This document shows, piece by piece, positions 1-64,000 of a DNA stretch of 64,000 bases (positions within the stretch are counted from its first letter, which is position 1; every line of letters starts with the position of its first letter). The stretch covers positions 186,001-250,000 of the forward strand of contig JAURZM010000079.1 in assembly GCA_030653385.1 (NCBI GenBank), read 5' to 3'. The position numbers and the translations under genes are program-made. The DNA is from Rubrivivax sp. Its GTDB lineage: Bacteria; Pseudomonadota; Gammaproteobacteria; Burkholderiales; Burkholderiaceae_C. The notes beneath the pieces are model-generated. The model did no database searches. It had not been told where the DNA came from and saw only the letters and a list, made by a program, of their open reading frames with translations.

Positions 1-350
1 GCCGGCGCTTTCTTGGCGGGCGCCACCTTGGCCGTTGTGGCTTTCGCGGCGCTTGCAGCGGTGCCCGCCAGCAGCGTGTCCAGGTTTTTCGTGATTTCGC
101 CTTCGATGGTCTTGCTGAAGGCGCCGAGCAGGAAACCCAGCTTGGCTTCCAGGTCGAAGTGGTCGGCGGCCACGATGAGCCGGCCACTGACACCGCTGCG
201 TGTGAACTCCACCGTGTCGCTGGTCTGACCTTCGATCACCGTGCACTCCATGTCGAACTTCTGTTCGGCCTGTTCGGCCCATTGCCAGGCAATCTTGCGT
301 GCCTTGGGCAGGCCCAGGCTGTGGTCGCGGTGGATGTGAATGTCGGGCAC
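1..350 (-). CDS. Polyhydroxyalkanoic acid system family protein (PHA granule-region type), 3' end outside window
   Basis: Minus-strand translation from GTG at 350: VPDIHIHRDHSLGLPKARKIAWQWAEQAEQKFDMECTVIEGQTSDTVEFTRSGVSGRLIVAADHFDLEAKLGFLLGAFSKTIEGEI...; fits the PHA system family. Confidence 0.75.
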   Translation of the reverse strand, partial: MPDIHIHRDHSLGLPKARKIAWQWAEQAEQKFDMECTVIEGQTSDTVEFTRSGVSGRLIVAADHFDLEAKLGFLLGAFSKTIEGEITKNLDTLLAGTAASAAKATTAKVAPAKKAP

Positions 351-362
351 GGTGGCGGTCCT

Positions 363-1457
363 TCAGGGGGTGGATTCAAGTGTGGCGCGGCGCTCGGCCT
401 TGGGCAAGCGGGCCAGGCGCTGCACCTCGGCGTAAAAACGCGTGAAGTCGCGGCCTTGGCTTTCGAACAGCCGCTCGAATTGCGGCACCAGCTCGTTGTA
501 GGCCGCCTGCACCGCAAAAGCGGCATTGTTGGCGCGGGCCACCCAGCCGTCGTAGCCGGCAAAGCCGCCCCATCGTTCGGTTTTCATGGCCTCGTAGTCG
601 GCACGCATGCGGGCCATCAGTTCGGCCTTGCGGCTGCGTTTGTCGGCATCGTGCAGTTCGCTTTTGTACAGCCGGTCCAGTTCACCCCGCCAGCGCACCG
701 CAAAGGCCCGGAAGTCGATCTGCCGCTGTTCGCGCGCGGCATGGTCGGCGCGCAGCTGCTCGCTGCCATGCTGCTGCAGCCACAGCCGGCCGCCGATGCG
801 TTCCACGGCGGTGGCGAAACTTTCGTTGAAGGTGGTGTCGTCGTTGGCGTAGGCCACCTGGTGCGCCAGCTCGTGGAAGATCAGGCGCGCCAGTTCGGGT
901 TCCGCCCAGTTCAGGAAGGTGTTCAGCAGCGGGTCACCGCCCACCCAGTTGCTGTAGCCCAGCGTGCTGTAGGCCGGCACGCCGTAGACCAGTGTCTCCC
1001 AGCCCTGCGTGCGCAGGTCGGCGGCCAGGGCCTCGGCCGGTGCCTGGGTGTAGTAACCGCGGTAACCCACGCAGCCCAGCACCGGAAAGCACCAGGTCTT
1101 CAGCGTCAGACCCAGTTCGGGTGCGGCCACGGTGTTCCACACCGCGGCGCTGCGGTTCAGGTCGGCGTAGCGCCGGTAGCTCTTGTTGTCGGGCAGCTTC
1201 AGCTCGTGGCTGGCGAAGTCGCGCATGCGCTGGCTCAGCAGCAGGCGCTCGCGCAGGGCGGGTGGCGTGGCCGGGTCGGCGGTCCAGGTCTCGACCGGCT
1301 TGGCGCTTTGCAGCAGGTCCAGGTGGCCGTTGGCGGCCTGGGCGTAGTAGCCCAGGGTGCTGCAGCCGCTGCCCAGGCACACGGCCGCGGCCGCCAGCAG
1401 CGCGGTGCCCAGCAGGCCACCCGCGGCCATCAGCCAGCCTCGCCAATGCATGGGCAA
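363..1457 (-). CDS. Putative aminopeptidase (zinc metallopeptidase)
   Basis: 364 aa; lipoprotein-like N-terminus, HELAHQ zinc motif followed by NESFATAVE. Confidence 0.8.
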   Translation of the reverse strand: MPMHWRGWLMAAGGLLGTALLAAAAVCLGSGCSTLGYYAQAANGHLDLLQSAKPVETWTADPATPPALRERLLLSQRMRDFASHELKLPDNKSYRRYADLNRSAAVWNTVAAPELGLTLKTWCFPVLGCVGYRGYYTQAPAEALAADLRTQGWETLVYGVPAYSTLGYSNWVGGDPLLNTFLNWAEPELARLIFHELAHQVAYANDDTTFNESFATAVERIGGRLWLQQHGSEQLRADHAAREQRQIDFRAFAVRWRGELDRLYKSELHDADKRSRKAELMARMRADYEAMKTERWGGFAGYDGWVARANNAAFAVQAAYNELVPQFERLFESQGRDFTRFYAEVQRLARLPKAERRATLESTP

Positions 1458-1486
1458 TTCAGCATGCGCCGTTCAACATCTGCCGT

Positions 1487-3550
1487 TCAAGCGACCTGCA
1501 CCTCGACCAGGCAGTCGTAGAAGCTCGGTGCGCGGCCGATGTCGGTGAGCCGCTGGTGCGTGAGCTGGTTGACGTTGCTGCCGTTCAGCCCCAGCTTGCG
1601 CCACCAGATGCCCAGGCCGTTGACCACACCGGGGCGAGCCCGTTCACACACATCGGCTTTGCACAGGTATTCACCGCGTTCGTTGAAGACACGCACGGTC
1701 GCGCCACGGGTGATGCCCCGTGCCGCCGCGTCGCTGGTGTGCATCTCCAGGCGCGGCTCCTTTTCGGCCGCGCGCAGGCTGTCGACATTGACGAAGCTGC
1801 TGTTCAGAAAGTGACGCGCCGGCGGCGAAATCATGGCCAGCGGGAAACGTGCCGCCAGCTCGGGTGAAGACAGCACACTTTCGTAGTTGGGCACATGGTC
1901 GGGCACACCCAGGCCTTGGCCCTCGACGCGCACCTTGCTGTCGGGCGTGGGGAAACCGCCGTCGGCAAAGGGCGCTTCGGCCACCTTCAGCCGGCTCCAG
2001 CCGCGCGCTTGCAGTTCATCGGCGTCCACCTGCTCGGGCTCGAAGGCACCGCGCGCCAGGGTTTCGTCGCTGTCGGCAAAACAGGCGTCGGTGTAACCCA
2101 TGCGTGCGGCCAGGTCGCGGAAGATTTGCGCATTGGACCGGGCCTGCCCGACCGGCGCGATGGCCGGCCGGTTGAGCATCGCGTAGGTGTGCCCGTAGGT
2201 GGTGTGTGCGTCCCAGTGCTCCAGCTGCGTGGTGGCCGGCAGCACGTAGTCGGCGTGGTCGGCGGTGTCGGTCAGGAAGTGCTCCAGCACCACGGTGAAC
2301 AGGTCTTCGCGGGCAAAACCCCGCACCACCCGCGCGCTGTCGGGCGCCACCGCCACCGGGTTGCTGTTGTAGACGACCACGGCTTCGATCTTGGGCCCGA
2401 AGCCACGCGAGGTTTCGCGGTTCAGGTCGTCGCCGATGGTGCTCATGTTCAGCGTGCGCGGGCGCCGCTGCCCCAGCAGGTCGGGCCGCTGCATCCAGGC
2501 GTCGCGCCGCGCCTGGCGGAACCAGCCGCTGGCCGACAGCAGCAGGCCACCTGCCGGCTGCCGCCAAGCGCCCACCAGGCAAGGCAACATCGCGATCAGG
2601 CGCGTCGCACTGCCACCGCCGCGCACACGCTGCATGCCGTAGTTCAGGCGAATCGCAGCCGGCCGCGTGTTGCCGTACTCACGGGCCAGTGCCTGCACCT
2701 CGGCAACGCTGAGGCCACACACCGCCGCAGCCCGTTCGGGCGGCCACTGCAGCGCGCGTTCGCGCAGCGCCGGCCAGTTGTCGACGTGCCGCTGCAGGTA
2801 GTCGTGGTCGAGCCAGTCGTTGACCACCAGCTCGTGCATCAGGCCCAGCGCCAGCGCGCCGTCGGTGCCGGGCAAGAGCGCGATGTGCTGGTGGCACTTC
2901 TCGGCCGTTTCGGTGCGCCGCGGGTCGATGCAGACGAGCCGTGCGCCGGCGCGTTTGGCCTGCTGCGCAAAGGTCCAGAAATGCACGCTGCTGGTGATGG
3001 GGTTGCTGCCCCAGATCAGGATCAGCCTGCTGTGCACGAATTGCTCGACGTGCATGCCCACCTTGGCGCCGTAGGTGTGCACCAGCGCGTCGCCACCGGC
3101 CATGCTGCAGATCGTGCGGTCCAGCAGGCTGGCACCCATGCGGTGGAAAAAACGGGCCGACATGCCGTCGCCCTGCACCATGCCCATGGTGCCGGCGTAG
3201 CTGTAGGGCAACACGGCCTCGGGCTCGCGGGCGGCGATGGCCTTCAGCCGCGTGGCGATGTCGTCCAGCGCTTCGTCCCAGCTCACCGCTTCGAAGCGCC
3301 CTTCGCCCTTCTTGCCGACACGCTTCAGCGGTGTCAGCACACGGTCGGGGTGGTAGCTGCGTTCGGCGTAGCGGCTGACCTTGGTGCACAGCGCGCCGTG
3401 GGTCGGCGGGTGGTCGGGGTCACCGGCGACGCGGATCACACGACCGGCCTGCACGGTGACATGCAAGGCACAGGTGTCGGGGCAGTCGTGCGGGCACACG
3501 GCCTGCACGACGTGGCTCTGTTGGCTGGGAGAAATGGGCATGCGGCGCAC
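1487..3550 (-). CDS. Molybdopterin-dependent oxidoreductase (formate dehydrogenase/DMSO reductase-like catalytic subunit)
   Basis: 687 aa; N-terminal CPHDCPDTC...C [4Fe-4S] motif, MGTSxxD-like molybdopterin oxidoreductase core and C-terminal dinucleotide-binding domain. Confidence 0.85.
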   Translation of the reverse strand: MRRMPISPSQQSHVVQAVCPHDCPDTCALHVTVQAGRVIRVAGDPDHPPTHGALCTKVSRYAERSYHPDRVLTPLKRVGKKGEGRFEAVSWDEALDDIATRLKAIAAREPEAVLPYSYAGTMGMVQGDGMSARFFHRMGASLLDRTICSMAGGDALVHTYGAKVGMHVEQFVHSRLILIWGSNPITSSVHFWTFAQQAKRAGARLVCIDPRRTETAEKCHQHIALLPGTDGALALGLMHELVVNDWLDHDYLQRHVDNWPALRERALQWPPERAAAVCGLSVAEVQALAREYGNTRPAAIRLNYGMQRVRGGGSATRLIAMLPCLVGAWRQPAGGLLLSASGWFRQARRDAWMQRPDLLGQRRPRTLNMSTIGDDLNRETSRGFGPKIEAVVVYNSNPVAVAPDSARVVRGFAREDLFTVVLEHFLTDTADHADYVLPATTQLEHWDAHTTYGHTYAMLNRPAIAPVGQARSNAQIFRDLAARMGYTDACFADSDETLARGAFEPEQVDADELQARGWSRLKVAEAPFADGGFPTPDSKVRVEGQGLGVPDHVPNYESVLSSPELAARFPLAMISPPARHFLNSSFVNVDSLRAAEKEPRLEMHTSDAAARGITRGATVRVFNERGEYLCKADVCERARPGVVNGLGIWWRKLGLNGSNVNQLTHQRLTDIGRAPSFYDCLVEVQVA

Positions 3551-3574
3551 TGTGCCACAGCACGCTGCCCGCTT

Positions 3575-4249
3575 TCAGGCGCCGGGCGGACGCGGACGCG
3601 GCCGACGAAGCGCCAGCGCCAACAGGCCCAGGGCCAACAAAGGCACGGTGCCGGGGCTGCTGACCACCAGCAGGTCACGGGTTTCGAAGTGCAGCGTCAA
3701 GGTTTGCAGGCCAAGCCGGGCCCACGGCCCAGCGATCAGAAAGCCGCCTGCGCTGAGGCCGTTCCAGGGGGTCGTGGCCAACCAGCCCACATCGGGAAAA
3801 TAGTCGACGAACAAGAGGTCGCCGCTGCCCGTCAAGCCCGTGGCAGAAAACGCGGTCAGCGCCACCGGGCGCGCCAGGTCCAGGCCATTGAGTCCGTCGG
3901 CACCCCCGATCGAGCCAATGCCCACGGCGGCCGACAGCAGGCTGTCCGGGAACGGATCACCGCCAGAGAAAGCCAGCGCGATGTCGATGGCGTAGCGGCC
4001 GCTGCCCAGATCGGTCTGCGATTCCTGCACCGTCAGGCTGACCGGGCCGTCCGTTCGGTGCACAAAGGTCTCGGCCACGCCGTCGAAGTTCAGGCTGTGC
4101 TGTGAAAAGCCGCCGGGCGTCGAGGCCTGGGTCAACGACACGGTGTAGCTCGAGCCGGCCAGCACCACGGGCGCGGCCCGCGCTGGGCTGACCGCGAACA
4201 ACAGGGCGCAGGCCAGTCCGGCGCCGCACAGCGACAAGGGCAATTTCAT
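3575..4249 (-). CDS. Secreted protein with PEP-CTERM-like C-terminal sorting tail
   Basis: Signal peptide MKLPLSLCGAGLACALLFAVSPARA; C-terminus SSPGTVPLLALGLLALALRRPRPRPPGA (hydrophobic helix plus Arg cluster). Start placed at MKLP. Confidence 0.65.
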   Translation of the reverse strand: MKLPLSLCGAGLACALLFAVSPARAAPVVLAGSSYTVSLTQASTPGGFSQHSLNFDGVAETFVHRTDGPVSLTVQESQTDLGSGRYAIDIALAFSGGDPFPDSLLSAAVGIGSIGGADGLNGLDLARPVALTAFSATGLTGSGDLLFVDYFPDVGWLATTPWNGLSAGGFLIAGPWARLGLQTLTLHFETRDLLVVSSPGTVPLLALGLLALALRRPRPRPPGA

Positions 4250-4314
4250 GAGCAATCTCCCGCGTTCAGCGCCGCGCACCGTGCGCCCGCTGCGCTGCCC
4301 AGCATGCGCGCCAG

Positions 4315-4333
4315 GGCGTCACGCGGGCGTCAC
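4315..4333 (-). promoter_or_regulatory. Two 11-bp-spaced GTGACGC direct repeats upstream of the PEP-CTERM-like gene
   Basis: gcgtcac on + strand at 4316-4322 and 4327-4333, period exactly 11; overlaps the 3' end of the SARP-like gene. Confidence 0.45.
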
Positions 4334-7300
4334 GCGCGCCGCCAGCTGGCGCAGTTCGGCATTCACCGGATTCAGGCGGCGCCAGCCATCGCGGTACATC
4401 TCGTCCAGGTGCTCTTGCGCCACCTGTTCGACAAATGCCAGCCCCTGCTGCACGGCACGGCGGGCTTCGGCCGCCTGCCCACAGGCCTGCGCGGCACGGG
4501 CCAAGGTCAGCCAGACCTCGGCCGGGCTCATGTCCAGCGGCTGCACCGCGCCCAGCCAGTCGGCGGCACGCTCGGCCGCCCGCAAGGCCCGTTCGTGCTG
4601 GCCCAAGGCCAGGCAGGCCTGCGACAGGCGCACGTGCAGCGGCAGGGCGGCCCCGGCATTGCCGCTGGCGGCGGGCTCTTCCAGCGCTTTTTCCATCAGC
4701 GTCAGCGCATCCTGCGGTGGCAAGGCCATCGCTTCCACGAGCCACACCCGGCGCAAGGCACGCCGGTAGCCGCCGGCCAGCAGCGTGGTCTTGGCCGTGG
4801 CCAGCATCTGCAGCGCCTGTTCGGGCTGCTGCAGCTGCAGGGCCAGGCGTGCGCGCACCAGCAGCATCACGGCTTCGTCGGCAGCGCTGTGCGTGGCGGC
4901 CTGTGCACGGTCGAGTGCCTCGCGTGCCAGGTTGACCCGGCCCAGTTGCAGCCACATCGCGGCTGCCTGGCGCTGCAGGTCGTCTTCGCGGTGGTGTTGC
5001 TGGCCCAGGCTGCGCGCCCGTTCCAGGTGGGCCAGGGCCTCGCGCCAGCGGCACAGGCTGCGTGCGCTGGCGCCCAGGCTGATGCACAACATGGTTTCGA
5101 CCAGACTCTGGCTGCCGGCCACCGCGCGCAGCGCGGCCAGCCGATGTTCATGCGCCAGCTGCACCTGGCCCCGTTCTTCCAGCGAAATGGCCAGGTTGTT
5201 CAGCACCCGCGCCCGGGTCGTGGGGTCGGGCTGGCGTTCGGCGGCTTCCTGCATCAGCGCGATGGCTTCCAGGTGCTGGTCCTGTTCCTGCAGCACCAGG
5301 CCCAGGTTGTTCAGCACGCTGGGCAGATCGGGGTCGAAGCTGCCGGCCTGGGCCGCCGAGCGGCTGAGCGCCAGTGCCTGTTCCAGCGTCTGGCGCGCCG
5401 GCACCAGCTGGCCCAGACGCCGCTGCAGCACACCGTGGGCATTCAGCAGCGCCACCCGCTGCGACACCGGCGCCTGTTCGTCCAGCAATTGCAGGCCGCG
5501 TGCGGTGTGGGCCGCCGCGCCCTGCACGTCGCCTTGCGCCAGGCACAGTTCGGCTTGTTGTTTGCACACCGCGGCGCGGTGGCTGTCGGTGCGGGCCAGC
5601 GTTTCCAGGCGCTGGATGGCGGTTTCGATGGCCACCCCCGTGGTCTGTGTGCGCAACGCATTGGCCGCGGCCAGCGCGGCTTCGAAGGCCTGCTCGGCCT
5701 GGCCGGCGGCGGCGTGCATGTCGGCCAACTGGCCCCACAGGCGTGCGGCTTCGACCACGTCGTAGGCACGCGCGGCGGCGTCGGCCGCCTGGCGCAGGTG
5801 CGGTGCAGCGCGTGCCGGCTGGCCGGCCGCCAACCAGTGGCGGCCCAAGGTGGCCGGCGCCACGCCGGCACGGCCTTCCAGCTGCTGCGCCACCTCGGCG
5901 TGCAGGTGGCGGGCGATGGCCACCGGCACCGAAGCCAGCGTGGCCTCGAAGACCAGGTCGTGGGCAAAGGCCTGGTCGCGCAGCACACCCGCCGCTTCGA
6001 GCTCGGCCCAGGCGTCGGCCAGCGCCAGCGCGGGGGTCTGCAGCACATGAATGGCCAGCGGCGTGTCGAACTCGGTGCCGGCCACGGCCGCACAACGGGC
6101 CAGCGACAGTGCTGCCGGCGACAGCTGCGCCAGGCGCCTTTCGATGAGCCGGGTCACCGAAGCCGGCCGGCCCAGCGCCGGCCGGCCGCCCGAGCCCGGC
6201 GCGCCGGGGGCGATGGCATCGACCCCCAGCTTCAGCGTTTCCAGCACGAACATCGGGTTGCCGCCCGTGCGCCGCCACAGCACCGGTGCGAGCGCTGCAC
6301 CATCCAGCCCCGGCAGGCCCAGGCTGTCCACCAATTCGGCCAGCGCCGCTTCGTTCAGCGGTGCCAAGGCCAGGTGCTGCACGTGCAGCGTTTCCAGCAG
6401 AGCGTCGTGCAACTGGTGCAGCGGCCCGTCGGATTCGGCCGGGCGGTAGGCCAGGGCCCAGCGCAAGGGCTGGCCCGGCTGCCCCTGGCGCTGCGCGAGG
6501 TCGTCCACCAGCAGCGCCTGCAGCAACTGCAGGCTGGCGGCGTCGGCAAAGTGCAGGTCGTCGATGGCCACCAGGCCCAGCGCCGCTTGCGCTTTCTGGC
6601 GGTGGGCGTCCAGCAACTGCTGCACCGCACGCTGCAGCACCAGCCGTGTGCCGGCCCCTGCCAGGCCCGGCGCCAGCGGCGCGGCCAGGTCGGGGCCGGG
6701 TTGCCAGTCGGGCAGCACGGTGGCCAGGGCCTGGCGGCTGGGTGCGTCGATGGGCGAGGCCAGGGCCGGCAGCGCCCGCAGCAGGCGCGCCAGCGTCGAC
6801 AGTGGCACCGCCGCGTCACCGGGCCGCGCCGCCACCAGCACCTGGGCGGGTGTGCCCAGCCTGGGCCCCGACAGACTGGCCACGTGCGGCAACTGGGCCG
6901 CCAGGTGCTGCAGCAAACGCGACTTGCCCATGCCGGCTTCGGCCACCAGGGCCACCACGCGGCCCTGGCTCCAGGCCGTCAGCGCATGGCCCACGTCGGC
7001 CTCGCGCCCCACCAGCCGGGGTGGGCGCAGCAGCGTGGCGGGCAGGCCCACCGCCAGCGCACTGCTGCGTGGCGCGGCGGCCGTGTCCAGCAGCGCACGC
7101 AGGGCGCGGGTTTCTTCGCCAGGGCCCAGACCCAGGTTGCGCCGCAGCACCTGTTCGCAGCGCTGGTAGGCGGCCAGTGCGGCGGCACGGTCGCCCAGCA
7201 GGTAATGCAGGCGGATGACACAGCGGTGCGCGGCTTCCAGTTCGGGCTCGGCATCCAGCCAGCCCAGCGCCAGTTGCAGCGCCAGGCCACAGTCGGACGC

Positions 7301-7726
7301 AACTTCGGCCTCTTGCACGGCACGGGCACAGCGCTCGCGGCACAGGGCACGCCGGCGATCGCGTTCGTGGGCCAGCCAGTCGGCAAACTCACCGCCCGCC
7401 ACGGGCGACAGGCCCTGCAGCAGCGTGTCGGCACCTTCCAGGTCGTGCGACACACCGGGCGCCAGGCCCAGCACCTGCTGGCCGACGACCAACTCATGGC
7501 CCACGGTCTGGCGCAGCTTGTACAAGCGCTGGCGCAGCGCGCCACGGGCGGAACTGACGTCGCCATCGGGCCACAGCAGTTCGGCCAGGCGGCCGCGGGG
7601 TGTCAGGCCCTGCAGGGCCAGCCAGGTGAGCAGGGCAGCGTCCACTGGCTGCAGCGGGCACAGCTTGCCACCCACCTGCACGGCAGGCTGGGCACGCAGC
7701 GACAGCGCGATCGAGCTCATCTGCAT
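4319..7726 (-). CDS. SARP/BTAD-type transcriptional regulator with AAA ATPase and TPR repeats
   Basis: 1135 aa; N-terminal winged-helix/BTAD region (LTWLALQGLTPRGRLAELLWPDGDVSSARGALRQRLYKLR...), AAA domain (READV...VALVAEAGMGKSRLL), C-terminal TPR-like repeats. Confidence 0.75.
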   Translation of the reverse strand: MQMSSIALSLRAQPAVQVGGKLCPLQPVDAALLTWLALQGLTPRGRLAELLWPDGDVSSARGALRQRLYKLRQTVGHELVVGQQVLGLAPGVSHDLEGADTLLQGLSPVAGGEFADWLAHERDRRRALCRERCARAVQEAEVASDCGLALQLALGWLDAEPELEAAHRCVIRLHYLLGDRAAALAAYQRCEQVLRRNLGLGPGEETRALRALLDTAAAPRSSALAVGLPATLLRPPRLVGREADVGHALTAWSQGRVVALVAEAGMGKSRLLQHLAAQLPHVASLSGPRLGTPAQVLVAARPGDAAVPLSTLARLLRALPALASPIDAPSRQALATVLPDWQPGPDLAAPLAPGLAGAGTRLVLQRAVQQLLDAHRQKAQAALGLVAIDDLHFADAASLQLLQALLVDDLAQRQGQPGQPLRWALAYRPAESDGPLHQLHDALLETLHVQHLALAPLNEAALAELVDSLGLPGLDGAALAPVLWRRTGGNPMFVLETLKLGVDAIAPGAPGSGGRPALGRPASVTRLIERRLAQLSPAALSLARCAAVAGTEFDTPLAIHVLQTPALALADAWAELEAAGVLRDQAFAHDLVFEATLASVPVAIARHLHAEVAQQLEGRAGVAPATLGRHWLAAGQPARAAPHLRQAADAAARAYDVVEAARLWGQLADMHAAAGQAEQAFEAALAAANALRTQTTGVAIETAIQRLETLARTDSHRAAVCKQQAELCLAQGDVQGAAAHTARGLQLLDEQAPVSQRVALLNAHGVLQRRLGQLVPARQTLEQALALSRSAAQAGSFDPDLPSVLNNLGLVLQEQDQHLEAIALMQEAAERQPDPTTRARVLNNLAISLEERGQVQLAHEHRLAALRAVAGSQSLVETMLCISLGASARSLCRWREALAHLERARSLGQQHHREDDLQRQAAAMWLQLGRVNLAREALDRAQAATHSAADEAVMLLVRARLALQLQQPEQALQMLATAKTTLLAGGYRRALRRVWLVEAMALPPQDALTLMEKALEEPAASGNAGAALPLHVRLSQACLALGQHERALRAAERAADWLGAVQPLDMSPAEVWLTLARAAQACGQAAEARRAVQQGLAFVEQVAQEHLDEMYRDGWRRLNPVNAELRQLAARVTPA

Positions 7727-7742
7727 CAGATTAAACCCCGCC

Positions 7743-7771
7743 GCGTCACGCCAGCGTCACGGCTGCGTCAG
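7743..7771 (-). promoter_or_regulatory. Three 11-bp-spaced (C/G)TGACGC direct repeats upstream of the SARP-like gene
   Basis: Repeat starts at + strand 7743, 7754, 7765; minus strand reads TGACGCAGCCG TGACGCTGGCG TGACGCGGCGG GGTTTAATCTGATG. Confidence 0.6.
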
Positions 7772-7898
7772 CGCCAGGGTGGGAAAGCCTGGGGAGAGGC
7801 AGGTCCAGCACCCTGGGGTCCGCGCCCATGCAGGGGTTTGCGACAGCGGCTTACACTGAAATCAGCCTTTTCGACACGATCCAGCCCCGGGGAACCCC

Positions 7899-9089
7899 AT
7901 GAACCTGATCGAACCCATCCTGGCCGACGTGGCCACCATCACGGCCATCCGACGCGATATCCACGCCCACCCCGAACTGTGTTTCCAGGAAGAGCGCACT
8001 GCCGACGTGATTGCCAAGGCGCTCACCGACTGGGGCATTCCCATCCACCGCGGCCTGGGCAAGACCGGTGTTGTGGGCATCGTCAAAAACGGCACGTCCA
8101 GCCGCGCGGTGGGCCTGCGCGCCGACATCGACGCCTTGCCGATGACCGAACACAACACCTTCGCGCACGCGAGCAAGCATGTGGGGAAAATGCACGCCTG
8201 CGGCCACGACGGCCACACCGCGATGCTGCTGGCCGCCGCCAAACACTTCAGCCGACACCGCAACTTCGACGGCACCGTCTACCTGGTTTTCCAGCCGGCC
8301 GAAGAAGGCGGTGGCGGCGCGCGCGAGATGATCAAGGACGGCCTGTTCGAGAAGTTCCCGATGGAGGCCATCTTCGGCGCCCACAACTGGCCCGGCATGC
8401 CAGTGGGCACGGTGGGCCTGAACCCGGGTGCGGTGATGGCCAGCAGCAACGCCTTCCGTGTGGTCATCCGCGGCAAGGGCAGCCACGCCGCGCTGCCCTA
8501 CATGGGCATCGACCCCATCCCCGTGGCCTGCCAGATGGTGATGGCCTGGCAGACCATCATCACGCGCAACAGGAAGCCCATCGACCCGGGTGTCATCAGC
8601 GCGACCATGATCCACACCGGCGAGGCCATCAACGTGGTGCCCGACTCAGCCGAGATCCGCGGCACCGTGCGCACTTTCAGCATGGAAACGCTGGACATGA
8701 TCGAGCGCCGCATGCGCGAAGTGGCCGAACACACCAGCGCGGCCTTCGGTGCCACCTGCGAGTTCGAATTCACGCGCAGCTACCCGCCCACCATCAACCA
8801 CGCCGCCGAAACCGAATTTGTGCGCCGAGCGCTGACACCCGTGGTGGGTGCCGCCAGCATCGTGCCCTTCGAGCCCACGATGGGCGCCGAGGACTTCAGC
8901 TTCTTCCTGCAGGCCAAGCCGGGTTGCTATTTCATGCTGGGCAACGGCGACGGTGAACACCGCGAAGGGGGCCACGGCATGGGCCCGTGCATGTTGCACA
9001 ACCCCAGCTACGACTTCAACGACGAGCTCATCCCCATCGGTGCCAGCTGCTGGGTGAAGATTGCCGAAGAGTGGCTTGCGGCCAAGTGA
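7899..9089 (+). CDS. M20 family metallopeptidase / amidohydrolase (hippurate hydrolase-like)
   Basis: 396 aa; RADIDALPM, HACGHDGHTAMLL, EEGGGGAREM, GAEDFSFF motifs. Confidence 0.9.
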   Translation: MNLIEPILADVATITAIRRDIHAHPELCFQEERTADVIAKALTDWGIPIHRGLGKTGVVGIVKNGTSSRAVGLRADIDALPMTEHNTFAHASKHVGKMHACGHDGHTAMLLAAAKHFSRHRNFDGTVYLVFQPAEEGGGGAREMIKDGLFEKFPMEAIFGAHNWPGMPVGTVGLNPGAVMASSNAFRVVIRGKGSHAALPYMGIDPIPVACQMVMAWQTIITRNRKPIDPGVISATMIHTGEAINVVPDSAEIRGTVRTFSMETLDMIERRMREVAEHTSAAFGATCEFEFTRSYPPTINHAAETEFVRRALTPVVGAASIVPFEPTMGAEDFSFFLQAKPGCYFMLGNGDGEHREGGHGMGPCMLHNPSYDFNDELIPIGASCWVKIAEEWLAAK

Positions 9090-10512
9090 AGCGCCCCTGA
9101 GGGGCCAGCACACCGCGGCAGGCTTGCGCAGCCGGCACGGCGGCTTCATCGCCGCCGGCCCCGTGACCCTGGTGGCGCTGCTGCTGGTCGCCGCCCTGGT
9201 GCTGTGGCTGGGCTGGCGGGTGCTGCAGCCCACACCCGACAAGCGGCTGGTGATGGCCACCGGCCCCGAGCAAGGCGCCTACGACGACTTCGCCAAACGC
9301 TACCGGCCCTTTCTGCAGGCCCAGGGCATTGAGGTTGTGTTGCGCGCGACCCAGGGTTCCAGCGAGAACCTGGCGCTGCTGCGCAACCCGCGATCGGGTG
9401 TGCACGCGGCCTTTGTGCAGGGTGGCGCGGTGGCCGATGCCGCCGACGGTGCGGCCAACGACGCCGTGATGTCACTGGGCAGCATGGCGCTGGAGCCGCT
9501 GTGGCTCTTCTACCGCAGCGACCGCCTGAAGCGCCCGCAAAAGGGTGATGCGGCCCCACCCGACCGCCTGACCCAACTGGCCGGCTGGCGCATCGACGTC
9601 GGGCCCGAAGGGGGCGGAACGGCTGCGCTGTTCAAGCAGCTGTGGGCTGAACACGACCTGCCCTTGCAGGACCTGCAGCGCAGCAGCCAGGCCACCGTGC
9701 ACGGTGTGCTGGACCTGGTGCAGGGCAAGGTCGACGCGCTGGCCATCGTCTCGGCGGCTGACGCGCCGCTGGTGCAGTACCTGCTGCGCACCCCCGGCGT
9801 GCAGCTCTTCGACTTCGTGCAGGCCGAAGCCTACGCACGGCGCTTCGCCTTTTTGCATGCGCTGAAGCTGCCACGCGGTGTGGTCAACCTGGCCGCCGAC
9901 CTGCCACCCCAAGACGTGCAACTGGTGGGGGCCACCGCACAACTGGCCGCGCGCGAAGACCTGCACCCGGCGCTGGTGCAACTGCTGCTGCAGGCAGCGC
10001 GCCAGGCGCACGGCGAGGCCGGCTGGTTCCAGCGCAGCGGCGACTTCCCGCAACCCAGCGCCGACGTGCTGCCGCTGTCGCCCGAAGCCGAACGTTTCTA
10101 CCGCCAGGGCCCACCCTGGCTGCAGCGCCACCTGCCTTTCTGGCTGGCCAACTTCCTGGACCGCATGTGGATCGTGCTGCTGCCGCTGTTGGCGGCGCTG
10201 CTGCCGCTGTCGCGCATCGTGCCGCCGCTGGTCACGCTGCGCCTGCGCTCGCGTGTGTACCGCTGGTACGCGGACCTGCGGGCCATCGAAAAGTCGCTGG
10301 AAGCCCCGGGCGCCGACTTGCCTGAACTGCGCCGGCAGATCAACAGCCTGGACGCACAGACCGAACACATCGGCGTGCCGCTGTCCTTCACCAACGAGCT
10401 CTACGACCTGCGCGGCCACGTGCACATGGTGCGCAAACGCATCCAGCTGCGCCTGGCCGACACCAGCGCGCCTTCTGGCACGATCCAGCCCTCTGCGGAA
10501 AGCCCCCGATGA
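9061..10512 (+). CDS. TAXI family TRAP transporter solute-binding protein, membrane-anchored
   Basis: N-terminal TM; LVMATGPEQGAYDDFAKRYRPFLQAQGIEVVLRATQGSSENLALL; C-terminal TM and coiled segment. Start codon uncertain (TTG at 9061 or later). Confidence 0.75.
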   Translation: MPKSGLRPSEAPLRGQHTAAGLRSRHGGFIAAGPVTLVALLLVAALVLWLGWRVLQPTPDKRLVMATGPEQGAYDDFAKRYRPFLQAQGIEVVLRATQGSSENLALLRNPRSGVHAAFVQGGAVADAADGAANDAVMSLGSMALEPLWLFYRSDRLKRPQKGDAAPPDRLTQLAGWRIDVGPEGGGTAALFKQLWAEHDLPLQDLQRSSQATVHGVLDLVQGKVDALAIVSAADAPLVQYLLRTPGVQLFDFVQAEAYARRFAFLHALKLPRGVVNLAADLPPQDVQLVGATAQLAAREDLHPALVQLLLQAARQAHGEAGWFQRSGDFPQPSADVLPLSPEAERFYRQGPPWLQRHLPFWLANFLDRMWIVLLPLLAALLPLSRIVPPLVTLRLRSRVYRWYADLRAIEKSLEAPGADLPELRRQINSLDAQTEHIGVPLSFTNELYDLRGHVHMVRKRIQLRLADTSAPSGTIQPSAESPR

Positions 10513-11597
10513 CCGACACCGAAACCTTCTTCGCCCAAAGCTACGCCGAAGCACGCGGCAAGTTCCTGAAGGCCGCCGACAGCGCCGGCCTGAGCGTGCA
10601 GTCGCACCCGCACCCGCTGCTGGGGCGCGACGGCGAACCGCTGGCGATGGACGTGGTGCGTGACGGCCCGGCCGCGGCCCAAGGCCTGCTCATCGTCAGC
10701 AGCGCCTGCCATGGCGTCGAGGGCTACTGCGGGTCGGGCGTGCAGAACGCACTGCTGGCGGACAGCACTTTTCATGCGCAGGCGAAGGCCGCCGGCGTGG
10801 CGGTGCTGTACGTGCACGCGCTCAACCCCTACGGATTTTCCTGGTGGCGCCGCACGACCCATGAAAACGTCGACCTGAACCGCAACTGGCACAATTTCAG
10901 CCAACCGCTGCCGCACAACACGGCCTACGACGAGATCGCGCATGCGCTGGTGCCACCCACCTGGCCGCCCACGGCCGACAACGAAGCGGTGCTGGCCGCC
11001 TATGCCGCACAACATGGGCCGAAGGGCCTGCAGGCGGCCGTGACGGGTGGCCAGTACACACACCCGCAAGGCATCTTCTTCGGCGGCCACACCCCCACCT
11101 GGAGCCAGCAGACGCTGCGCCATGTGCTGCAGGAACACGGCAGCAAGTGCCAGCGACTGGGCTGGATCGACCTGCACACCGGCCTGGGGCCTAACGGCCA
11201 TGGTGAGCGCATCTTCGCCTGCAAGGACGACGCCGAAGCCTTGGCCCGCGCACGTGCCTGGTGGGGCAATGACGTCACGTCCATCTACGACGGTTCATCG
11301 GCCAGCGCCATGCTGTCGGGCCTGATGTGGACCGCCGTCTACCAGGAATGCAGCCAGGCCCAGTACACCGGCATCGCGATGGAGTACGGCACCGTGCCGG
11401 TGCCGGAAGTCATCGACTGCCTGCGCGCCGAGCAGTGGATGGAAAACCACCCCGAGGCCCCGGCCGATGCCCGCGCTGCGGTGAAGCAGCGTTTCCGCGA
11501 CGCCTTCTACACCGACACGGCGGCGTGGAAACAGCGCATCGTCGAACAAGGTGTCGAAGCGGCGAAGCAGGCCGTGCGCGGGCTTGCCGGCGCCTGA
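10509..11597 (+). CDS. DUF2817 / M14-like zinc carboxypeptidase family protein
   Basis: 362 aa; SSACHGVEGYCGSGVQ, NPYGFSWWRRTTHENVDLNRNW, DLHTGLGPNGHGE. Confidence 0.8.
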   Translation: MTDTETFFAQSYAEARGKFLKAADSAGLSVQSHPHPLLGRDGEPLAMDVVRDGPAAAQGLLIVSSACHGVEGYCGSGVQNALLADSTFHAQAKAAGVAVLYVHALNPYGFSWWRRTTHENVDLNRNWHNFSQPLPHNTAYDEIAHALVPPTWPPTADNEAVLAAYAAQHGPKGLQAAVTGGQYTHPQGIFFGGHTPTWSQQTLRHVLQEHGSKCQRLGWIDLHTGLGPNGHGERIFACKDDAEALARARAWWGNDVTSIYDGSSASAMLSGLMWTAVYQECSQAQYTGIAMEYGTVPVPEVIDCLRAEQWMENHPEAPADARAAVKQRFRDAFYTDTAAWKQRIVEQGVEAAKQAVRGLAGA

Positions 11598-11613
11598 AGG
11601 CCGCTGCAGTTGG

Positions 11614-13836
11614 CTAAGGCGTGCCGATGAACAGATAGGCGTTCACCGCCCCGCCGCTGCCACGCCCCAGCCCGACGTAGACCGACCCGATCGGCGTTTC
11701 GCCGCCCAGGTACAGCGCCGCCGAACCCAGCCAGCCGTTGCGTTTCTGCACCGCGTAAGGCACGCCCACTCGACCGGCTTCCAGCGCCAGGCCCAGCCGC
11801 ATGTCACCTCGCAGGCCCAGCGGCAGGCGGCCGATGATGTGCTCGGCGCGCACATGGCCGTAGGCCACGTCGTCGCCGATCAGCTGGCCCGGCGCAAAGG
11901 CCGTCAGGTTCAGGAAACCGCCCAGGCGGCCGGCTTCTGACAGCGGCAGGCTGCCCCTTGTCGACCCGGTCCAGGCCAGGCGCGTGGCCAGCACGGTCTG
12001 GTCGACCGAAGCGACGGCCCGCAGCTCGGTGAACAGGCGCTGGTAGTCGTGGTCGTTTGACCGGAACCAGGTGGCCTGTGCGGCCCAGCCGCTGCGCGGG
12101 AAGTACAAGCGGTCCAGGCGGTCCAGTTCCAGCGCCAGCAGCAAGCCGTGGCCATTGCGTTCGGGGAAGGCGCGGAACAGGTCCAGCCCGGTCTCGAGCT
12201 GGTTCTCGCCGTGCAGCACACGCCAACCGGCACGCACCTGGCCCAGGCGCGGCAGGTTCATGCCGGCGGTCAGGTCCAGGCGCTGGCGGATGGTGCGGTA
12301 CTCGGCCAGCCGCTGTTCGGCGAACCAGTAGTCCACACGCTCGCGGCGGTAGTCGGCGCGTGCATCGACAAACCAGAGCTGCGTGAATTCCAGCGGCTGG
12401 TAGAAGTCCACCGACACGCCGGTGCTGCTGCCCAGTTCGGCTGCCAGCAGCAGGTCGGCCCCCAGACGGTTGAGCCAGGTGCGCTGGTAACCGGCGCGCA
12501 GCAGGTAGCTGCTGCCCTGGCTGAGGTTGCTTTCCAGCTGCAAGCCCAGGCGCAGATAGTCGGGCCCCCAGCTCTTTTCCACCGGCAGCACGCGCAGCAC
12601 CTGGCGGCCGCCGATGCGCTGCACCGAGTAGTCCAGGCTCTGGTAGTAGCCGTCGCCAAAGGCGCGGTCGAGGTCGCGGGTGAGCGTGGCCACGTCGAAG
12701 GCGGTGCCCCGCTGCTGTTCGATCTGGCGGCGCAGCAGGGCGTCGTGCACACGCAGCAGGCCGGCAACCTGCACTTCGTCGATCTGCGGCACCGCGCTTT
12801 CTCGCACCGCCACCCGCTGCTGCCAGGCCTGCCAAGCCGTTTCGTCCACGGCCAGGGCCCGCAGCTGCGGCGCCAGCGCTTCGGCGGCCACGCGGCCCCG
12901 CTCGGCGGCCGCGCGGTGTTTGCCGAAGTCGCCCGCAGTGATGCCGTCGAGCTCGGGTTTGATGAGCACGTCTTGTGTGCCCAGCGAAGCCAGCGACTGC
13001 ACGACGTTCTGCTCGGTCAGCAAGGCCACCATCTGCGCGGTGATCGACAGCAGGCCGCTGATCGATTCCGCCGGCAGCGGCGGTGAACCGACGTTGACCG
13101 CAATCACCACCTGCGCACCGCAGCGTTCGCGCACCTCGCGCACCGGCAGGTTGTCCACCAGGCCGCCGTCCACCAGCTTGCGGCCGCGGTACTGCAGCGG
13201 CGCCAGCAGCGCCGGCACCGACATGCTGGCCCGCATGGCCTGCGTCAGGCTGCCGTCGCGGTAGACCACACGTTCGCCGCTGCCGATGTCGGTGGCGACG
13301 ATCGACACCGGCAGCGGCAGCAGCTCGATCTGCGGTTCACCCCGGTCTGCACGCACCAGCTGGTTGAAAAAGAGCTTGATCTTCTGCCCCAGCACCACAC
13401 CCGGTGGTGTGACCGCGCCCAGCGGCGTGAGGCCGGTTTCGCTGCCGGGCAGAAAACGCTGCGCCAGGCGCTTGTTGCGCAGGCTCAGGTCGGCATAGGC
13501 GCTGCTGTCCTGGAACATGTCGTCCCAGTCGGCCTTGTCGAGCTCGGTGCGCATCTGCTCGGGGCTCAGGCCTGCGGACCAGGCGCCGGCCACCAGCGCA
13601 CCCATGCTGGTGCCGGCCACGCAGTCCACCGGCACGCGCAGGCGCTCCAGCACCTCCAGCACGCCGATGTGCGCCGCACCGCGGGCACCACCACCGCCCA
13701 GCACCAGGCCGACCTTGGGGCGGGCCGTCGGTGACGCGGTGGGCGCCGCCTGCTGGGCCACGGCGGGTGCCGCCAACATCCAAAGGCACAACAGGCAGGT
13801 GGGCAAGGCAAGTCGGTGCATGCACCGATTCTGCAT
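11614..13836 (-). CDS. Patatin-like phospholipase with C-terminal outer-membrane beta-barrel (PlpD-type)
   Basis: 740 aa; GLVLGGGGARGAAHIGVLEVLE, GTSMG serine motif, DGGLVDNLPV; POTRA-like segment then barrel-like repeats. Confidence 0.85.
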   Translation of the reverse strand: MQNRCMHRLALPTCLLCLWMLAAPAVAQQAAPTASPTARPKVGLVLGGGGARGAAHIGVLEVLERLRVPVDCVAGTSMGALVAGAWSAGLSPEQMRTELDKADWDDMFQDSSAYADLSLRNKRLAQRFLPGSETGLTPLGAVTPPGVVLGQKIKLFFNQLVRADRGEPQIELLPLPVSIVATDIGSGERVVYRDGSLTQAMRASMSVPALLAPLQYRGRKLVDGGLVDNLPVREVRERCGAQVVIAVNVGSPPLPAESISGLLSITAQMVALLTEQNVVQSLASLGTQDVLIKPELDGITAGDFGKHRAAAERGRVAAEALAPQLRALAVDETAWQAWQQRVAVRESAVPQIDEVQVAGLLRVHDALLRRQIEQQRGTAFDVATLTRDLDRAFGDGYYQSLDYSVQRIGGRQVLRVLPVEKSWGPDYLRLGLQLESNLSQGSSYLLRAGYQRTWLNRLGADLLLAAELGSSTGVSVDFYQPLEFTQLWFVDARADYRRERVDYWFAEQRLAEYRTIRQRLDLTAGMNLPRLGQVRAGWRVLHGENQLETGLDLFRAFPERNGHGLLLALELDRLDRLYFPRSGWAAQATWFRSNDHDYQRLFTELRAVASVDQTVLATRLAWTGSTRGSLPLSEAGRLGGFLNLTAFAPGQLIGDDVAYGHVRAEHIIGRLPLGLRGDMRLGLALEAGRVGVPYAVQKRNGWLGSAALYLGGETPIGSVYVGLGRGSGGAVNAYLFIGTP

Positions 13837-13874
13837 AGGAACGCGCCAGTGAACGTGGCACCTATGATGGCCAC

Positions 13875-16800
13875 ATGGCAGACACGCAAGCGACCGAAGC
13901 CTTCATCCACCGCTGGTCCAAGGCATCGGGTTCCGAACGCGCGAACTGCCAGCTCTTTGTGGCCGAGCTGTGCGCGCTGCTCGACCTGCCCGGCCCCGAC
14001 CCCGCCAGCGAAGACACACGCGACAACGCCTACGTCTTCGAGCGCCGTGTCACCTTCGCCCATGGCGACGGCAGCCAGAGCAGTGGCTACATCGACTGCT
14101 ACCGCCGCGGTGCCTTCGTGCTGGAAGCCAAGAAGGTGAAAACCGGCAGAAGTGGCGAAGTGCTCACCAAGGGCTTCGACGACGCGCTGATGCGGGCCCG
14201 CAACCAGGCCGAGGCCTATGCCCGCGCCCTGCCCGCCGCCGAAGGCCGGCCGCCGTTTGTGTTGGTGGTAGACGTGGGCCACGTGATCGAGCTGTACGCC
14301 GAATTCACGCGCAGCGGCGCCACCTACACACCCTTCCCCGACGTGCGCAGCAACCGCCTGAGGCTGGCGGACCTGCGGGACGACGCCACGCTGGCCCGCC
14401 TGCGTCTGCTGTGGACCGACCCGATGGCGCTGGACCCGGCACGGGCCAGTGCCAAGGTCACGCGTGAAGTGGCGGCCAAGCTGGCCACGCTGGCACGCGA
14501 CCTGGAAGACGCCGGCCATGCCCCGCAGGCCGTGGCCGCCTTCCTGACCCGCTGCCTGTTCTGCATGTTTGCCGAAGACGTGGAACTGCTGCCCAAAAGC
14601 TCCGACGGGCGTGGCGCGATGGTTGGCGCCTTCGTCGGCCTGCTGCAACGCTGGCAAGCCGAGCCCGACACCTTGCGCCAGATGCTGCGTGTGCTGTGGA
14701 CCGACATGGACCGCGGGGGTTTCAGCGCCGCGCTGGCCCACCCGCTGCTGCGTTTCAACGGCAAGCTGTTCAAGGGCAGTGCTGCCGACGACTTTGTGCT
14801 GCCGCTGCAGCGCCGCCACATCGAAGGCCTGCTGGACGCCGCCACCAGCAACTGGCGCGAAGTGGAACCCGCCATCTTCGGCACCCTGCTTGAGCGTGCG
14901 CTGGACCGCGACGAACGCCACGCGCTGGGCGCCCACTACACACCGCGTGCCTACGTGGAAAGGCTGGTGTTGCCCACCGTGGTGGAGCCGCTGCGTGCCG
15001 ACTGGGCCGACGCCCAGGCCGCCGCGCTGGTGCTGGCCAAGGAAGCCGATGCCCTGGACGGCAAAAAACGCGACGACAAACTGGCCGAAGCCCGCGCGGA
15101 GATCAAGCGCTTCCACCACCGCCTGTGCACCACGCGCGTGCTGGACCCGGCTTGCGGCAGCGGCAACTTCCTGTACGTAACGCTGGAACACCTGAAGCGC
15201 CTGGAAGGTGAGGTTCACAAGCAGCTGGAAGCGATGGGCGAAACCCAGACCCGCCTGGGCTTCGAAGGTGAAACCGTCACGCCGCAGCAGCTGCTGGGCA
15301 TCGAAATCAACGAACGGGCCGCGGCGCTGGCCGAACTGGTGCTGTGGATCGGCTACCTGCAGTGGCACATCCGCACCTTCGGCAACACCAGCGTCGCCGA
15401 ACCGGTGATCCACGACTACGGCAACATCGAACACCGCGACGCGGTGCTGGCCTACGACGGCATGGAGCCGATGCGCGACGCGGCAGGGCAGTTGGTGCAG
15501 CGGTGGGACGGCAAGACCTTCAAGCGCCACCCGGTCACGGGCGAACAGGTGCCGGACGAGACCGCGCTGGTGCCGCAGTGGCGCTACCTGAACCCGCGGG
15601 CGGCGGTGTGGCCCGAGGCGGAGTTCATCGTGGGGAATCCGCCGTTCATTGGGAACAAGCGGATGCGGGATGCGTTGGGGGATGGGTACTCATTAGCACT
15701 TCGCGCTGTCTACTCCGACGTGCCGGAGAGCGGCGACTTCGTAATGTATTGGTGGGACCATGCGGCCGGTTTGGTGCGGAACGGGCGTGCGAGGCAGTTT
15801 GGGCTGATTACGACCAACAGCATCACGATGATTTTCAATCGCCGCGTGGTCGAGGCACACAAGCTGGCTACCCCACCGTTGCACCTCGCGTTTGCCGTGC
15901 CAGACCACCCTTGGGTTGACGGCTCGGGAGATGCGGCCGTCCGTATCGCCATGACCGTCGGTTCGCAAGCTACTGATGTCGGCAGCCTGCTCATCGCCAC
16001 AGACGAGCAGGACGCCGGCAACGGGGAAGTCGCGGTAAGTTTCAACGTGAAACTGGGCGTCATTCATTCTGACCTGAAGGTTGGCGCCAACGTGGCAGGC
16101 GTGACTCGACTCAGAGCCTCAGAAGGCATTTCCAATCGGGGAGTGATTCCGCACGGCAGCGCATTCGTTCTGACCCAGGAGCAGGCGATCGAGCTGGGAG
16201 TCGGAACCGTCCCAGGGATCAACAAGATCATTCGGCCATACAGAAACGGCCGAGACCTGACTGACCGCCCGCGTGGGGTGCTTGTCATAGACACCATCGG
16301 CCACACGGCTAGTAGTCTGCGAGACCAATTCCCAGCGATTTACCAGTGGTTGTTGGATCGCGCCAAACCAGAGCGTGACCTGGCACGTCGCGCGAGCATC
16401 CGAGAAAACTGGTGGTTGCATGCTTGGTCGCGAAGCAGCTTTCGGCCTGCGCTTAGCTCAGTTAGCAGGTACATTGCCACCGGTCAGGTTGCAAAGCATC
16501 GAATTTTTCAATGGCTGGATGCAAGCATCTTGCCCGACGACAAACTTATCGCCATCGCAAGCGGGGATGCGCTACATCATGGCGTGTTGTCCAGCCAAAT
16601 CCACGTTCGATGGGCAATCGCTTCGGGCGGTCATCTTGGCGTAGGCAACGACCCGGTCTACAGCAAATCCACCTGCTTCGAACCCTTCCCCTTCCCCAGC
16701 GACGACACCGGCCTAACCCCCGACCTGACCACCCGCATCCGCGCCCTGGCCGAACAGCTCGACGCCCACCGCAAAACCCAGCAGGCCGCTCACCCCGAGC

Positions 16801-17429
16801 TGACGCTCACCGGCATGTACAACGTGCTGGACAAGCTGCGCACCGGCGAAGTGCTCACCGCCAAGGACAAGTTGATCCACAGCCAGGGCCTGGTGTCGGT
16901 GCTGAAAAGCCTGCACGACGACCTGGACGCGGCCGTGCTGGCTGCCTACGGCTGGACAGACCTGCAAGCCGCCCTAGCCGACCTCAGCCAGCCCGAAGCC
17001 CGCGCCGCCGCGGTGGAAACGCTGCTCGAACGCCTGGTGGCGCTGAACGCCAAACGCGCCGCCGAAGAAGCCGCGGGCCACGTGCGCTGGCTGCGGCCCG
17101 ACTTCCAGCAACGTGGCGCCGGTGTGCAGGCGGGCATCGACGTGTCGCCCGGCACGCAGCCCGACACCGACACCGACGCTGCAGAAGCCGCAGCCCCCGC
17201 CCCCGCCGTGCCCAAACGCGCCTGGCCCAGCGGCCTGCCCGAACAGATCAAGGCCGTGGCCGACCTGTTGGCCAGCAGCCCCGGCGCACTGAGCCTGCCC
17301 GACATCGAAGCCCGCTTCACCGCCCGCGGCCGCTGGCGCGATCGCCTGCCCACCATCCTGGACACCCTGGAAGCCCTGGGCCGCGCGCGCCGCCCGCAGG
17401 CCCAGACGGCACGCTGGCAGGCAGCCTGA
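13875..17429 (+). CDS. MmeI-like (type IIL) single-chain restriction endonuclease/N6-adenine methyltransferase
   Basis: 1184 aa; N-terminal D-X9-EXK (DCYRRGAFVLEAK), SAM motif DPACGSGNFLYVTLEHLKRLE, catalytic NPPF, C-terminal SKSTCFEPFPFP typical of the family. Confidence 0.85.
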   Translation: MADTQATEAFIHRWSKASGSERANCQLFVAELCALLDLPGPDPASEDTRDNAYVFERRVTFAHGDGSQSSGYIDCYRRGAFVLEAKKVKTGRSGEVLTKGFDDALMRARNQAEAYARALPAAEGRPPFVLVVDVGHVIELYAEFTRSGATYTPFPDVRSNRLRLADLRDDATLARLRLLWTDPMALDPARASAKVTREVAAKLATLARDLEDAGHAPQAVAAFLTRCLFCMFAEDVELLPKSSDGRGAMVGAFVGLLQRWQAEPDTLRQMLRVLWTDMDRGGFSAALAHPLLRFNGKLFKGSAADDFVLPLQRRHIEGLLDAATSNWREVEPAIFGTLLERALDRDERHALGAHYTPRAYVERLVLPTVVEPLRADWADAQAAALVLAKEADALDGKKRDDKLAEARAEIKRFHHRLCTTRVLDPACGSGNFLYVTLEHLKRLEGEVHKQLEAMGETQTRLGFEGETVTPQQLLGIEINERAAALAELVLWIGYLQWHIRTFGNTSVAEPVIHDYGNIEHRDAVLAYDGMEPMRDAAGQLVQRWDGKTFKRHPVTGEQVPDETALVPQWRYLNPRAAVWPEAEFIVGNPPFIGNKRMRDALGDGYSLALRAVYSDVPESGDFVMYWWDHAAGLVRNGRARQFGLITTNSITMIFNRRVVEAHKLATPPLHLAFAVPDHPWVDGSGDAAVRIAMTVGSQATDVGSLLIATDEQDAGNGEVAVSFNVKLGVIHSDLKVGANVAGVTRLRASEGISNRGVIPHGSAFVLTQEQAIELGVGTVPGINKIIRPYRNGRDLTDRPRGVLVIDTIGHTASSLRDQFPAIYQWLLDRAKPERDLARRASIRENWWLHAWSRSSFRPALSSVSRYIATGQVAKHRIFQWLDASILPDDKLIAIASGDALHHGVLSSQIHVRWAIASGGHLGVGNDPVYSKSTCFEPFPFPSDDTGLTPDLTTRIRALAEQLDAHRKTQQAAHPELTLTGMYNVLDKLRTGEVLTAKDKLIHSQGLVSVLKSLHDDLDAAVLAAYGWTDLQAALADLSQPEARAAAVETLLERLVALNAKRAAEEAAGHVRWLRPDFQQRGAGVQAGIDVSPGTQPDTDTDAAEAAAPAPAVPKRAWPSGLPEQIKAVADLLASSPGALSLPDIEARFTARGRWRDRLPTILDTLEALGRARRPQAQTARWQAA

Positions 17430-17514
17430 TGGTGGCCGCGAGCGCCAGCCGCCGCCCGCCAGCACCGCAGTCTGGGGCGGCGAGCAGCACAGGATTCGGG
17501 GCCCGCGCGAAGCG

Positions 17515-17640
17515 CGTCGTCATCCGACTTGCCGCGGCTGTTTGAGCGCAACGACCGCAGGGAGTGAAGCGAGTTCCGCGGCTGGGCCCTGAATCCGAGC
17601 AGCGCAGCGAAGTCGGCGCAAAGCGCCGACCGCCACAGCC
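17515..17640. repeat. Extragenic GC-rich repeat element (partial)
   Basis: ccgacttgccgcggctgtttgagcgcaacgaccgcagggagtgaagcgagttccgcggctgggccctgaatccgagc: recognised as the start of a repeat common in Burkholderiales/Xanthomonadales intergenic regions. Confidence 0.45.
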
Positions 17641-17710
17641 GGCGGTGCTGCCGGGTGGCGGCTGGCGCGGAGGTGCGGTGGTGCAGCGGTGCAGCGGTGG
17701 GGGTCTGGTT

Positions 17711-17750
17711 ACCCTCACCCCAGCCCTCTCCCGCAGGCGGGAGAGGGAGC
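17711..17750. repeat. REP-like palindrome CCCTCTCCCGC-AG-GCGGGAGAGGG
   Basis: ccctcaccccagccctctcccgcaggcgggagagggag; 11-bp perfect inverted repeat, downstream of the AAA ATPase stop (minus strand). Confidence 0.6.
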
Positions 17751-17760
17751 AAGACAGGCG

Positions 17761-18768
17761 CTACTGCATGAACCCGATAGGCGCCCGTCTCGGGTTGCCA
17801 CCCGGCAGGTCGGCCAGTTCGACCGCATCACGCCCGGCCAGCCGCGCGTTGCCGAAGGCCGTCATCCAGGCACGCCGCATCTCGCGCGGGGCCATGCCCG
17901 ACAGGCGTTCGAGCACGGCTTCAGTGGGCACTTCTTCGAAACGTTCGCCCCAGCCGTGTTCGCTGCGCAGCCGCTGGTACAGGCGCAGTGCAATGGCCCG
18001 TGCCGCTGCGGCGTCGGGTGCTTCCACCTGGAACACGTTCATGCGATTCAGGATGGGTTCGGGGATGCAGCGTTCGTCGTTGGCCGTGGCCACCCAGATC
18101 AGCTGGCTGGCGTCGATGGCCACATCGGCAAACTCGTCGGTGAAGGTGCCGGCGGTGTCGTGTTCGAGCAGGCTGTACAGCGCACCCAGCGGGTCGTAGG
18201 CGTGTTCTGCACGCGCCTTGTCGATTTCGTCCACCACCATCACCGGGTTGGCGTAGTTGCCGTCCACCAGCGTCTCGAACACCTTGCCCGGCCTTGCGCC
18301 TTTCCACTGGCTGCTGGCACCCGACAGCACCCAGCCGGCGGTGAGGCTGCTCATGCTGATGAAACCCATGCCGGTGCCCAGCAGCTGCGCCACCTCACGC
18401 GCGAAGTGTGTTTTGCCGATGCCCGGCGGGCCCAGCAGCAGCATGGGCGTGATCTCCAGCGCGTCGCGGCTGTCCTGGCACAGCGCGAGTTGGCGCTTCA
18501 CGTCGTCCAGCACCTCGGCGAAGTTGGGCAGCTCTTCGTACAGGTGCTCCATCGCGGGCAGGCCGCCGGGTTTCACCTGGAAGCGCTCTGCACCCTTTTC
18601 GAGCATGCGCGTGTAGGTGGCGCGCAGGTTGTCATGGTCGCTGGCGGGCAGCTTGTCGAGCCGCTTTTCGACGTCGTCCAGGCGGTAGACGGAGCGCATT
18701 CGAGCGATCGGCAAGCTGCCGCTCAGGGCAGGAAGCGTGGCAGGAAGCAGGCTGCTGTCAGAACGCAT
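17761..18768 (-). CDS. AAA family ATPase (Lon/ClpX-like AAA core)
   Basis: Walker A LLGPPGIGKTHFAREVAQ, Walker B MVVDEIDKA; start placed at MRSDSSL. Confidence 0.8.
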   Translation of the reverse strand: MRSDSSLLPATLPALSGSLPIARMRSVYRLDDVEKRLDKLPASDHDNLRATYTRMLEKGAERFQVKPGGLPAMEHLYEELPNFAEVLDDVKRQLALCQDSRDALEITPMLLLGPPGIGKTHFAREVAQLLGTGMGFISMSSLTAGWVLSGASSQWKGARPGKVFETLVDGNYANPVMVVDEIDKARAEHAYDPLGALYSLLEHDTAGTFTDEFADVAIDASQLIWVATANDERCIPEPILNRMNVFQVEAPDAAAARAIALRLYQRLRSEHGWGERFEEVPTEAVLERLSGMAPREMRRAWMTAFGNARLAGRDAVELADLPGGNPRRAPIGFMQ

Positions 18769-18916
18769 GCGAGGACTCCTTGGCCGAAGGCTGGGCGGCA
18801 ACTTCAGTAGGTCACAAGAGTGCCACACCCCGCGCGCAGAACAAAGCCGTGGGGGCACCGCAATTCGGGGGAAGCAAGTGCAGGGCCGTGTTGCGCATCA
18901 CACGCCGTGTGTCGCA

Positions 18917-19618
18917 TCACACACCGTGCAGCGTGTGCGCCAGAAAGCTGAGCGAACGGCCCAGCGCCAGCGCCGCGTTGCCCGCGTGGTACGAAGGCCG
19001 CGCCCAGCAGTTGAAGCCGTGCATCGCATTTGGGTAGACAAACATCTCGCTGCCCGCCGTCTGCACTGCCTGCCGCACCTGGTCGACGGCACTCAGCGGG
19101 ATGTGGTCGTCACGTTCAGCGTAATGGAACTGCACCGGGCAGCGGATGGCGGCAGCGCGGTCCAGCTGGCCCTGGATGCCACCGCCGTAGTAGGCCACCG
19201 CGGCATCGACATCGGTCGTGGCCGCGGTCAGGTAAGCCAGGCGGCCGCCCATGCAGTAGCCCAGCGTGCCGACACGGCCCGTGACCTCGGGCCGTTTGCG
19301 CAGGGCCGGCACGGCAGCGGCGATGTCGGCCAGCGCGTCGGCGCCGGTGTAGCCCTGCATCAAGGCCATGGCACGGTCGCGGTCGGCACCAGCGTAGCCC
19401 AGTTCCACGCGCGGCGCCTGGCGCCAGAAGGTGTCGGGCGCCAGCACCACGAAGCCGGCCAGCGCGTACTGCTCGGCCACCGCGCGGATGTGTTCGTTGA
19501 CGCCGAAGATCTCTTGCCACAGCAGCAGGCCCGGTCCGCTGCCACCGGGTGGCAGTGCCAGGTAGCCGGCAAAACCGGGCGCGATGTGAATCCACTGGGT
19601 GTGGCTGGGCTGGCTCAT
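18917..19618 (-). CDS. Dienelactone hydrolase family protein
   Basis: GYCMGGRLAYL nucleophile motif, LLWQEIFGVNEHIR, AMHGFNC. Confidence 0.85.
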   Translation of the reverse strand: MSQPSHTQWIHIAPGFAGYLALPPGGSGPGLLLWQEIFGVNEHIRAVAEQYALAGFVVLAPDTFWRQAPRVELGYAGADRDRAMALMQGYTGADALADIAAAVPALRKRPEVTGRVGTLGYCMGGRLAYLTAATTDVDAAVAYYGGGIQGQLDRAAAIRCPVQFHYAERDDHIPLSAVDQVRQAVQTAGSEMFVYPNAMHGFNCWARPSYHAGNAALALGRSLSFLAHTLHGV

Positions 19619-19638
19619 GGTGATCGACTCCGGGGTGG

Positions 19639-20187
19639 TCAATACGTTCTGCCTTTGCGGTACTGGGCGTGCTGCTTGCGGTCCAGTGTCGTTGACACGG
19701 CCAGTGCCGCAAAAGAAGCCCCGGCATGGGCATGTGAAATGGCCAGGCCCAGCGCGTCGGCCGCGTCCTTGCCCGGCAGGCTGGGCAGCTTGAGCAGGCG
19801 CTTGACCATCTCCTGCACCTGCGCCTTGGTGGCCAGGCCGTGGCCGACGATGGCCTTTTTCATCTGCAGCGCGGTGTACTCGGCCACCGGCAGGCCGCCG
19901 CTGACCAGCGCCGCCAGCGCCGCGCCGCGCGCCTGGCCCAGCAGCAGCGTGCTCTGCGGGTTGACGTTGACAAACACGATCTCGGCGCAGGCGCAGTCGG
20001 GGCGGTAACGCTGCACCACTTCCTGCACACCTTCGAAGATGATCTTCAGGCGGCCCGGCAAGTCACCACGCGGCGCCTCCAGCGTGCTGATGGTGCCGCT
20101 GGCCACATAGGCCAGGCGCTGGCCCTGGGCTTCGATGACACCGAAGCCGGTGCGCTGCAGGCCGGGGTCGATGCCGAGGATCAGCAT
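19639..20187 (-). CDS. ruvC: Crossover junction endodeoxyribonuclease RuvC
   Basis: [22 protein letters not shown]..., [34 protein letters not shown]. Confidence 0.95.
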
Positions 20188-20200
20188 GCCGCGACCTTCT

Positions 20201-21178
20201 TCATGTGAAGTACCAGCGCACGCTGTGGAAGAACACCGGCGCCGCAAAACACAGCGGCGCCACACGGTCCAGCAAACCCACCGCGCCGGTGACCGAACTG
20301 CGGTTGCCCCAGTAGCGCACACCGGCGTCTTTCTTCAATGCCCGCATCACCAGTTCACCCAGGTTGCCGCAGCCGCCGGCCAACGCGGCCATGGCAGCCG
20401 AGCGCAGCGGGTCGACGGGGGTGATCCAGAACAGCAGCGCGCCCACGGCTGCGGCGGCCAGCACACCCAGTCCAAATGCCCGGTAGGAAAAGCTGCGGTC
20501 GATCTGCCGTGCCACCGGCCGCCGACGCAATTTGCGGCTGGCCAGTTCCTGCACGATCTGCGCGGCTGCGGTGGCCATCACCAGCAGGAAGAGCAGGAAG
20601 GCACCGCGGCCGGCGTAACGCGGCAGGTCCAGCAACAGCAGAGCCGGCGCATGGCTCAGGCCGTAGACACAGACCATGATGCCCCACTGGATCTTGGCGT
20701 TGCGCTCCAGGAAACGTTCGGGGTCACCGGCCAGCGCACTGGCCACCGGAATGGCCAGGAACACGTAGACCGGAACGAACACCGTGAACAGGTCGAAGGC
20801 CCGCACACCCACCAGCAGGTACTGCAGCGGCAGTGCGGCAAAAAACGCCAGCAGCAGGCTGCGGTGGTCGCCGCGGCGGGTGCGCACCAGCGTGATGAAC
20901 TCACGCAGCGCCAGGAAGGAAAACAGGCCGAAGGCCAGCGTCGCGCCGACGGGCCCGCTCATCCAGGCCAGCCAGAAGACCACGGCGCCGATCCACACCG
21001 CGCGCAGGTCGCGCTGGATGCGTTCGTGGCGCTCGCGCCGGGCTTCGTTACCTTCGCGCATGGTGTACCAGGCCACCGCCACCGAAGCCGCCAGCAGCAG
21101 GCCGAACAGCGTGACAAAGAGCAGCGCCACCTGGCTGTCCACCGACCAGTCGCGCAGCGGATGCAGGTTGATGTTCAT
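20201..21178 (-). CDS. Phosphatidate cytidylyltransferase
   Basis: 325 aa multi-TM protein; C-terminal [28 protein letters not shown] matches the CDP-diglyceride synthase signature region; next to plsC-like gene. Confidence 0.85.
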
Positions 21179-21795
21179 GCGCGGCGCGGCCTTGCCGCCA
21201 GCACGGCCGCGCGGGCGCGGTCCAGGAAGGCCCGTTTGTCTTCACCCGGCTGCAACAGCAGCGGTTCACCGAAGGTCACCGTGCACAGGATGGGCACCGG
21301 CACGACCTCACCCTTGGGCATGACGCGCTGCACGTTGTCGATCCAGGCCGGAATCAGTTGCACCGCCGGAAATTGTTCGGCCAGGTGGAAGATGCCACTC
21401 TTGAAGGGCTGCGGTTCTTCCTTGTAGCTGCGCGTGCCTTCCGGGAAGATGACCAGCGAATCGCCGCCCGCCAGCGCCTGCACCAGCGGCTCCAGCGGGT
21501 CCTGGTCGTCCACACGCGTGCGGCTCACGTACACGGCGTTGAACACTGCGGTTGTCAGCCACTGCTTGAAGGGCGACGAGGTCCAGTAGTCACGCGCCGC
21601 GATGGGCCGTGTGCGCACCCGCAGTTCACGCGGCAACGCGGCCCAGATCAGCACCCAGTCCAGGTGGCTCTGGTGGTTGGCGAAGTAGATGCGCTGCTCG
21701 GCCTTGGGCGGGCAGCCTTTCCAGTGGCCCTGCGCGCCCGTGATCAGGCGCGCGATGAAGGCCAGCAGCAGGCCCATGAGATCGGCACGCGACAT
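21175..21795 (-). CDS. 1-acyl-sn-glycerol-3-phosphate acyltransferase (PlsC-like)
   Basis: 206 aa; NHQSHLDWV and FPEGTRS motifs; overlaps the next gene by 4 nt. Confidence 0.88.
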   Translation of the reverse strand: MSRADLMGLLLAFIARLITGAQGHWKGCPPKAEQRIYFANHQSHLDWVLIWAALPRELRVRTRPIAARDYWTSSPFKQWLTTAVFNAVYVSRTRVDDQDPLEPLVQALAGGDSLVIFPEGTRSYKEEPQPFKSGIFHLAEQFPAVQLIPAWIDNVQRVMPKGEVVPVPILCTVTFGEPLLLQPGEDKRAFLDRARAAVLAARPRRA

Positions 21796-21840
21796 GGGCG
21801 GGGATGCTAGCGCGGGCCGGCGTTCAGCCCGCAGGCACCG

Positions 21841-23451
21841 TCAGTGGCGGAAATGGCGGGTCCCGGTGAACACCATCGAAATGCCGCGCTCGTCGGCTGC
21901 GGCAATCACCTCGTCGTCGCGCATGCTGCCACCGGGCTGGATGACACAGCCCGCGCCTTCGTCGATGACCACGTCCAGGCCATCGCGGAAGGGGAAAAAG
22001 GCGTCGCTGGCCACGGCAGAGCCTGCCAGCGACAACCCCGCATTGCCGGCCTTGATGCGTGCAATGCGCGCGCTGTCGATGCGACTCATCTGGCCCGCGC
22101 CCACGCCCAGCGTCATGCCGTCGGCGCAGAAGACGATGGCATTGCTCTTCACGAACTTGGCCACCTTCCAGGCAAACAGCAGGTCTTGCAGCTGTTTGTC
22201 GGTGGGTGCGAGCTTGCTGACCACACGCAACTCGCTGGCGGCGACGTTTTTGATGTCGGGGGTCTGCAGCAGCATGCCGCCCCCCACACGCTTGTAGTCA
22301 AGCGTGTGTTGTTGAGACTCCCGTTTGAAGTCCAGCACATTGGCCACCGTGCCCAGGGGCACTTCCAGCACACGCACGTTCTGCTTGGGTGCCAGCACGG
22401 CGCGCGCTTCGGGTGTGACCTGCGGCGCGATCAGCACCTCGACAAACTGCTTGTTGTCGCCGATGCGGCGCGCGGTGTCTTCGTCCAGCGGCCGGTTGAA
22501 GGCCAGGATGCCGCCGAAGGCCGACGTGGGATCCGTTGTCCAGGCCTTGCCATAGGCCTCGGCCAGCGTGGCACCCACCGCGACGCCGCAGGGGTTGGCG
22601 TGTTTGACGATCACGCAGGCCGGTGCGTCGAAGGTCTTCACACACTCCCAGGCCGCATCGGCATCGGCGATGTTGTTGTACGACAGCGCCTTGCCCTGCA
22701 GCTGCACCCAGCCCGCCAGCGTGCCCGCCGGTGGTGTGGCTTCGCGGTAGAACGCCGCGCTCTGGTGCGGGTTTTCGCCGTAACGCATGTCCTGCGTCTT
22801 GCTCAGTTGCAGGCTGTAGACGGCGGGGTAAGGTTCACGCGCCGGCACCGCCGCGCCCGCGTCTTCTGCGCCGGCCTGCAGCGCGCCCAGGTAATTGCTG
22901 ATCATGCCGTCGTAGGCCGCGGTGTGCGCAAACACCTTCTTGGCCAGCAGGAACTTGGTGCTGCGCTGCAGGCCCGTGGTGCGCAGTTCGTCCAGCACGG
23001 TGGCGTAGTCGGCGGGTTCGATGACCACCGCCACGTCGGCCCAGTTCTTGGCCGCGGCGCGCAGCATGGCCGGGCCGCCGATGTCGATGTTTTCGATGGC
23101 GTCGTCCAGCGTGCAGTCGGCACGGGCCGTGGCCTTGGCAAAGGGGTAGAGGTTGACGATCAGCAGGTCGATGGTGCCGATGCCGTGGTCCTGCAGCGCC
23201 TGCATGTGCTCGGGCAGGTCGCGCCGCGCCAGCAGGCCGCCGTGGATGCGCGGGTGCAGCGTTTTCACGCGGCCGTCCAGCATCTCGGGGAAGCCCGTGA
23301 TCTCGGCCACCTCGGTGACCGGCAGGCCGGCGTCGGCCAGCAGGCGCGCCGTGCCGCCGGTGGACAGCAGGCGCACGTCCAGCGCAATCAGTTCACGGGC
23401 AAATTCGACGATGCCGGTTTTGTCGGACACCGAAAGCAGTGCGGTCTTCAT
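21841..23451 (-). CDS. purH: Bifunctional AICAR formyltransferase/IMP cyclohydrolase
   Basis: [38 protein letters not shown]...; [15 protein letters not shown]-terminal [39 protein letters not shown]. Confidence 0.97.
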
Positions 23452-23684
23452 TTGATGAGCTTGTGGTCCAGCAGCTTGCGCCGCAGCGTGTTGCGGTTGA
23501 TGCCCAGCCAGTCGGCGGCCTTGCTCTGGTTGCCTTGTGCCTGGCGCAGCACGACGTCGAGCAAGGGCCGCTCTGCGGCGCCCAGGAACAGCTCGTGCAG
23601 CGCACTGGGCTCGGCGCCACGCAGGTCCTTGAAGTACTGCTCGACGCTGCTGCGCACGCAGTCGTCGATCGCCTTCTTGCTCAT
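23448..23684 (-). CDS. fis: Fis family nucleoid-associated regulator
   Basis: 78 aa; C-terminal [41 protein letters not shown]; start overlaps dusB stop. Confidence 0.93.
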
Positions 23685-24721
23685 GCCACCAACTTCTGCA
23701 GTTCGTCGTTGGCAGCCACGCGTGTGTCGGGCAGCAAGGTGTGGCGATCGGCCAGCGCATCGAAGAAGTCGGTCACCGCGTCCACTTGCGCGCGGCACTG
23801 TTCGATCAGGTTCATGCGGTCACGGAAGGCGTCGCCACCTGGCAGCGCCTTCACCGCCCAGCCGATGTGCTTTCGTGCGCTGCGCAGGCCGGTGTATTCA
23901 CCGTAGAGCGCATAGTGATCGTGCAGGTGCTCGGTCAGCCAGCCTTGCACTTCGCGCACCGTGGGCGGCGCCATCAGCGTGCCGTGGGCCAGGAAGTGCG
24001 CCACCTCGCGGAAGATCCACGGCCGGCCTTGTGCCGCGCGGCCGATCATCACGGCGTCGGCGCCGGTGTGCTGGAGCACCTCGCGCGCACGCTGAGGGCT
24101 GTTGATGTCGCCATTGGCCACCACCGGGATCTTCAGCGCGGCCTTCACCGCGGCCACGGTGTTGTGTTCCGCGAATCCGCCGTACCCCTGTTCACGTGTG
24201 CGCCCGTGCACGGTGACCATGGCCACGCCGGCCTCTTGCGCGGCCAGCGCCAGGCGCAAGGCATTGCGTTCGTCTGCACGCCAGCCGCTGCGCATCTTCA
24301 AGGTCACCGGCACACCCCGCGGTGCGCAGGCCGCAACCACGGCTTCGACGATGGCCAGCGCCAGCGGCTCGTTCTGCATCAATGCAGACCCGGCCCAGAC
24401 CTTGCACACCTTCTTGGCCGGGCAGCCCATGTTGATGTCGATGATCTGCGCACCGCGGTCGATGTTGTGGCGTGCAGCATCGGCCATCTCGGCCGGGTCG
24501 ACACCCGCGATCTGCACCGCGATGGGGGCGGGTTCGCCGCGGTGGTCGGCACGGCGGCTGGTTTTCAGCGAATCCCACAGCTCGCGCCGGCTGGTCACCA
24601 TTTCGCTGACCGCGTAACCCGCACCCAGGCGCTTGCACAGCATGCGAAAAGGCCTGTCGGTGACCCCAGCCATGGGCGCCACGAACAGCGGGTTCGGCAG
24701 TTTGAAGGCGCCGATGTGCAT
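23681..24721 (-). CDS. dusB: tRNA-dihydrouridine synthase B
   Basis: [38 protein letters not shown]; dusB-fis order. Confidence 0.95.
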
Positions 24722-24760
24722 GGCGGAGGGGTCGGTCCAGGTGCTGAAAAAAGAGGCGCG

Positions 24761-24788
24761 AGTATAGCGGGCTGCACAACGGGGTGAA
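24761..24788 (-). promoter_or_regulatory. Candidate sigma70 promoter of the dusB-fis-purH block
   Basis: Minus strand TTCACC-16 bp-TATACT, about 40 nt upstream of dusB ATG. Confidence 0.5.
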
Positions 24789-24856
24789 CACCTGCAGATC
24801 CTGTCAGCTTCGGCCTACAGGGGGTGTCGCTGCCGTGGACATAATCCAGCGAAACG

Positions 24857-25348
24857 ATGGAAGCCTGGTTGCATTCGCTCCTGGCCGCGTTGGCCCTGCC
24901 AGAGTACGGGCTGTCGACGGTCTTCGTGGTCTCGATGATCTCGGCCACGCTGCTGCCCATGGCCAGCGTGCCGGTGGTCTTTGGCCTGGTCAAGCTGGAC
25001 CCGAGCTTGTTCTGGCCCGCCATCGTGGTGGCCACCGCCGGCAACACCGCAGGCGGCGTGATTTCCTATTGGATGGGACTGGGCGCCGAAAAGGCCTACG
25101 AAAAGGTCGTCAGCCGCAAGCCCATGGAGGCCCGCGCGCTCGAGTGGGCCAAGCGGTGGGGGCCACCGGCTTGCCTGCTGTCGTGGCTGCCCTTCGTGGG
25201 CGACCCCTTGTGTGCCGTGGCTGGCTGGCTGCGGCTGCCCTTCTGGCCCTGCGTCTTCTACATGGCGGTGGGCAAGTTCCTGCGTTATCTGGTCTATGTC
25301 GGAGGGGCGATGTGGTTCATGCCCGGCGCGCTGCAACTCGGTCCTTGA
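24857..25348 (+). CDS. YqaA family membrane protein (DedA/SNARE-associated type)
   Basis: 163 aa multi-TM: GGVISYWMGLGAEKAYEK..., LSWLPFVGDPLCAVAGWLRLPFWPCVFYMAVGKFLRYL. Confidence 0.85.
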   Translation: MEAWLHSLLAALALPEYGLSTVFVVSMISATLLPMASVPVVFGLVKLDPSLFWPAIVVATAGNTAGGVISYWMGLGAEKAYEKVVSRKPMEARALEWAKRWGPPACLLSWLPFVGDPLCAVAGWLRLPFWPCVFYMAVGKFLRYLVYVGGAMWFMPGALQLGP

Positions 25349-25388
25349 GCCCACACAATGTGGGTTTGACCACCTCTCAGCCCTCACC

Positions 25389-26882
25389 ATGAGCACTGCC
25401 ACCCCCAGCTACGACGAACTGGCCAGCACCTGGACCCGCATGCACCACCTCGGGCATCTGCAATCCATTGCCGGCTGGGACCAGGCGGCCAATATGCCAC
25501 CCAAGGGCAATGAAGCCCGCGCCGCCGCGCTGGCAGAAATGGCCGCGCTGCTGCACCGCATGCGCACCGACGCTGCGCTGCCGGTGCAGTTGCAGCGTGC
25601 GGAACAAGAGCCGCTGTCGGACATGCAGCGGGCCAACCTGCGCGAGATGCACCGCCAGTGGCGTGCGTCGAACGCGCTGCCCGAGTCGCTGGTGCAGCGC
25701 CAGCAGATGGCCACTTCACGCTGCGAACACGCCTGGCGCACACAACGTCCGGCCAACGACTGGAAGGGTTTTGTCGAGAACTTCCGCCCCGTGCTGGCCG
25801 TGGCCCGCGAAGAAGCCGAGCTGCTGTCGCAGTTGAACGGCGTGCGCAAGTACGACGCGATGATGGACCGCTTCGAACCCGGCATGACCTGCGCACAGGT
25901 CGACCGCGTGTTTGGCGACGTGCGGCAGTGGCTGCCGGGTTTGATCCAGCAGGTCACCGAACGCCAGGCGCGTGGAACCGTGATCGCGCCGGTCGGGCCG
26001 TTCGACCTGAAGGCCCAGCGCGACCTGTGCGAACAGGTCATGCGGCTGCTGGGTTTCGACTTCGAGGCCGGCCGCCTGGACGTGAGCACACACCCCTTCT
26101 GCGGCGGTGTGCCCGAAGACGTGCGCATGACCACACGTTTCCGCGAAGACGACTTCCTGGGCAGCCTGATGGGCACGGTGCACGAAACCGGCCACGGCCG
26201 CTACGAACAGAACCTGCCGCGTGACTGGCTGGGCCAGCCGGTGGCCAACGCGCGCAGCATGGCGCTGCACGAAAGCCAGAGCCTGAGCTTCGAGATGCAA
26301 CTGGGCAGCCACCCGGGTTTCGTGGGTCAGATCGCGCCGCTGGTGCAGAAGGCCTTCGGCGCGCAGCCGGCCTTCGAAACCCACAACCTGCACCGCCTGA
26401 TGACACGCGTGAAGCCAGGTTTCATCCGCGTCGATGCCGACGAGGTGACCTACCCCGCGCACATCATCCTGCGCTACGAAATCGAAAAGCCGCTGATCGA
26501 AGGCGAGATCGAGGCCGAGGACATTCCGGCCTTGTGGGACGCCAAGGTGATGGAACTGCTGGGCCTGGACACGCGCGGCAACTTCAGCAACGGCCCGCTG
26601 CAGGACGTGCACTGGCCCGAAGCGCTGTTCGGCTATTTCCCCTGTTACTCGCTGGGCGCGATGTACGCCGCCCAGTGGTTTGCCGCGATGCGCCGTGCCA
26701 TGCCCGACCTGGACACCCGCATCGACGCCGGTGAACTGAATGTGGTCTTCGACTGGCTGCAGCAGAACATCTGGACCCAGGCCAGCCGCTGGACCACCGA
26801 CGAACTGGCCCTGCGCGCCAGCGGCGAAACGCTGAACCCGGCGCACTTCAGGCGCCACCTGGAATCGCGTTACCTGGCCTGA
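25389..26882 (+). CDS. M32 family carboxypeptidase
   Basis: HETGH zinc motif (MGTVHETGHGRYEQ), HPFCGGVPEDVRMTTRF, HESQSLSFE. Confidence 0.93.
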   Translation: MSTATPSYDELASTWTRMHHLGHLQSIAGWDQAANMPPKGNEARAAALAEMAALLHRMRTDAALPVQLQRAEQEPLSDMQRANLREMHRQWRASNALPESLVQRQQMATSRCEHAWRTQRPANDWKGFVENFRPVLAVAREEAELLSQLNGVRKYDAMMDRFEPGMTCAQVDRVFGDVRQWLPGLIQQVTERQARGTVIAPVGPFDLKAQRDLCEQVMRLLGFDFEAGRLDVSTHPFCGGVPEDVRMTTRFREDDFLGSLMGTVHETGHGRYEQNLPRDWLGQPVANARSMALHESQSLSFEMQLGSHPGFVGQIAPLVQKAFGAQPAFETHNLHRLMTRVKPGFIRVDADEVTYPAHIILRYEIEKPLIEGEIEAEDIPALWDAKVMELLGLDTRGNFSNGPLQDVHWPEALFGYFPCYSLGAMYAAQWFAAMRRAMPDLDTRIDAGELNVVFDWLQQNIWTQASRWTTDELALRASGETLNPAHFRRHLESRYLA

Positions 26883-26898
26883 ACGGCAGCGACGGCCT

Positions 26899-27345
26899 TC
26901 ACGGGCCGGGCATCACCTGCGTGGTGGCCTGCTCGTCCGACGCAGCCATGAACTCCGAGTGGCTGATCTCGCGGATGACCACGGTGCGCTCGTTGTCGAA
27001 GCCGTCGCGCACGTCCCAGTCGTCGCGCTGCGCGTCCAGGCGCACGAGCAGCCGGCGCAGCAGGTCGTGCAGCGGCGGGTCTTGTTGCGGCAGCGGCAGG
27101 CTCGACAACTGCGAGCAGATGCGTCCCAGCCAGTGCGGCGGCACCTGATCGACGGCGCAGGCCCCGCGCGCCAGCAGCGAGCGTTCGAGCGCCGCCAGGT
27201 AAGGCAGCACTTCGCGCGCACCCCGCGCCTGGTCCAGCAACTGGCCCAAGGACTGTGCCATCAGGCGGCCTTTCAGCCGGTCGGCGGGGTCGGCGGCAAG
27301 GCTGGCCGGGCTGGTGCTTGGCGGGGATTCAGGTGTGGCGCTCAC
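26899..27345 (-). CDS. Hypothetical protein, 148 aa
   Basis: Clean ORF with local codon bias; no family recognised. Confidence 0.6.
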   Translation of the reverse strand: MSATPESPPSTSPASLAADPADRLKGRLMAQSLGQLLDQARGAREVLPYLAALERSLLARGACAVDQVPPHWLGRICSQLSSLPLPQQDPPLHDLLRRLLVRLDAQRDDWDVRDGFDNERTVVIREISHSEFMAASDEQATTQVMPGP

Positions 27346-27351
27346 TCCCCC

Positions 27352-28677
27352 TTATCGGCGGGCGCCGGCCCGGGCTTGAGGCTTCAAGTCGCTGCCCATG
27401 GCCAGGATGCGCTGCAGGTCGTCGAGCACCTCGTCCAGCCGCCGCAGCGCCTGTGCGGCACGGGTGCCCTTGGCGGGCACCCGGCGCTTCAGCAAGGTGC
27501 GCCGGCTGTCGTCCAGCACCGCGTGGTCCAGCGCCAGGCCGTGGCGTGCCAGCGTGGCACCCAGCACCGAGCGGCGCGACCGCAGGTCGGCCCGTGTGCG
27601 CTGGTAGGCGTGTTCAGCGAGCCCCCGGCGCTGGCCGTAGGCAAAGGTGTTGGCCAGGAACAGCGCCGGGTCGCGCTGGTCGGGTTCCAGCAGCACGATG
27701 TCGGTGCCGGGGTGGCTGCTTCGGTAACCCTGCATGCCCAGTTCCAGCCGTGAATGGATCAGCGTGCGGAAGGTCTGGCTCAGCACCACCGGCAGGCCAC
27801 CGTCCACCAGTCGCGGAATGCGGCCTTCGGCACCGCCCAGCACGCGGTGGCGCAGCGCGTGGCTGGCGTCGAAAGGCACCAGCGGGTTCAGGCACAGCAC
27901 CAGGTCCAGGTCCATGTCCAGCAGCACACGGGCATGCAGCGTCTTTTTCAGCGCACCGTCGACGTAGCTGTGACCGTCGATCTGCACCGGCGGAAAGAGC
28001 CCCGGCAAGGCCGCACTCGCGGCCACGGCTTCGGAAATGGGCACGTGTTCCCAGCCCGGCAGGCCGAAGGGTGCGGTTGCGCCGCTGTCCAGGTCGGTGG
28101 CCACCAGCACCAGGCGGCGGCCACGTTCACGCTGCAGTTGGCGGAAGTCGTTGCTGCGGCCGGGCGCGGTCAGCAACTTGCGCAACTGACGTTCCAGAGG
28201 TGCATTGCTGAACAGGCCCGTGGGCAGCGCGCGGCCCAGGTGTTCCAGCGAAGCCAGCAGCGAGCGGCCCTTGAAGAAAAACCCCAGCCCCGCCATCGCC
28301 ACCAGGCCAGGCAGCGCTGCCAGCCGGCGGGCGTATTCGGCCAGGGCCGGGCGGATGAACAGATTGGGCTGCACGATGTCGGCACGTGGCCCGTCGTTGT
28401 CGATGAAGGCCGCGCAGAGTTGCCGCGGTGTCATGCCATTGGCCAGCCCTGCGGCGACAAAACTGCCGGCCGAGACGCCGACATAGCCGTCCAGCGCATT
28501 CAGGTCCAGACCGGCCACGGCCTCTTCCAAGGCACACAGCGCACCGATCTCGTAGATGGCACCCAGGGGTCCGCCGCCTGCCAACGCAAGGCCAACTTTG
28601 GGCTTGGCGCCGCGAGATGCAGCCAAGCCGACTTCTGCCTTGGCAGTTTTCAGTCCAGCAGGTCTTCGTGCCATCAA
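27352..28677 (-). CDS. Patatin-like phospholipase (cytoplasmic type)
   Basis: 441 aa; GLALAGGGPLGAIYEIGAL, GVSAGS, DGHSYVDGALKKTLHA. Confidence 0.85.
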   Translation of the reverse strand: MMARRPAGLKTAKAEVGLAASRGAKPKVGLALAGGGPLGAIYEIGALCALEEAVAGLDLNALDGYVGVSAGSFVAAGLANGMTPRQLCAAFIDNDGPRADIVQPNLFIRPALAEYARRLAALPGLVAMAGLGFFFKGRSLLASLEHLGRALPTGLFSNAPLERQLRKLLTAPGRSNDFRQLQRERGRRLVLVATDLDSGATAPFGLPGWEHVPISEAVAASAALPGLFPPVQIDGHSYVDGALKKTLHARVLLDMDLDLVLCLNPLVPFDASHALRHRVLGGAEGRIPRLVDGGLPVVLSQTFRTLIHSRLELGMQGYRSSHPGTDIVLLEPDQRDPALFLANTFAYGQRRGLAEHAYQRTRADLRSRRSVLGATLARHGLALDHAVLDDSRRTLLKRRVPAKGTRAAQALRRLDEVLDDLQRILAMGSDLKPQARAGARR

Positions 28678-28695
28678 TTCCCTTCCTCACGACAA

Positions 28696-28717
28696 GAAGG
28701 GCGCCGCGGCGCCCTTC
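28696..28717 (-). terminator. Stem-loop terminator downstream of the phasin gene
   Basis: Perfect palindrome gaagggcgccgcggcgcccttc followed on minus strand by TTGT (short U tract). Confidence 0.55.
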
Positions 28718-28738
28718 GACATCAGCTCACACCCACGT

Positions 28739-29317
28739 TCAGGCAGCGGTCGACTTGCGTGTGCGCTTGGCCGGTGCCTTGACAAACGGTTTGGCCACGG
28801 ACTTCGTGGCGCGCGTGGTCCGCGTGGCCTTGGCAGCGGGCTTGGCCACCTTCGCCGAGGCCTTCACCGGCGCGGTCTTCGACAGCTTGGCCACGGCTGC
28901 GGCCAGTGCGTCGACACGCTGCACCAGCGCTTCCACGTCCTTGGCCGTCGGCACGCCCAGCTTGTTCATGGCCTTGGCGGTGCGGGCTTCGAAGATGGAT
29001 TCGAGCTTGTCCCAGTTCTGGCCGGCCTTGGCGGTCACGGTGCCAGCCATGGCGCTCATCTTGCCGGTGACTTCGCTGATCTTGTCTTCGGCCATGCCCT
29101 GGGTCTTTTTCTGCAGGCTCATGCCTTCTTTGACCAGCGCTTCGAAGACCTTGCCGCCCTCTTCCTGCGCCTTGCTGAAAGCGCCCATGCCGGCCAGCCA
29201 GATCTGCTGCGCCGAGTCCTTGACCGAATTGGCCAGGTGGCTGTCCATCAAGCCTGCGGCGGCCTTGCCGGCTTTGCTGGTGGCTTGTTCCGCCGTGCTC
29301 TTCATCTTCTTGACCAT
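28739..29317 (-). CDS. Phasin family / PHA granule-associated protein with basic Lys/Ala-rich (histone H1-like) tail
   Basis: 192 aa; phasin-like coiled N-terminal region; tail PVKASAKVAKPAAKATRTTRATKSVAKPFVKAPAKRTRKSTAA. Confidence 0.82.
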   Translation of the reverse strand: MVKKMKSTAEQATSKAGKAAAGLMDSHLANSVKDSAQQIWLAGMGAFSKAQEEGGKVFEALVKEGMSLQKKTQGMAEDKISEVTGKMSAMAGTVTAKAGQNWDKLESIFEARTAKAMNKLGVPTAKDVEALVQRVDALAAAVAKLSKTAPVKASAKVAKPAAKATRTTRATKSVAKPFVKAPAKRTRKSTAA

Positions 29318-29500
29318 GGTGCATTCCTCTTGAGGTTTGGGGGCTCGGTATCCGGGCCGGGCAGGGCCGCTACAGCAGAGCCCACGGACAGAAATATAGG
29401 GTTCCCCCCTGGGGGGCGCAGCCTAAAGTTCTAGTGAGACGGCTCTATGCTTGCCGCCAATCGGCACACCCGGCCGACCCGATCGCAGCAGGAGACCCCC

Positions 29501-31498
29501 ATGCACCACTTCGTGACCGGCGCCACCGGTTTCATCGGCAAACGGCTCGTCAAGGCGCTGCTCGCACGCAAGGGCAGCACCGTGCACTTTCTGGTGCGGC
29601 CCGGCAGTGAAGTTAAGCTGGCCGCGCTGTACGAATACTGGGGCCTGAACGGCAGCGGCAAGTCGCGCGCGGTGCCGGTGACGGGTGACCTGACGGCCAA
29701 AAAACTGGGTGTGGCGCCCGATGTGCTGAAGACCCTGAAAGGCCATGTCGACGCCGTCTACCACCTGGCTGCCGTCTACGACCTGGGTGCCGACGCCGAA
29801 AGCCAGGTCGAGGTGAACATCGACGGCACACGCAACATGGTCGAGTTTGCGAAAGCCGTGGACGCCAAACACGTGCACCACGTCAGCAGCATTGCCGCCG
29901 CGGGCCTGTACGAAGGGGTGTTCCGCGAAGACATGTTCGACGAGGCCGAAGGCCTGGAGCACCCGTATTTCATGACCAAGCACGAAAGCGAAAAAATCGT
30001 GCGCAAGGAATGCAAGGTGCCGTGGACGGTGTACCGCCCGGCGCTGGTGGTGGGCGACAGCAAAACCGGCGAAATGGACAAGGTCGACGGGCCCTACTAC
30101 TTCTTCAAGCTCATCCAGCGCATGCGGCAGATCCTGCCGCCGTGGCTGCCCAGCGTGGGCATCGAAGGTGGCCGCATCAACATCGTGCCGGTGGACTTTG
30201 TCGTGCAGTGCCTGGACCACATCAGCCACGCCAAGATCGACAACAAGGGCAAGTGTTACCACCTGGTGGACCCGCAGGGTTACCGCGTCGGCGACGTCTT
30301 GGACATCTTCAGCAAGGCCGCGCACGCGCCCAAGATGAACCTGTTCGTGAACGCCGCGCTGCTGGGCTTCATTCCCAAGAGCGTGAAAAAGGGAATGATG
30401 GCGCTGGCCCCGGTGCGCCGCATCCGCAACGCGGTGATGAAGGACCTGGGCCTGCCCGACGACATGTTCACCTTCATCAACTTCCCGACACGCTACGACC
30501 GGCGTGAACTGGACGCGGCGTTGAAAGGCAGCGGCATCGAGTGCCCCAATCTGCACAACTACGCCTGGGTGCTGTGGGACTACTGGGAACGCCACCTCGA
30601 CCCCGACCTGTTCATCGACCGCAGCCTGAAGGGCACCGTGGCCGGCAAGGTGGTGCTGGTGACCGGCGGCAGCTCGGGCATCGGCCTGGCTGCCGCGCAC
30701 AAGTTTGCCGAGGCCGGCGCCACCACCATCATCTGCGGGCGCGACCAGGACAAGCTGAACGAAGCCTGTGCCGAAGCCAAGGCCAAGGGCTACGCCTTCG
30801 TCGCCTACCCGGCCGACATTGCCGACATGGCCGACTGCGACCGCTTCGTGCAGCTGCTGATCGAAGACCACGGCGGCGTCGACTTCCTCATCAACAACGC
30901 CGGCCGCAGCATCCGCCGCGCCATCGAAAGCAGCTACGACCGTTTCCACGATTTCGAGCGCACGATGCAGCTCAACTACTTCGGTTGCCTGCGTGTGACG
31001 ATGGGGCTGCTGCCCGGCATGGTGGCCCGCAAAAAGGGTCATGTCGTCAACATCAGCAGCATCGGCGTGCTGACCAATGCCCCGCGTTTTTCCGCCTACG
31101 TGGCCAGCAAGGCGGCACTCGACGCCTGGACACGTTGTGCGTCGTCGGAGTTCGCCGACCAGGGTGTGAGCTTCACCACCATCAACATGCCGCTGGTGCG
31201 CACGCCGATGATTGCACCCACCAACATCTACAAAAACGTGCCGACGCTGAGCCCTGAAGAAGCTGCCGACATGGTGGCACAGGCCTGCATCAGCAAGCCG
31301 GTGCGCATTGCCACACGCCTGGGCATCACCGGCCAGGTGCTGCATGCGCTGATGCCGCGGGTGGCGCAGATCGGCATGAACACCACCTTCCGCATGTTCC
31401 CGGACTCGTCGGCGGCCAAGGGCGACAAGAGTGGCAAGCCGCAGCTCAGCGCCGAAGCGATGGCGATGCAGCAGCTGATGAGGGGCATCCACTTCTAG
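29501..31498 (+). CDS. Two-domain SDR protein, fatty acyl-CoA reductase-like (Marinobacter Maqu_2507-type)
   Basis: N-terminal extended SDR (FVTGATGFIGKRLVKALL...) fused to C-terminal classical SDR (LVTGGSSGIGLAAAHKF...SAYVASKAALDAW). Blocks such as DGPYYFFKLIQRMRQ, VDFVVQCLDHI, WDYWERHLDPDLF resemble that reductase. Confidence 0.8.
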   Translation: MHHFVTGATGFIGKRLVKALLARKGSTVHFLVRPGSEVKLAALYEYWGLNGSGKSRAVPVTGDLTAKKLGVAPDVLKTLKGHVDAVYHLAAVYDLGADAESQVEVNIDGTRNMVEFAKAVDAKHVHHVSSIAAAGLYEGVFREDMFDEAEGLEHPYFMTKHESEKIVRKECKVPWTVYRPALVVGDSKTGEMDKVDGPYYFFKLIQRMRQILPPWLPSVGIEGGRINIVPVDFVVQCLDHISHAKIDNKGKCYHLVDPQGYRVGDVLDIFSKAAHAPKMNLFVNAALLGFIPKSVKKGMMALAPVRRIRNAVMKDLGLPDDMFTFINFPTRYDRRELDAALKGSGIECPNLHNYAWVLWDYWERHLDPDLFIDRSLKGTVAGKVVLVTGGSSGIGLAAAHKFAEAGATTIICGRDQDKLNEACAEAKAKGYAFVAYPADIADMADCDRFVQLLIEDHGGVDFLINNAGRSIRRAIESSYDRFHDFERTMQLNYFGCLRVTMGLLPGMVARKKGHVVNISSIGVLTNAPRFSAYVASKAALDAWTRCASSEFADQGVSFTTINMPLVRTPMIAPTNIYKNVPTLSPEEAADMVAQACISKPVRIATRLGITGQVLHALMPRVAQIGMNTTFRMFPDSSAAKGDKSGKPQLSAEAMAMQQLMRGIHF

Positions 31499-31505
31499 AG
31501 TCATC

Positions 31506-31985
31506 TTGCAGGGGGTGCCGCGCCTGAGTCTGGCACTGGCATCTGCCGCCGGTCTGGCCACGCCGATGACCCGCGCACAGCCCGCACGCATGCGCACGCT
31601 GGGCGTGTTTTCGCTGCTCGGCGATGGCCTGCAACTGGTCTACCCGGCCGACACCACCGACACCCGGCTGGACCGCAACCTGCGTGAGTCCCTGCCCACC
31701 CAGGTGATCGGCTTCGACCTGCTGCTCATCACGCGCAACCGGGGCGACGCCAGTTTCCCGCTCCGGGACGGCTTCAGTGTCGGCCGCGGCACGGTCGAGG
31801 ACATCGGCTGCTACCTGGACCGCAGCACCGAGATCAAGAACAACGAAACCGGCTACCTGTCGACCGGTTTCCTGGGTGCCTACGTGATGCTGCGCCTGCA
31901 GCTGATGGACGCCCAGAGCGGTGACACCCCACGGAAAAGATCGAGATGCTGCGCACCCTGGTGCAGGACAACGTGGCACGGGTGA
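31506..31985 (+). pseudogene. Hypothetical protein with apparent 3' frameshift
   Basis: Coding-like frame to about 31925 (...GYLSTGFLGAYVMLRLQLMDAQSG) then Cys/Arg-rich; another frame continues TEKIEMLRTLVQDNVARVMPNMLGKG* to 32011. Confidence 0.5.
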
Positions 31986-32026
31986 TGCCGAATATGCTGG
32001 GCAAGGGCTGAGCGTCACTTGACTCG

Positions 32027-33076
32027 TCACTCCGCCGCCACTTCGAGCACCAGCTTGCCGAAGTTCTCGCCGCTGAACAGCTTGCCCAGTGCGCCCGGGA
32101 ACACGGCCACGCCGCCCTTGACGACGTCTTCCTTGCTCTTCATGCGGCCGTCTTTCAGGTAGCCGGCCATCTCGGCGATCGCCTGGGGGTAACGGTCGGC
32201 GTAGTCGAAGACGACGATGCCTTCCATGCGCGCGCGGTTTACCAGCAGGCTCAGGTAGTTCTTGGGGCCCTGCACGGCCGTGGTGTTGTTGTACTGGCTG
32301 ATGGCGCCGCAGATGACGATGCGGGCCTTCTTGTTGATGCGCGTGAGCACCGTGTCCAGGATCTCGCCGCCGACGTTGTCGAAGTAGATGTCCACACCTT
32401 GCGGGCAGTGTTGCTTCAGGCCGTCCTTCACCGCGCTGGGGCCGGCCTTGTAGTCGATGCAGGCATCGAAGCCCAGTTCCTTGACCACCCATTCGCACTT
32501 GGCCGGACCGCCGGCGATGCCCACCACGCGGCAGCCCTTGAGCTTGGCGATCTGGCCCACGGTCTGGCCCACGGCACCGGCGGCGCCGCTGACGACCACG
32601 GTTTCGCCGGCCTGGGGCTGGCCCACGTCCATCAGACCGAAGTAGCCGGTCATGCCGGGCATGCCCAACACATTGAGCCATTGCGTGACGGTGCCCAGGC
32701 GCAGGTCGATGCGCGCCATGCCACTGCGCTTGATCTGGTCGGCCGCCACGCTCCAGTACTCCTGCACGCCGGGTCCACCGGTGACGTGCGCACCCACCGG
32801 GAAAGCGGGGTTCTTCGACGCCACCACGAGCCCGATGCCGCCGGCACGCATCACTTCGCCGATGGCCACCGGCGGGATGTAGCTCTTGCCTTCGTTCATC
32901 CAGCCGCGCATGGCCGGGTCCAGGCTCAGCGCCAGCACCTTGACGAGCACACCGCCTTCGGCCGGTTCGGCCACGGGTTCTTCGGTGTGTTGCCAGTCGG
33001 CGGCGGTGGGCAGGCCCACGGGGCGGGCGGCCAAGCGCACCTGGTGGTTGGTGATCGAGGTCAGCAGGGGGGTCAC
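32027..33076 (-). CDS. NADP-dependent oxidoreductase (zinc-independent MDR superfamily)
   Basis: VSGAAGAVGQTVGQIAKLKGCRVVGIAGG; YFDNVGGEILD. GTG at 33076 has an SD-like CTGGAG upstream. Confidence 0.88.
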   Translation of the reverse strand: MTPLLTSITNHQVRLAARPVGLPTAADWQHTEEPVAEPAEGGVLVKVLALSLDPAMRGWMNEGKSYIPPVAIGEVMRAGGIGLVVASKNPAFPVGAHVTGGPGVQEYWSVAADQIKRSGMARIDLRLGTVTQWLNVLGMPGMTGYFGLMDVGQPQAGETVVVSGAAGAVGQTVGQIAKLKGCRVVGIAGGPAKCEWVVKELGFDACIDYKAGPSAVKDGLKQHCPQGVDIYFDNVGGEILDTVLTRINKKARIVICGAISQYNNTTAVQGPKNYLSLLVNRARMEGIVVFDYADRYPQAIAEMAGYLKDGRMKSKEDVVKGGVAVFPGALGKLFSGENFGKLVLEVAAE

Positions 33077-33119
33077 GGCAACTCCAGGGGGCTTGGACAA
33101 TCAGCGGGCAGGGCCGTCG

Positions 33120-33163
33120 ATGCTAGCGGCCGGATCGCACCCGGTGCGTCACCTGCGCGTCAC
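33120..33163 (-). promoter_or_regulatory. Two 11-bp-spaced GTGACGC repeats and TAGCAT -10-like element upstream of the oxidoreductase gene
   Basis: gcgtcac on + strand at 33146-33152 and 33157-33163; minus strand TAGCAT at 33125-33120. Confidence 0.4.
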
Positions 33164-33210
33164 GAGTTGCCCGTGGGCAGGCTGAACAGCAGCCTGGGCG
33201 GTGTCGAACC

Positions 33211-33495
33211 TCAAGGCGCCTTGCTGACGCCGGTGACGGTGTAGGCGCCATCGATGCGCTCGACCGTGAAGCGGATGCGGCTGCCGACGGCCAGGTCGTC
33301 CAGCAGGCTGGGCTTGGCGACCCGGAACACCATCGTCATCGGCGGCATGTCCAGGTGTTTGATCTCGCCGTGTTTGAGCGTGACTCGGCCACCCGGCTTG
33401 TCGATTTTGGTGACTTCGCCGCTGACCGACGGTGACTGCGCCCAGGCGGACAGCGCCAGCGCACTGGCGGCGATGAAGGCAAAGAGGCGTTTCAT
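33211..33495 (-). CDS. Periplasmic copper-binding protein (CusF-like)
   Basis: Signal peptide; [34 protein letters not shown] fits the CusF H...M-x-M fold. Confidence 0.85.
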
Positions 33496-33595
33496 GGGCA
33501 AGTTCCTGTTCTGCGAGGCAGCAGCAAGGCTGCCGCCGAGGGCGGCCCGCGCTTCCTACAATGACACACCATACCTCAGCCGCCGGAACGCGCCC

Positions 33596-34507
33596 ATGAG
33601 CACGCCCACAAGCCCTTCACACGACGTCGACCTGACCCACATCACACCCCGCGACCAGGCCGAGATCCTGGCCCAGGCCCTGCCTTACATCCGCAAGTTC
33701 CACGGCAAGACGCTGGTCATCAAGTACGGCGGCAACGCCATGACCGACCCCGCGCTGCAGCAAGACTTCGCCGAAGACGTGGTGCTGCTCAAGCTGGTGG
33801 GCATGAACCCCATCGTCGTGCACGGTGGCGGGCCGCAGATCGACGACGCGCTCACCCGCGTGGGCAAAAAGGGCACCTTCATCCAGGGCATGCGGGTCAC
33901 CGACGAAGAAACGATGGAAGTGGTCGAATGGGTGCTGGCCGGCCAGGTGCAGCAGGACATCGTGGGCCTCATCAACGCCGCCGGTGGCAAGGCCGTGGGC
34001 CTGACCGGGCGCGACGGCGGCCTGATCCGCGCCCACAAGATGAAGGTGCTGGACAAGGAAGGCACCGAACACGACGTCGGCCAGGTGGGCGAAATCACCA
34101 GCATCGACCCCAGCGTGGTCAAGGCGCTGCAAGACGACCAGTTCATTCCCGTCATCAGCCCCATCGGCTTCGGCGAAAGAAACGAGTCCTACAACATCAA
34201 CGCCGACCTGGTGGCCGCCAAGCTGGCCACGGTGCTGAAGGCCGAGAAGCTGGTGATGCTGACCAACATCCGGGGTGTGCTGAACAAGGCCGGCGAGCTG
34301 ATCACCGACCTGACGCCACGCGAGATCGACGAACTGGTGGCCGACGGCACCATCAGCGGCGGCATGCTGCCCAAGCTGGCGGGTGCCATCGACGCAGCCA
34401 AGAGCGGGGTCAACGCGGTGCACGTGGTGGACGGGCGGGTGCCCCACGCGATGCTGCTGGAAATCCTGACGGATCAGGCCTACGGCACGATGATCCGATC
34501 GCATTGA
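33596..34507 (+). CDS. argB: Acetylglutamate kinase
   Basis: [45 protein letters not shown]. Confidence 0.97.
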
Positions 34508-35172
34508 TGGGCGGTCAGGTCCGCAAGGTCTGGCTCTTCGACCTGGACGACACACTGCACGACGCCAGCCACGCATCGATGGGCGAACTGCATGTGTCGA
34601 TGGGGCAGTACATCGAACACAACCTGGGCATGACGCAGGCCGAGTCGGACGCGCTGCGCCGCCGCTACTGGCAGAAGTACGGCGCCACGCTGCTGGGGCT
34701 GGTGCGGCACCACGGCGTGCAGTCGGCGCACTTCCTGCACCACACACACCTGCTGCCGGGGCTTGAACAACGGGTGCGCGGGCACGGCGCCGACATCGCA
34801 GCGCTGAAGCGACTGCGCGGCCGAAAGTTCATCCTGACCAATGCCCCGGCGGTGTATGCCCAGCGTGTGCTGGGCGCGCTGGGCATCGGCCACCTCTTTG
34901 ACGGTGTGCTGTCGATCGAGAACATGCACATGTTCGGCGAGCTGCGGCCCAAGCCCGATGCGCGCATGCTGCGCGCGGTGGCGGCGCGGCTGCGCGTGCC
35001 CGCCACCCGCTGCGTGCTGGTGGAAGACACGCTGGTGCACCAGAAGGCCGCCCGGCGGGTGGGCATGGGCACGGTGTGGATGCAGCGCTGGTTGCCGGTC
35101 GGCCGCCACCGGCCGCACCGGCGGCCGGTTTACGTGGACCGGCGCGTCGGCCGCTTGAGCGACTTGCTCTGA
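34507..35172 (+). CDS. HAD-family pyrimidine 5'-nucleotidase
   Basis: VWLFDLDDTLHDAS; FILTNAP; KPDARM; LVEDT; overlaps argB stop. Confidence 0.88.
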   Translation: MGGQVRKVWLFDLDDTLHDASHASMGELHVSMGQYIEHNLGMTQAESDALRRRYWQKYGATLLGLVRHHGVQSAHFLHHTHLLPGLEQRVRGHGADIAALKRLRGRKFILTNAPAVYAQRVLGALGIGHLFDGVLSIENMHMFGELRPKPDARMLRAVAARLRVPATRCVLVEDTLVHQKAARRVGMGTVWMQRWLPVGRHRPHRRPVYVDRRVGRLSDLL

Positions 35173-35360
35173 GGCTTGGTGGCCTTGGGCAGCGCAGCCA
35201 GGCAAGGCTGGCCGCCACACACCCGCACCATTGCAGCCGCCATCGGGGGCACCAGCACACGGGCTTGCGCACTGTCCACATGCAAGGGCCCGATGCCGAC
35301 CACCACCAGCCACAGGCCGGCGCAGCGCAAGGTGAGTCGAGGACCAAGGTTCATGACCAC
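35130..35360 (-). CDS. Hypothetical small protein, 76 aa, possibly secreted/anchored
   Basis: N-terminal hydrophobic stretch LRCAGLWLVVVGIGPL; 3' end overlaps the HAD gene. Weak. Confidence 0.35.
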   Translation of the reverse strand: MVMNLGPRLTLRCAGLWLVVVGIGPLHVDSAQARVLVPPMAAAMVRVCGGQPCLAALPKATKPQSKSLKRPTRRST

Positions 35361-35457
35361 AAGGCTAGGCGCTTAAGTCCCTCAGCGCGTCACCCAGATG
35401 GGCGAGCCGGCCAGTCTCAAATGTCTCAGCCCCGTTCCAGGACCCAGCTACCCGCCA

Positions 35458-35533
35458 CGGAACCGGCTTGGCCGGGCCGTCGGCGGACGGCCCCCCTGGG
35501 GGGTAGCGAGCGCAAGCGAGCTTGGGGGCTCCA
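35458..35533 (-). repeat. Dispersed palindromic repeat, copy A
   Basis: ggaaccggcttggccgggcc...ggcccccctggggggtagcgagcgcaagcgagcttgggggctcc; ends next to the response regulator stop. Confidence 0.7.
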
Positions 35534-35535
35534 TT

Positions 35536-36159
35536 TCAGGCTTGCAAGCCGAGATCCCGCGCCACCACCACCGCTTCGGTGCGGTTGCGCGCCTGCAGCA
35601 CCCGCAGGATGGCCGCGATGTGGATCTTCACCGTGCCTTCGGTCAGACCCAGCTCACGAGCGATGAGCTTGTTGGGCTGGCCACGCATCAGGCAGCGCAA
35701 CACGTCCATCTGGCGCGGTGTCAGGCCGCTGGCGTCGGGGCGCGGCGGTGGTGCGCCGTGGCGCAGGTCCGCCAGGGCCTGCGCCGGCATGTAGGTGCCA
35801 CCGCCCAGCAGCAGGCGCAGGGCCTGCTGCAGCACCTCGGGCGCTTCGCTCTTGGGCAGGAACCCCACGGCGCCTGCGGCCAGCGTGGCGCGGATGACGG
35901 CCGGGTCGTCTTCGCCCGAGGCCACGACCATCGGCACACCAGGGAACATCAGGCGCAGGCGCCGCAAGCCGTCGACACGCTCCATGCCGGGCATGTGCAG
36001 GTCCAGCAGCGCCAATTGGGGCAGTGCCGCCTGCATCTGCAGCACCACACCGGCAAAGTCGGCGGCTTCGACCACCTGGGCCGTGGGTTCGACCAGCAGC
36101 AGGGTGCGCTTGAGTGCGTCGCGCACCATCGGGTGGTCGTCGGCGATCAGGACTTTCAT
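35536..36159 (-). CDS. NarL/FixJ family response regulator
   Basis: Receiver MKVLIADDHPMVRDALK, LLDLHMPGM; LuxR HTH LTPRQMDVLRCLMRGQPNKLIARELGLTEGTVKIHIAAIL. Confidence 0.93.
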   Translation of the reverse strand: MKVLIADDHPMVRDALKRTLLLVEPTAQVVEAADFAGVVLQMQAALPQLALLDLHMPGMERVDGLRRLRLMFPGVPMVVASGEDDPAVIRATLAAGAVGFLPKSEAPEVLQQALRLLLGGGTYMPAQALADLRHGAPPPRPDASGLTPRQMDVLRCLMRGQPNKLIARELGLTEGTVKIHIAAILRVLQARNRTEAVVVARDLGLQA

Positions 36160-37709
36160 GGCAGCACCTTCGGGTGGGCGGTTTCACGTTCGGGCGGGGT
36201 CGGCACGGCGGACGGCGCCACACCGCCGTCGGGCAGGCGCTGTTCCAGCCAGGCCCGCAAGCGGGCTGGCGACACGGGTTTGCTCAGCACCTGGGCGCCG
36301 GCCGGCAGCAAGGCACGCAGGCCGTCGGCAGCGGTCTCGCCGCTGATCCACAACACCGGCACCGGCGCGCCCCAGGCCTGCTGCAGGACGCGCAGTTCTT
36401 CGACGCCCGTGCAGCCTTCAGCCAGCCGCAGGTCGGCCACCACCGCTTGCGGTGCGGCCGGCTGGCGCAGCAGCAATTCGGCGGCGCAGTTGCCGTCGGC
36501 CACCTGGCAGTCCCACAGCTGCAGCAGGCGCCGCATGGCGTCGCGCACGTCTTCGTCGTCTTCCAGCACGGCCACCCGCAGGCCGGCCAGGCGGCGCATT
36601 TCATGCCGCGCCGCTGCCACGGCCTGGGGCGCCAGACCGGCCGGGGCCAGGCCTTCGAGCAGGAACACCGTGCCGCGCCCTGGCTGCGAGTGCAGCTGCA
36701 CCCGCAATTGCAGCAGGCGCACCAGGCGCTGAACGATGGCCAGGCCCAGCCCCAGGCCGCGGCCGGCGCCCGCAGCGGGGCCGCGGCCGGCCTGGAAAAA
36801 CTCTTCGAAGACCCGGCCCTGGTCGGCGGGGGCGATGCCGGCGCCGCTGTCCCAGACCTCGATGCGGTGGTGGCGCTGGCCGTCGGGCGCGGTGCGCTCG
36901 CGGCAGGCCAGCAGCACACCGCCGCGTGGGGTGTACTTCACGGCATTGGCCAGCAGGTTGCGCAGCACCCGTTCCAGCAGCAACGGGTCGGTGACGGTCA
37001 TGGCGCGCGGGTCGCTCACGTGCAGCGCCAGGCGCAGGCCGCGGGCTTCGGCCTGCGGTGCCCACTCGTCAGCCAGGCGGCGCAGCAAGGGCGCCAGCGG
37101 CACCGTGTCCCATTGCGGCAGCACCGCGCCGGCGTCCATGCGCGACACGTCCAGGAGCGCGGCAAACAGGGTGTCGAGTGCTGCCAGCGAACCCTGCATG
37201 CGCTCGGCCAGCTCGGCCTGTTGCGATGTCAGCGGGCCGGCACGCAGCGCGGCCGTGTACAGGCCCAGCGCGTGGGCGGGCTGGCGCAGGTCGTGGCTGG
37301 CAGCGGCCAGGAAACGCGCCTTGGCCTGGTCGGCTGCCTCGGCACTGGCCTGCGCCTGCTGCAGTTCGGCACGCACCTGTTCGAGATCAAGCTCACGCCG
37401 GGCCAGGCGCCTTTGCACGTCGGCGTGCTGGCCCCGCACCGCGTGCAGCGCACGCAGCGCGCGGTGTGTCAGCCACAAGGTGAGCAGCAACACCGGCACC
37501 AGCAGCAGCAAACCCAGCTGCGTGGCCACCAGGCCAGCCGCCAGCAGACCGGCCGTCAGCAGCACCAGCGCGCCGGCCAGGCCCAGCATGGCCCGCCGCT
37601 GGCGCCAGCCGAAACAGACCAGCACCAGGCCCAGCGAAGACAGCGCGCCTGAAGTGAAACCCGCTGCCCCCGCGATGACGTCTGCAAGCGCCGAACCCGC
37701 CAAGCCCAT
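36156..37709 (-). CDS. Hybrid sensor histidine kinase with C-terminal receiver
   Basis: ARFLAAASHDLRQPAHALGLY H-box, NLLANAVKYTPRGGVLL N-box, GRGLGLGLAIVQRL; receiver LAGLRVAVLEDDEDVRDAM. Start placed at MGLAGSALADV. Confidence 0.9.
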   Translation of the reverse strand: MGLAGSALADVIAGAAGFTSGALSSLGLVLVCFGWRQRRAMLGLAGALVLLTAGLLAAGLVATQLGLLLLVPVLLLTLWLTHRALRALHAVRGQHADVQRRLARRELDLEQVRAELQQAQASAEAADQAKARFLAAASHDLRQPAHALGLYTAALRAGPLTSQQAELAERMQGSLAALDTLFAALLDVSRMDAGAVLPQWDTVPLAPLLRRLADEWAPQAEARGLRLALHVSDPRAMTVTDPLLLERVLRNLLANAVKYTPRGGVLLACRERTAPDGQRHHRIEVWDSGAGIAPADQGRVFEEFFQAGRGPAAGAGRGLGLGLAIVQRLVRLLQLRVQLHSQPGRGTVFLLEGLAPAGLAPQAVAAARHEMRRLAGLRVAVLEDDEDVRDAMRRLLQLWDCQVADGNCAAELLLRQPAAPQAVVADLRLAEGCTGVEELRVLQQAWGAPVPVLWISGETAADGLRALLPAGAQVLSKPVSPARLRAWLEQRLPDGGVAPSAVPTPPERETAHPKVLP

Positions 37710-37947
37710 TTCCCCTTCACAGCCCGCCAGGGCCGCTTGATTGTGGCGCCGCCCCCAGACCGCCAACGCGCTTCCACCGGCCACCCGGCATGGCCCGAAG
37801 GGCAGAGGCCAGGCGGTCCCAAGGCCATGCCAACGGTCATGTGGGTCAGTGTTTACCTGCAAGAGAAGCCCCGCCGACCCCCGGTGACCCTGTGCAAGAA
37901 TCCTTGCGATCCCCCCCTCAGCCGCCCCGCCGCCCGCCAGCAAAACC

Positions 37948-38601
37948 ATGTCCGACGCGCCAGAAGACCTGACCCCGGACCTGGCGCTCGACACGGTGGC
38001 CGTGGTTGCAGCTCCCGTGCGCAAACGCCCCAAGCCGGGCGAACGGCGGGTGCAGATCCTGCAGACGCTGGCCGGCATGCTGGAACAACCCGGCGCCGAA
38101 CGCATCACCACGGCCGCGCTGGCAGCCCGGCTGGACGTCAGCGAAGCGGCGCTGTACCGCCATTTCGCCAGCAAGGCGCAGATGTTCGAAGGGCTGATCG
38201 AGTTCATCGAAACCAGCGTCTTCACGCTCATCAACCAGATCGTCGAACGCGAGACGGTGCCTTCGGTGCAGGTGCAGAAGGTCGCCGCCGTGCTGCTGCA
38301 GTTTGCCGAGAAGAACCCGGGCATGACCCGCGTCATGGTGGGCGATGCGCTGGTCTTCGAACACGAGCGCCTGAATGCGCGCATGAACCAGTTTTTCGAC
38401 CGGGTCGAGTCGCAGCTGCGCCAGAGCCTGCGTGCTGCCGCTGAAGCCGCCGGTTCGGCCACACCCACGGTGGATGCGCAGGCGCTGGCGTCGGCCATCA
38501 CCGCGCTGATCGTCGGTCGGCTGCAGCGTTACGCGCGCTCGGGCTTCAAGCGCGCCCCCACCGAACACCTGGAACCTGCGTTGCAGCGTCTGTCCAGCTG
38601 A
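37948..38601 (+). CDS. slmA: Nucleoid occlusion factor SlmA (TetR family)
   Basis: RVQILQTLAGMLEQPGAERITTAALAARLDVSEAALYRHFASKAQMFEGLIEFIE. Confidence 0.92.
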   Translation: MSDAPEDLTPDLALDTVAVVAAPVRKRPKPGERRVQILQTLAGMLEQPGAERITTAALAARLDVSEAALYRHFASKAQMFEGLIEFIETSVFTLINQIVERETVPSVQVQKVAAVLLQFAEKNPGMTRVMVGDALVFEHERLNARMNQFFDRVESQLRQSLRAAAEAAGSATPTVDAQALASAITALIVGRLQRYARSGFKRAPTEHLEPALQRLSS

Positions 38602-38617
38602 AGCACCGCTGGCGCAC

Positions 38618-39334
38618 GTGGATGTTCCGGTGGAATTGATGGCCGGTGGCGCCCGGCTGCGCCTGCTGCCGCAGCGTGCGGTGTTTCTGCCCGAACACGG
38701 CACGCTGCTGGTGGCCGACGCGCACATCGGCAAGGCCCATGCCTTCCGCCGCCTGGGCGTGCCGGTGCCAACAGGCACCACACAAGCCACGCTGCAACGC
38801 CTGACCGAAGCCGTGACGACCACCGGCGCCACACACATCGTCTTCCTGGGCGACCTGCTGCACGCGGCGCGGGGCCGTTCGCCCGACACGATGGCCACCT
38901 TCGCGCGCTGGCGCCAGGCCCACGCCAGTTTGCAGCTGACGCTGGTGCGAGGCAACCACGACAGCCATGCCGGCGACCCACCGGTCGACTGGGGCGTTGA
39001 TTGCGTCGACGAGCCCTTCGGCCTGCCAGGCCTGGCGGGCCTGGCGCTGTGCCACCACCCCGACGCCCCACTGCCGCCGCATGCCGACGGCGCTGAAGTC
39101 CCCTACGTGCTGGCCGGCCACGTGCACCCCAGCACGGTGCTGGGCGGCCGTGCCCACGAGCGGCTGCGCCTGCCCTGCTTCCACTTCGGCCCGCAGCGCG
39201 GTGTGCTGCCGGCCTTTGGTGAATTCACCGGCACACACACGCTGCCGCGCGGCCCGCTGGACCAGGTCTTCGTCAGCACCGGCGCCGAAGTGCGCCAGAT
39301 CCACGTGAGGCCCACCCTACACTTGCCGGCATGA
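38618..39334 (+). CDS. Ligase-associated DNA damage response endonuclease PdeM-like metallophosphoesterase
   Basis: LLVADAHIGKAHAFRRLGVPVPTGTT; VFLGDLLHAARG; LVRGNHDSH; VLAGHVHPS. Confidence 0.85.
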   Translation: MDVPVELMAGGARLRLLPQRAVFLPEHGTLLVADAHIGKAHAFRRLGVPVPTGTTQATLQRLTEAVTTTGATHIVFLGDLLHAARGRSPDTMATFARWRQAHASLQLTLVRGNHDSHAGDPPVDWGVDCVDEPFGLPGLAGLALCHHPDAPLPPHADGAEVPYVLAGHVHPSTVLGGRAHERLRLPCFHFGPQRGVLPAFGEFTGTHTLPRGPLDQVFVSTGAEVRQIHVRPTLHLPA

Positions 39335-40212
39335 ATGCCGCCTTTGAACACCTGCTGGTGCGCGCCGAGTCGCTGCTGGCCCGACTGGAAGTGATCCTGC
39401 CGCATGCCACCACGGCCCCCGACTGGTCGGCATCGGTGGCCTGGCGCTACCGCAAACGCGCGTCATTGGGAAGTTCGGCCGGCGTGCTGGAAGCGGTGCG
39501 CCACGTGGCCACCATCCGCCTGGCCGACTTGAAAGAGGTGGAACCGCAGAAAGAACGCCTGCTGCGCAACACCGAACAGTTCGTGGCCGGCCGCGGCGCC
39601 AACAATGTGCTCTTGACCGGCGCCCGTGGCACCGGCAAAAGCAGCCTGATCAAGGCCTGCCTGAACGAGTTCAGCGGCCAGGGCCTGCGCCTGATCGAAG
39701 TCGACAAGGCCGACCTGGTGGACCTGCAGGACATCGTCGACCTGGTGGCCGAGCGGCCCGAACGTTTCATCGTCTTCTGCGACGACCTCAGCTTCGACGA
39801 AGGTGAAGCCGGCTACAAGGCGCTGAAGAGCGTGCTGGACGGCAGCGTGTCACAAGCCAGCGACAACCTGCTGATTTATGCCACCAGCAACCGCCGCCAC
39901 CTGCTGCCCGAGTACATGAAGGAAAACCTGTCCTACCAGCACACCGAAGACGGCGAAGTGCACCCGGGTGAAGTGGTGGAAGAGAAGATCTCGCTGAGCG
40001 AACGTTTTGGCCTGTGGATCAGCTTCTACCCCTTCACGCAGGCCGAGTACCTGGCCATCGCAGCGCAGTGGCTGCGGTCGTTCGGCGTCGACGAAGCAGC
40101 CATCGTCGCAGCGCGCCAGGAGTCGCTGGTGTGGGCACTGGAACGGGGTTCGCGGTCGGGCCGTGTCGCGCAGCAGTTTGCGAAGGATTACGCGGGGCGC
40201 CACGGTGGCTGA
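39331..40212 (+). CDS. DUF815 family ATP-binding protein
   Basis: NNVLLTGARGTGKSSLIKACLNEF; FIVFCDDLSFDEGEAGYKALKSVLDGSV. Confidence 0.9.
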   Translation: MNAAFEHLLVRAESLLARLEVILPHATTAPDWSASVAWRYRKRASLGSSAGVLEAVRHVATIRLADLKEVEPQKERLLRNTEQFVAGRGANNVLLTGARGTGKSSLIKACLNEFSGQGLRLIEVDKADLVDLQDIVDLVAERPERFIVFCDDLSFDEGEAGYKALKSVLDGSVSQASDNLLIYATSNRRHLLPEYMKENLSYQHTEDGEVHPGEVVEEKISLSERFGLWISFYPFTQAEYLAIAAQWLRSFGVDEAAIVAARQESLVWALERGSRSGRVAQQFAKDYAGRHGG

Positions 40213-40651
40213 AGCGGCGGCCGAGCGCACACCGGTCGACGTGGCGGTGGGTGTGCTGATCGACGGCCAGGGCCGTTTCCTGCTGACCAGCCGGCCCGCC
40301 GGCAAGGTCTACGCCGGCTGCTGGGAATTCCCGGGAGGCAAGGTGGAACCGGGCGAAAGCATCGAACAGGCCCTGCGGCGCGAGCTGCAGGAAGAACTGG
40401 GCATCACCATCGGCCCTGCCCTGCCCTGGCAGGTGGAACTGGTGGACTACCCCCACGCGCTGGTTCGCCTGCACTTCTGCAAGGTGTTTGCCTGGCATGG
40501 CGACTTCGAGATGCGCGAGCAGCAAGCCATGGCCTGGCAGACATTGCCCGTGCAGGTTCAACCGGTGCTGCCCGGCACGGTGCCGGTGCTGGCCTGGTTT
40601 GCCGCCGAACGTGGATTCGTCGGGCCGACCCACCTGTCACAGCCCTGCTGA
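40205..40651 (+). CDS. Nudix hydrolase (MutT-like)
   Basis: Nudix box GGKVEPGESIEQALRRELQEELGI; GTG start overlapping the previous gene. Confidence 0.9.
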   Translation: MAEAAAERTPVDVAVGVLIDGQGRFLLTSRPAGKVYAGCWEFPGGKVEPGESIEQALRRELQEELGITIGPALPWQVELVDYPHALVRLHFCKVFAWHGDFEMREQQAMAWQTLPVQVQPVLPGTVPVLAWFAAERGFVGPTHLSQPC

Positions 40652-40673
40652 GCACTGCCACTAGACTGCTGGC

Positions 40674-41096
40674 ATGAACACACTTGCCAGCCCCTGGCTG
40701 GACACCATCCGCTTCGACCGCGACGGCCTGGTGCCGGTGATCGCCCAGGAAAACACCACCGGCGACGTGCTGATGTTTGCCTGGATGAACCGCGACGCGG
40801 TTCTAGCCACCGCTGAAAGGGGCCAGGCGGTCTACTGGAGCCGTTCGCGCCAGAAACTGTGGCACAAAGGCGAAGAGTCGGGCCACTTCCAGCAGGTGCA
40901 CGAAATGCGCATGGACTGCGACAACGACGTGCTGCTGCTGAAGGTCACGCAGATGGGCCACTCCGCAGGCGAACCCGGCATTGCCTGCCACACCGGCCGC
41001 CACAGCTGCTTTTATCAGCGGCTGGAAGGCCAGGAAGTCCGGCAATGGGCCGCCGTCGACCCGGTGCTGGTGGACCCCGAACGCATCTACAAGTGA
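40674..41096 (+). CDS. hisI: Phosphoribosyl-AMP cyclohydrolase
   Basis: [43 protein letters not shown]. Confidence 0.96.
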
Positions 41097-41106
41097 AGCT
41101 GCCCCG

Positions 41107-41475
41107 ATGAACAGCCAAGACAGCCTGGCACGCCTGGCCGCGGTGATCGACAGCCGCAGGCCGGAAGCCGGCGGCGACCCCGACAAAAGCTATGTCGCGC
41201 GCTTGTTTTCCAAGGGCACCGACGCCATCTTGAAGAAGATCGGCGAAGAAGCCACCGAAGTGGTCATGGCTGCCAAGGACGGTGACCGCACGCGCATCGT
41301 GGGTGAAACCGCCGACCTGTGGTTCCACTGCATGGTGGCCTTGTCGGCCTTCGGCCTGAAACCCGCCGATGTGCTGGCCGAACTGGAACGGCGCGAAGGC
41401 CTTTCCGGGCTGGAGGAGTTTGCCCTGCGCAAGTCGCAGCAACGTGACACGGACAATTCAGGAGGCAACACATGA
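41107..41475 (+). CDS. hisE: Phosphoribosyl-ATP diphosphatase
   Basis: [33 protein letters not shown]; directly after hisI. Confidence 0.94.
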
Positions 41476-41846
41476 ACAAGCTGGTGGTGCCCGGTGCCGA
41501 CGCCGGCCAGGGAGATGGGCTGCGCCTGTTGACGCACATCCTTTACGGCCTGCACACGCTGTCGTTTTTTTCGGCCGGCATGTTTTCGGTCATTGCGATG
41601 ATCATCAACTACGTCAAGCGGCCCGACCTGCCCGACGCCATGTACCGCAGCCACTACCGCTGGCAGGCACGCAGCTTCTGGTTCACGCTGCTGTGGCTGG
41701 CGCTGACCTGGCCGCTGTGGCTGTTGTTTGTGTTCCCGGGCTGGGTGGCGTGGTCGGTCATCGGCCTGTGGTACCTGTACCGTTTCGTTCGCGGCTGGTG
41801 GATGTTCGTCGAGGGCCGCGCCATGCCCATGGCCACCGGCGCCTGA
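41472..41846 (+). CDS. DUF4870-like small membrane protein
   Basis: 124 aa with three predicted TM stretches; ATGA overlap with hisE. Confidence 0.75.
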
Positions 41847-41880
41847 GCGACGCAGAAGAAAAGCCCCGTAAAGGACCGCC

Positions 41881-42228
41881 ATGAGCGCCGACCCCAACTG
41901 CATCTTCTGCAAGATCATCGCCGGGCAGATTCCGTCGAAAAAAGCCTACGAAGACGAAGAACTTCTGGCCTTCCACGACATCCACCCCTGGGCGCCGGTG
42001 CACGTGCTGGTGATTCCCAAGACACACATCGCCACACTTGCCGACGTGGGTCCCGAGCACGATGCGCTGTTGGGGCGCATGCTGGCCCTGGCGCCGCGCC
42101 TGATGAAAGAACTGGGCGTGAACAATGGCTTTCGCACCCTGATCAACACCGGCCCCGACGGCCGCCAGGAGGTTTACCACCTGCACATGCACGTCATGGG
42201 GGGCCCCAGACCCTGGGTCAAGGGTTGA
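41881..42228 (+). CDS. hinT: Histidine triad (HIT/HinT) nucleotide-binding protein
   Basis: CIFCKIIAGQIPSKKAYEDEELLAFHDI; HLHMHVMGG. Confidence 0.93.
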   Translation: MSADPNCIFCKIIAGQIPSKKAYEDEELLAFHDIHPWAPVHVLVIPKTHIATLADVGPEHDALLGRMLALAPRLMKELGVNNGFRTLINTGPDGRQEVYHLHMHVMGGPRPWVKG

Positions 42229-42300
42229 TATTGCGTGCTGGCCAGTGCGGTCATGCGCGCCTCGTAGAATCACCGGTTCCGCTTTCGTAGGAGAAAGATC

Positions 42301-42543
42301 ATGGGTTCGTTCAGCATCTGGCATTGGCTGATCGTTTTGCTGGTCGTCGTGGTCATCTTCGGCACCAAAAAACTTCGCAATATCGGCTCCGACCTCGGGG
42401 GCGCCGTCAAGGGCTTCAAGGACGGCATGAAAAGTGGCGGCGACGGCGAAGCCGATGCGGCCACCGGCCCGGCGCAACAGGTGACCAACACCCAGCGCAC
42501 CGACGCCAACACGGTGGACGTGGAAGCCAAGACCAAGAGCTGA
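42301..42543 (+). CDS. tatA: Sec-independent translocase subunit TatA
   Basis: [40 protein letters not shown]. Confidence 0.96.
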
Positions 42544-42592
42544 TGCACACGCGCCCGGGGCCCCCTGGGCGCGCTGCAGCAGCGCCCGCCGC

Positions 42593-43093
42593 ATGATCGA
42601 TTTCGGTTTCGACAAGATCGCCCTCATCGGCGCCGTGGCGCTGATCGTCATCGGGCCCGAGAAGCTGCCCAAGGTGGCCCGCACCATCGGCCACATGTTT
42701 GGCAAGGCGCAGCGTTACGTGGCCGATGTGAAGGCCGAGGTCAACCGCTCGATCGAGCTCGACGAGCTGAAGAAAATGCGCAGCCAGTTCGAAGACGCGG
42801 CGCGCAACGTCGAGCAATCCGTGCGCAGCGAAGTCAACGAAGCCGCTTCGGCCTTCGAAAACGACTGGAAAAGCGCCACCGCGATTGGCCATGATCACGG
42901 CCAGGCCAACGAGCCCTACCAGCCGCTGGCCGAGCCCACACCCAGCTACACACGGCCGAAGAAAAACTGGCGCCTGAAAAAGGGCGCCACACCGCAGTGG
43001 TACAAACAACGCCAGGGCATCCGCACCAAGGCGCAGTCGGGCGCGGCGCGGGTCGCACGCTTTCGGCCGCCGGGCCTGAAACTGCCACGATGA
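42593..43093 (+). CDS. tatB: Sec-independent translocase subunit TatB
   Basis: [43 protein letters not shown]. Confidence 0.96.
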
Positions 43094-43115
43094 ACGACCG
43101 GGCCCCAAGGCAGTC

Positions 43116-43910
43116 ATGAGCGAGCCGGACAAGAAGAAAGACGAACTGGAAGGCACCGAGGCCCCCTTCGTGTCGCACCTGGTCGAACTGCGCGACCGCC
43201 TGATCCGTGCCGTCATCGCCATTGCCATCGCCTTTGCTGCATTGGCTTTCTGGCCGGGCCCTTCGGGCCTGTACGACCTGCTGGCCGCGCCGCTGGTGGC
43301 TCACCTGCCCAAGGGCGCCACGCTGATCGCCACCAATGTGATCTCGCCCATCCTGGTGCCGCTGAAGATCACGCTGATGGCCGCGTTCATGTTCGCGCTG
43401 CCCGTGGTGCTGTACCAGGTCTGGGCCTTTGTCGCGCCGGGCCTGTATTCGCACGAAAAACGCCTGGTGCTGCCGCTGGTCGTGAGCAGCACGTTGCTCT
43501 TCGTGGCCGGTGTGGCCTTCTGCTACTTCCTGGTCATCCCGGGCATGAGCAAGTTCATCCAGGCCTTTGCCCCCGCCAGCATCACCGCAGCACCTGACAT
43601 CGAACAGTACTTCGGCTTCGTGCTGACGCTGTTCCTGGTGTTCGGGATCGCCTTTGAAGTGCCCATCGCCGTCATCGTGCTGGCCCGCATGGGGGTGGTC
43701 ACCTTGGAGCAGTTGCGCAAGTGGCGCGGCTATTTCATCGTCGGTGCCTTCATCATCGCCGCCATCGTCACGCCACCCGACGTGATCTCGCAGCTGGCGC
43801 TGGCGATACCGATGTGCATCCTGTACGAGATAGGCATCATCGCGGCGAGCTTGTTCATCAAACACACCAAGGCCCCGCAAGCCGAGGCCGAAAGCAAGCC
43901 CAGCGCCTGA
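43116..43910 (+). CDS. tatC: Sec-independent translocase subunit TatC
   Basis: FVSHLVELRDRLIRAV; six TM protein; order tatA-tatB-tatC. Confidence 0.97.
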   Translation: MSEPDKKKDELEGTEAPFVSHLVELRDRLIRAVIAIAIAFAALAFWPGPSGLYDLLAAPLVAHLPKGATLIATNVISPILVPLKITLMAAFMFALPVVLYQVWAFVAPGLYSHEKRLVLPLVVSSTLLFVAGVAFCYFLVIPGMSKFIQAFAPASITAAPDIEQYFGFVLTLFLVFGIAFEVPIAVIVLARMGVVTLEQLRKWRGYFIVGAFIIAAIVTPPDVISQLALAIPMCILYEIGIIAASLFIKHTKAPQAEAESKPSA

Positions 43911-43944
43911 TCCAAGCCAGCGAAGCGAGGCGACGACCAAGCCA

Positions 43945-44022
43945 GTTTCGCGGATCCGGCTCCGCCGGTCCAAGAAACGCCTCCCCCCCGGGGGGTGGTG
44001 AGCGCCAGCGAGCTGGGGGGCC
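43945..44022 (-). repeat. Dispersed palindromic repeat, copy B
   Basis: cggatccggctccgccggtcc...cccccccggggggtggtgagcgccagcgagctggggggcc immediately before the gspF stop (minus strand). Confidence 0.7.
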
Positions 44023-45237
44023 CTATTTCACCCAGGTATTGAGCTGAATGATCGGCAGCAAGACCGACAGCATGATCAACACCACCACCACGCCCATGCC
44101 CACGATCAGCAGCGGCTCCAGGATGGTGGCCGCACCCATGGCCCGGCGTTGCACCTCGGCTGACAGCTGGTTGGACGCCCGCTGCAGCATCAGCGGCAGC
44201 TGACCGGTCTGTTCGCCCAACCGCGCGAACATCGACAGCAGCCCGGGGAAGCGCTTTTTCGCCGCCAGCGCTGAAGCCAGCGGCGCGCCTTCACGCACCT
44301 GCGCCAAGGCGTCGAGCGCGTCCTTGCGCATGGCGCGGTTGGACAGCGTTTCTGCAGCGGCTTGCAGCGCTTTCAGGATCGGCACCCCAGCGCTGGCCAG
44401 CATCGCCAGCGTGCCGCCGAACCGTGCCGCGTTGTAACCCCGCGCCAGGCGGCCGAACAACGGCAGGCGCAGCATCGCGGCATCGCTGCGTTCACGGAAG
44501 GCTTCGGTGCGACGCGCCAGCGTGAAAGCCACTGCAGCACCCACGGCCAGCAAAGCCACCGCCCAACCCCACTGGCGCACAAAGGCGCTGATGCCCAGCA
44601 TGGCCACCGTCAGCGCCGGCAGCGCACGCTTGGAACTGGTGAAGGCACCGGCAATCTGCGGCACCACCCAGGTCACGAGAATGACCACGATGACCATCGC
44701 CACCAGCGACACGATGGCCGGGTACAACATCGCGCCCAGCACCTTGCTGCGCAGCGCCTGCTGCTGTTCCTGGTCGTCGGCCAGGCGTTCCAGCACGGGG
44801 CCCAGCGCGCCGCTTTGTTCACCGGCAGCCACCACGGCGCGGTAGACATCGTCGAACTCACGTGGGGCGGTGGCCAGCGCACGGGCAAAGGAACTGCCGG
44901 CGTTGACTTCGCTTTTCAGGTGAGCCACCAGTTCGCGCTGGCGATCGGTCTCGCTTTCGTCGGCCAGTGCCGTCAGCGCGCGTTCGAGCGGCAGGCCGCT
45001 GCCCACCAGACCGGCCAGCTGGCGTGTCCACACCGCGCGCGCGCCGGCGCTGAAAACACGCCGTGTGAACTTGGGTGCAGTGCCGTCGGTGGTGGCCGCG
45101 GTCACCGGCGTGACCGCCAGCGGCACCAGTTCGCGTGAGCGCAGCTGTGCACGGGCCGCCTTCGCGTTGTCGGCTTCGAGCAGGCCGTTGGCGGCCTTGC
45201 CCTTGGCGTCGAGGGCTTCGAATCGGTAGGCGGGCAT
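44023..45237 (-). CDS. gspF: Type II secretion inner-membrane platform protein GspF
   Basis: MPAYRFEALDAKGKAANGLLEADNAKAARAQLRSRELVP; FTRQLAGL-like and GvvVVLIMLSVLLPIIQLNTWVK C-terminus. Confidence 0.95.
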   Translation of the reverse strand: MPAYRFEALDAKGKAANGLLEADNAKAARAQLRSRELVPLAVTPVTAATTDGTAPKFTRRVFSAGARAVWTRQLAGLVGSGLPLERALTALADESETDRQRELVAHLKSEVNAGSSFARALATAPREFDDVYRAVVAAGEQSGALGPVLERLADDQEQQQALRSKVLGAMLYPAIVSLVAMVIVVILVTWVVPQIAGAFTSSKRALPALTVAMLGISAFVRQWGWAVALLAVGAAVAFTLARRTEAFRERSDAAMLRLPLFGRLARGYNAARFGGTLAMLASAGVPILKALQAAAETLSNRAMRKDALDALAQVREGAPLASALAAKKRFPGLLSMFARLGEQTGQLPLMLQRASNQLSAEVQRRAMGAATILEPLLIVGMGVVVVLIMLSVLLPIIQLNTWVK

Positions 45238-45267
45238 GGTCAGCAGCCTCCAGAGTCAGCCCTTGCG

Positions 45268-45347
45268 CGGAACCGGCTTTGCCGGGCCGCTGCAAGAGCC
45301 CCCTTGGGGGGTGGCGAAGGCGCGTAGCGACAAGCCTGGGGGTCCAT
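45268..45347 (-). repeat. Dispersed palindromic repeat, copy C
   Basis: cggaaccggctttgccgggcc...cccccttggggggtggcgaaggcgcgtagcgacaagcctgggggtcc next to the gspE stop. Confidence 0.7.
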
Positions 45348-45348
45348 A

Positions 45349-46770
45349 TCAGTCGCGTGTGACCCGGATGACCTCTTCAAGCGATGTCACGCCCGACTGC
45401 ACCAGCCGTTCACCGTCTTCGCGCATCGACCGCAAGCCCGCCGCACGCGCGGCCGTGGCCAGTTCCTGTTCGGACGCGCGGTTGTGCACCAGCGCCTGCA
45501 CATCGGGGTCAACCACCATCAACTCATAGACACCGGTGCGGCCCTTGTAGCCGGTGTGGGCGCAATGCTCGCAGCCCACCGGGTGCCAGCGGCCGGCATC
45601 GTCCTGCCGCTTGCAGCGTGGGCACAGCTTGCGCACCAGGCGCTGCGCCAGCACGCCCAAGAGGCTGCTGCTCAGCAAGAAGGGTTCGACGCCCATGTCG
45701 ATGAGCCGTGTCACGCTGCTCGGTGCGTCGTTGGTGTGCACGGTGGCCAGCACCAGGTGGCCGGTCAGGCTGGCCTGGATGGCGATCTGCGCGGTTTCGA
45801 AGTCGCGGATCTCGCCGATCATGATGACGTCCGGGTCCTGGCGCAGGATGGCACGCAGCGCCTTCGCAAAGGTCAGGTCGATCTTCGGATTCACCTGCGT
45901 CTGGCCGATGCCCGGCAGTTCGTATTCCACCGGGTCTTCGACGGTCAGCACATTGGTGGTGGCGGTGTCCACACGCGTGAGCGATGCGTACAGCGTGGTC
46001 GTCTTGCCCGAACCCGTGGGCCCGGTGACGAGCACGATGCCGTGTGGCTGCTGGATCAGGCGCGCAAAGGCGTTCAGCACCTCGCCGTCCATGCCCAGGC
46101 CTTCCAGCGTGAAACGGCTTTCGGTCTTGTCCAGCAAGCGCAGCACCGCCCGTTCGCCATGTGAAGAAGGCAGCGTGCTGACCCGCACGTCGATGGCCCG
46201 CCCGCCGATGCGCAGGCTGATGCGGCCGTCCTGCGGCAGCCGCTTTTCCGCGATGTCGAGCTCGGCCATGATCTTCAGCCGGCTGATCATCGCCGCGTGC
46301 AGCGCCTTGTTGGGCTGCACCACCTCGCGCAGCGTGCCGTCGACACGAAAGCGCACGCTGCTGCTGCGTTCGTAGGGCTCGATGTGGATGTCCGACGCAC
46401 CATCTTTCGCCGCTTGCGTGAGCAGCGCATTGAGCATGCGGATGATCGGCGCGTCGTCGGCCGCTTCCAGCAGGTCTTCCACCGCCGGCAGCTCCTGCAT
46501 CATGCGGCTCAGGTCGACACCACTTTCCACTTCGCCGATGACCGCGGCGGCACTGCTTTCACCCCCCGCGTAGGCCGCGGCGATGCGCTGGCCCAGCGTG
46601 GCGGTGGCTTCGTGTTCGAAACGGGCCACCTCGAAGTGGCGCGTGACCTCGGCCAGCGCCGATGCGGACGTGGTCTCGCCGGCCCACAGCAGCAGCTGTT
46701 CGCCGTCGTCTTCGAGCAGCAGCGTGTGCGCCTTGGCGAATGCGTAGGGCAGCGGGTGTCGCGTGGCCAT
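45349..46770 (-). CDS. gspE: Type II secretion ATPase GspE
   Basis: [17 protein letters not shown]; Asp and His boxes; CPRCK...[17 protein letters not shown] zinc domain. Confidence 0.96.
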
Positions 46771-46778
46771 TCGCAGGC

Positions 46779-48965
46779 TCAGGGCGAGGTGGTCGCCGGC
46801 GGGTTCAGCGAAGCCGGCGGCGCCGACGCGGCCGAAGACGCGGGCAGCGGCGCCAGCGGCGGCAGCACCGGCGATTCATTGATCGGCATCACCACGCTGG
46901 GCTGCGGCTGCGAGTTGCGCTGCTCGCCGCGGATCTGCTCGTAGCGGTCCACGCTCAGGCGGTTGGCACTTTCGGCGTCGCGCAGCACCACCGGGCGCAG
47001 GAAAACCATCAGGTTGGTGCGCCGGCGCTCGCGGCTTTCGCTGCGGAACAAGCCGCCGATCAGCGGCAGGTCACCCAGCAGCGGCACCTTGCTCTTGTTG
47101 GTGACGAAGCGGTCTTCGATCAGACCGCCCAGCACCAGGATGGCGCCGTCGTCCACCACCACCGTGTTTTCGATGCTGCGCTTGGTGGTGGACGGGCCGG
47201 CGTTGGTGGTGCCGGCTGCCGTGGTTTCCTTGACACTGCTCTGTTCCTGGAAGATCGTCATGCGCACCGCACCGCCTTCGCCAATCTGCGGCCGGATGCG
47301 CAATGTGATGCCCACGTCCTTGCGCTCGATGGTCTGGAAGGGGTTGGCGTTGACGCCGGTGCCGCCCGCGCCGGTGAACTGCCCGGTGATGAAGGGCACG
47401 TTTTCGCCGACCACGATCTTGGCTTCTTCGTTGTCCAGCGTGATCAGGTTCGGGGTGCTGATGATGTTGGTTTCGCTCTGTGTCTGCAGCATGCGTGCGA
47501 TGGCCGCCAGTGAGGTGACACCGTTGATCACGCTCAGCAGCCCCACGTTCAGGCCCTGGCCCAGGTTGATCTGGCCCTGCGCGGCCGAGGTGTTGATGTC
47601 GATGATGCCGGGCCGGCCGCTGCCGGCGAAGTTGGTGCCGGTGACGACACCGAACTTGTCGCCGCTTTTGCCCAGCAGGCCCTGCCACTGGAAGCCGAAG
47701 TCGGCCGAATCGGAAGGCGCCACCTCGACGATCATGCTTTCGATGTAGACCTGCGCGCGGCGCGAATCCAACTGGTCGATCAGCGCACGCACCTGTTTGT
47801 ACAGCGGCTCGGGTGCCGTGATGATGAGCGAATTGGTGGCCGGGTCGGCCTGGATGAAACCGCCGGTGCTGGGCTGCGCCGCGCCGGTGACGGCGGCCGT
47901 GGCCTGCGGCGATGTGCCGGGTACACCAGCGGCCGCGGCTGCCGGCAAGCCCGACGGTGCTGGCGCCGAACCGCCGCTGCTGGTGCCGCCGGCCGCACCG
48001 AAGGCGGCGCGCACCACGGTAGCCAGCCGTACCGCGTCGGCGTTTTTCAGGTGCACCACCCACATGCCGCCGCCGGGGCCGATCAGGTTGTTGGGGCGGT
48101 CCAGCCGCGCGATGTTGGCTCGCACCAGGGCCAGGCGGGACGGGTTGGCGGCGCGGATGACCAGGGCATTGGCCCGCGAATCGGCCACCACGGTGACGCC
48201 GCCACCGGCCACGCCTTGTGCACCCGGCACCGGCGACACACCGCCGCCGTCGCTGAGCCGCTGCACCAGCGGCGCCAGGTCGGCGGCCACGGCGTGCTGC
48301 AACTGCACCACCTCGACGTCGGTGCCCGAGGCCACGTCCAGCGCCGCGATGATCTTGGCAATGCGCTGCAGATTTTCGGCGTAGTCGGTGATGACCAGCG
48401 AATTGCTGCCCGGGTTGGCGTTGATGGTGTTGTTGGCGCTGATCAGCGGCCGCAGCACCGCCACCAGGTTGTTGGGGTTTTCGTAGCGCAGCGGAAAGAT
48501 CTGCGTGATGACCTGGTCACCACGCACCGACACCTCGCCCACGCTCACGGTGCCGGTCTGCAACTTGGCGTCGGCCTCGGGCACCACCTTCAGCAGGCCA
48601 CCACTTTCCACCACCGCGAAACCCATGCCGCGCAAGGCCGACAGGTAGCTGGCAAACGCCTGGCGGATGCTCTGCGGCTGTTCGCTGTAGACGGTGATGT
48701 TGCCCTTCACACGCGGGTCGATGACGATGGCGCGGTCGATCATCGCGGCAAAGGCCCGGGTCACGGCTTCGACGTCGGCATTGACGAAGTTCACCGTCAC
48801 CGGCGCGCGGCTGCGCGGCGAGATGCGGGGCGCGTTGTCCTGTGCCATCGCAGGTGGCAGGGCCATCGCAATGGCCAGCAGGGCCACCAGCGACTGCCTG
48901 GTGCGACGTGCGATGTGCAAACGCCAGCCGGCGGGCCGGGCTGCGCGAGACGACGCTGTGTTCAT
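46779..48965 (-). CDS. gspD: Type II secretion secretin GspD
   Basis: Signal peptide, N-domains, secretin domain [18 protein letters not shown]..., [18 protein letters not shown]. Confidence 0.96.
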
Positions 48966-48967
48966 GG

Positions 48968-49777
48968 TCACCCGATCGAAATGAGAGACAGCGCGCCTTG
49001 GCGGCGGCCGATGATGTTGAGCAAGTTGGAAAGGGCCGCTTCCGACCCCGGTGCCGCACTGGCCTGGCCCCGGAAGCGCAGCCCCGAGGCTGCCCAATCA
49101 CCCGAGCCCGACAACTGCAGCGCCCCGTCGGTGGTGTTGAGCTGGACCCTGGCCGCGTCGCCGCGTGGGTCACCCTGCAGGTCCAGGCGGTAGCTGCCCA
49201 GTTCTTCCAGCGTCGACAGGCTGGACGACATGCCGCGCAGCTGCAGTTCGGCCTGGCCCTGCATGATCCAGCGGCCCTGCACGGCCTCGGCCACCAGCCC
49301 GGCGCTGGACAATTGCAGCGTACCCGCCGGCTTCAGCGTGTTCCAGGGTGTGCCCAGGCCCACCAGCCAGCTGGCCGGCCACTGACCCAGCACACGGGGC
49401 GCCACGGCCGAGCCAAGGGCCGCCCCGTCGCCGGCACCGGGCAGTTCGATGCGCAGGCGGCCCAGGCCCGGCACCAGCCGCAACCGCAGCTCTTGGGCGA
49501 TGCAACAGGCCTGCTGCAGGCCCAGTGACAGGGCACTGCCGGCCAGCCCCAGGGTCCAGTGCAGCCGGCCTGGCAGGGCGCTGGCGTCGCGGCTGCCGGG
49601 CCCGCCAGTCAGCACCAGCACGGCGCTGCCCTGCCACACGGTGCCGCGGGCATCGGCCAGCAGCAGGCGGCCCTCGGTTCCGGCCGACACACCACGTGCC
49701 AACCACGCCGCCGGCGCAAACGCGACCAGCGCCAGCAAGGCGCCCAGGGCTGAACCGGCGAGCATCCAGCGCTTCAT
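48968..49777 (-). CDS. gspN: Type II secretion protein GspN
   Basis: 269 aa N-terminal TM protein; position between gspM and gspD. Confidence 0.82.
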   Translation of the reverse strand: MKRWMLAGSALGALLALVAFAPAAWLARGVSAGTEGRLLLADARGTVWQGSAVLVLTGGPGSRDASALPGRLHWTLGLAGSALSLGLQQACCIAQELRLRLVPGLGRLRIELPGAGDGAALGSAVAPRVLGQWPASWLVGLGTPWNTLKPAGTLQLSSAGLVAEAVQGRWIMQGQAELQLRGMSSSLSTLEELGSYRLDLQGDPRGDAARVQLNTTDGALQLSGSGDWAASGLRFRGQASAAPGSEAALSNLLNIIGRRQGALSLISIG

Positions 49778-50295
49778 GGCGCGCCCCCGATGGCCACCGA
49801 CAAGGTGCCGCTGTAACCCTGCGCGGCGCGGCTCAGATTGGCGTCCACCGGGCGGGCACGGGCGCCGGCACGCACCTCGGCCAACCAGTCGCGCAAGGCG
49901 CCGGTGCCCACGCCGGTAAGCGTCAGCGTGGCCCTTTCGCCTTGCAGCGACAGCTGGGCCTTGTCACCCAGGCGGGTGGTCGCGGCACGCAGCGCGGCGG
50001 CGGCTTGGTCGGGTGTCACCGGTGGCGCGGCACGCAGTTCGGCGGCCTCGGCGGCCAGGCGCTGCATGGCCTGCAGTTGGGCGTCCAGACGGTCGATTTC
50101 TGCCGGCGCGCGGGCCAGCGTGCGCCAGGCCGGCTGCACGGCAACGGCCCACAACAAAGCCACGCCGATCAGTGCGGATGCAACGGCCACCAGTGTCTGC
50201 TCGCGCCGCGCCAGACCGCGCCACCAGGCCTGCATCGGCGCCAGCGCGCTGCGCGGCGCGCCCATCGGGGCGGTCGAAGCACCGGTCACGTTCAC
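49774..50295 (-). CDS. gspM: Type II secretion protein GspM
   Basis: 173 aa, single TM (WWRGLARREQTLVAVASALIGVALLWAVAVQPAW), position. Confidence 0.87.
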   Translation of the reverse strand: MNVTGASTAPMGAPRSALAPMQAWWRGLARREQTLVAVASALIGVALLWAVAVQPAWRTLARAPAEIDRLDAQLQAMQRLAAEAAELRAAPPVTPDQAAAALRAATTRLGDKAQLSLQGERATLTLTGVGTGALRDWLAEVRAGARARPVDANLSRAAQGYSGTLSVAIGGAP

Positions 50296-51623
50296 AGCAC
50301 CCCCTGCCGCGCCAGGCGGGTCAGCAGCACCCGGCCTTCGGCAAACTCAGCCGCGTAACCGGCACTGCGCACACGTTCGCGGAACTGCTGGATCTGCGGC
50401 TCACCCCAGCCCGCGGTGGCCAGCGTCAGGCTGCCGGGTTCGAAACGCAGTGTCTGCGTCGGGCCCAGGCCGTCGGGCCAGGCAGCGGCAGCAGCGGCCA
50501 TCAAGGCCTCGAGGTCGCCGTCACCGGCACGGCCCGCCGCCGTGCGCAGGCGGTCGGTTTCACGCTGCATCTGCAGCGGTGCGTCCAAGACCGCGCGCAC
50601 ACCCGGGTGGGCGCTGCGCAGCAGCTCGTTCATGACCGTGCGACGCTGTTCGATGGCCTGGCGCTGCTGCCAGGCATAAGCGTTCAGGCCCACCAGTTGC
50701 AGCACCAGCAAAGCCGCCAGCCCGATGCGCACCGGCCGCCAGTCGGCGCTGAAAAAACGCTTGCCCAGCGTGCGCAGCGCACGTGTGCCGCGGGCACGGG
50801 CCACCAGGTCGAACTGGCGCAGATTGCCACGCCCCTGCGCCGCTTCGAGCGCCCGTTCGGCATCGCTCATCAAGGGCACCGGCTGGCCCAGCCAATGTTC
50901 GGCGGCTTGCGCCGCAGCGGGTGTGCTGGTCCAGCGGATCAGGGCCGCGTCGTGGCCCACCGCGTCGGCCGTCAAGGCCACCGGCGCGGCACCTGGCAAA
51001 AGCGCGCGAGCCAGGCTGCCGCCCAGGCGCAGGTTCAGCACACCGTCGGGCCGCGAGAGGCTCAGCCAGGGTTGGCTGTCTTCGTCGCTGCTGCTGCCCG
51101 ACAGCCCACTGCCCAAGCCGGTGCCCAGGTGAAAGTGGCCTCGCGCGCCAGCCGTGTCGGCAGGCAAGGCAGCGGTCACGACACGTTCGACACCTTGGCC
51201 CGCAGATTCGAGCGCCGTCAACGCCGCCGCCAGCCGCGGGCCGTCGGTCACCGCCACCCAGCCCGGGCGGCCCGGCACGGCACCTTCGGCCAGCGCAAAG
51301 TGCAGCGTCGGGCCTTCGTCGAGCAGGGCTTCTTCCATCACGCCAGCCAGGGCGTCGCGCAGGCGCGCGGGTGGCGCCTTGGGAATGTCGACAAGGTGCC
51401 AGCTGACGTCGGCGTCGGCCAGCAGCAGCAGCACCTGGTCGGCGCGCGGCAGCAGCGCGGCGCTGGCCTGGCCCGTCTGGACCGGTGTGCGGCCGTCGCT
51501 GCTGAGCACGTAATGCCACTCGGTGGGCAGGCGGTGGGCCCAGGCGGCGTCGACGGTGCCGCTGGCGCCTGCGCGGGCGCCAAGCCGGTCACGGGGCGGG
51601 AGCTGGATGACGAGCAAGGACAT
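50292..51623 (-). CDS. gspL: Type II secretion protein GspL
   Basis: N-terminal actin-like cytoplasmic domain, single TM, periplasmic domain; position. Confidence 0.88.
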   Translation of the reverse strand: MSLLVIQLPPRDRLGARAGASGTVDAAWAHRLPTEWHYVLSSDGRTPVQTGQASAALLPRADQVLLLLADADVSWHLVDIPKAPPARLRDALAGVMEEALLDEGPTLHFALAEGAVPGRPGWVAVTDGPRLAAALTALESAGQGVERVVTAALPADTAGARGHFHLGTGLGSGLSGSSSDEDSQPWLSLSRPDGVLNLRLGGSLARALLPGAAPVALTADAVGHDAALIRWTSTPAAAQAAEHWLGQPVPLMSDAERALEAAQGRGNLRQFDLVARARGTRALRTLGKRFFSADWRPVRIGLAALLVLQLVGLNAYAWQQRQAIEQRRTVMNELLRSAHPGVRAVLDAPLQMQRETDRLRTAAGRAGDGDLEALMAAAAAAWPDGLGPTQTLRFEPGSLTLATAGWGEPQIQQFRERVRSAGYAAEFAEGRVLLTRLARQGVL

Positions 51624-51689
51624 GCGGTGGTCGCTGTGTTCCCGTGGCAAGGGGTCGGCTGGGGCGGGATCGGTGCCGTATTGTGGCCT

Positions 51690-52679
51690 TCAGCGCTGCG
51701 GCGCCGAGAAGCTGCGCCTTTCGCGGCGCAGGACATCCACGCGGCCGTCGCGGCGCACCAGCAGCGAACGTTCTTCCAGCACCCGGTCTTCCAGCCGCAG
51801 CCGGCCCGCGACATAGAAGTGGCTGCTGCCGACACTCACGCGGTTGGGCTCGAGCACGGTGTCGGGCGGCAGCAGGGTCTTGGCCGCTTCGAGCGTTTCG
51901 AAGGGCTTGCGCTGGCGCGCCTGCAGCAGGCGCTCCGCACTGCCCAGGTCGATGCCGTCGATGGCCGCCACGATGACCTCGCGCGAGGCGGTGTTCAGGT
52001 TCACCGGCGTGGCCACCGGCAGCAGATCGGCATAAGGTTCCAGGCGCTGCAACGTGGCCGGGTCCAGGCCCAACCAGGCCATGTCTTCCCAGCGCGAAGG
52101 TCGCAAGGGCGCGCCGTCGGGGTTGTCGGTGCTGCCACCCTGCACTTCACCCAGGGCCTGGGCGATCAGCGCCGCGGCGTCGCTTGGCGCGCCCGCCAGA
52201 TCACACAGCCGCTGCAGCGCGTCCACCTGCACCTTCACCGGCTTGCCGGCGTCGTCGACCAGCGCTCGCAGGTTGAACCGCGACTGCGCGTCTTCGATGG
52301 CGCCGGAGATGAAGGCCTCGGGGCCGCTGTCGGCGTTGTTGTCCTTGTCGGCAGCCAGGAAGGACGACAGGCGCGCTTCGGCCAGCGGCTGCGCCCAGGG
52401 CTCGCCCAATGAATCGTGCGGGCTGCTTCTTTGCTGGTTGCCACGCAGGTCTTCGCGCAGGATCAGCCGGGCCCAGTCGAGTGCGCCGTTCAGGATCCAG
52501 CTGCCTTGGCCACGGGCCCGTTCGGCGGCTTCGATGGCCACCGCCCTTTCCTGCTGCCAGACCATGGCCGCGGTGATGGTGGCCACCAACGCAACGATGA
52601 TCATCGCCAGCAGCAGGGCCGCACCGCGCTGTGCAGCAGCACGGCACTGGCGGGGCCATGGCAGGCGGGTGGTGTTCAT
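51690..52679 (-). CDS. gspK: Type II secretion minor pseudopilin GspK
   Basis: QRGAALLLAMIIVALVATITAAMVW prepilin-like N-terminus; VNLNTASREVIVAAI. Confidence 0.92.
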   Translation of the reverse strand: MNTTRLPWPRQCRAAAQRGAALLLAMIIVALVATITAAMVWQQERAVAIEAAERARGQGSWILNGALDWARLILREDLRGNQQRSSPHDSLGEPWAQPLAEARLSSFLAADKDNNADSGPEAFISGAIEDAQSRFNLRALVDDAGKPVKVQVDALQRLCDLAGAPSDAAALIAQALGEVQGGSTDNPDGAPLRPSRWEDMAWLGLDPATLQRLEPYADLLPVATPVNLNTASREVIVAAIDGIDLGSAERLLQARQRKPFETLEAAKTLLPPDTVLEPNRVSVGSSHFYVAGRLRLEDRVLEERSLLVRRDGRVDVLRRERRSFSAPQR

Positions 52680-52686
52680 GGGGTGT

Positions 52687-53313
52687 TCATTGCCCGTTTG
52701 GCCCCAGCGCAATGTCGCGCGTCAGTTTCTGGCCCTGCAGCGTGATCACCACACGCACGGCGTTGGGCAGCTGTTCTCGAGTGCCCGTGACCGCACCCGT
52801 GGGCCCGGCGGGTGTCACCACATTGCCCGTGGACTGGGCGTTGCTCCAGTCACTGCCGCGGTGGAAGTAGACCTGCCACTCGCTGGCGCCGTCGGCCACG
52901 GTCAGGTGGCCGGCTTCGTTGCCCAGGAACTGCTGGCTGGCCAGCCAGGCCTGCTGCAGCGCCAAGCTGCGCACGAAGGTGGGGCCGGCCCAGCGTTGCC
53001 ACAGGCCGTTGCGCACCGACCAGGCCACCAGGGCCACACCACCGTCGACCCGCCGGGTGATGCGCAGCGTCTGGCCGTCGAAGGTGAGTGCGGGCACCAG
53101 CTCGGTGTCGTGCACGGCCTGCAGGTCCTGCTGCCATTGCAGCAGCACGGTGGACAGCCGGGTGCTGCGGTCGATGGCCTGGCGGCTGGCTTCGCGCGCA
53201 CCCAGCACGCCTTCGAGCGCGAGCCAGGTGAAGGTGGACAGGATGGCCATCAGCAGCAGCGCCACCAGCACTTCGACCAGCGTGAAGCCGGCCTGTCGTC
53301 GGCCGTCTGTCAT
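52687..53313 (-). CDS. gspJ: Type II secretion minor pseudopilin GspJ
   Basis: QAGFTLVEVLVALLLMAILSTFTWLAL prepilin N-terminus; position. Confidence 0.92.
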   Translation of the reverse strand: MTDGRRQAGFTLVEVLVALLLMAILSTFTWLALEGVLGAREASRQAIDRSTRLSTVLLQWQQDLQAVHDTELVPALTFDGQTLRITRRVDGGVALVAWSVRNGLWQRWAGPTFVRSLALQQAWLASQQFLGNEAGHLTVADGASEWQVYFHRGSDWSNAQSTGNVVTPAGPTGAVTGTREQLPNAVRVVITLQGQKLTRDIALGPNGQ

Positions 53314-53684
53314 TGGCGCCCCAGCACCGTGGACAGGGTGAGCAAAGGCACACCGGCTTCGGTGCTGACTTCGGCGTCGACACGCCGGAAGCTGGGGTTG
53401 GGCGTGGGCCGTGTGATCAGCTTGCCCTTGTAGCTGCGGCCCAGCTGTTCGCAGCCGAAGTCGCTGTCGCCGACACCGGGAAACACACGGCGCAAACGCA
53501 GTTCGGTGAGCTGGTTGTCGGCACACCACTGCGCCGCGATGACGTCGCCCAGGCGGTCGGCGTTGTCGGTCAGCACACCGGCGGCTCGCAAACCGGCCGT
53601 CAGCGCGATGCTCACCACCGCCAGCGCGACCAGCACTTCGATCAGCGTGAAGCCAGCAGGCAGGGGGCTAGCGCGGCGTGGCAT
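53310..53684 (-). CDS. gspI: Type II secretion minor pseudopilin GspI
   Basis: AGFTLIEVLVALAVVSIALTAGLRA; position. Confidence 0.92.
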   Translation of the reverse strand: MPRRASPLPAGFTLIEVLVALAVVSIALTAGLRAAGVLTDNADRLGDVIAAQWCADNQLTELRLRRVFPGVGDSDFGCEQLGRSYKGKLITRPTPNPSFRRVDAEVSTEAGVPLLTLSTVLGRQ

Positions 53685-54222
53685 TGGGCAACACAGCGGC
53701 GTCGCCGGGCTCGGTGGCCACGGCAAAGGGGCTCAGGCCGTCGGTGAAGAGTTCAATGCGCCGGCCCTCCAAACCGAGCACGATGCGCTGCGCTCGCAGG
53801 ATGGCCGACGGCCCCAGCACCACGCTGGGCGCGCCCACCACTTGGGCCACGACACGCGCATCCAGCCAGCGGCTGGGCAGCCCCGCCTGCGCAGGCACAC
53901 CGACAAACCGGAAGTGCACCGGGCGGCCCTGCAGGTCGCTCAGGGCCTGGCCGCTCTCACCGGTGCTGCCGGGCAACCAGATCACCGGGGCACCGGACAC
54001 CCGCGATTCCGCGCGTGCTGTTTCCAGCAAGGCGATCAGGCGTTCGCCTTCTTCGTCCAGCTTGGCGGCTTCGCCGTCGGGCAGGGCCACCGCCACCAGC
54101 GACACAGCCACGGCGACCACCGCGATCACGATCAGCAGCTCGACGATCGTGAAGCCGCGTGTGCGCCCGGGGCCCCGCAGCCAGCCAGCGCCGGGTTTAC
54201 TGCCAGGAACCGATGTCGGCAT
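53668..54222 (-). CDS. gspH: Type II secretion minor pseudopilin GspH
   Basis: RGFTIVELLIVIAVVAVAVSLVAVALPDG; start uncertain, overlaps gspG. Confidence 0.9.
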   Translation of the reverse strand: MPTSVPGSKPGAGWLRGPGRTRGFTIVELLIVIAVVAVAVSLVAVALPDGEAAKLDEEGERLIALLETARAESRVSGAPVIWLPGSTGESGQALSDLQGRPVHFRFVGVPAQAGLPSRWLDARVVAQVVGAPSVVLGPSAILRAQRIVLGLEGRRIELFTDGLSPFAVATEPGDAAVLPNATPR

Positions 54223-54637
54223 CTTTGTCTTCGCCACCCGGCTGGCCGTCGGCGCCGAAGCTGAAGACATCGATCTCGCCCCGCACGCCCGGGTTCAGGT
54301 ACTGGTAGGCGCGGCCCCAGGGGTCGGCCGGCAGCTTTTCGAGGTAGGGCTTCCAGTTGGGGGGCACCGTGCCTGCCGTGGGCTTGCGCACCAGCGCATC
54401 CAGGCCTTGCTCGGCGCTGGGGTAACGCTGGTTGTCCAGGCGGTAGCGCTTCAGGCCCTGCATCAGCGTGTTGATGTCGGTGCGCGCTGCGGTGGCGCGG
54501 GCTTCGTCGAGACCGGAAAAGAGGTTGGGCACGATCAGCGCACCCAGCACGCCAATGATCACCAGCACGACCAGCAACTCGATCAGCGTGAAACCGCGGG
54601 CGCGGCGCGCGCGGCGAATGAGGGGCAGGAACGTCAT
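54197..54637 (-). CDS. gspG: Type II secretion major pseudopilin GspG
   Basis: RGFTLIELLVVLVIIGVLGALIVPNLFSGLDEARATAARTDINTLMQGLKRYRLDNQRYPSAEQGL...DPWGRAYQYLNPG. Confidence 0.97.
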   Translation of the reverse strand: MTFLPLIRRARRARGFTLIELLVVLVIIGVLGALIVPNLFSGLDEARATAARTDINTLMQGLKRYRLDNQRYPSAEQGLDALVRKPTAGTVPPNWKPYLEKLPADPWGRAYQYLNPGVRGEIDVFSFGADGQPGGEDKDADIGSWQ

Positions 54638-54742
54638 GGCGGGGTCTGGCAGAGGTCTGTCGTCGCGGAAGCGGGCCGATGGCCAGCGGGCGGCAGGGGA
54701 TGGGCCGCTGGCCCCAGGAAAGCGCTGCATGATAATCGGCGC

Positions 54743-55372
54743 ATGTGGACGCGCGCGGTCACCTTCGGAGTCTGGGCAGCGCTCGCTGCCAGTGCCCTGC
54801 TCTGGGGGCTGAAGCTGTGGGTGAAAGCACCTGCTGCACCACCCCAGACGCAGCTGGCGCAAGCCAACGGCTCGGCCCGGGGCGACCTGAGCCGCCTGCT
54901 GGGCAGTGATGCGGTGGCCCCGGTGGTGTCCGACGCGGAGCCAGAACCCGCCGCCGATGCCCGTTTCAGCCTGATCGGCGTGCTCAGTCCACGCCAGCCC
55001 CAGGCGGCCCGCGAAGGTCTGGCCCTCATCTCCGTGGATGGCAGACCGCCGAAGGCCTTCCGCGTGGGCGCGCAGGTCGACGGCAGCCATGTGCTGCAGT
55101 CGGTCAGCGCGCGCGGTGCCAGCCTGGGGCCCGCCGGTGGCACACCGGTCATCGCGCTGAACCTGCCGCCGCCCGCGCCAGCTGCCACGGGGCAGATGCC
55201 GCCGGCCCAGGTGGGTGGATTCACGCCGCCGGTTCCACCCGCACGGGTCATGCCCGCTCCTGGGCAGCGCCTGCCGCCGCCGATGTCGCAGCAGACCGTG
55301 ACGCCAATCGCACCGCCAGTGCCGATGACCGCCCCCCCGAACAGCGAGCCCGAGGGCGCGCCTTTGCGCTGA
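54743..55372 (+). CDS. gspC: Type II secretion protein GspC
   Basis: N-terminal TM, HR domain (FSLIGVLSPRQPQAAREGLALISVDGRPPKAFRVG), Pro-rich tail; divergent from gspG. Confidence 0.85.
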   Translation: MWTRAVTFGVWAALAASALLWGLKLWVKAPAAPPQTQLAQANGSARGDLSRLLGSDAVAPVVSDAEPEPAADARFSLIGVLSPRQPQAAREGLALISVDGRPPKAFRVGAQVDGSHVLQSVSARGASLGPAGGTPVIALNLPPPAPAATGQMPPAQVGGFTPPVPPARVMPAPGQRLPPPMSQQTVTPIAPPVPMTAPPNSEPEGAPLR

Positions 55373-55376
55373 AGGT

Positions 55377-56483
55377 TCAGTACAGCGCGTCGCCAAAAGG
55401 CGAAGGCATCCGCACCGGGTCGGGTTCGTTGAAAGGCTCGGCCAGGCCACCCGGGCGCGACGGGCCGGGGTCTTCGCCGTCTGCCACTTCGGTCAGCAAA
55501 GCGGCAGCGCTCTTGACCAGCGGCCAGGCCAGCGTGGCGCCGGTGCCGTCGGTGCTTTCCATGCCCAGTTCCATCAGTGCCGAGGCGCGGAACAGGTTCA
55601 GCGCCTGATCCAGGCCACGATGGCCATGGCTGCGGCAGAACACGCAGTAGTCGGTGACCGGCTGCGCGATGCGGGCGGCCAGCATCAGCGCGGCGCAGGC
55701 CGGCATGCCGTCGATCATCAGCAGGTGGCGCTTGCTGGTGGCCATCAGGATCACACCCACCATCACGGCCACCTCGAAGCCGCCAAAGGCCGCCAGCACC
55801 TCGATGGGTTCGACGACATCGCGGTGGCGGCCCTGCGCGGCCTGCAGCACCGTCATCAGGTGCGCCAGGTAGGCCGCTTCCATGTGCGGGCCGGTGACGA
55901 CGAGGTCGCGCACCGGGCTGTCGGTCAGCCGCGACAGCACCAGCGCCGCGCTTTCGTGCGAACCCACACCCACGCCTGCCAACACGGTGACGTTGCCACG
56001 CAGCTTGTCGCCGATTTCCATGCCGGCGCGCATGCCGGCGTGGGCCTGGTCCAGGCTCATCGCGGCACTGGCACGGCTATTGCGCGTGCCGTGCGCGATC
56101 TTGCGCATCATCAGCCGGTCGTGTGGTGGCAGGTTGTGCGCCATGCCGCAGTCGACCACGGTCACTTCCAGTTGCTGCGCACGTGCAAACACGGTCAGCG
56201 GCAGCTGGTTGCTCAGCAGCATGTGCACCGTTTCGTGCGTGGGCCGGGCCAGGGCTTCGGTGACACCGTCCACGGCCAGGCCGTGGTCGGCGGCAAAGAC
56301 CAGCAATTGCGGGTCGTGCAGCACCGGCTTCAGCGTGTTCTGCATCAGACCCAGGCGCACCGCCAGTGGCTCCAGTTCACCCAGGCTGCCACCGGCTTCG
56401 TTGCGACGCGTCAGCTTGTCGCGCAGCGCTTTTTCCAGCAAGGGGCTGGAGGTGGGGGTGACGAGCGATCTGCTGGCTGCCAT
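55377..56483 (-). CDS. cobT: Nicotinate-nucleotide-dimethylbenzimidazole phosphoribosyltransferase
   Basis: LVFAADHGLAVDGVT; GVGVGSHESAAL; FGGFEVAVMVGVILMA. Confidence 0.88.
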   Translation of the reverse strand: MAASRSLVTPTSSPLLEKALRDKLTRRNEAGGSLGELEPLAVRLGLMQNTLKPVLHDPQLLVFAADHGLAVDGVTEALARPTHETVHMLLSNQLPLTVFARAQQLEVTVVDCGMAHNLPPHDRLMMRKIAHGTRNSRASAAMSLDQAHAGMRAGMEIGDKLRGNVTVLAGVGVGSHESAALVLSRLTDSPVRDLVVTGPHMEAAYLAHLMTVLQAAQGRHRDVVEPIEVLAAFGGFEVAVMVGVILMATSKRHLLMIDGMPACAALMLAARIAQPVTDYCVFCRSHGHRGLDQALNLFRASALMELGMESTDGTGATLAWPLVKSAAALLTEVADGEDPGPSRPGGLAEPFNEPDPVRMPSPFGDALY

Positions 56484-56507
56484 GGCAAATGAGTGTAAGA
56501 GGCGGCC

Positions 56508-58073
56508 TCAGCGCAAAAACAGTTCGTAAACGGGATTGCGGGTTTCTTCGACATAAGGGTAGGCCAGGGTCCGCAGGAACTCGTCGAAGCCCGCCTCGTC
56601 ACCCGCCGGCACCTGGATGCCCACCAGGATGCGGCCGTAGTCCGCCCCCTGATTGCGGTAGTGGAAGAGGCTGATGTTCCAGCCCGGGTGCATGGCGGCC
56701 AGGAAGCGCATCAGCGCACCGGGTCTTTCAGGAAACTCAAAACGGAACAGGCGTTCGTCACGTGCCAGCTCGCTGCGCCCACCCACCATGTGGCGCACGT
56801 GTTCCTTGGCCAGTTCGTCGTCGGTCAGGTCGACGTTGGCAAAGCCTTGTTTGCTGAACTGGCGGCCGATGCGCTCGGCCTCTTCGCGCCTGGCAATCGC
56901 CAGGCCGACAAAGACGTGGGCAACGTTGTGGTGGCTGATGCGGTAGTTGAACTCGGTCACGGACCGCGGTCCGATGAGTTCGCAGAAGCGCCTGAAGGAT
57001 CCGCGCTCTTCGGGGATCGTGACGGCAAACAGCGCCTCTCGCTGCTCGCCGAACTCGGCCCGCTCGGCCACGAAGCGCAGGCGGTCGAAGTTCATGTTGG
57101 CGCCGCAGGTGATGGCCACCAGCGTGCGGCCCTTCAGCTTGTGTGTGTCGACGTACTGCTTGATGGCCGCCACACCCAGCGCGCCGGCAGGTTCCAGGAT
57201 GCTGCGGGTGTCCTGGAACACGTCCTTGATGGCGGCGCACACGGCATCGGTGTCCACCACCACGTAGTCGTCGACCAGCGCCCGCGCCACGCGGAAGGTT
57301 TCTTCGCCCACCAGCTTGACCGCCGTGCCGTCGGAAAACAGGCCCACGTCGGTGAGCGTGACACGCTTGCCGGCGGCCACCGAGCGCACCATGGCATTGG
57401 AGTCTTCGGTCTGCACACCGATCACGCGCACCTCGGGCCGCACCGCCTTGATGTAGGCCGCCACACCCGAGATCAAACCTCCGCCGCCGATGGCCACGAA
57501 CACGGCGTCGATGGGGCCCTGGTGCTGGCGCAGGATCTCCATCGCCACCGTGCCCTGGCCGGCGATGACATCGGGGTCGTCGAAGGGGTGCACAAAGGTC
57601 AGGCCCTGTGCGGCCTGCAATTGCAGCGCGTGCTGGTAGGCGTCGCTGTAGCTGTCACCGTGCAACACCACCTCGCCACCCAGCGCCGCCACGGCGTCGA
57701 TCTTCAGCTTGGGCGTGGTCACCGGCATCACGATGACGGCGCGGCAGTTCAGCCGCTTGGCCGACAGCGCCACGCCTTGGGCGTGGTTGCCGGCAGAAGC
57801 GCAGATGACACCAGCGGCCAGCATCTCGGGCGCCAGCTGGGCCATCTTGTTGTAGGCGCCGCGCAGCTTGAAGCTGAACACCGGCTGCTGGTCTTCGCGC
57901 TTCAGCAGCACCGTGTTGCCCAGGCGCCGGCTCAGGCTACGCGCCGGCTGCAGCGCGGTTTCGATGGCGACATCGTAGACCCGGGCCGTCAGCACCCGTT
58001 TCAGGTAGTCAGCGGCAATGCGCTGGCCCTTGGCAGTCACGGCCAGGCGAGGGCGGGTGTCTTCGGGTGTCAC
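56508..58073 (-). CDS. ilvA: Threonine ammonia-lyase, biosynthetic
   Basis: KREDQQPVFSFKLRGAYNKMAQL PLP motif, CASAGNHAQGVALSAKRL, two C-terminal ACT-like domains. GTG start at 58073 chosen. Confidence 0.95.
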   Translation of the reverse strand: MTPEDTRPRLAVTAKGQRIAADYLKRVLTARVYDVAIETALQPARSLSRRLGNTVLLKREDQQPVFSFKLRGAYNKMAQLAPEMLAAGVICASAGNHAQGVALSAKRLNCRAVIVMPVTTPKLKIDAVAALGGEVVLHGDSYSDAYQHALQLQAAQGLTFVHPFDDPDVIAGQGTVAMEILRQHQGPIDAVFVAIGGGGLISGVAAYIKAVRPEVRVIGVQTEDSNAMVRSVAAGKRVTLTDVGLFSDGTAVKLVGEETFRVARALVDDYVVVDTDAVCAAIKDVFQDTRSILEPAGALGVAAIKQYVDTHKLKGRTLVAITCGANMNFDRLRFVAERAEFGEQREALFAVTIPEERGSFRRFCELIGPRSVTEFNYRISHHNVAHVFVGLAIARREEAERIGRQFSKQGFANVDLTDDELAKEHVRHMVGGRSELARDERLFRFEFPERPGALMRFLAAMHPGWNISLFHYRNQGADYGRILVGIQVPAGDEAGFDEFLRTLAYPYVEETRNPVYELFLR

Positions 58074-58183
58074 GGCAAAGGCTGCGGAGTGTGGCGGCGG
58101 GCGCGCTGAGGGGGGCGGATCATAAGTCAGCACTTTTGCTCCGCTGCGCAGCCGTTGCGCCCTGCAGGGCGGGAAGACGGGCA

Positions 58184-58302
58184 GAAAAAAACCCGGAGCC
58201 TTGTGAGCTCCGGGCTGAATCCACCATACAGGAGGTGGAGGAGACAATCGGTGGAAGCCAACGCCAACACTGCGAGCGCAGCGCTTTGTTCGACTCCCTT
58301 GC
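58184..58302 (-). ncRNA. Candidate small RNA or ilvA leader/attenuator
   Basis: Minus-strand promoter-like TTGCAG-16-TAGACT (58335-58308), three predicted hairpins, intrinsic terminator with 7 U at the end. Confidence 0.5.
58185..58214 (-). terminator. Rho-independent terminator
   Basis: Minus strand CCCGGAGC-TCACAAG-GCTCCGGG-TTTTTTT: 8-bp perfect stem, 7 U. Confidence 0.85.
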
Positions 58303-58420
58303 GGGCCAGTCTATCACCGCGTTGCTGCACTGCAATATGCTTGTGGCGTCTTCGCGATAGAGACTCGACTCCATTTTTCACGGCGCTGCCAGCAGCGCGC
58401 GACAAGAGGGCAGATGCACC

Positions 58421-58846
58421 ATGGAATGCACCATCAACTGGATGCCGGGCACCGGCATGGGTTTTGTGGCCGAAACCGGCAGCGGCCATTTCCTGACCAT
58501 GGACGGCGCGCCCGACGGCGGCGGCCGCAACCTGGCCCCTAGGCCGATGGAAACGGTGCTGGCCGGCACGGGGGGCTGCACCGCCTACGACGTGGTGCTG
58601 ATCCTGAAACGCGGGCGCCACGCCGTCAGCGGCTGTCAGGTCAAGGTCAGCGCCGATCGCGCCGAGCAGGACCCGAAGGTCTTCACCCGCATTGCCATGC
58701 ATTTCATCGTCAGCGGCAAGGGCCTGCAGGCAGCTGCGGTGGAAAGGGCCATCGCGCTGTCGCACGAACGTTACTGCTCGGCCAGCATCATGCTGGGCAA
58801 AACGGCGCAGATCAGCACCAGCTTCGAGATCGTCGAAACGGCCTGA
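58421..58846 (+). CDS. OsmC family protein
   Basis: MDGAPDGGGRNLAPRPMETVLAGTGGCTAYDVVLILKRGR; C-terminal SASIMLGKTAQI. Confidence 0.92.
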   Translation: MECTINWMPGTGMGFVAETGSGHFLTMDGAPDGGGRNLAPRPMETVLAGTGGCTAYDVVLILKRGRHAVSGCQVKVSADRAEQDPKVFTRIAMHFIVSGKGLQAAAVERAIALSHERYCSASIMLGKTAQISTSFEIVETA

Positions 58847-58906
58847 TGCCAGGGGATGCGCCGGGACCCGGCGGGACGAGGCCAGGGGCTGCGTCCCGCA
58901 GCCCGA

Positions 58907-59542
58907 TCAGATCCGGTGGGCCACCGTGGTCATGACCCGCGCCGCACCCCGCATCAACCAGGCCACGGGCGGTGGCAGTTCCATGCCGCCGGCGCGGGTG
59001 GCGTCTTCGGCATGCCGGGCTTCGTCGTCTTTCATCACCGAAACGATGGCTCGGGACCGCTGGTCCGCTGCCGGCAGCCGGTCCAGGTGACCGGCCAGGT
59101 GCTGTTCGACCTGCCTTTCGGTCTCGATCACGAAGCCCAGGCTGACCTTGTCGCCCAGGCGCCCGGCCAGCAGGCCGATGCCAAAGGCACCGGCGTACCA
59201 CAGCGGGTTCAGCAGGCTGGGGCGCGAGTCCAACTCTTTCAAACGTTGCTGCGTCCAGGCCAGGTGATCGGTCTCTTCGCGTGCCGCATGCTGCATCTGC
59301 TCACGAAGGGCCTCGGTACGCGCCGTCAGCGCCTGCGCCTGGTAAAGCGCCTGGGCACAGACTTCGCCGACGTGGTTGATGCGCATCAGCGCACCCGCCA
59401 GGCGGCGTTGGGCCTCGTCCAGAGCCTCGGGCAGGGCAGCGGAAGCAGCCGGTTCGGGACAGGGGCGAGCGGCATGCACGGTGCCGAACACCGTGCGCAA
59501 GGCGTTGTCGGCACTGGCCAGAAAACGATCGGGGTAATCCAT
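58907..59542 (-). CDS. coq7: 2-polyprenyl-3-methyl-6-methoxy-1,4-benzoquinone monooxygenase (Coq7)
   Basis: [37 protein letters not shown]; diiron carboxylate motifs. Confidence 0.94.
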
Positions 59543-59761
59543 GAGGCACCAGAATAGCCGATTCGGATCGTGCCCGTTTCAAGGCTGTGACACGTTGTTA
59601 GCAGACAACAAGCCACCTGCATTTCTTGGGCAAACGGTGGCAAAGCCTCGGGGCTCTGGTGCAATACGGACAACTTCCGCTGAGGAGGTTGGCCTGATCA
59701 GCCCCTCGCCGGGTGACTTCCCCGATCGGGACCTCTTGTATCAACATAGGAGATAGTTGCA

Positions 59762-60721
59762 ATGAAAAAATCTCTGCTCGCCTTGGCCGCGCTGACCGCG
59801 TTCGCTGGCGTCGCTTCGGCCCAATCGTCGGTTACCTTGTTCGGTATCGTCGACTTGAACGCCCGCAGCACCAAGACCGGCTCGTCGACGGTCAAGTCGC
59901 TGAGCCAAGACGGCAACGCGTCCAGCCGCCTCGGCTTCCGCGGTGTCGAAGACCTGGGTGGCGGCATGCGTGCCGGCTTCTGGATCGAAGGCGCCATCAA
60001 CCCTGACACCGGCACGCCTGGTGGTCAGTCGTGGCAGCGTCGTTCGACCGTCAGCCTGATGGGTGGTTTTGGTGAAGTCCGTCTGGGCCGCGACTACACG
60101 CCGTCCTTCTGGAACTACACCGTGTTCGATCCGTTTGGCACCAACGGTGTGGCTTCGATGGCTCAGGTGGTGAACGGCTCCTTGGGTTCTGGCGCGACCA
60201 CTTTTGTTCGTGCCAACAACACCATCGGCTACTTCCTGCCGGCCATGGGTGGTCTGTATGGTCAGGTGCAAGTGGCTGCTGGCGAAAACGTCACGGGCAA
60301 CAAGTACATCGGCGCTCGCCTGGGCTACGCTGGTGGTCCGGTGAACGTCGCTGGTGCCTTCGGCAAGACCTACCGCACGGGCACGATGGTTGACGACTAC
60401 ACCGACATGAACGTCGGTGCTTCGTTCAAGTTGAGCTTCATGACCCTGATGGGCCAGTACTCGAAGCGCGACTACAGCACGCTCGACCAGACCACGTACC
60501 TGATCGGCGCCCTGGTGCCGATCGGTTCGGGTACCTTCAAGGCTTCTTACGCGAAGTCTGATGGTTCGACCGTCGCCAACGACGCCACGCTGATCGGCCT
60601 GGGCTACGTCTACGATCTGTCCAAGCGCACCGCCGTGTACGCGCAGTTCGCCAAGGCCGACCGCACCGGTTCTGCCAACGACGTGACCGCCTACGAGTTC
60701 GGCGTTCGCCACTCGTTCTGA
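59762..60721 (+). CDS. Gram-negative porin (trimeric, betaproteobacterial type)
   Basis: MKKSLLALAALTAFAGVASAQSSVTLFGIVDLNARS...; C-terminal ...AYEFGVRHSF with terminal Phe; good RBS (aggaga). Confidence 0.95.
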   Translation: MKKSLLALAALTAFAGVASAQSSVTLFGIVDLNARSTKTGSSTVKSLSQDGNASSRLGFRGVEDLGGGMRAGFWIEGAINPDTGTPGGQSWQRRSTVSLMGGFGEVRLGRDYTPSFWNYTVFDPFGTNGVASMAQVVNGSLGSGATTFVRANNTIGYFLPAMGGLYGQVQVAAGENVTGNKYIGARLGYAGGPVNVAGAFGKTYRTGTMVDDYTDMNVGASFKLSFMTLMGQYSKRDYSTLDQTTYLIGALVPIGSGTFKASYAKSDGSTVANDATLIGLGYVYDLSKRTAVYAQFAKADRTGSANDVTAYEFGVRHSF

Positions 60722-60765
60722 TCGGTCTGCACCACGCGCCTGGCAACAGGTGCGTTGTGCCACCC

Positions 60766-60790
60766 AAGCCGCCTTCGGGCGGCTTTTTTC
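60766..60790 (+). terminator. Rho-independent terminator of the porin gene
   Basis: aagccgccttcgggcggctttttt: GC stem, TTCG tetraloop, T run. Confidence 0.9.
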
Positions 60791-60825
60791 TGGCTGCCCC
60801 ACAACCTTTCACCGGCACCCCTGGC

Positions 60826-61512
60826 ATGCGCAAGCTTCTGGCACTGACGGCGTTGACCCTGGTGGGCTGCGCCTCGCCACCCATGCAAACGACCGGCGCC
60901 GAGTGGCACGCGGTGTCGCTGCCCGGCAAGCGCAGTACCCACTACGCCTGGACCCACAAGGACGGCCGCCCAGCCTGGGCCGCCACGTCCGAAGGCTCGG
61001 CCAGCATGTGGCGTCGGCGCGTGAACCGCACCCCCGAGCGCCTGGGCGACGTGAATTTTTCGTGGTGGGTGAGCGACCTCGTGGCCGATGCCAATGTGGC
61101 CGTGGCCGAACGCGCCGATGCCCCAGCCCGTGTGATGTTCGCCTTCGACGGTGACGTCAGCCGCCTGCCCCAGCGCACGCGTGTGATGTTCGAACTGGCC
61201 GAGGCGCTGACCGGCGAAAAGCCGCCGTATGCCACCCTGGTTTATGTGTGGGACGCGACCGCACCGGTGGGCAGTGTCATCGTCAACCCCCGCACCGACC
61301 GCATCCGCAAGATCGTGGTCGACTCCGGACCGGCCAAGCTGCGCCGCTGGCGCGATCACAAACGCAATCTGGCGGCGGACTACCGGCTGGCCTTTGGTGA
61401 AGAGCCCGGGCCGCTGGCCGCGATCGCGCTGATGACCGACAGCGACAACACCGCGTCGCGTGCTGTCTCGTGGTACGGGCCGGTCACCCTCGAAAGTTCT
61501 TCCCAACCGTGA
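60826..61512 (+). CDS. DUF3047-like lipoprotein
   Basis: Lipobox LTLVGCASPP; NFSWWVSDLVADANVAVAERADAPARVMFAFDGD. Confidence 0.8.
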   Translation: MRKLLALTALTLVGCASPPMQTTGAEWHAVSLPGKRSTHYAWTHKDGRPAWAATSEGSASMWRRRVNRTPERLGDVNFSWWVSDLVADANVAVAERADAPARVMFAFDGDVSRLPQRTRVMFELAEALTGEKPPYATLVYVWDATAPVGSVIVNPRTDRIRKIVVDSGPAKLRRWRDHKRNLAADYRLAFGEEPGPLAAIALMTDSDNTASRAVSWYGPVTLESSSQP

Positions 61513-61777
61513 CGTCGTTTCCTTGGCGCTTTCAGCACGGGCCCTGGGCGTCTGCACCGACTGGGTGCAAACACCGCATCGGTGGACCCTGCGATGGCCC
61601 GAGAATGCCGGCCATCCGCCGGCAGCCCCTGGCGGCCCGGCCCGGCCTGGCACCGGGCTTGCGTCTGCTCTCTTGATCCACCTTCCCTGCTTGCACGCCG
61701 TCCCTGTGACTGTCTGAGCTGACCCCGACCCGACTCCAGGTCCGGCCCCGCATCTGCGGGCCCACCGGCCACTTCCC

Positions 61778-62761
61778 ATGCTCGTATTCATTCTTCGCCG
61801 CCTGATGCAAGCCGTGATCGTGATGCTCACGGTCGCTTTCATCTCCTTCATGCTGTTCCAGTTCGTCGGCGACCCGGTCACCAACCTGCTGGGACAGGAC
61901 GCCACACAGGAACAGCGCGACAAGTTGCGCCACGACCTGGGGCTCGACGACCCGTTCCCGGTGCAGTTTGCCAAGTTCATCGGCAATGCCGTGCAGGGTG
62001 AGTTCGGTCTCAGCCTGCGCCAGGGCCGCAAGGTCTCGGCGCTGATCGCCGAGCGTTTTCCGGCCACGATGGAACTGGCGATGGCCGCTGCCGTCATCGC
62101 GCTGGGTCTGGGTGTGCCGCTGGGTGTCTACGCGGCGCTGCGGCGTGGCAGGTTCGGCTCACAGCTGGTGATGACGCTGTCGCTGCTGGGGGTGTCCTTG
62201 CCCACCTTCCTGATCGGCATCCTGCTGATCCTGATCTTTGCCGTGACGCTGAAGTGGCTGCCCAGCTTCGGCCGCGGTGACACCGTGGCCATCGGCGCCT
62301 GGACCACGGGCCTGCTCACGGTGGACGGCTGGAAGCACCTGGTGCTGCCGGCCATCACGCTGTCGGTGTTCCAGCTGGCGCTGATCATGCGGCTGGTGCG
62401 GGCCGAGATGCTGGAGGTGCTGCGCACCGACTACGTGAAGTTCGCGCGCGCCCGCGGCCTGGAAGACCGGGCCGTCTATTTCGGACACGCCTTGAAGAAC
62501 ACGCTGGTGCCTGTCATCACCATCACGGGTTTGCAACTCGGCAGCCTGATCGCCTTTGCCATCATCACCGAGACGGTCTTCCAGTGGCCCGGCATGGGTT
62601 TCCTCTTCATCCAGGCGGTGCAGTTTGCAGACGTTCCGGTGATGGCCGCCTACCTGTGCCTGATTGCGCTGATCTTCGTGCTCGTCAACCTCGTGGTGGA
62701 CCTGCTGTACTTTGCTGTCGACCCCCGCCTGCGCATCGAAAAGTCGGCGGCGGGTCATTGA
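61778..62761 (+). CDS. Dipeptide/oligopeptide-type ABC transporter permease (DppB-like)
   Basis: MLVFILRRLMQAVIVMLTVAFISFMLFQ; RLVRAEMLEVLRTDYVKFARARGL EAA loop. Confidence 0.93.
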   Translation: MLVFILRRLMQAVIVMLTVAFISFMLFQFVGDPVTNLLGQDATQEQRDKLRHDLGLDDPFPVQFAKFIGNAVQGEFGLSLRQGRKVSALIAERFPATMELAMAAAVIALGLGVPLGVYAALRRGRFGSQLVMTLSLLGVSLPTFLIGILLILIFAVTLKWLPSFGRGDTVAIGAWTTGLLTVDGWKHLVLPAITLSVFQLALIMRLVRAEMLEVLRTDYVKFARARGLEDRAVYFGHALKNTLVPVITITGLQLGSLIAFAIITETVFQWPGMGFLFIQAVQFADVPVMAAYLCLIALIFVLVNLVVDLLYFAVDPRLRIEKSAAGH

Positions 62762-62765
62762 ACTC

Positions 62766-63710
62766 ATGAGCACCTCTTCCATCCCTTCCCCCGCGGCCGC
62801 ACCCGGCGCCTTCAGGCGCTTCCTGGACGGCGACATCTGGTTCAGCTTCAAGAATTCGCCGATGGCCATCGTGGCCGCGGTGATTGCGGCGCTGTGCGTT
62901 TTCTGTTCGGTGTTTGCACCCTGGGTGTCACCTCACAACCCCTTCGACCTGGCGACGCTGAACCTGTCCGACGCACGTCTGCCACCGGCCTGGCTGGAAG
63001 GCGGCAGCCGCACCTACCTGCTGGGCACCGACGACCAGGGCCGCGACATCCTGTCGGCGCTGTTCTACGGCGCCCGTATCTCGCTGTTCGTGGGCCTGGC
63101 CTCGGTGCTGGTGTCGATGGCCGTGGGCGTGGGCCTGGGCCTGCTGTCGGGTTTTGTCGGCGGCAAGACCGACGCCTTCATCATGCGGGTGTGCGACGTG
63201 ATGCTGTCCTTCCCGTCGATCCTGATCGCGCTCTTGATCGACGGCGTGGCGCGTGCGATGTTTCCCAACGCCCACGACGAACTGGCCTTTGGCGTGCTGA
63301 TCATCGCCATCTCGCTGGGCGGCTGGGTGCAGTACGCGCGCACGGTGCGCGGCAGCACGCTGGTGGAGCGCAACAAGGAATACGTGCAGGCCGCGCGGGT
63401 GATCGGTGTGTCGCCCTACCGCATCATGGTCAAGCACGTGCTGCCCAATGTGATGGGGCCGGTGCTGGTGCTGGCCACCATCCAGGTGGCCGCCGCCATC
63501 CTGACCGAAGCCACGCTGTCCTTCCTGGGTGTGGGTGTGCCGCCCACGTCGCCCAGCCTGGGCACGCTGATCCGCGTGGGCAACGACTTCCTGTTCAGCG
63601 GCGAGTGGTGGATCACCATCTTCCCGGGCGCCATGCTGGTGCTGATTGCGCTGAGCGTGAACCTGCTGGGCGACTGGCTGCGTGATGCGCTGAACCCGAG
63701 GCTGCGCTGA
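62766..63710 (+). CDS. Dipeptide/oligopeptide-type ABC transporter permease (DppC-like)
   Basis: LLGTDDQGRDILSALFYGARISLFVGLASV; EAA loop GSTLVERNKEYVQAARVIGVSPYRI. Confidence 0.93.
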   Translation: MSTSSIPSPAAAPGAFRRFLDGDIWFSFKNSPMAIVAAVIAALCVFCSVFAPWVSPHNPFDLATLNLSDARLPPAWLEGGSRTYLLGTDDQGRDILSALFYGARISLFVGLASVLVSMAVGVGLGLLSGFVGGKTDAFIMRVCDVMLSFPSILIALLIDGVARAMFPNAHDELAFGVLIIAISLGGWVQYARTVRGSTLVERNKEYVQAARVIGVSPYRIMVKHVLPNVMGPVLVLATIQVAAAILTEATLSFLGVGVPPTSPSLGTLIRVGNDFLFSGEWWITIFPGAMLVLIALSVNLLGDWLRDALNPRLR

Positions 63711-63711
63711 G

Positions 63712-64000
63712 ATGACTGCCCCTTTGCTCGAAGTCAGGAACCTGCGCGTCGAATTCCCCACGCGCCACGGCACGCTGCTGGCGCTGGATGACATCTCCTT
63801 CGACATCTCTCCTGGTGAAGTGCTGGGCGTGGTGGGCGAATCCGGTGCCGGCAAGTCGCTTACCGGCGCGGCCATCATCGGCCTGCTCGAACCGCCGGGC
63901 CGCATTGCCGGTGGCGAGATCCGCCTGGCCGGTCAGCGCATCGACAACCTGCCTTACGAGCAGATGCGCAAGATCCGCGGCCGCCAGATCGGCGCCATCT
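63712..64000 (+). CDS. Dipeptide/oligopeptide ABC transporter ATP-binding protein (partial, runs off window)
   Basis: MTAPLLEVRNLRVEFPTRHGTLLALDDISFDISPGEVLGVVGESGAGKSLTGAAIIGLLEPPGRI; Walker A GESGAGKS. Confidence 0.93.
   Translation, partial: MTAPLLEVRNLRVEFPTRHGTLLALDDISFDISPGEVLGVVGESGAGKSLTGAAIIGLLEPPGRIAGGEIRLAGQRIDNLPYEQMRKIRGRQIGAI

Follow-up and report, generated by a model that had tools for sequence, protein, structure and literature searches.

SARP regulators have, to our knowledge, been studied almost solely as activators of antibiotic production in actinomycetes. They bind to direct repeats that are 11 bp apart, the last one being 8 bp from the −10 element (PMC10936776). In AfsR of Streptomyces coelicolor, the SARP fold is extended by ATPase and TPR domains; its afs box has direct repeats 11 bp apart near the −10 that overlap the −35 region, and a side-by-side AfsR dimer on this box replaces the sigma contact with the −35 element (PMC10936776). 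AfsR controls afsS and antibiotic production. SARP-LAL regulators, PimR among them, join a SARP domain to a LAL-type AAA/TPR half, and the main operator of PimR is composed of three heptameric repeats with 4-bp spacers, which gives an 11-bp period (PMC5930380). Its half-site is CGGCAAG, its target is a pathway regulator in an antibiotic cluster, and the operator is clear of the −35 region. EmbR of Mycobacterium tuberculosis shares the winged helix and BTAD fold (2fez/2ff4), but it has an FHA domain and no AAA or TPR domains.

No description of a SARP operator in betaproteobacteria was found in the open-access literature. PrsK and PrsR reportedly take part in the control of PEP-CTERM genes in the betaproteobacterium Aquincola. 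One case of RpoN-dependent control of such genes is reported (PMC9850573); the system uses sigma-54 and not a SARP. Here we describe predicted SARP-type operators in the window, which is the whole 64,000-nucleotide stretch of DNA that was analysed, and in related genomes.

The regulator and its triple repeat

The regulator gene is located on the minus strand at 4319-7720. The listed open reading frame begins at 7726, and the start was set at the second ATG (7720) by alignment with the 65% orthologue. The protein matched the Pfam families BTAD (residues 122-211), AAA_16 and TPR, whereas neither Trans_reg_C nor the N-terminal receiver domain that marks PhoB/OmpR proteins was matched. The AF2 model of the first 230 residues had a pLDDT of 92.9, and the best Foldseek matches of the N-terminal domain were AfsR in the transcription initiation complex (8k60, 8hvr) and EmbR. 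When the single N-terminal domain was used as the query in phmmer, EmbR was the only SARP relative found; a family profile was needed to reach AfsR, which was then matched across the domain (E 5e-11). A profile of the winged helix alone gave no PDB match. The N-terminal domain is modelled as a SARP domain like that of AfsR, with an OmpR-type winged helix (AF2/Foldseek) followed by the BTAD, and the C-terminal half carries the nucleotide-binding (AAA_16/STAND) and TPR domains of the large SARPs. A Pfam match to BTAD alone marks the family poorly at genome scale, since it was also obtained in control genomes such as E. coli and B. subtilis, and the analysis relied on the full-length protein instead.

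The predicted operator (7743-7770, minus strand) contains three exact TGACGC units at 7770-7765, 7759-7754 and 7748-7743. Their period is exactly 11 bp, as the preliminary description had read it in front of the SARP-like gene. From 7770 to 7720, the minus strand is TGACGC-agccg-TGACGC-tggcg-TGACGC-ggcggggtt-TAATCT-gATGcagATGagc. The distance to the −10 had been given as 7-8 bp, and this is correct for TTTAAT, which follows the last unit after 7 bp. The −10-like hexamer TAATCT at 7728-7733 (minus strand), however, follows after 9 bp, or after 8 bp when the heptamer TGACGCN is counted instead of the hexamer, and comparison with the relatives identifies this as the conserved register. The 11- or 22-bp period of SARP operators and their distance of about 8 bp between the 3' repeat and the −10 are thus found here and conserved in relatives, and the three units with an 11-bp period resemble the main operator of PimR. 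The half-site TRACGC and the match of the ATPase to AAA_16 set the system apart from AfsR, as do the predicted targets, which comprise the regulator's own gene and betaproteobacterial genes whose products are exported or located in the membrane.

Shuffled sequences gave an expectation of 0.01 exact TGACGC-N5-TGACGC pairs for the window, which has four. Two are inside the triple, one is at 4316-4332 and one at 33146-33162; the last two are absent from the preliminary description, and the exact triple is found only once. The first ATG (7726) is only 1 nt past the −10, whereas the second (7720), which is 7 nt past TAATCT, corresponds to the start of the 65% orthologue in the alignment. In a survey of 57 genes of the family, 16 −10-like hexamers occurred, 11 of which end 6-8 nt 5' of the start codon, and this supports the earlier proposal of a leaderless or nearly leaderless start near 7720.

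Conservation and genus-wide distribution of the sites

The nearest orthologue, with 65% identity (G035:C33, L038), has the upstream sequence TGACGC-tgccg-TGACGC-cacgcgcac-TAAGCT-cgtgccc-ATG. The half-sites, the −10, the 9-bp gap and the 7-nt distance to the start are kept, and the spacers have diverged. In the 55% orthologue (G031:C65, L039), TAACGC-ccgcc-TAACGC is followed after 8 bp by TATGCT. The two closest orthologues therefore keep the 11-bp TRACGC repeats, a positive outcome of the upstream comparison suggested in the preliminary description, but the third, most distal unit is absent from the 65% orthologue. The divergent M20 peptidase-family gene (Pfam; 7899-9089, plus strand) is retained there. 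At the level of sequence, the conservation in relatives shows that the repeat is a functional element.

GTNAC pairs were counted upstream of 93 homologues for spacings between 6 and 40; spacing 11 alone accounted for 10 of them, and the remaining spacings together for 8. For the TNAC/GTNA pairs at spacing 11, a TANNNT begins 9 bp past the second hexamer in six of seven cases and 8 bp past it in the other one, and none was found elsewhere within 30 bp of these seven pairs. In 25 further homologues there were three pairs, with TA at 9 bp in L177 and L192 but not in L184. A generic search, in which every 7-mer recurring 11 bp apart counted as a match, had given no clear result because it was swamped by the GC-rich background, and the restriction to GTNAC or TNAC resolved the signal. 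When 57 regulator loci were scanned with 1.5-kb flanks, T[AG]ACG[CG] pairs occurred 26 times at spacing 11 and 2, 0, 3, 0 and 0 times at spacings 9, 10, 12, 13 and 14, respectively; with a TA 8-10 bp downstream, the counts were 20 at spacing 11 and none at 9, 10, 12 and 13. Many homologues of the regulator family lack such a repeat in the promoter of their own gene, and autoregulation is therefore not shared by all of them.

The strict pattern TRACGC-N5-TRACGC-N9-TANNNT gave 16 matches in 60 same-genus genomes and none when reversed. In a 300-genome draw of the order with the own genome excluded, 5 matches were found versus 8 for the reversed pattern, and one of the five (G323) is in the same family, beside a SARP gene. 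Because there is no enrichment across the order, the element is a property of the one genus. A looser form (TRACGS, TA) gave 51 matches versus 9 in the control. Within 1.5 kb of a regulator homologue lay 22 of the 51 (0.12 expected), and 26 lay within 5 kb. The other 25 are more than 5 kb from any listed regulator match; some of them are probably due to chance, given the 9 in the control, and some may mark distant targets. Sites were present in 23 of 40 same-genus genomes with a regulator homologue and in 0 of 16 without one (Fisher P 4e-5). When the −10 was not required, exact TGACGC pairs occurred 7 times in the own genome against 3 in the reversed control, which makes the pair without a −10 a weak genome-wide predictor.

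Predicted targets

The second predicted operator, TGACGC-N5-TGACGC at 4316-4332 (minus strand), has a layout shared with other genomes. It is located 9 bp before CATGCT, a weak −10, and the regulator uses the TGA within the second half-site as its stop codon (codons GTG ACG CCC GCG TGA). An apparent coincidence of the half-site T(G/A)A with the stop codon of the preceding gene was seen at 4319-4321 of the window and at L045 4741 and L197 1482, and further at L155 8671, L156 13212 and L157 8120. The predicted target of the second site is the gene at 3575-4249 (minus strand), which encodes an exported protein with a degenerate PEP-CTERM-like C-terminus; the NCBIfam match to the PEP-CTERM C-terminal domain is weak (E 0.019), and the own genome has two exosortases. 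A possible third site, the exact pair at 33146-33162 (minus strand) upstream of an oxidoreductase-like gene, is a weak candidate. It has no −10 at 9 bp, but TAGCAT follows at 20 bp (9+11) with a degenerate third unit in between.

In the related genomes, the regulator's own promoter is usually without a site, and most often the regulator is followed by a site and then by a gene of the same orientation. The window's arrangement recurs in G008:C31, where one site precedes the regulator and another the next gene, which encodes RCC1 repeats. In G018:C28, the end of the regulator is followed by a site and an RCC1 gene, and in G012:C3 the order is site, lipoprotein, regulator. In G035:C83, a site precedes an Ig/RCC1 lipoprotein gene and a regulator fragment is near. 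This contig (L161 222-3279) combines an operator-like pair with fragments of an M20 gene and of a regulator, and C83 may represent a decayed second copy of the window locus, as its gene content suggests. Sites also precede TpsB-type two-partner secretion genes (L155 8671, L156 13212, L157 8120). The three orthologous TpsB loci (G063, G007, G031) keep the TAACGC half-sites and the −10 and differ in the spacers, and no regulator was found near them in the fetched region. The assignments of the RCC1, Ig and TpsB-type transporter neighbours are backed by Pfam.

Short open reading frames of about 60-75 amino acids with a hydrophobic segment at the end were found in G075:C9, G063:C11, G004:C35 and G007:C41, two of them longer when read mechanically. 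Such a frame follows the regulator and operator at L190 4847+, L175 1400-, L045 4741+ and L044 301-, with an ADAADR.LLRLVLCAAAATLVLALA-like C-terminus. These short frames apparently belong to an undescribed family of small membrane proteins. Most targets begin with a hydrophobic, signal-peptide-like stretch, as estimated from hydropathy only and not with a signal-peptide predictor. No antibiotic or secondary-metabolite cluster was noticed when the gene maps around the sites were read, and the neighbours encode exported proteins. The autoregulation inferred in the preliminary description would be one use of the site; in most relatives the site precedes the neighbouring gene for an exported or membrane protein.

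Predicted half-site recognition and the proposed mechanism

The base of the half-site covaries with a residue in the recognition helix of the SARP domain. By an ungapped offset from AfsR Trp74 to Trp50, this helix position would correspond to Ser91 of AfsR, and the adjoining Arg92 of AfsR contacts bases (PMC10936776). Regulators linked to TAACG have the helix LRQRLF or similar, with Phe at the variable position in all 17 that were read. The six linked to TGACG have Tyr (window, G035), Leu (G008, G017, G323) or Ala (L184) there; the resulting counts of 17:0 versus 0:6 are not phylogenetically independent, as the TGACG side represents about three lineages.

PhoB/OmpR proteins likewise rely on direct repeats of 11 bp that immediately precede the −10, and a winged-helix regulator of this type might own the sites, with the SARP genes merely among its targets. 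About half of the looser sites are not beside a SARP gene, which would fit. PhoB, however, is near universal, yet the sites were enriched only in the genus that has this SARP family and were absent from same-genus genomes without the regulator. In addition, the half-site tracks the SARP recognition helix, and the sites that were inspected adjoin SARP and exported protein genes but no recognisable phosphate genes. A PhoB-type box is unlikely for two reasons: the element is taxonomically restricted, and phosphate genes are missing from its surroundings.

It is similarly improbable that the regulator is a repressor at its own promoter and that any activation by it is confined to the neighbouring target. 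The direction of autoregulation is unreadable from sequence and a site overlapping the −35 position would suit a repressor too, but no recognisable −35 was found at the usual distance in the regulator promoter, and the distance from the repeats to the −10 fits activator SARPs (PMC10936776). Chance or GC-rich coding repetition without function can practically be dismissed. The second window site does overlap regulator codons in part; the conservation and enrichment data, with four exact pairs in the window, 16 matches to 0 in the genus and a spacing and −10 register fixed across independent loci, already contradict this explanation.

We therefore favour, with a probability of roughly 0.78, that the repeats are SARP-type operators read by their own SARP-STAND-TPR regulators and are placed at the regulator itself and at adjacent genes. 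The SARP fold, the repeats and their spacing are apparent from sequence analysis, and the orthologue footprint, the genus restriction and enrichment, the clustering at regulator genes and the covariation of helix and half-site support the SARP-type operator first proposed in the preliminary description. Since the geometry in the window matches that of AfsR and PimR, the regulator is read as an activator of its own gene and of the adjacent gene for an exported protein. Binding, activation, a signal input and the targets are what we infer for these SARP-type operators. Protomers of the regulator would line up next to one another on the repeats, each taking one 11-bp turn, and would recruit RNA polymerase from the −35 position of a promoter in which a −10 is present but a good −35 is missing. 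At 7743-7770, the regulator would thereby regulate itself positively, with an mRNA that starts at ATG 7720 and has no leader or almost none, whereas the second copy at 4316-4332 would switch on the PEP-CTERM-like protein gene at 3575-4249. Across the genus, related regulators would act on their own genes and, in more cases, on a neighbouring gene whose product is exported or sits in the membrane.

A broader reading, for which the odds appear even, is that one genus has an expanded SARP-STAND-TPR family that works through local operator cassettes as insulated surface-protein switches. The cassette genes would encode exported, PEP-CTERM-like, RCC1/Ig-repeat or small membrane proteins, and the half-site would be set by a single helix position, with Phe for TAACG and Tyr, Leu or Ala for TGACG. 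If this is true, it would be a SARP regulon outside antibiotic production. Because the operator is conserved with a fixed geometry, its half-sites follow a readable code and the predicted targets are adjacent, the function of a large and uncharacterised family of regulators can be tested. The predicted role points to regulated cell-surface proteins and not to secondary metabolism, and what is known in Streptomyces as a switch for antibiotics appears to have been put to new use at the cell surface.
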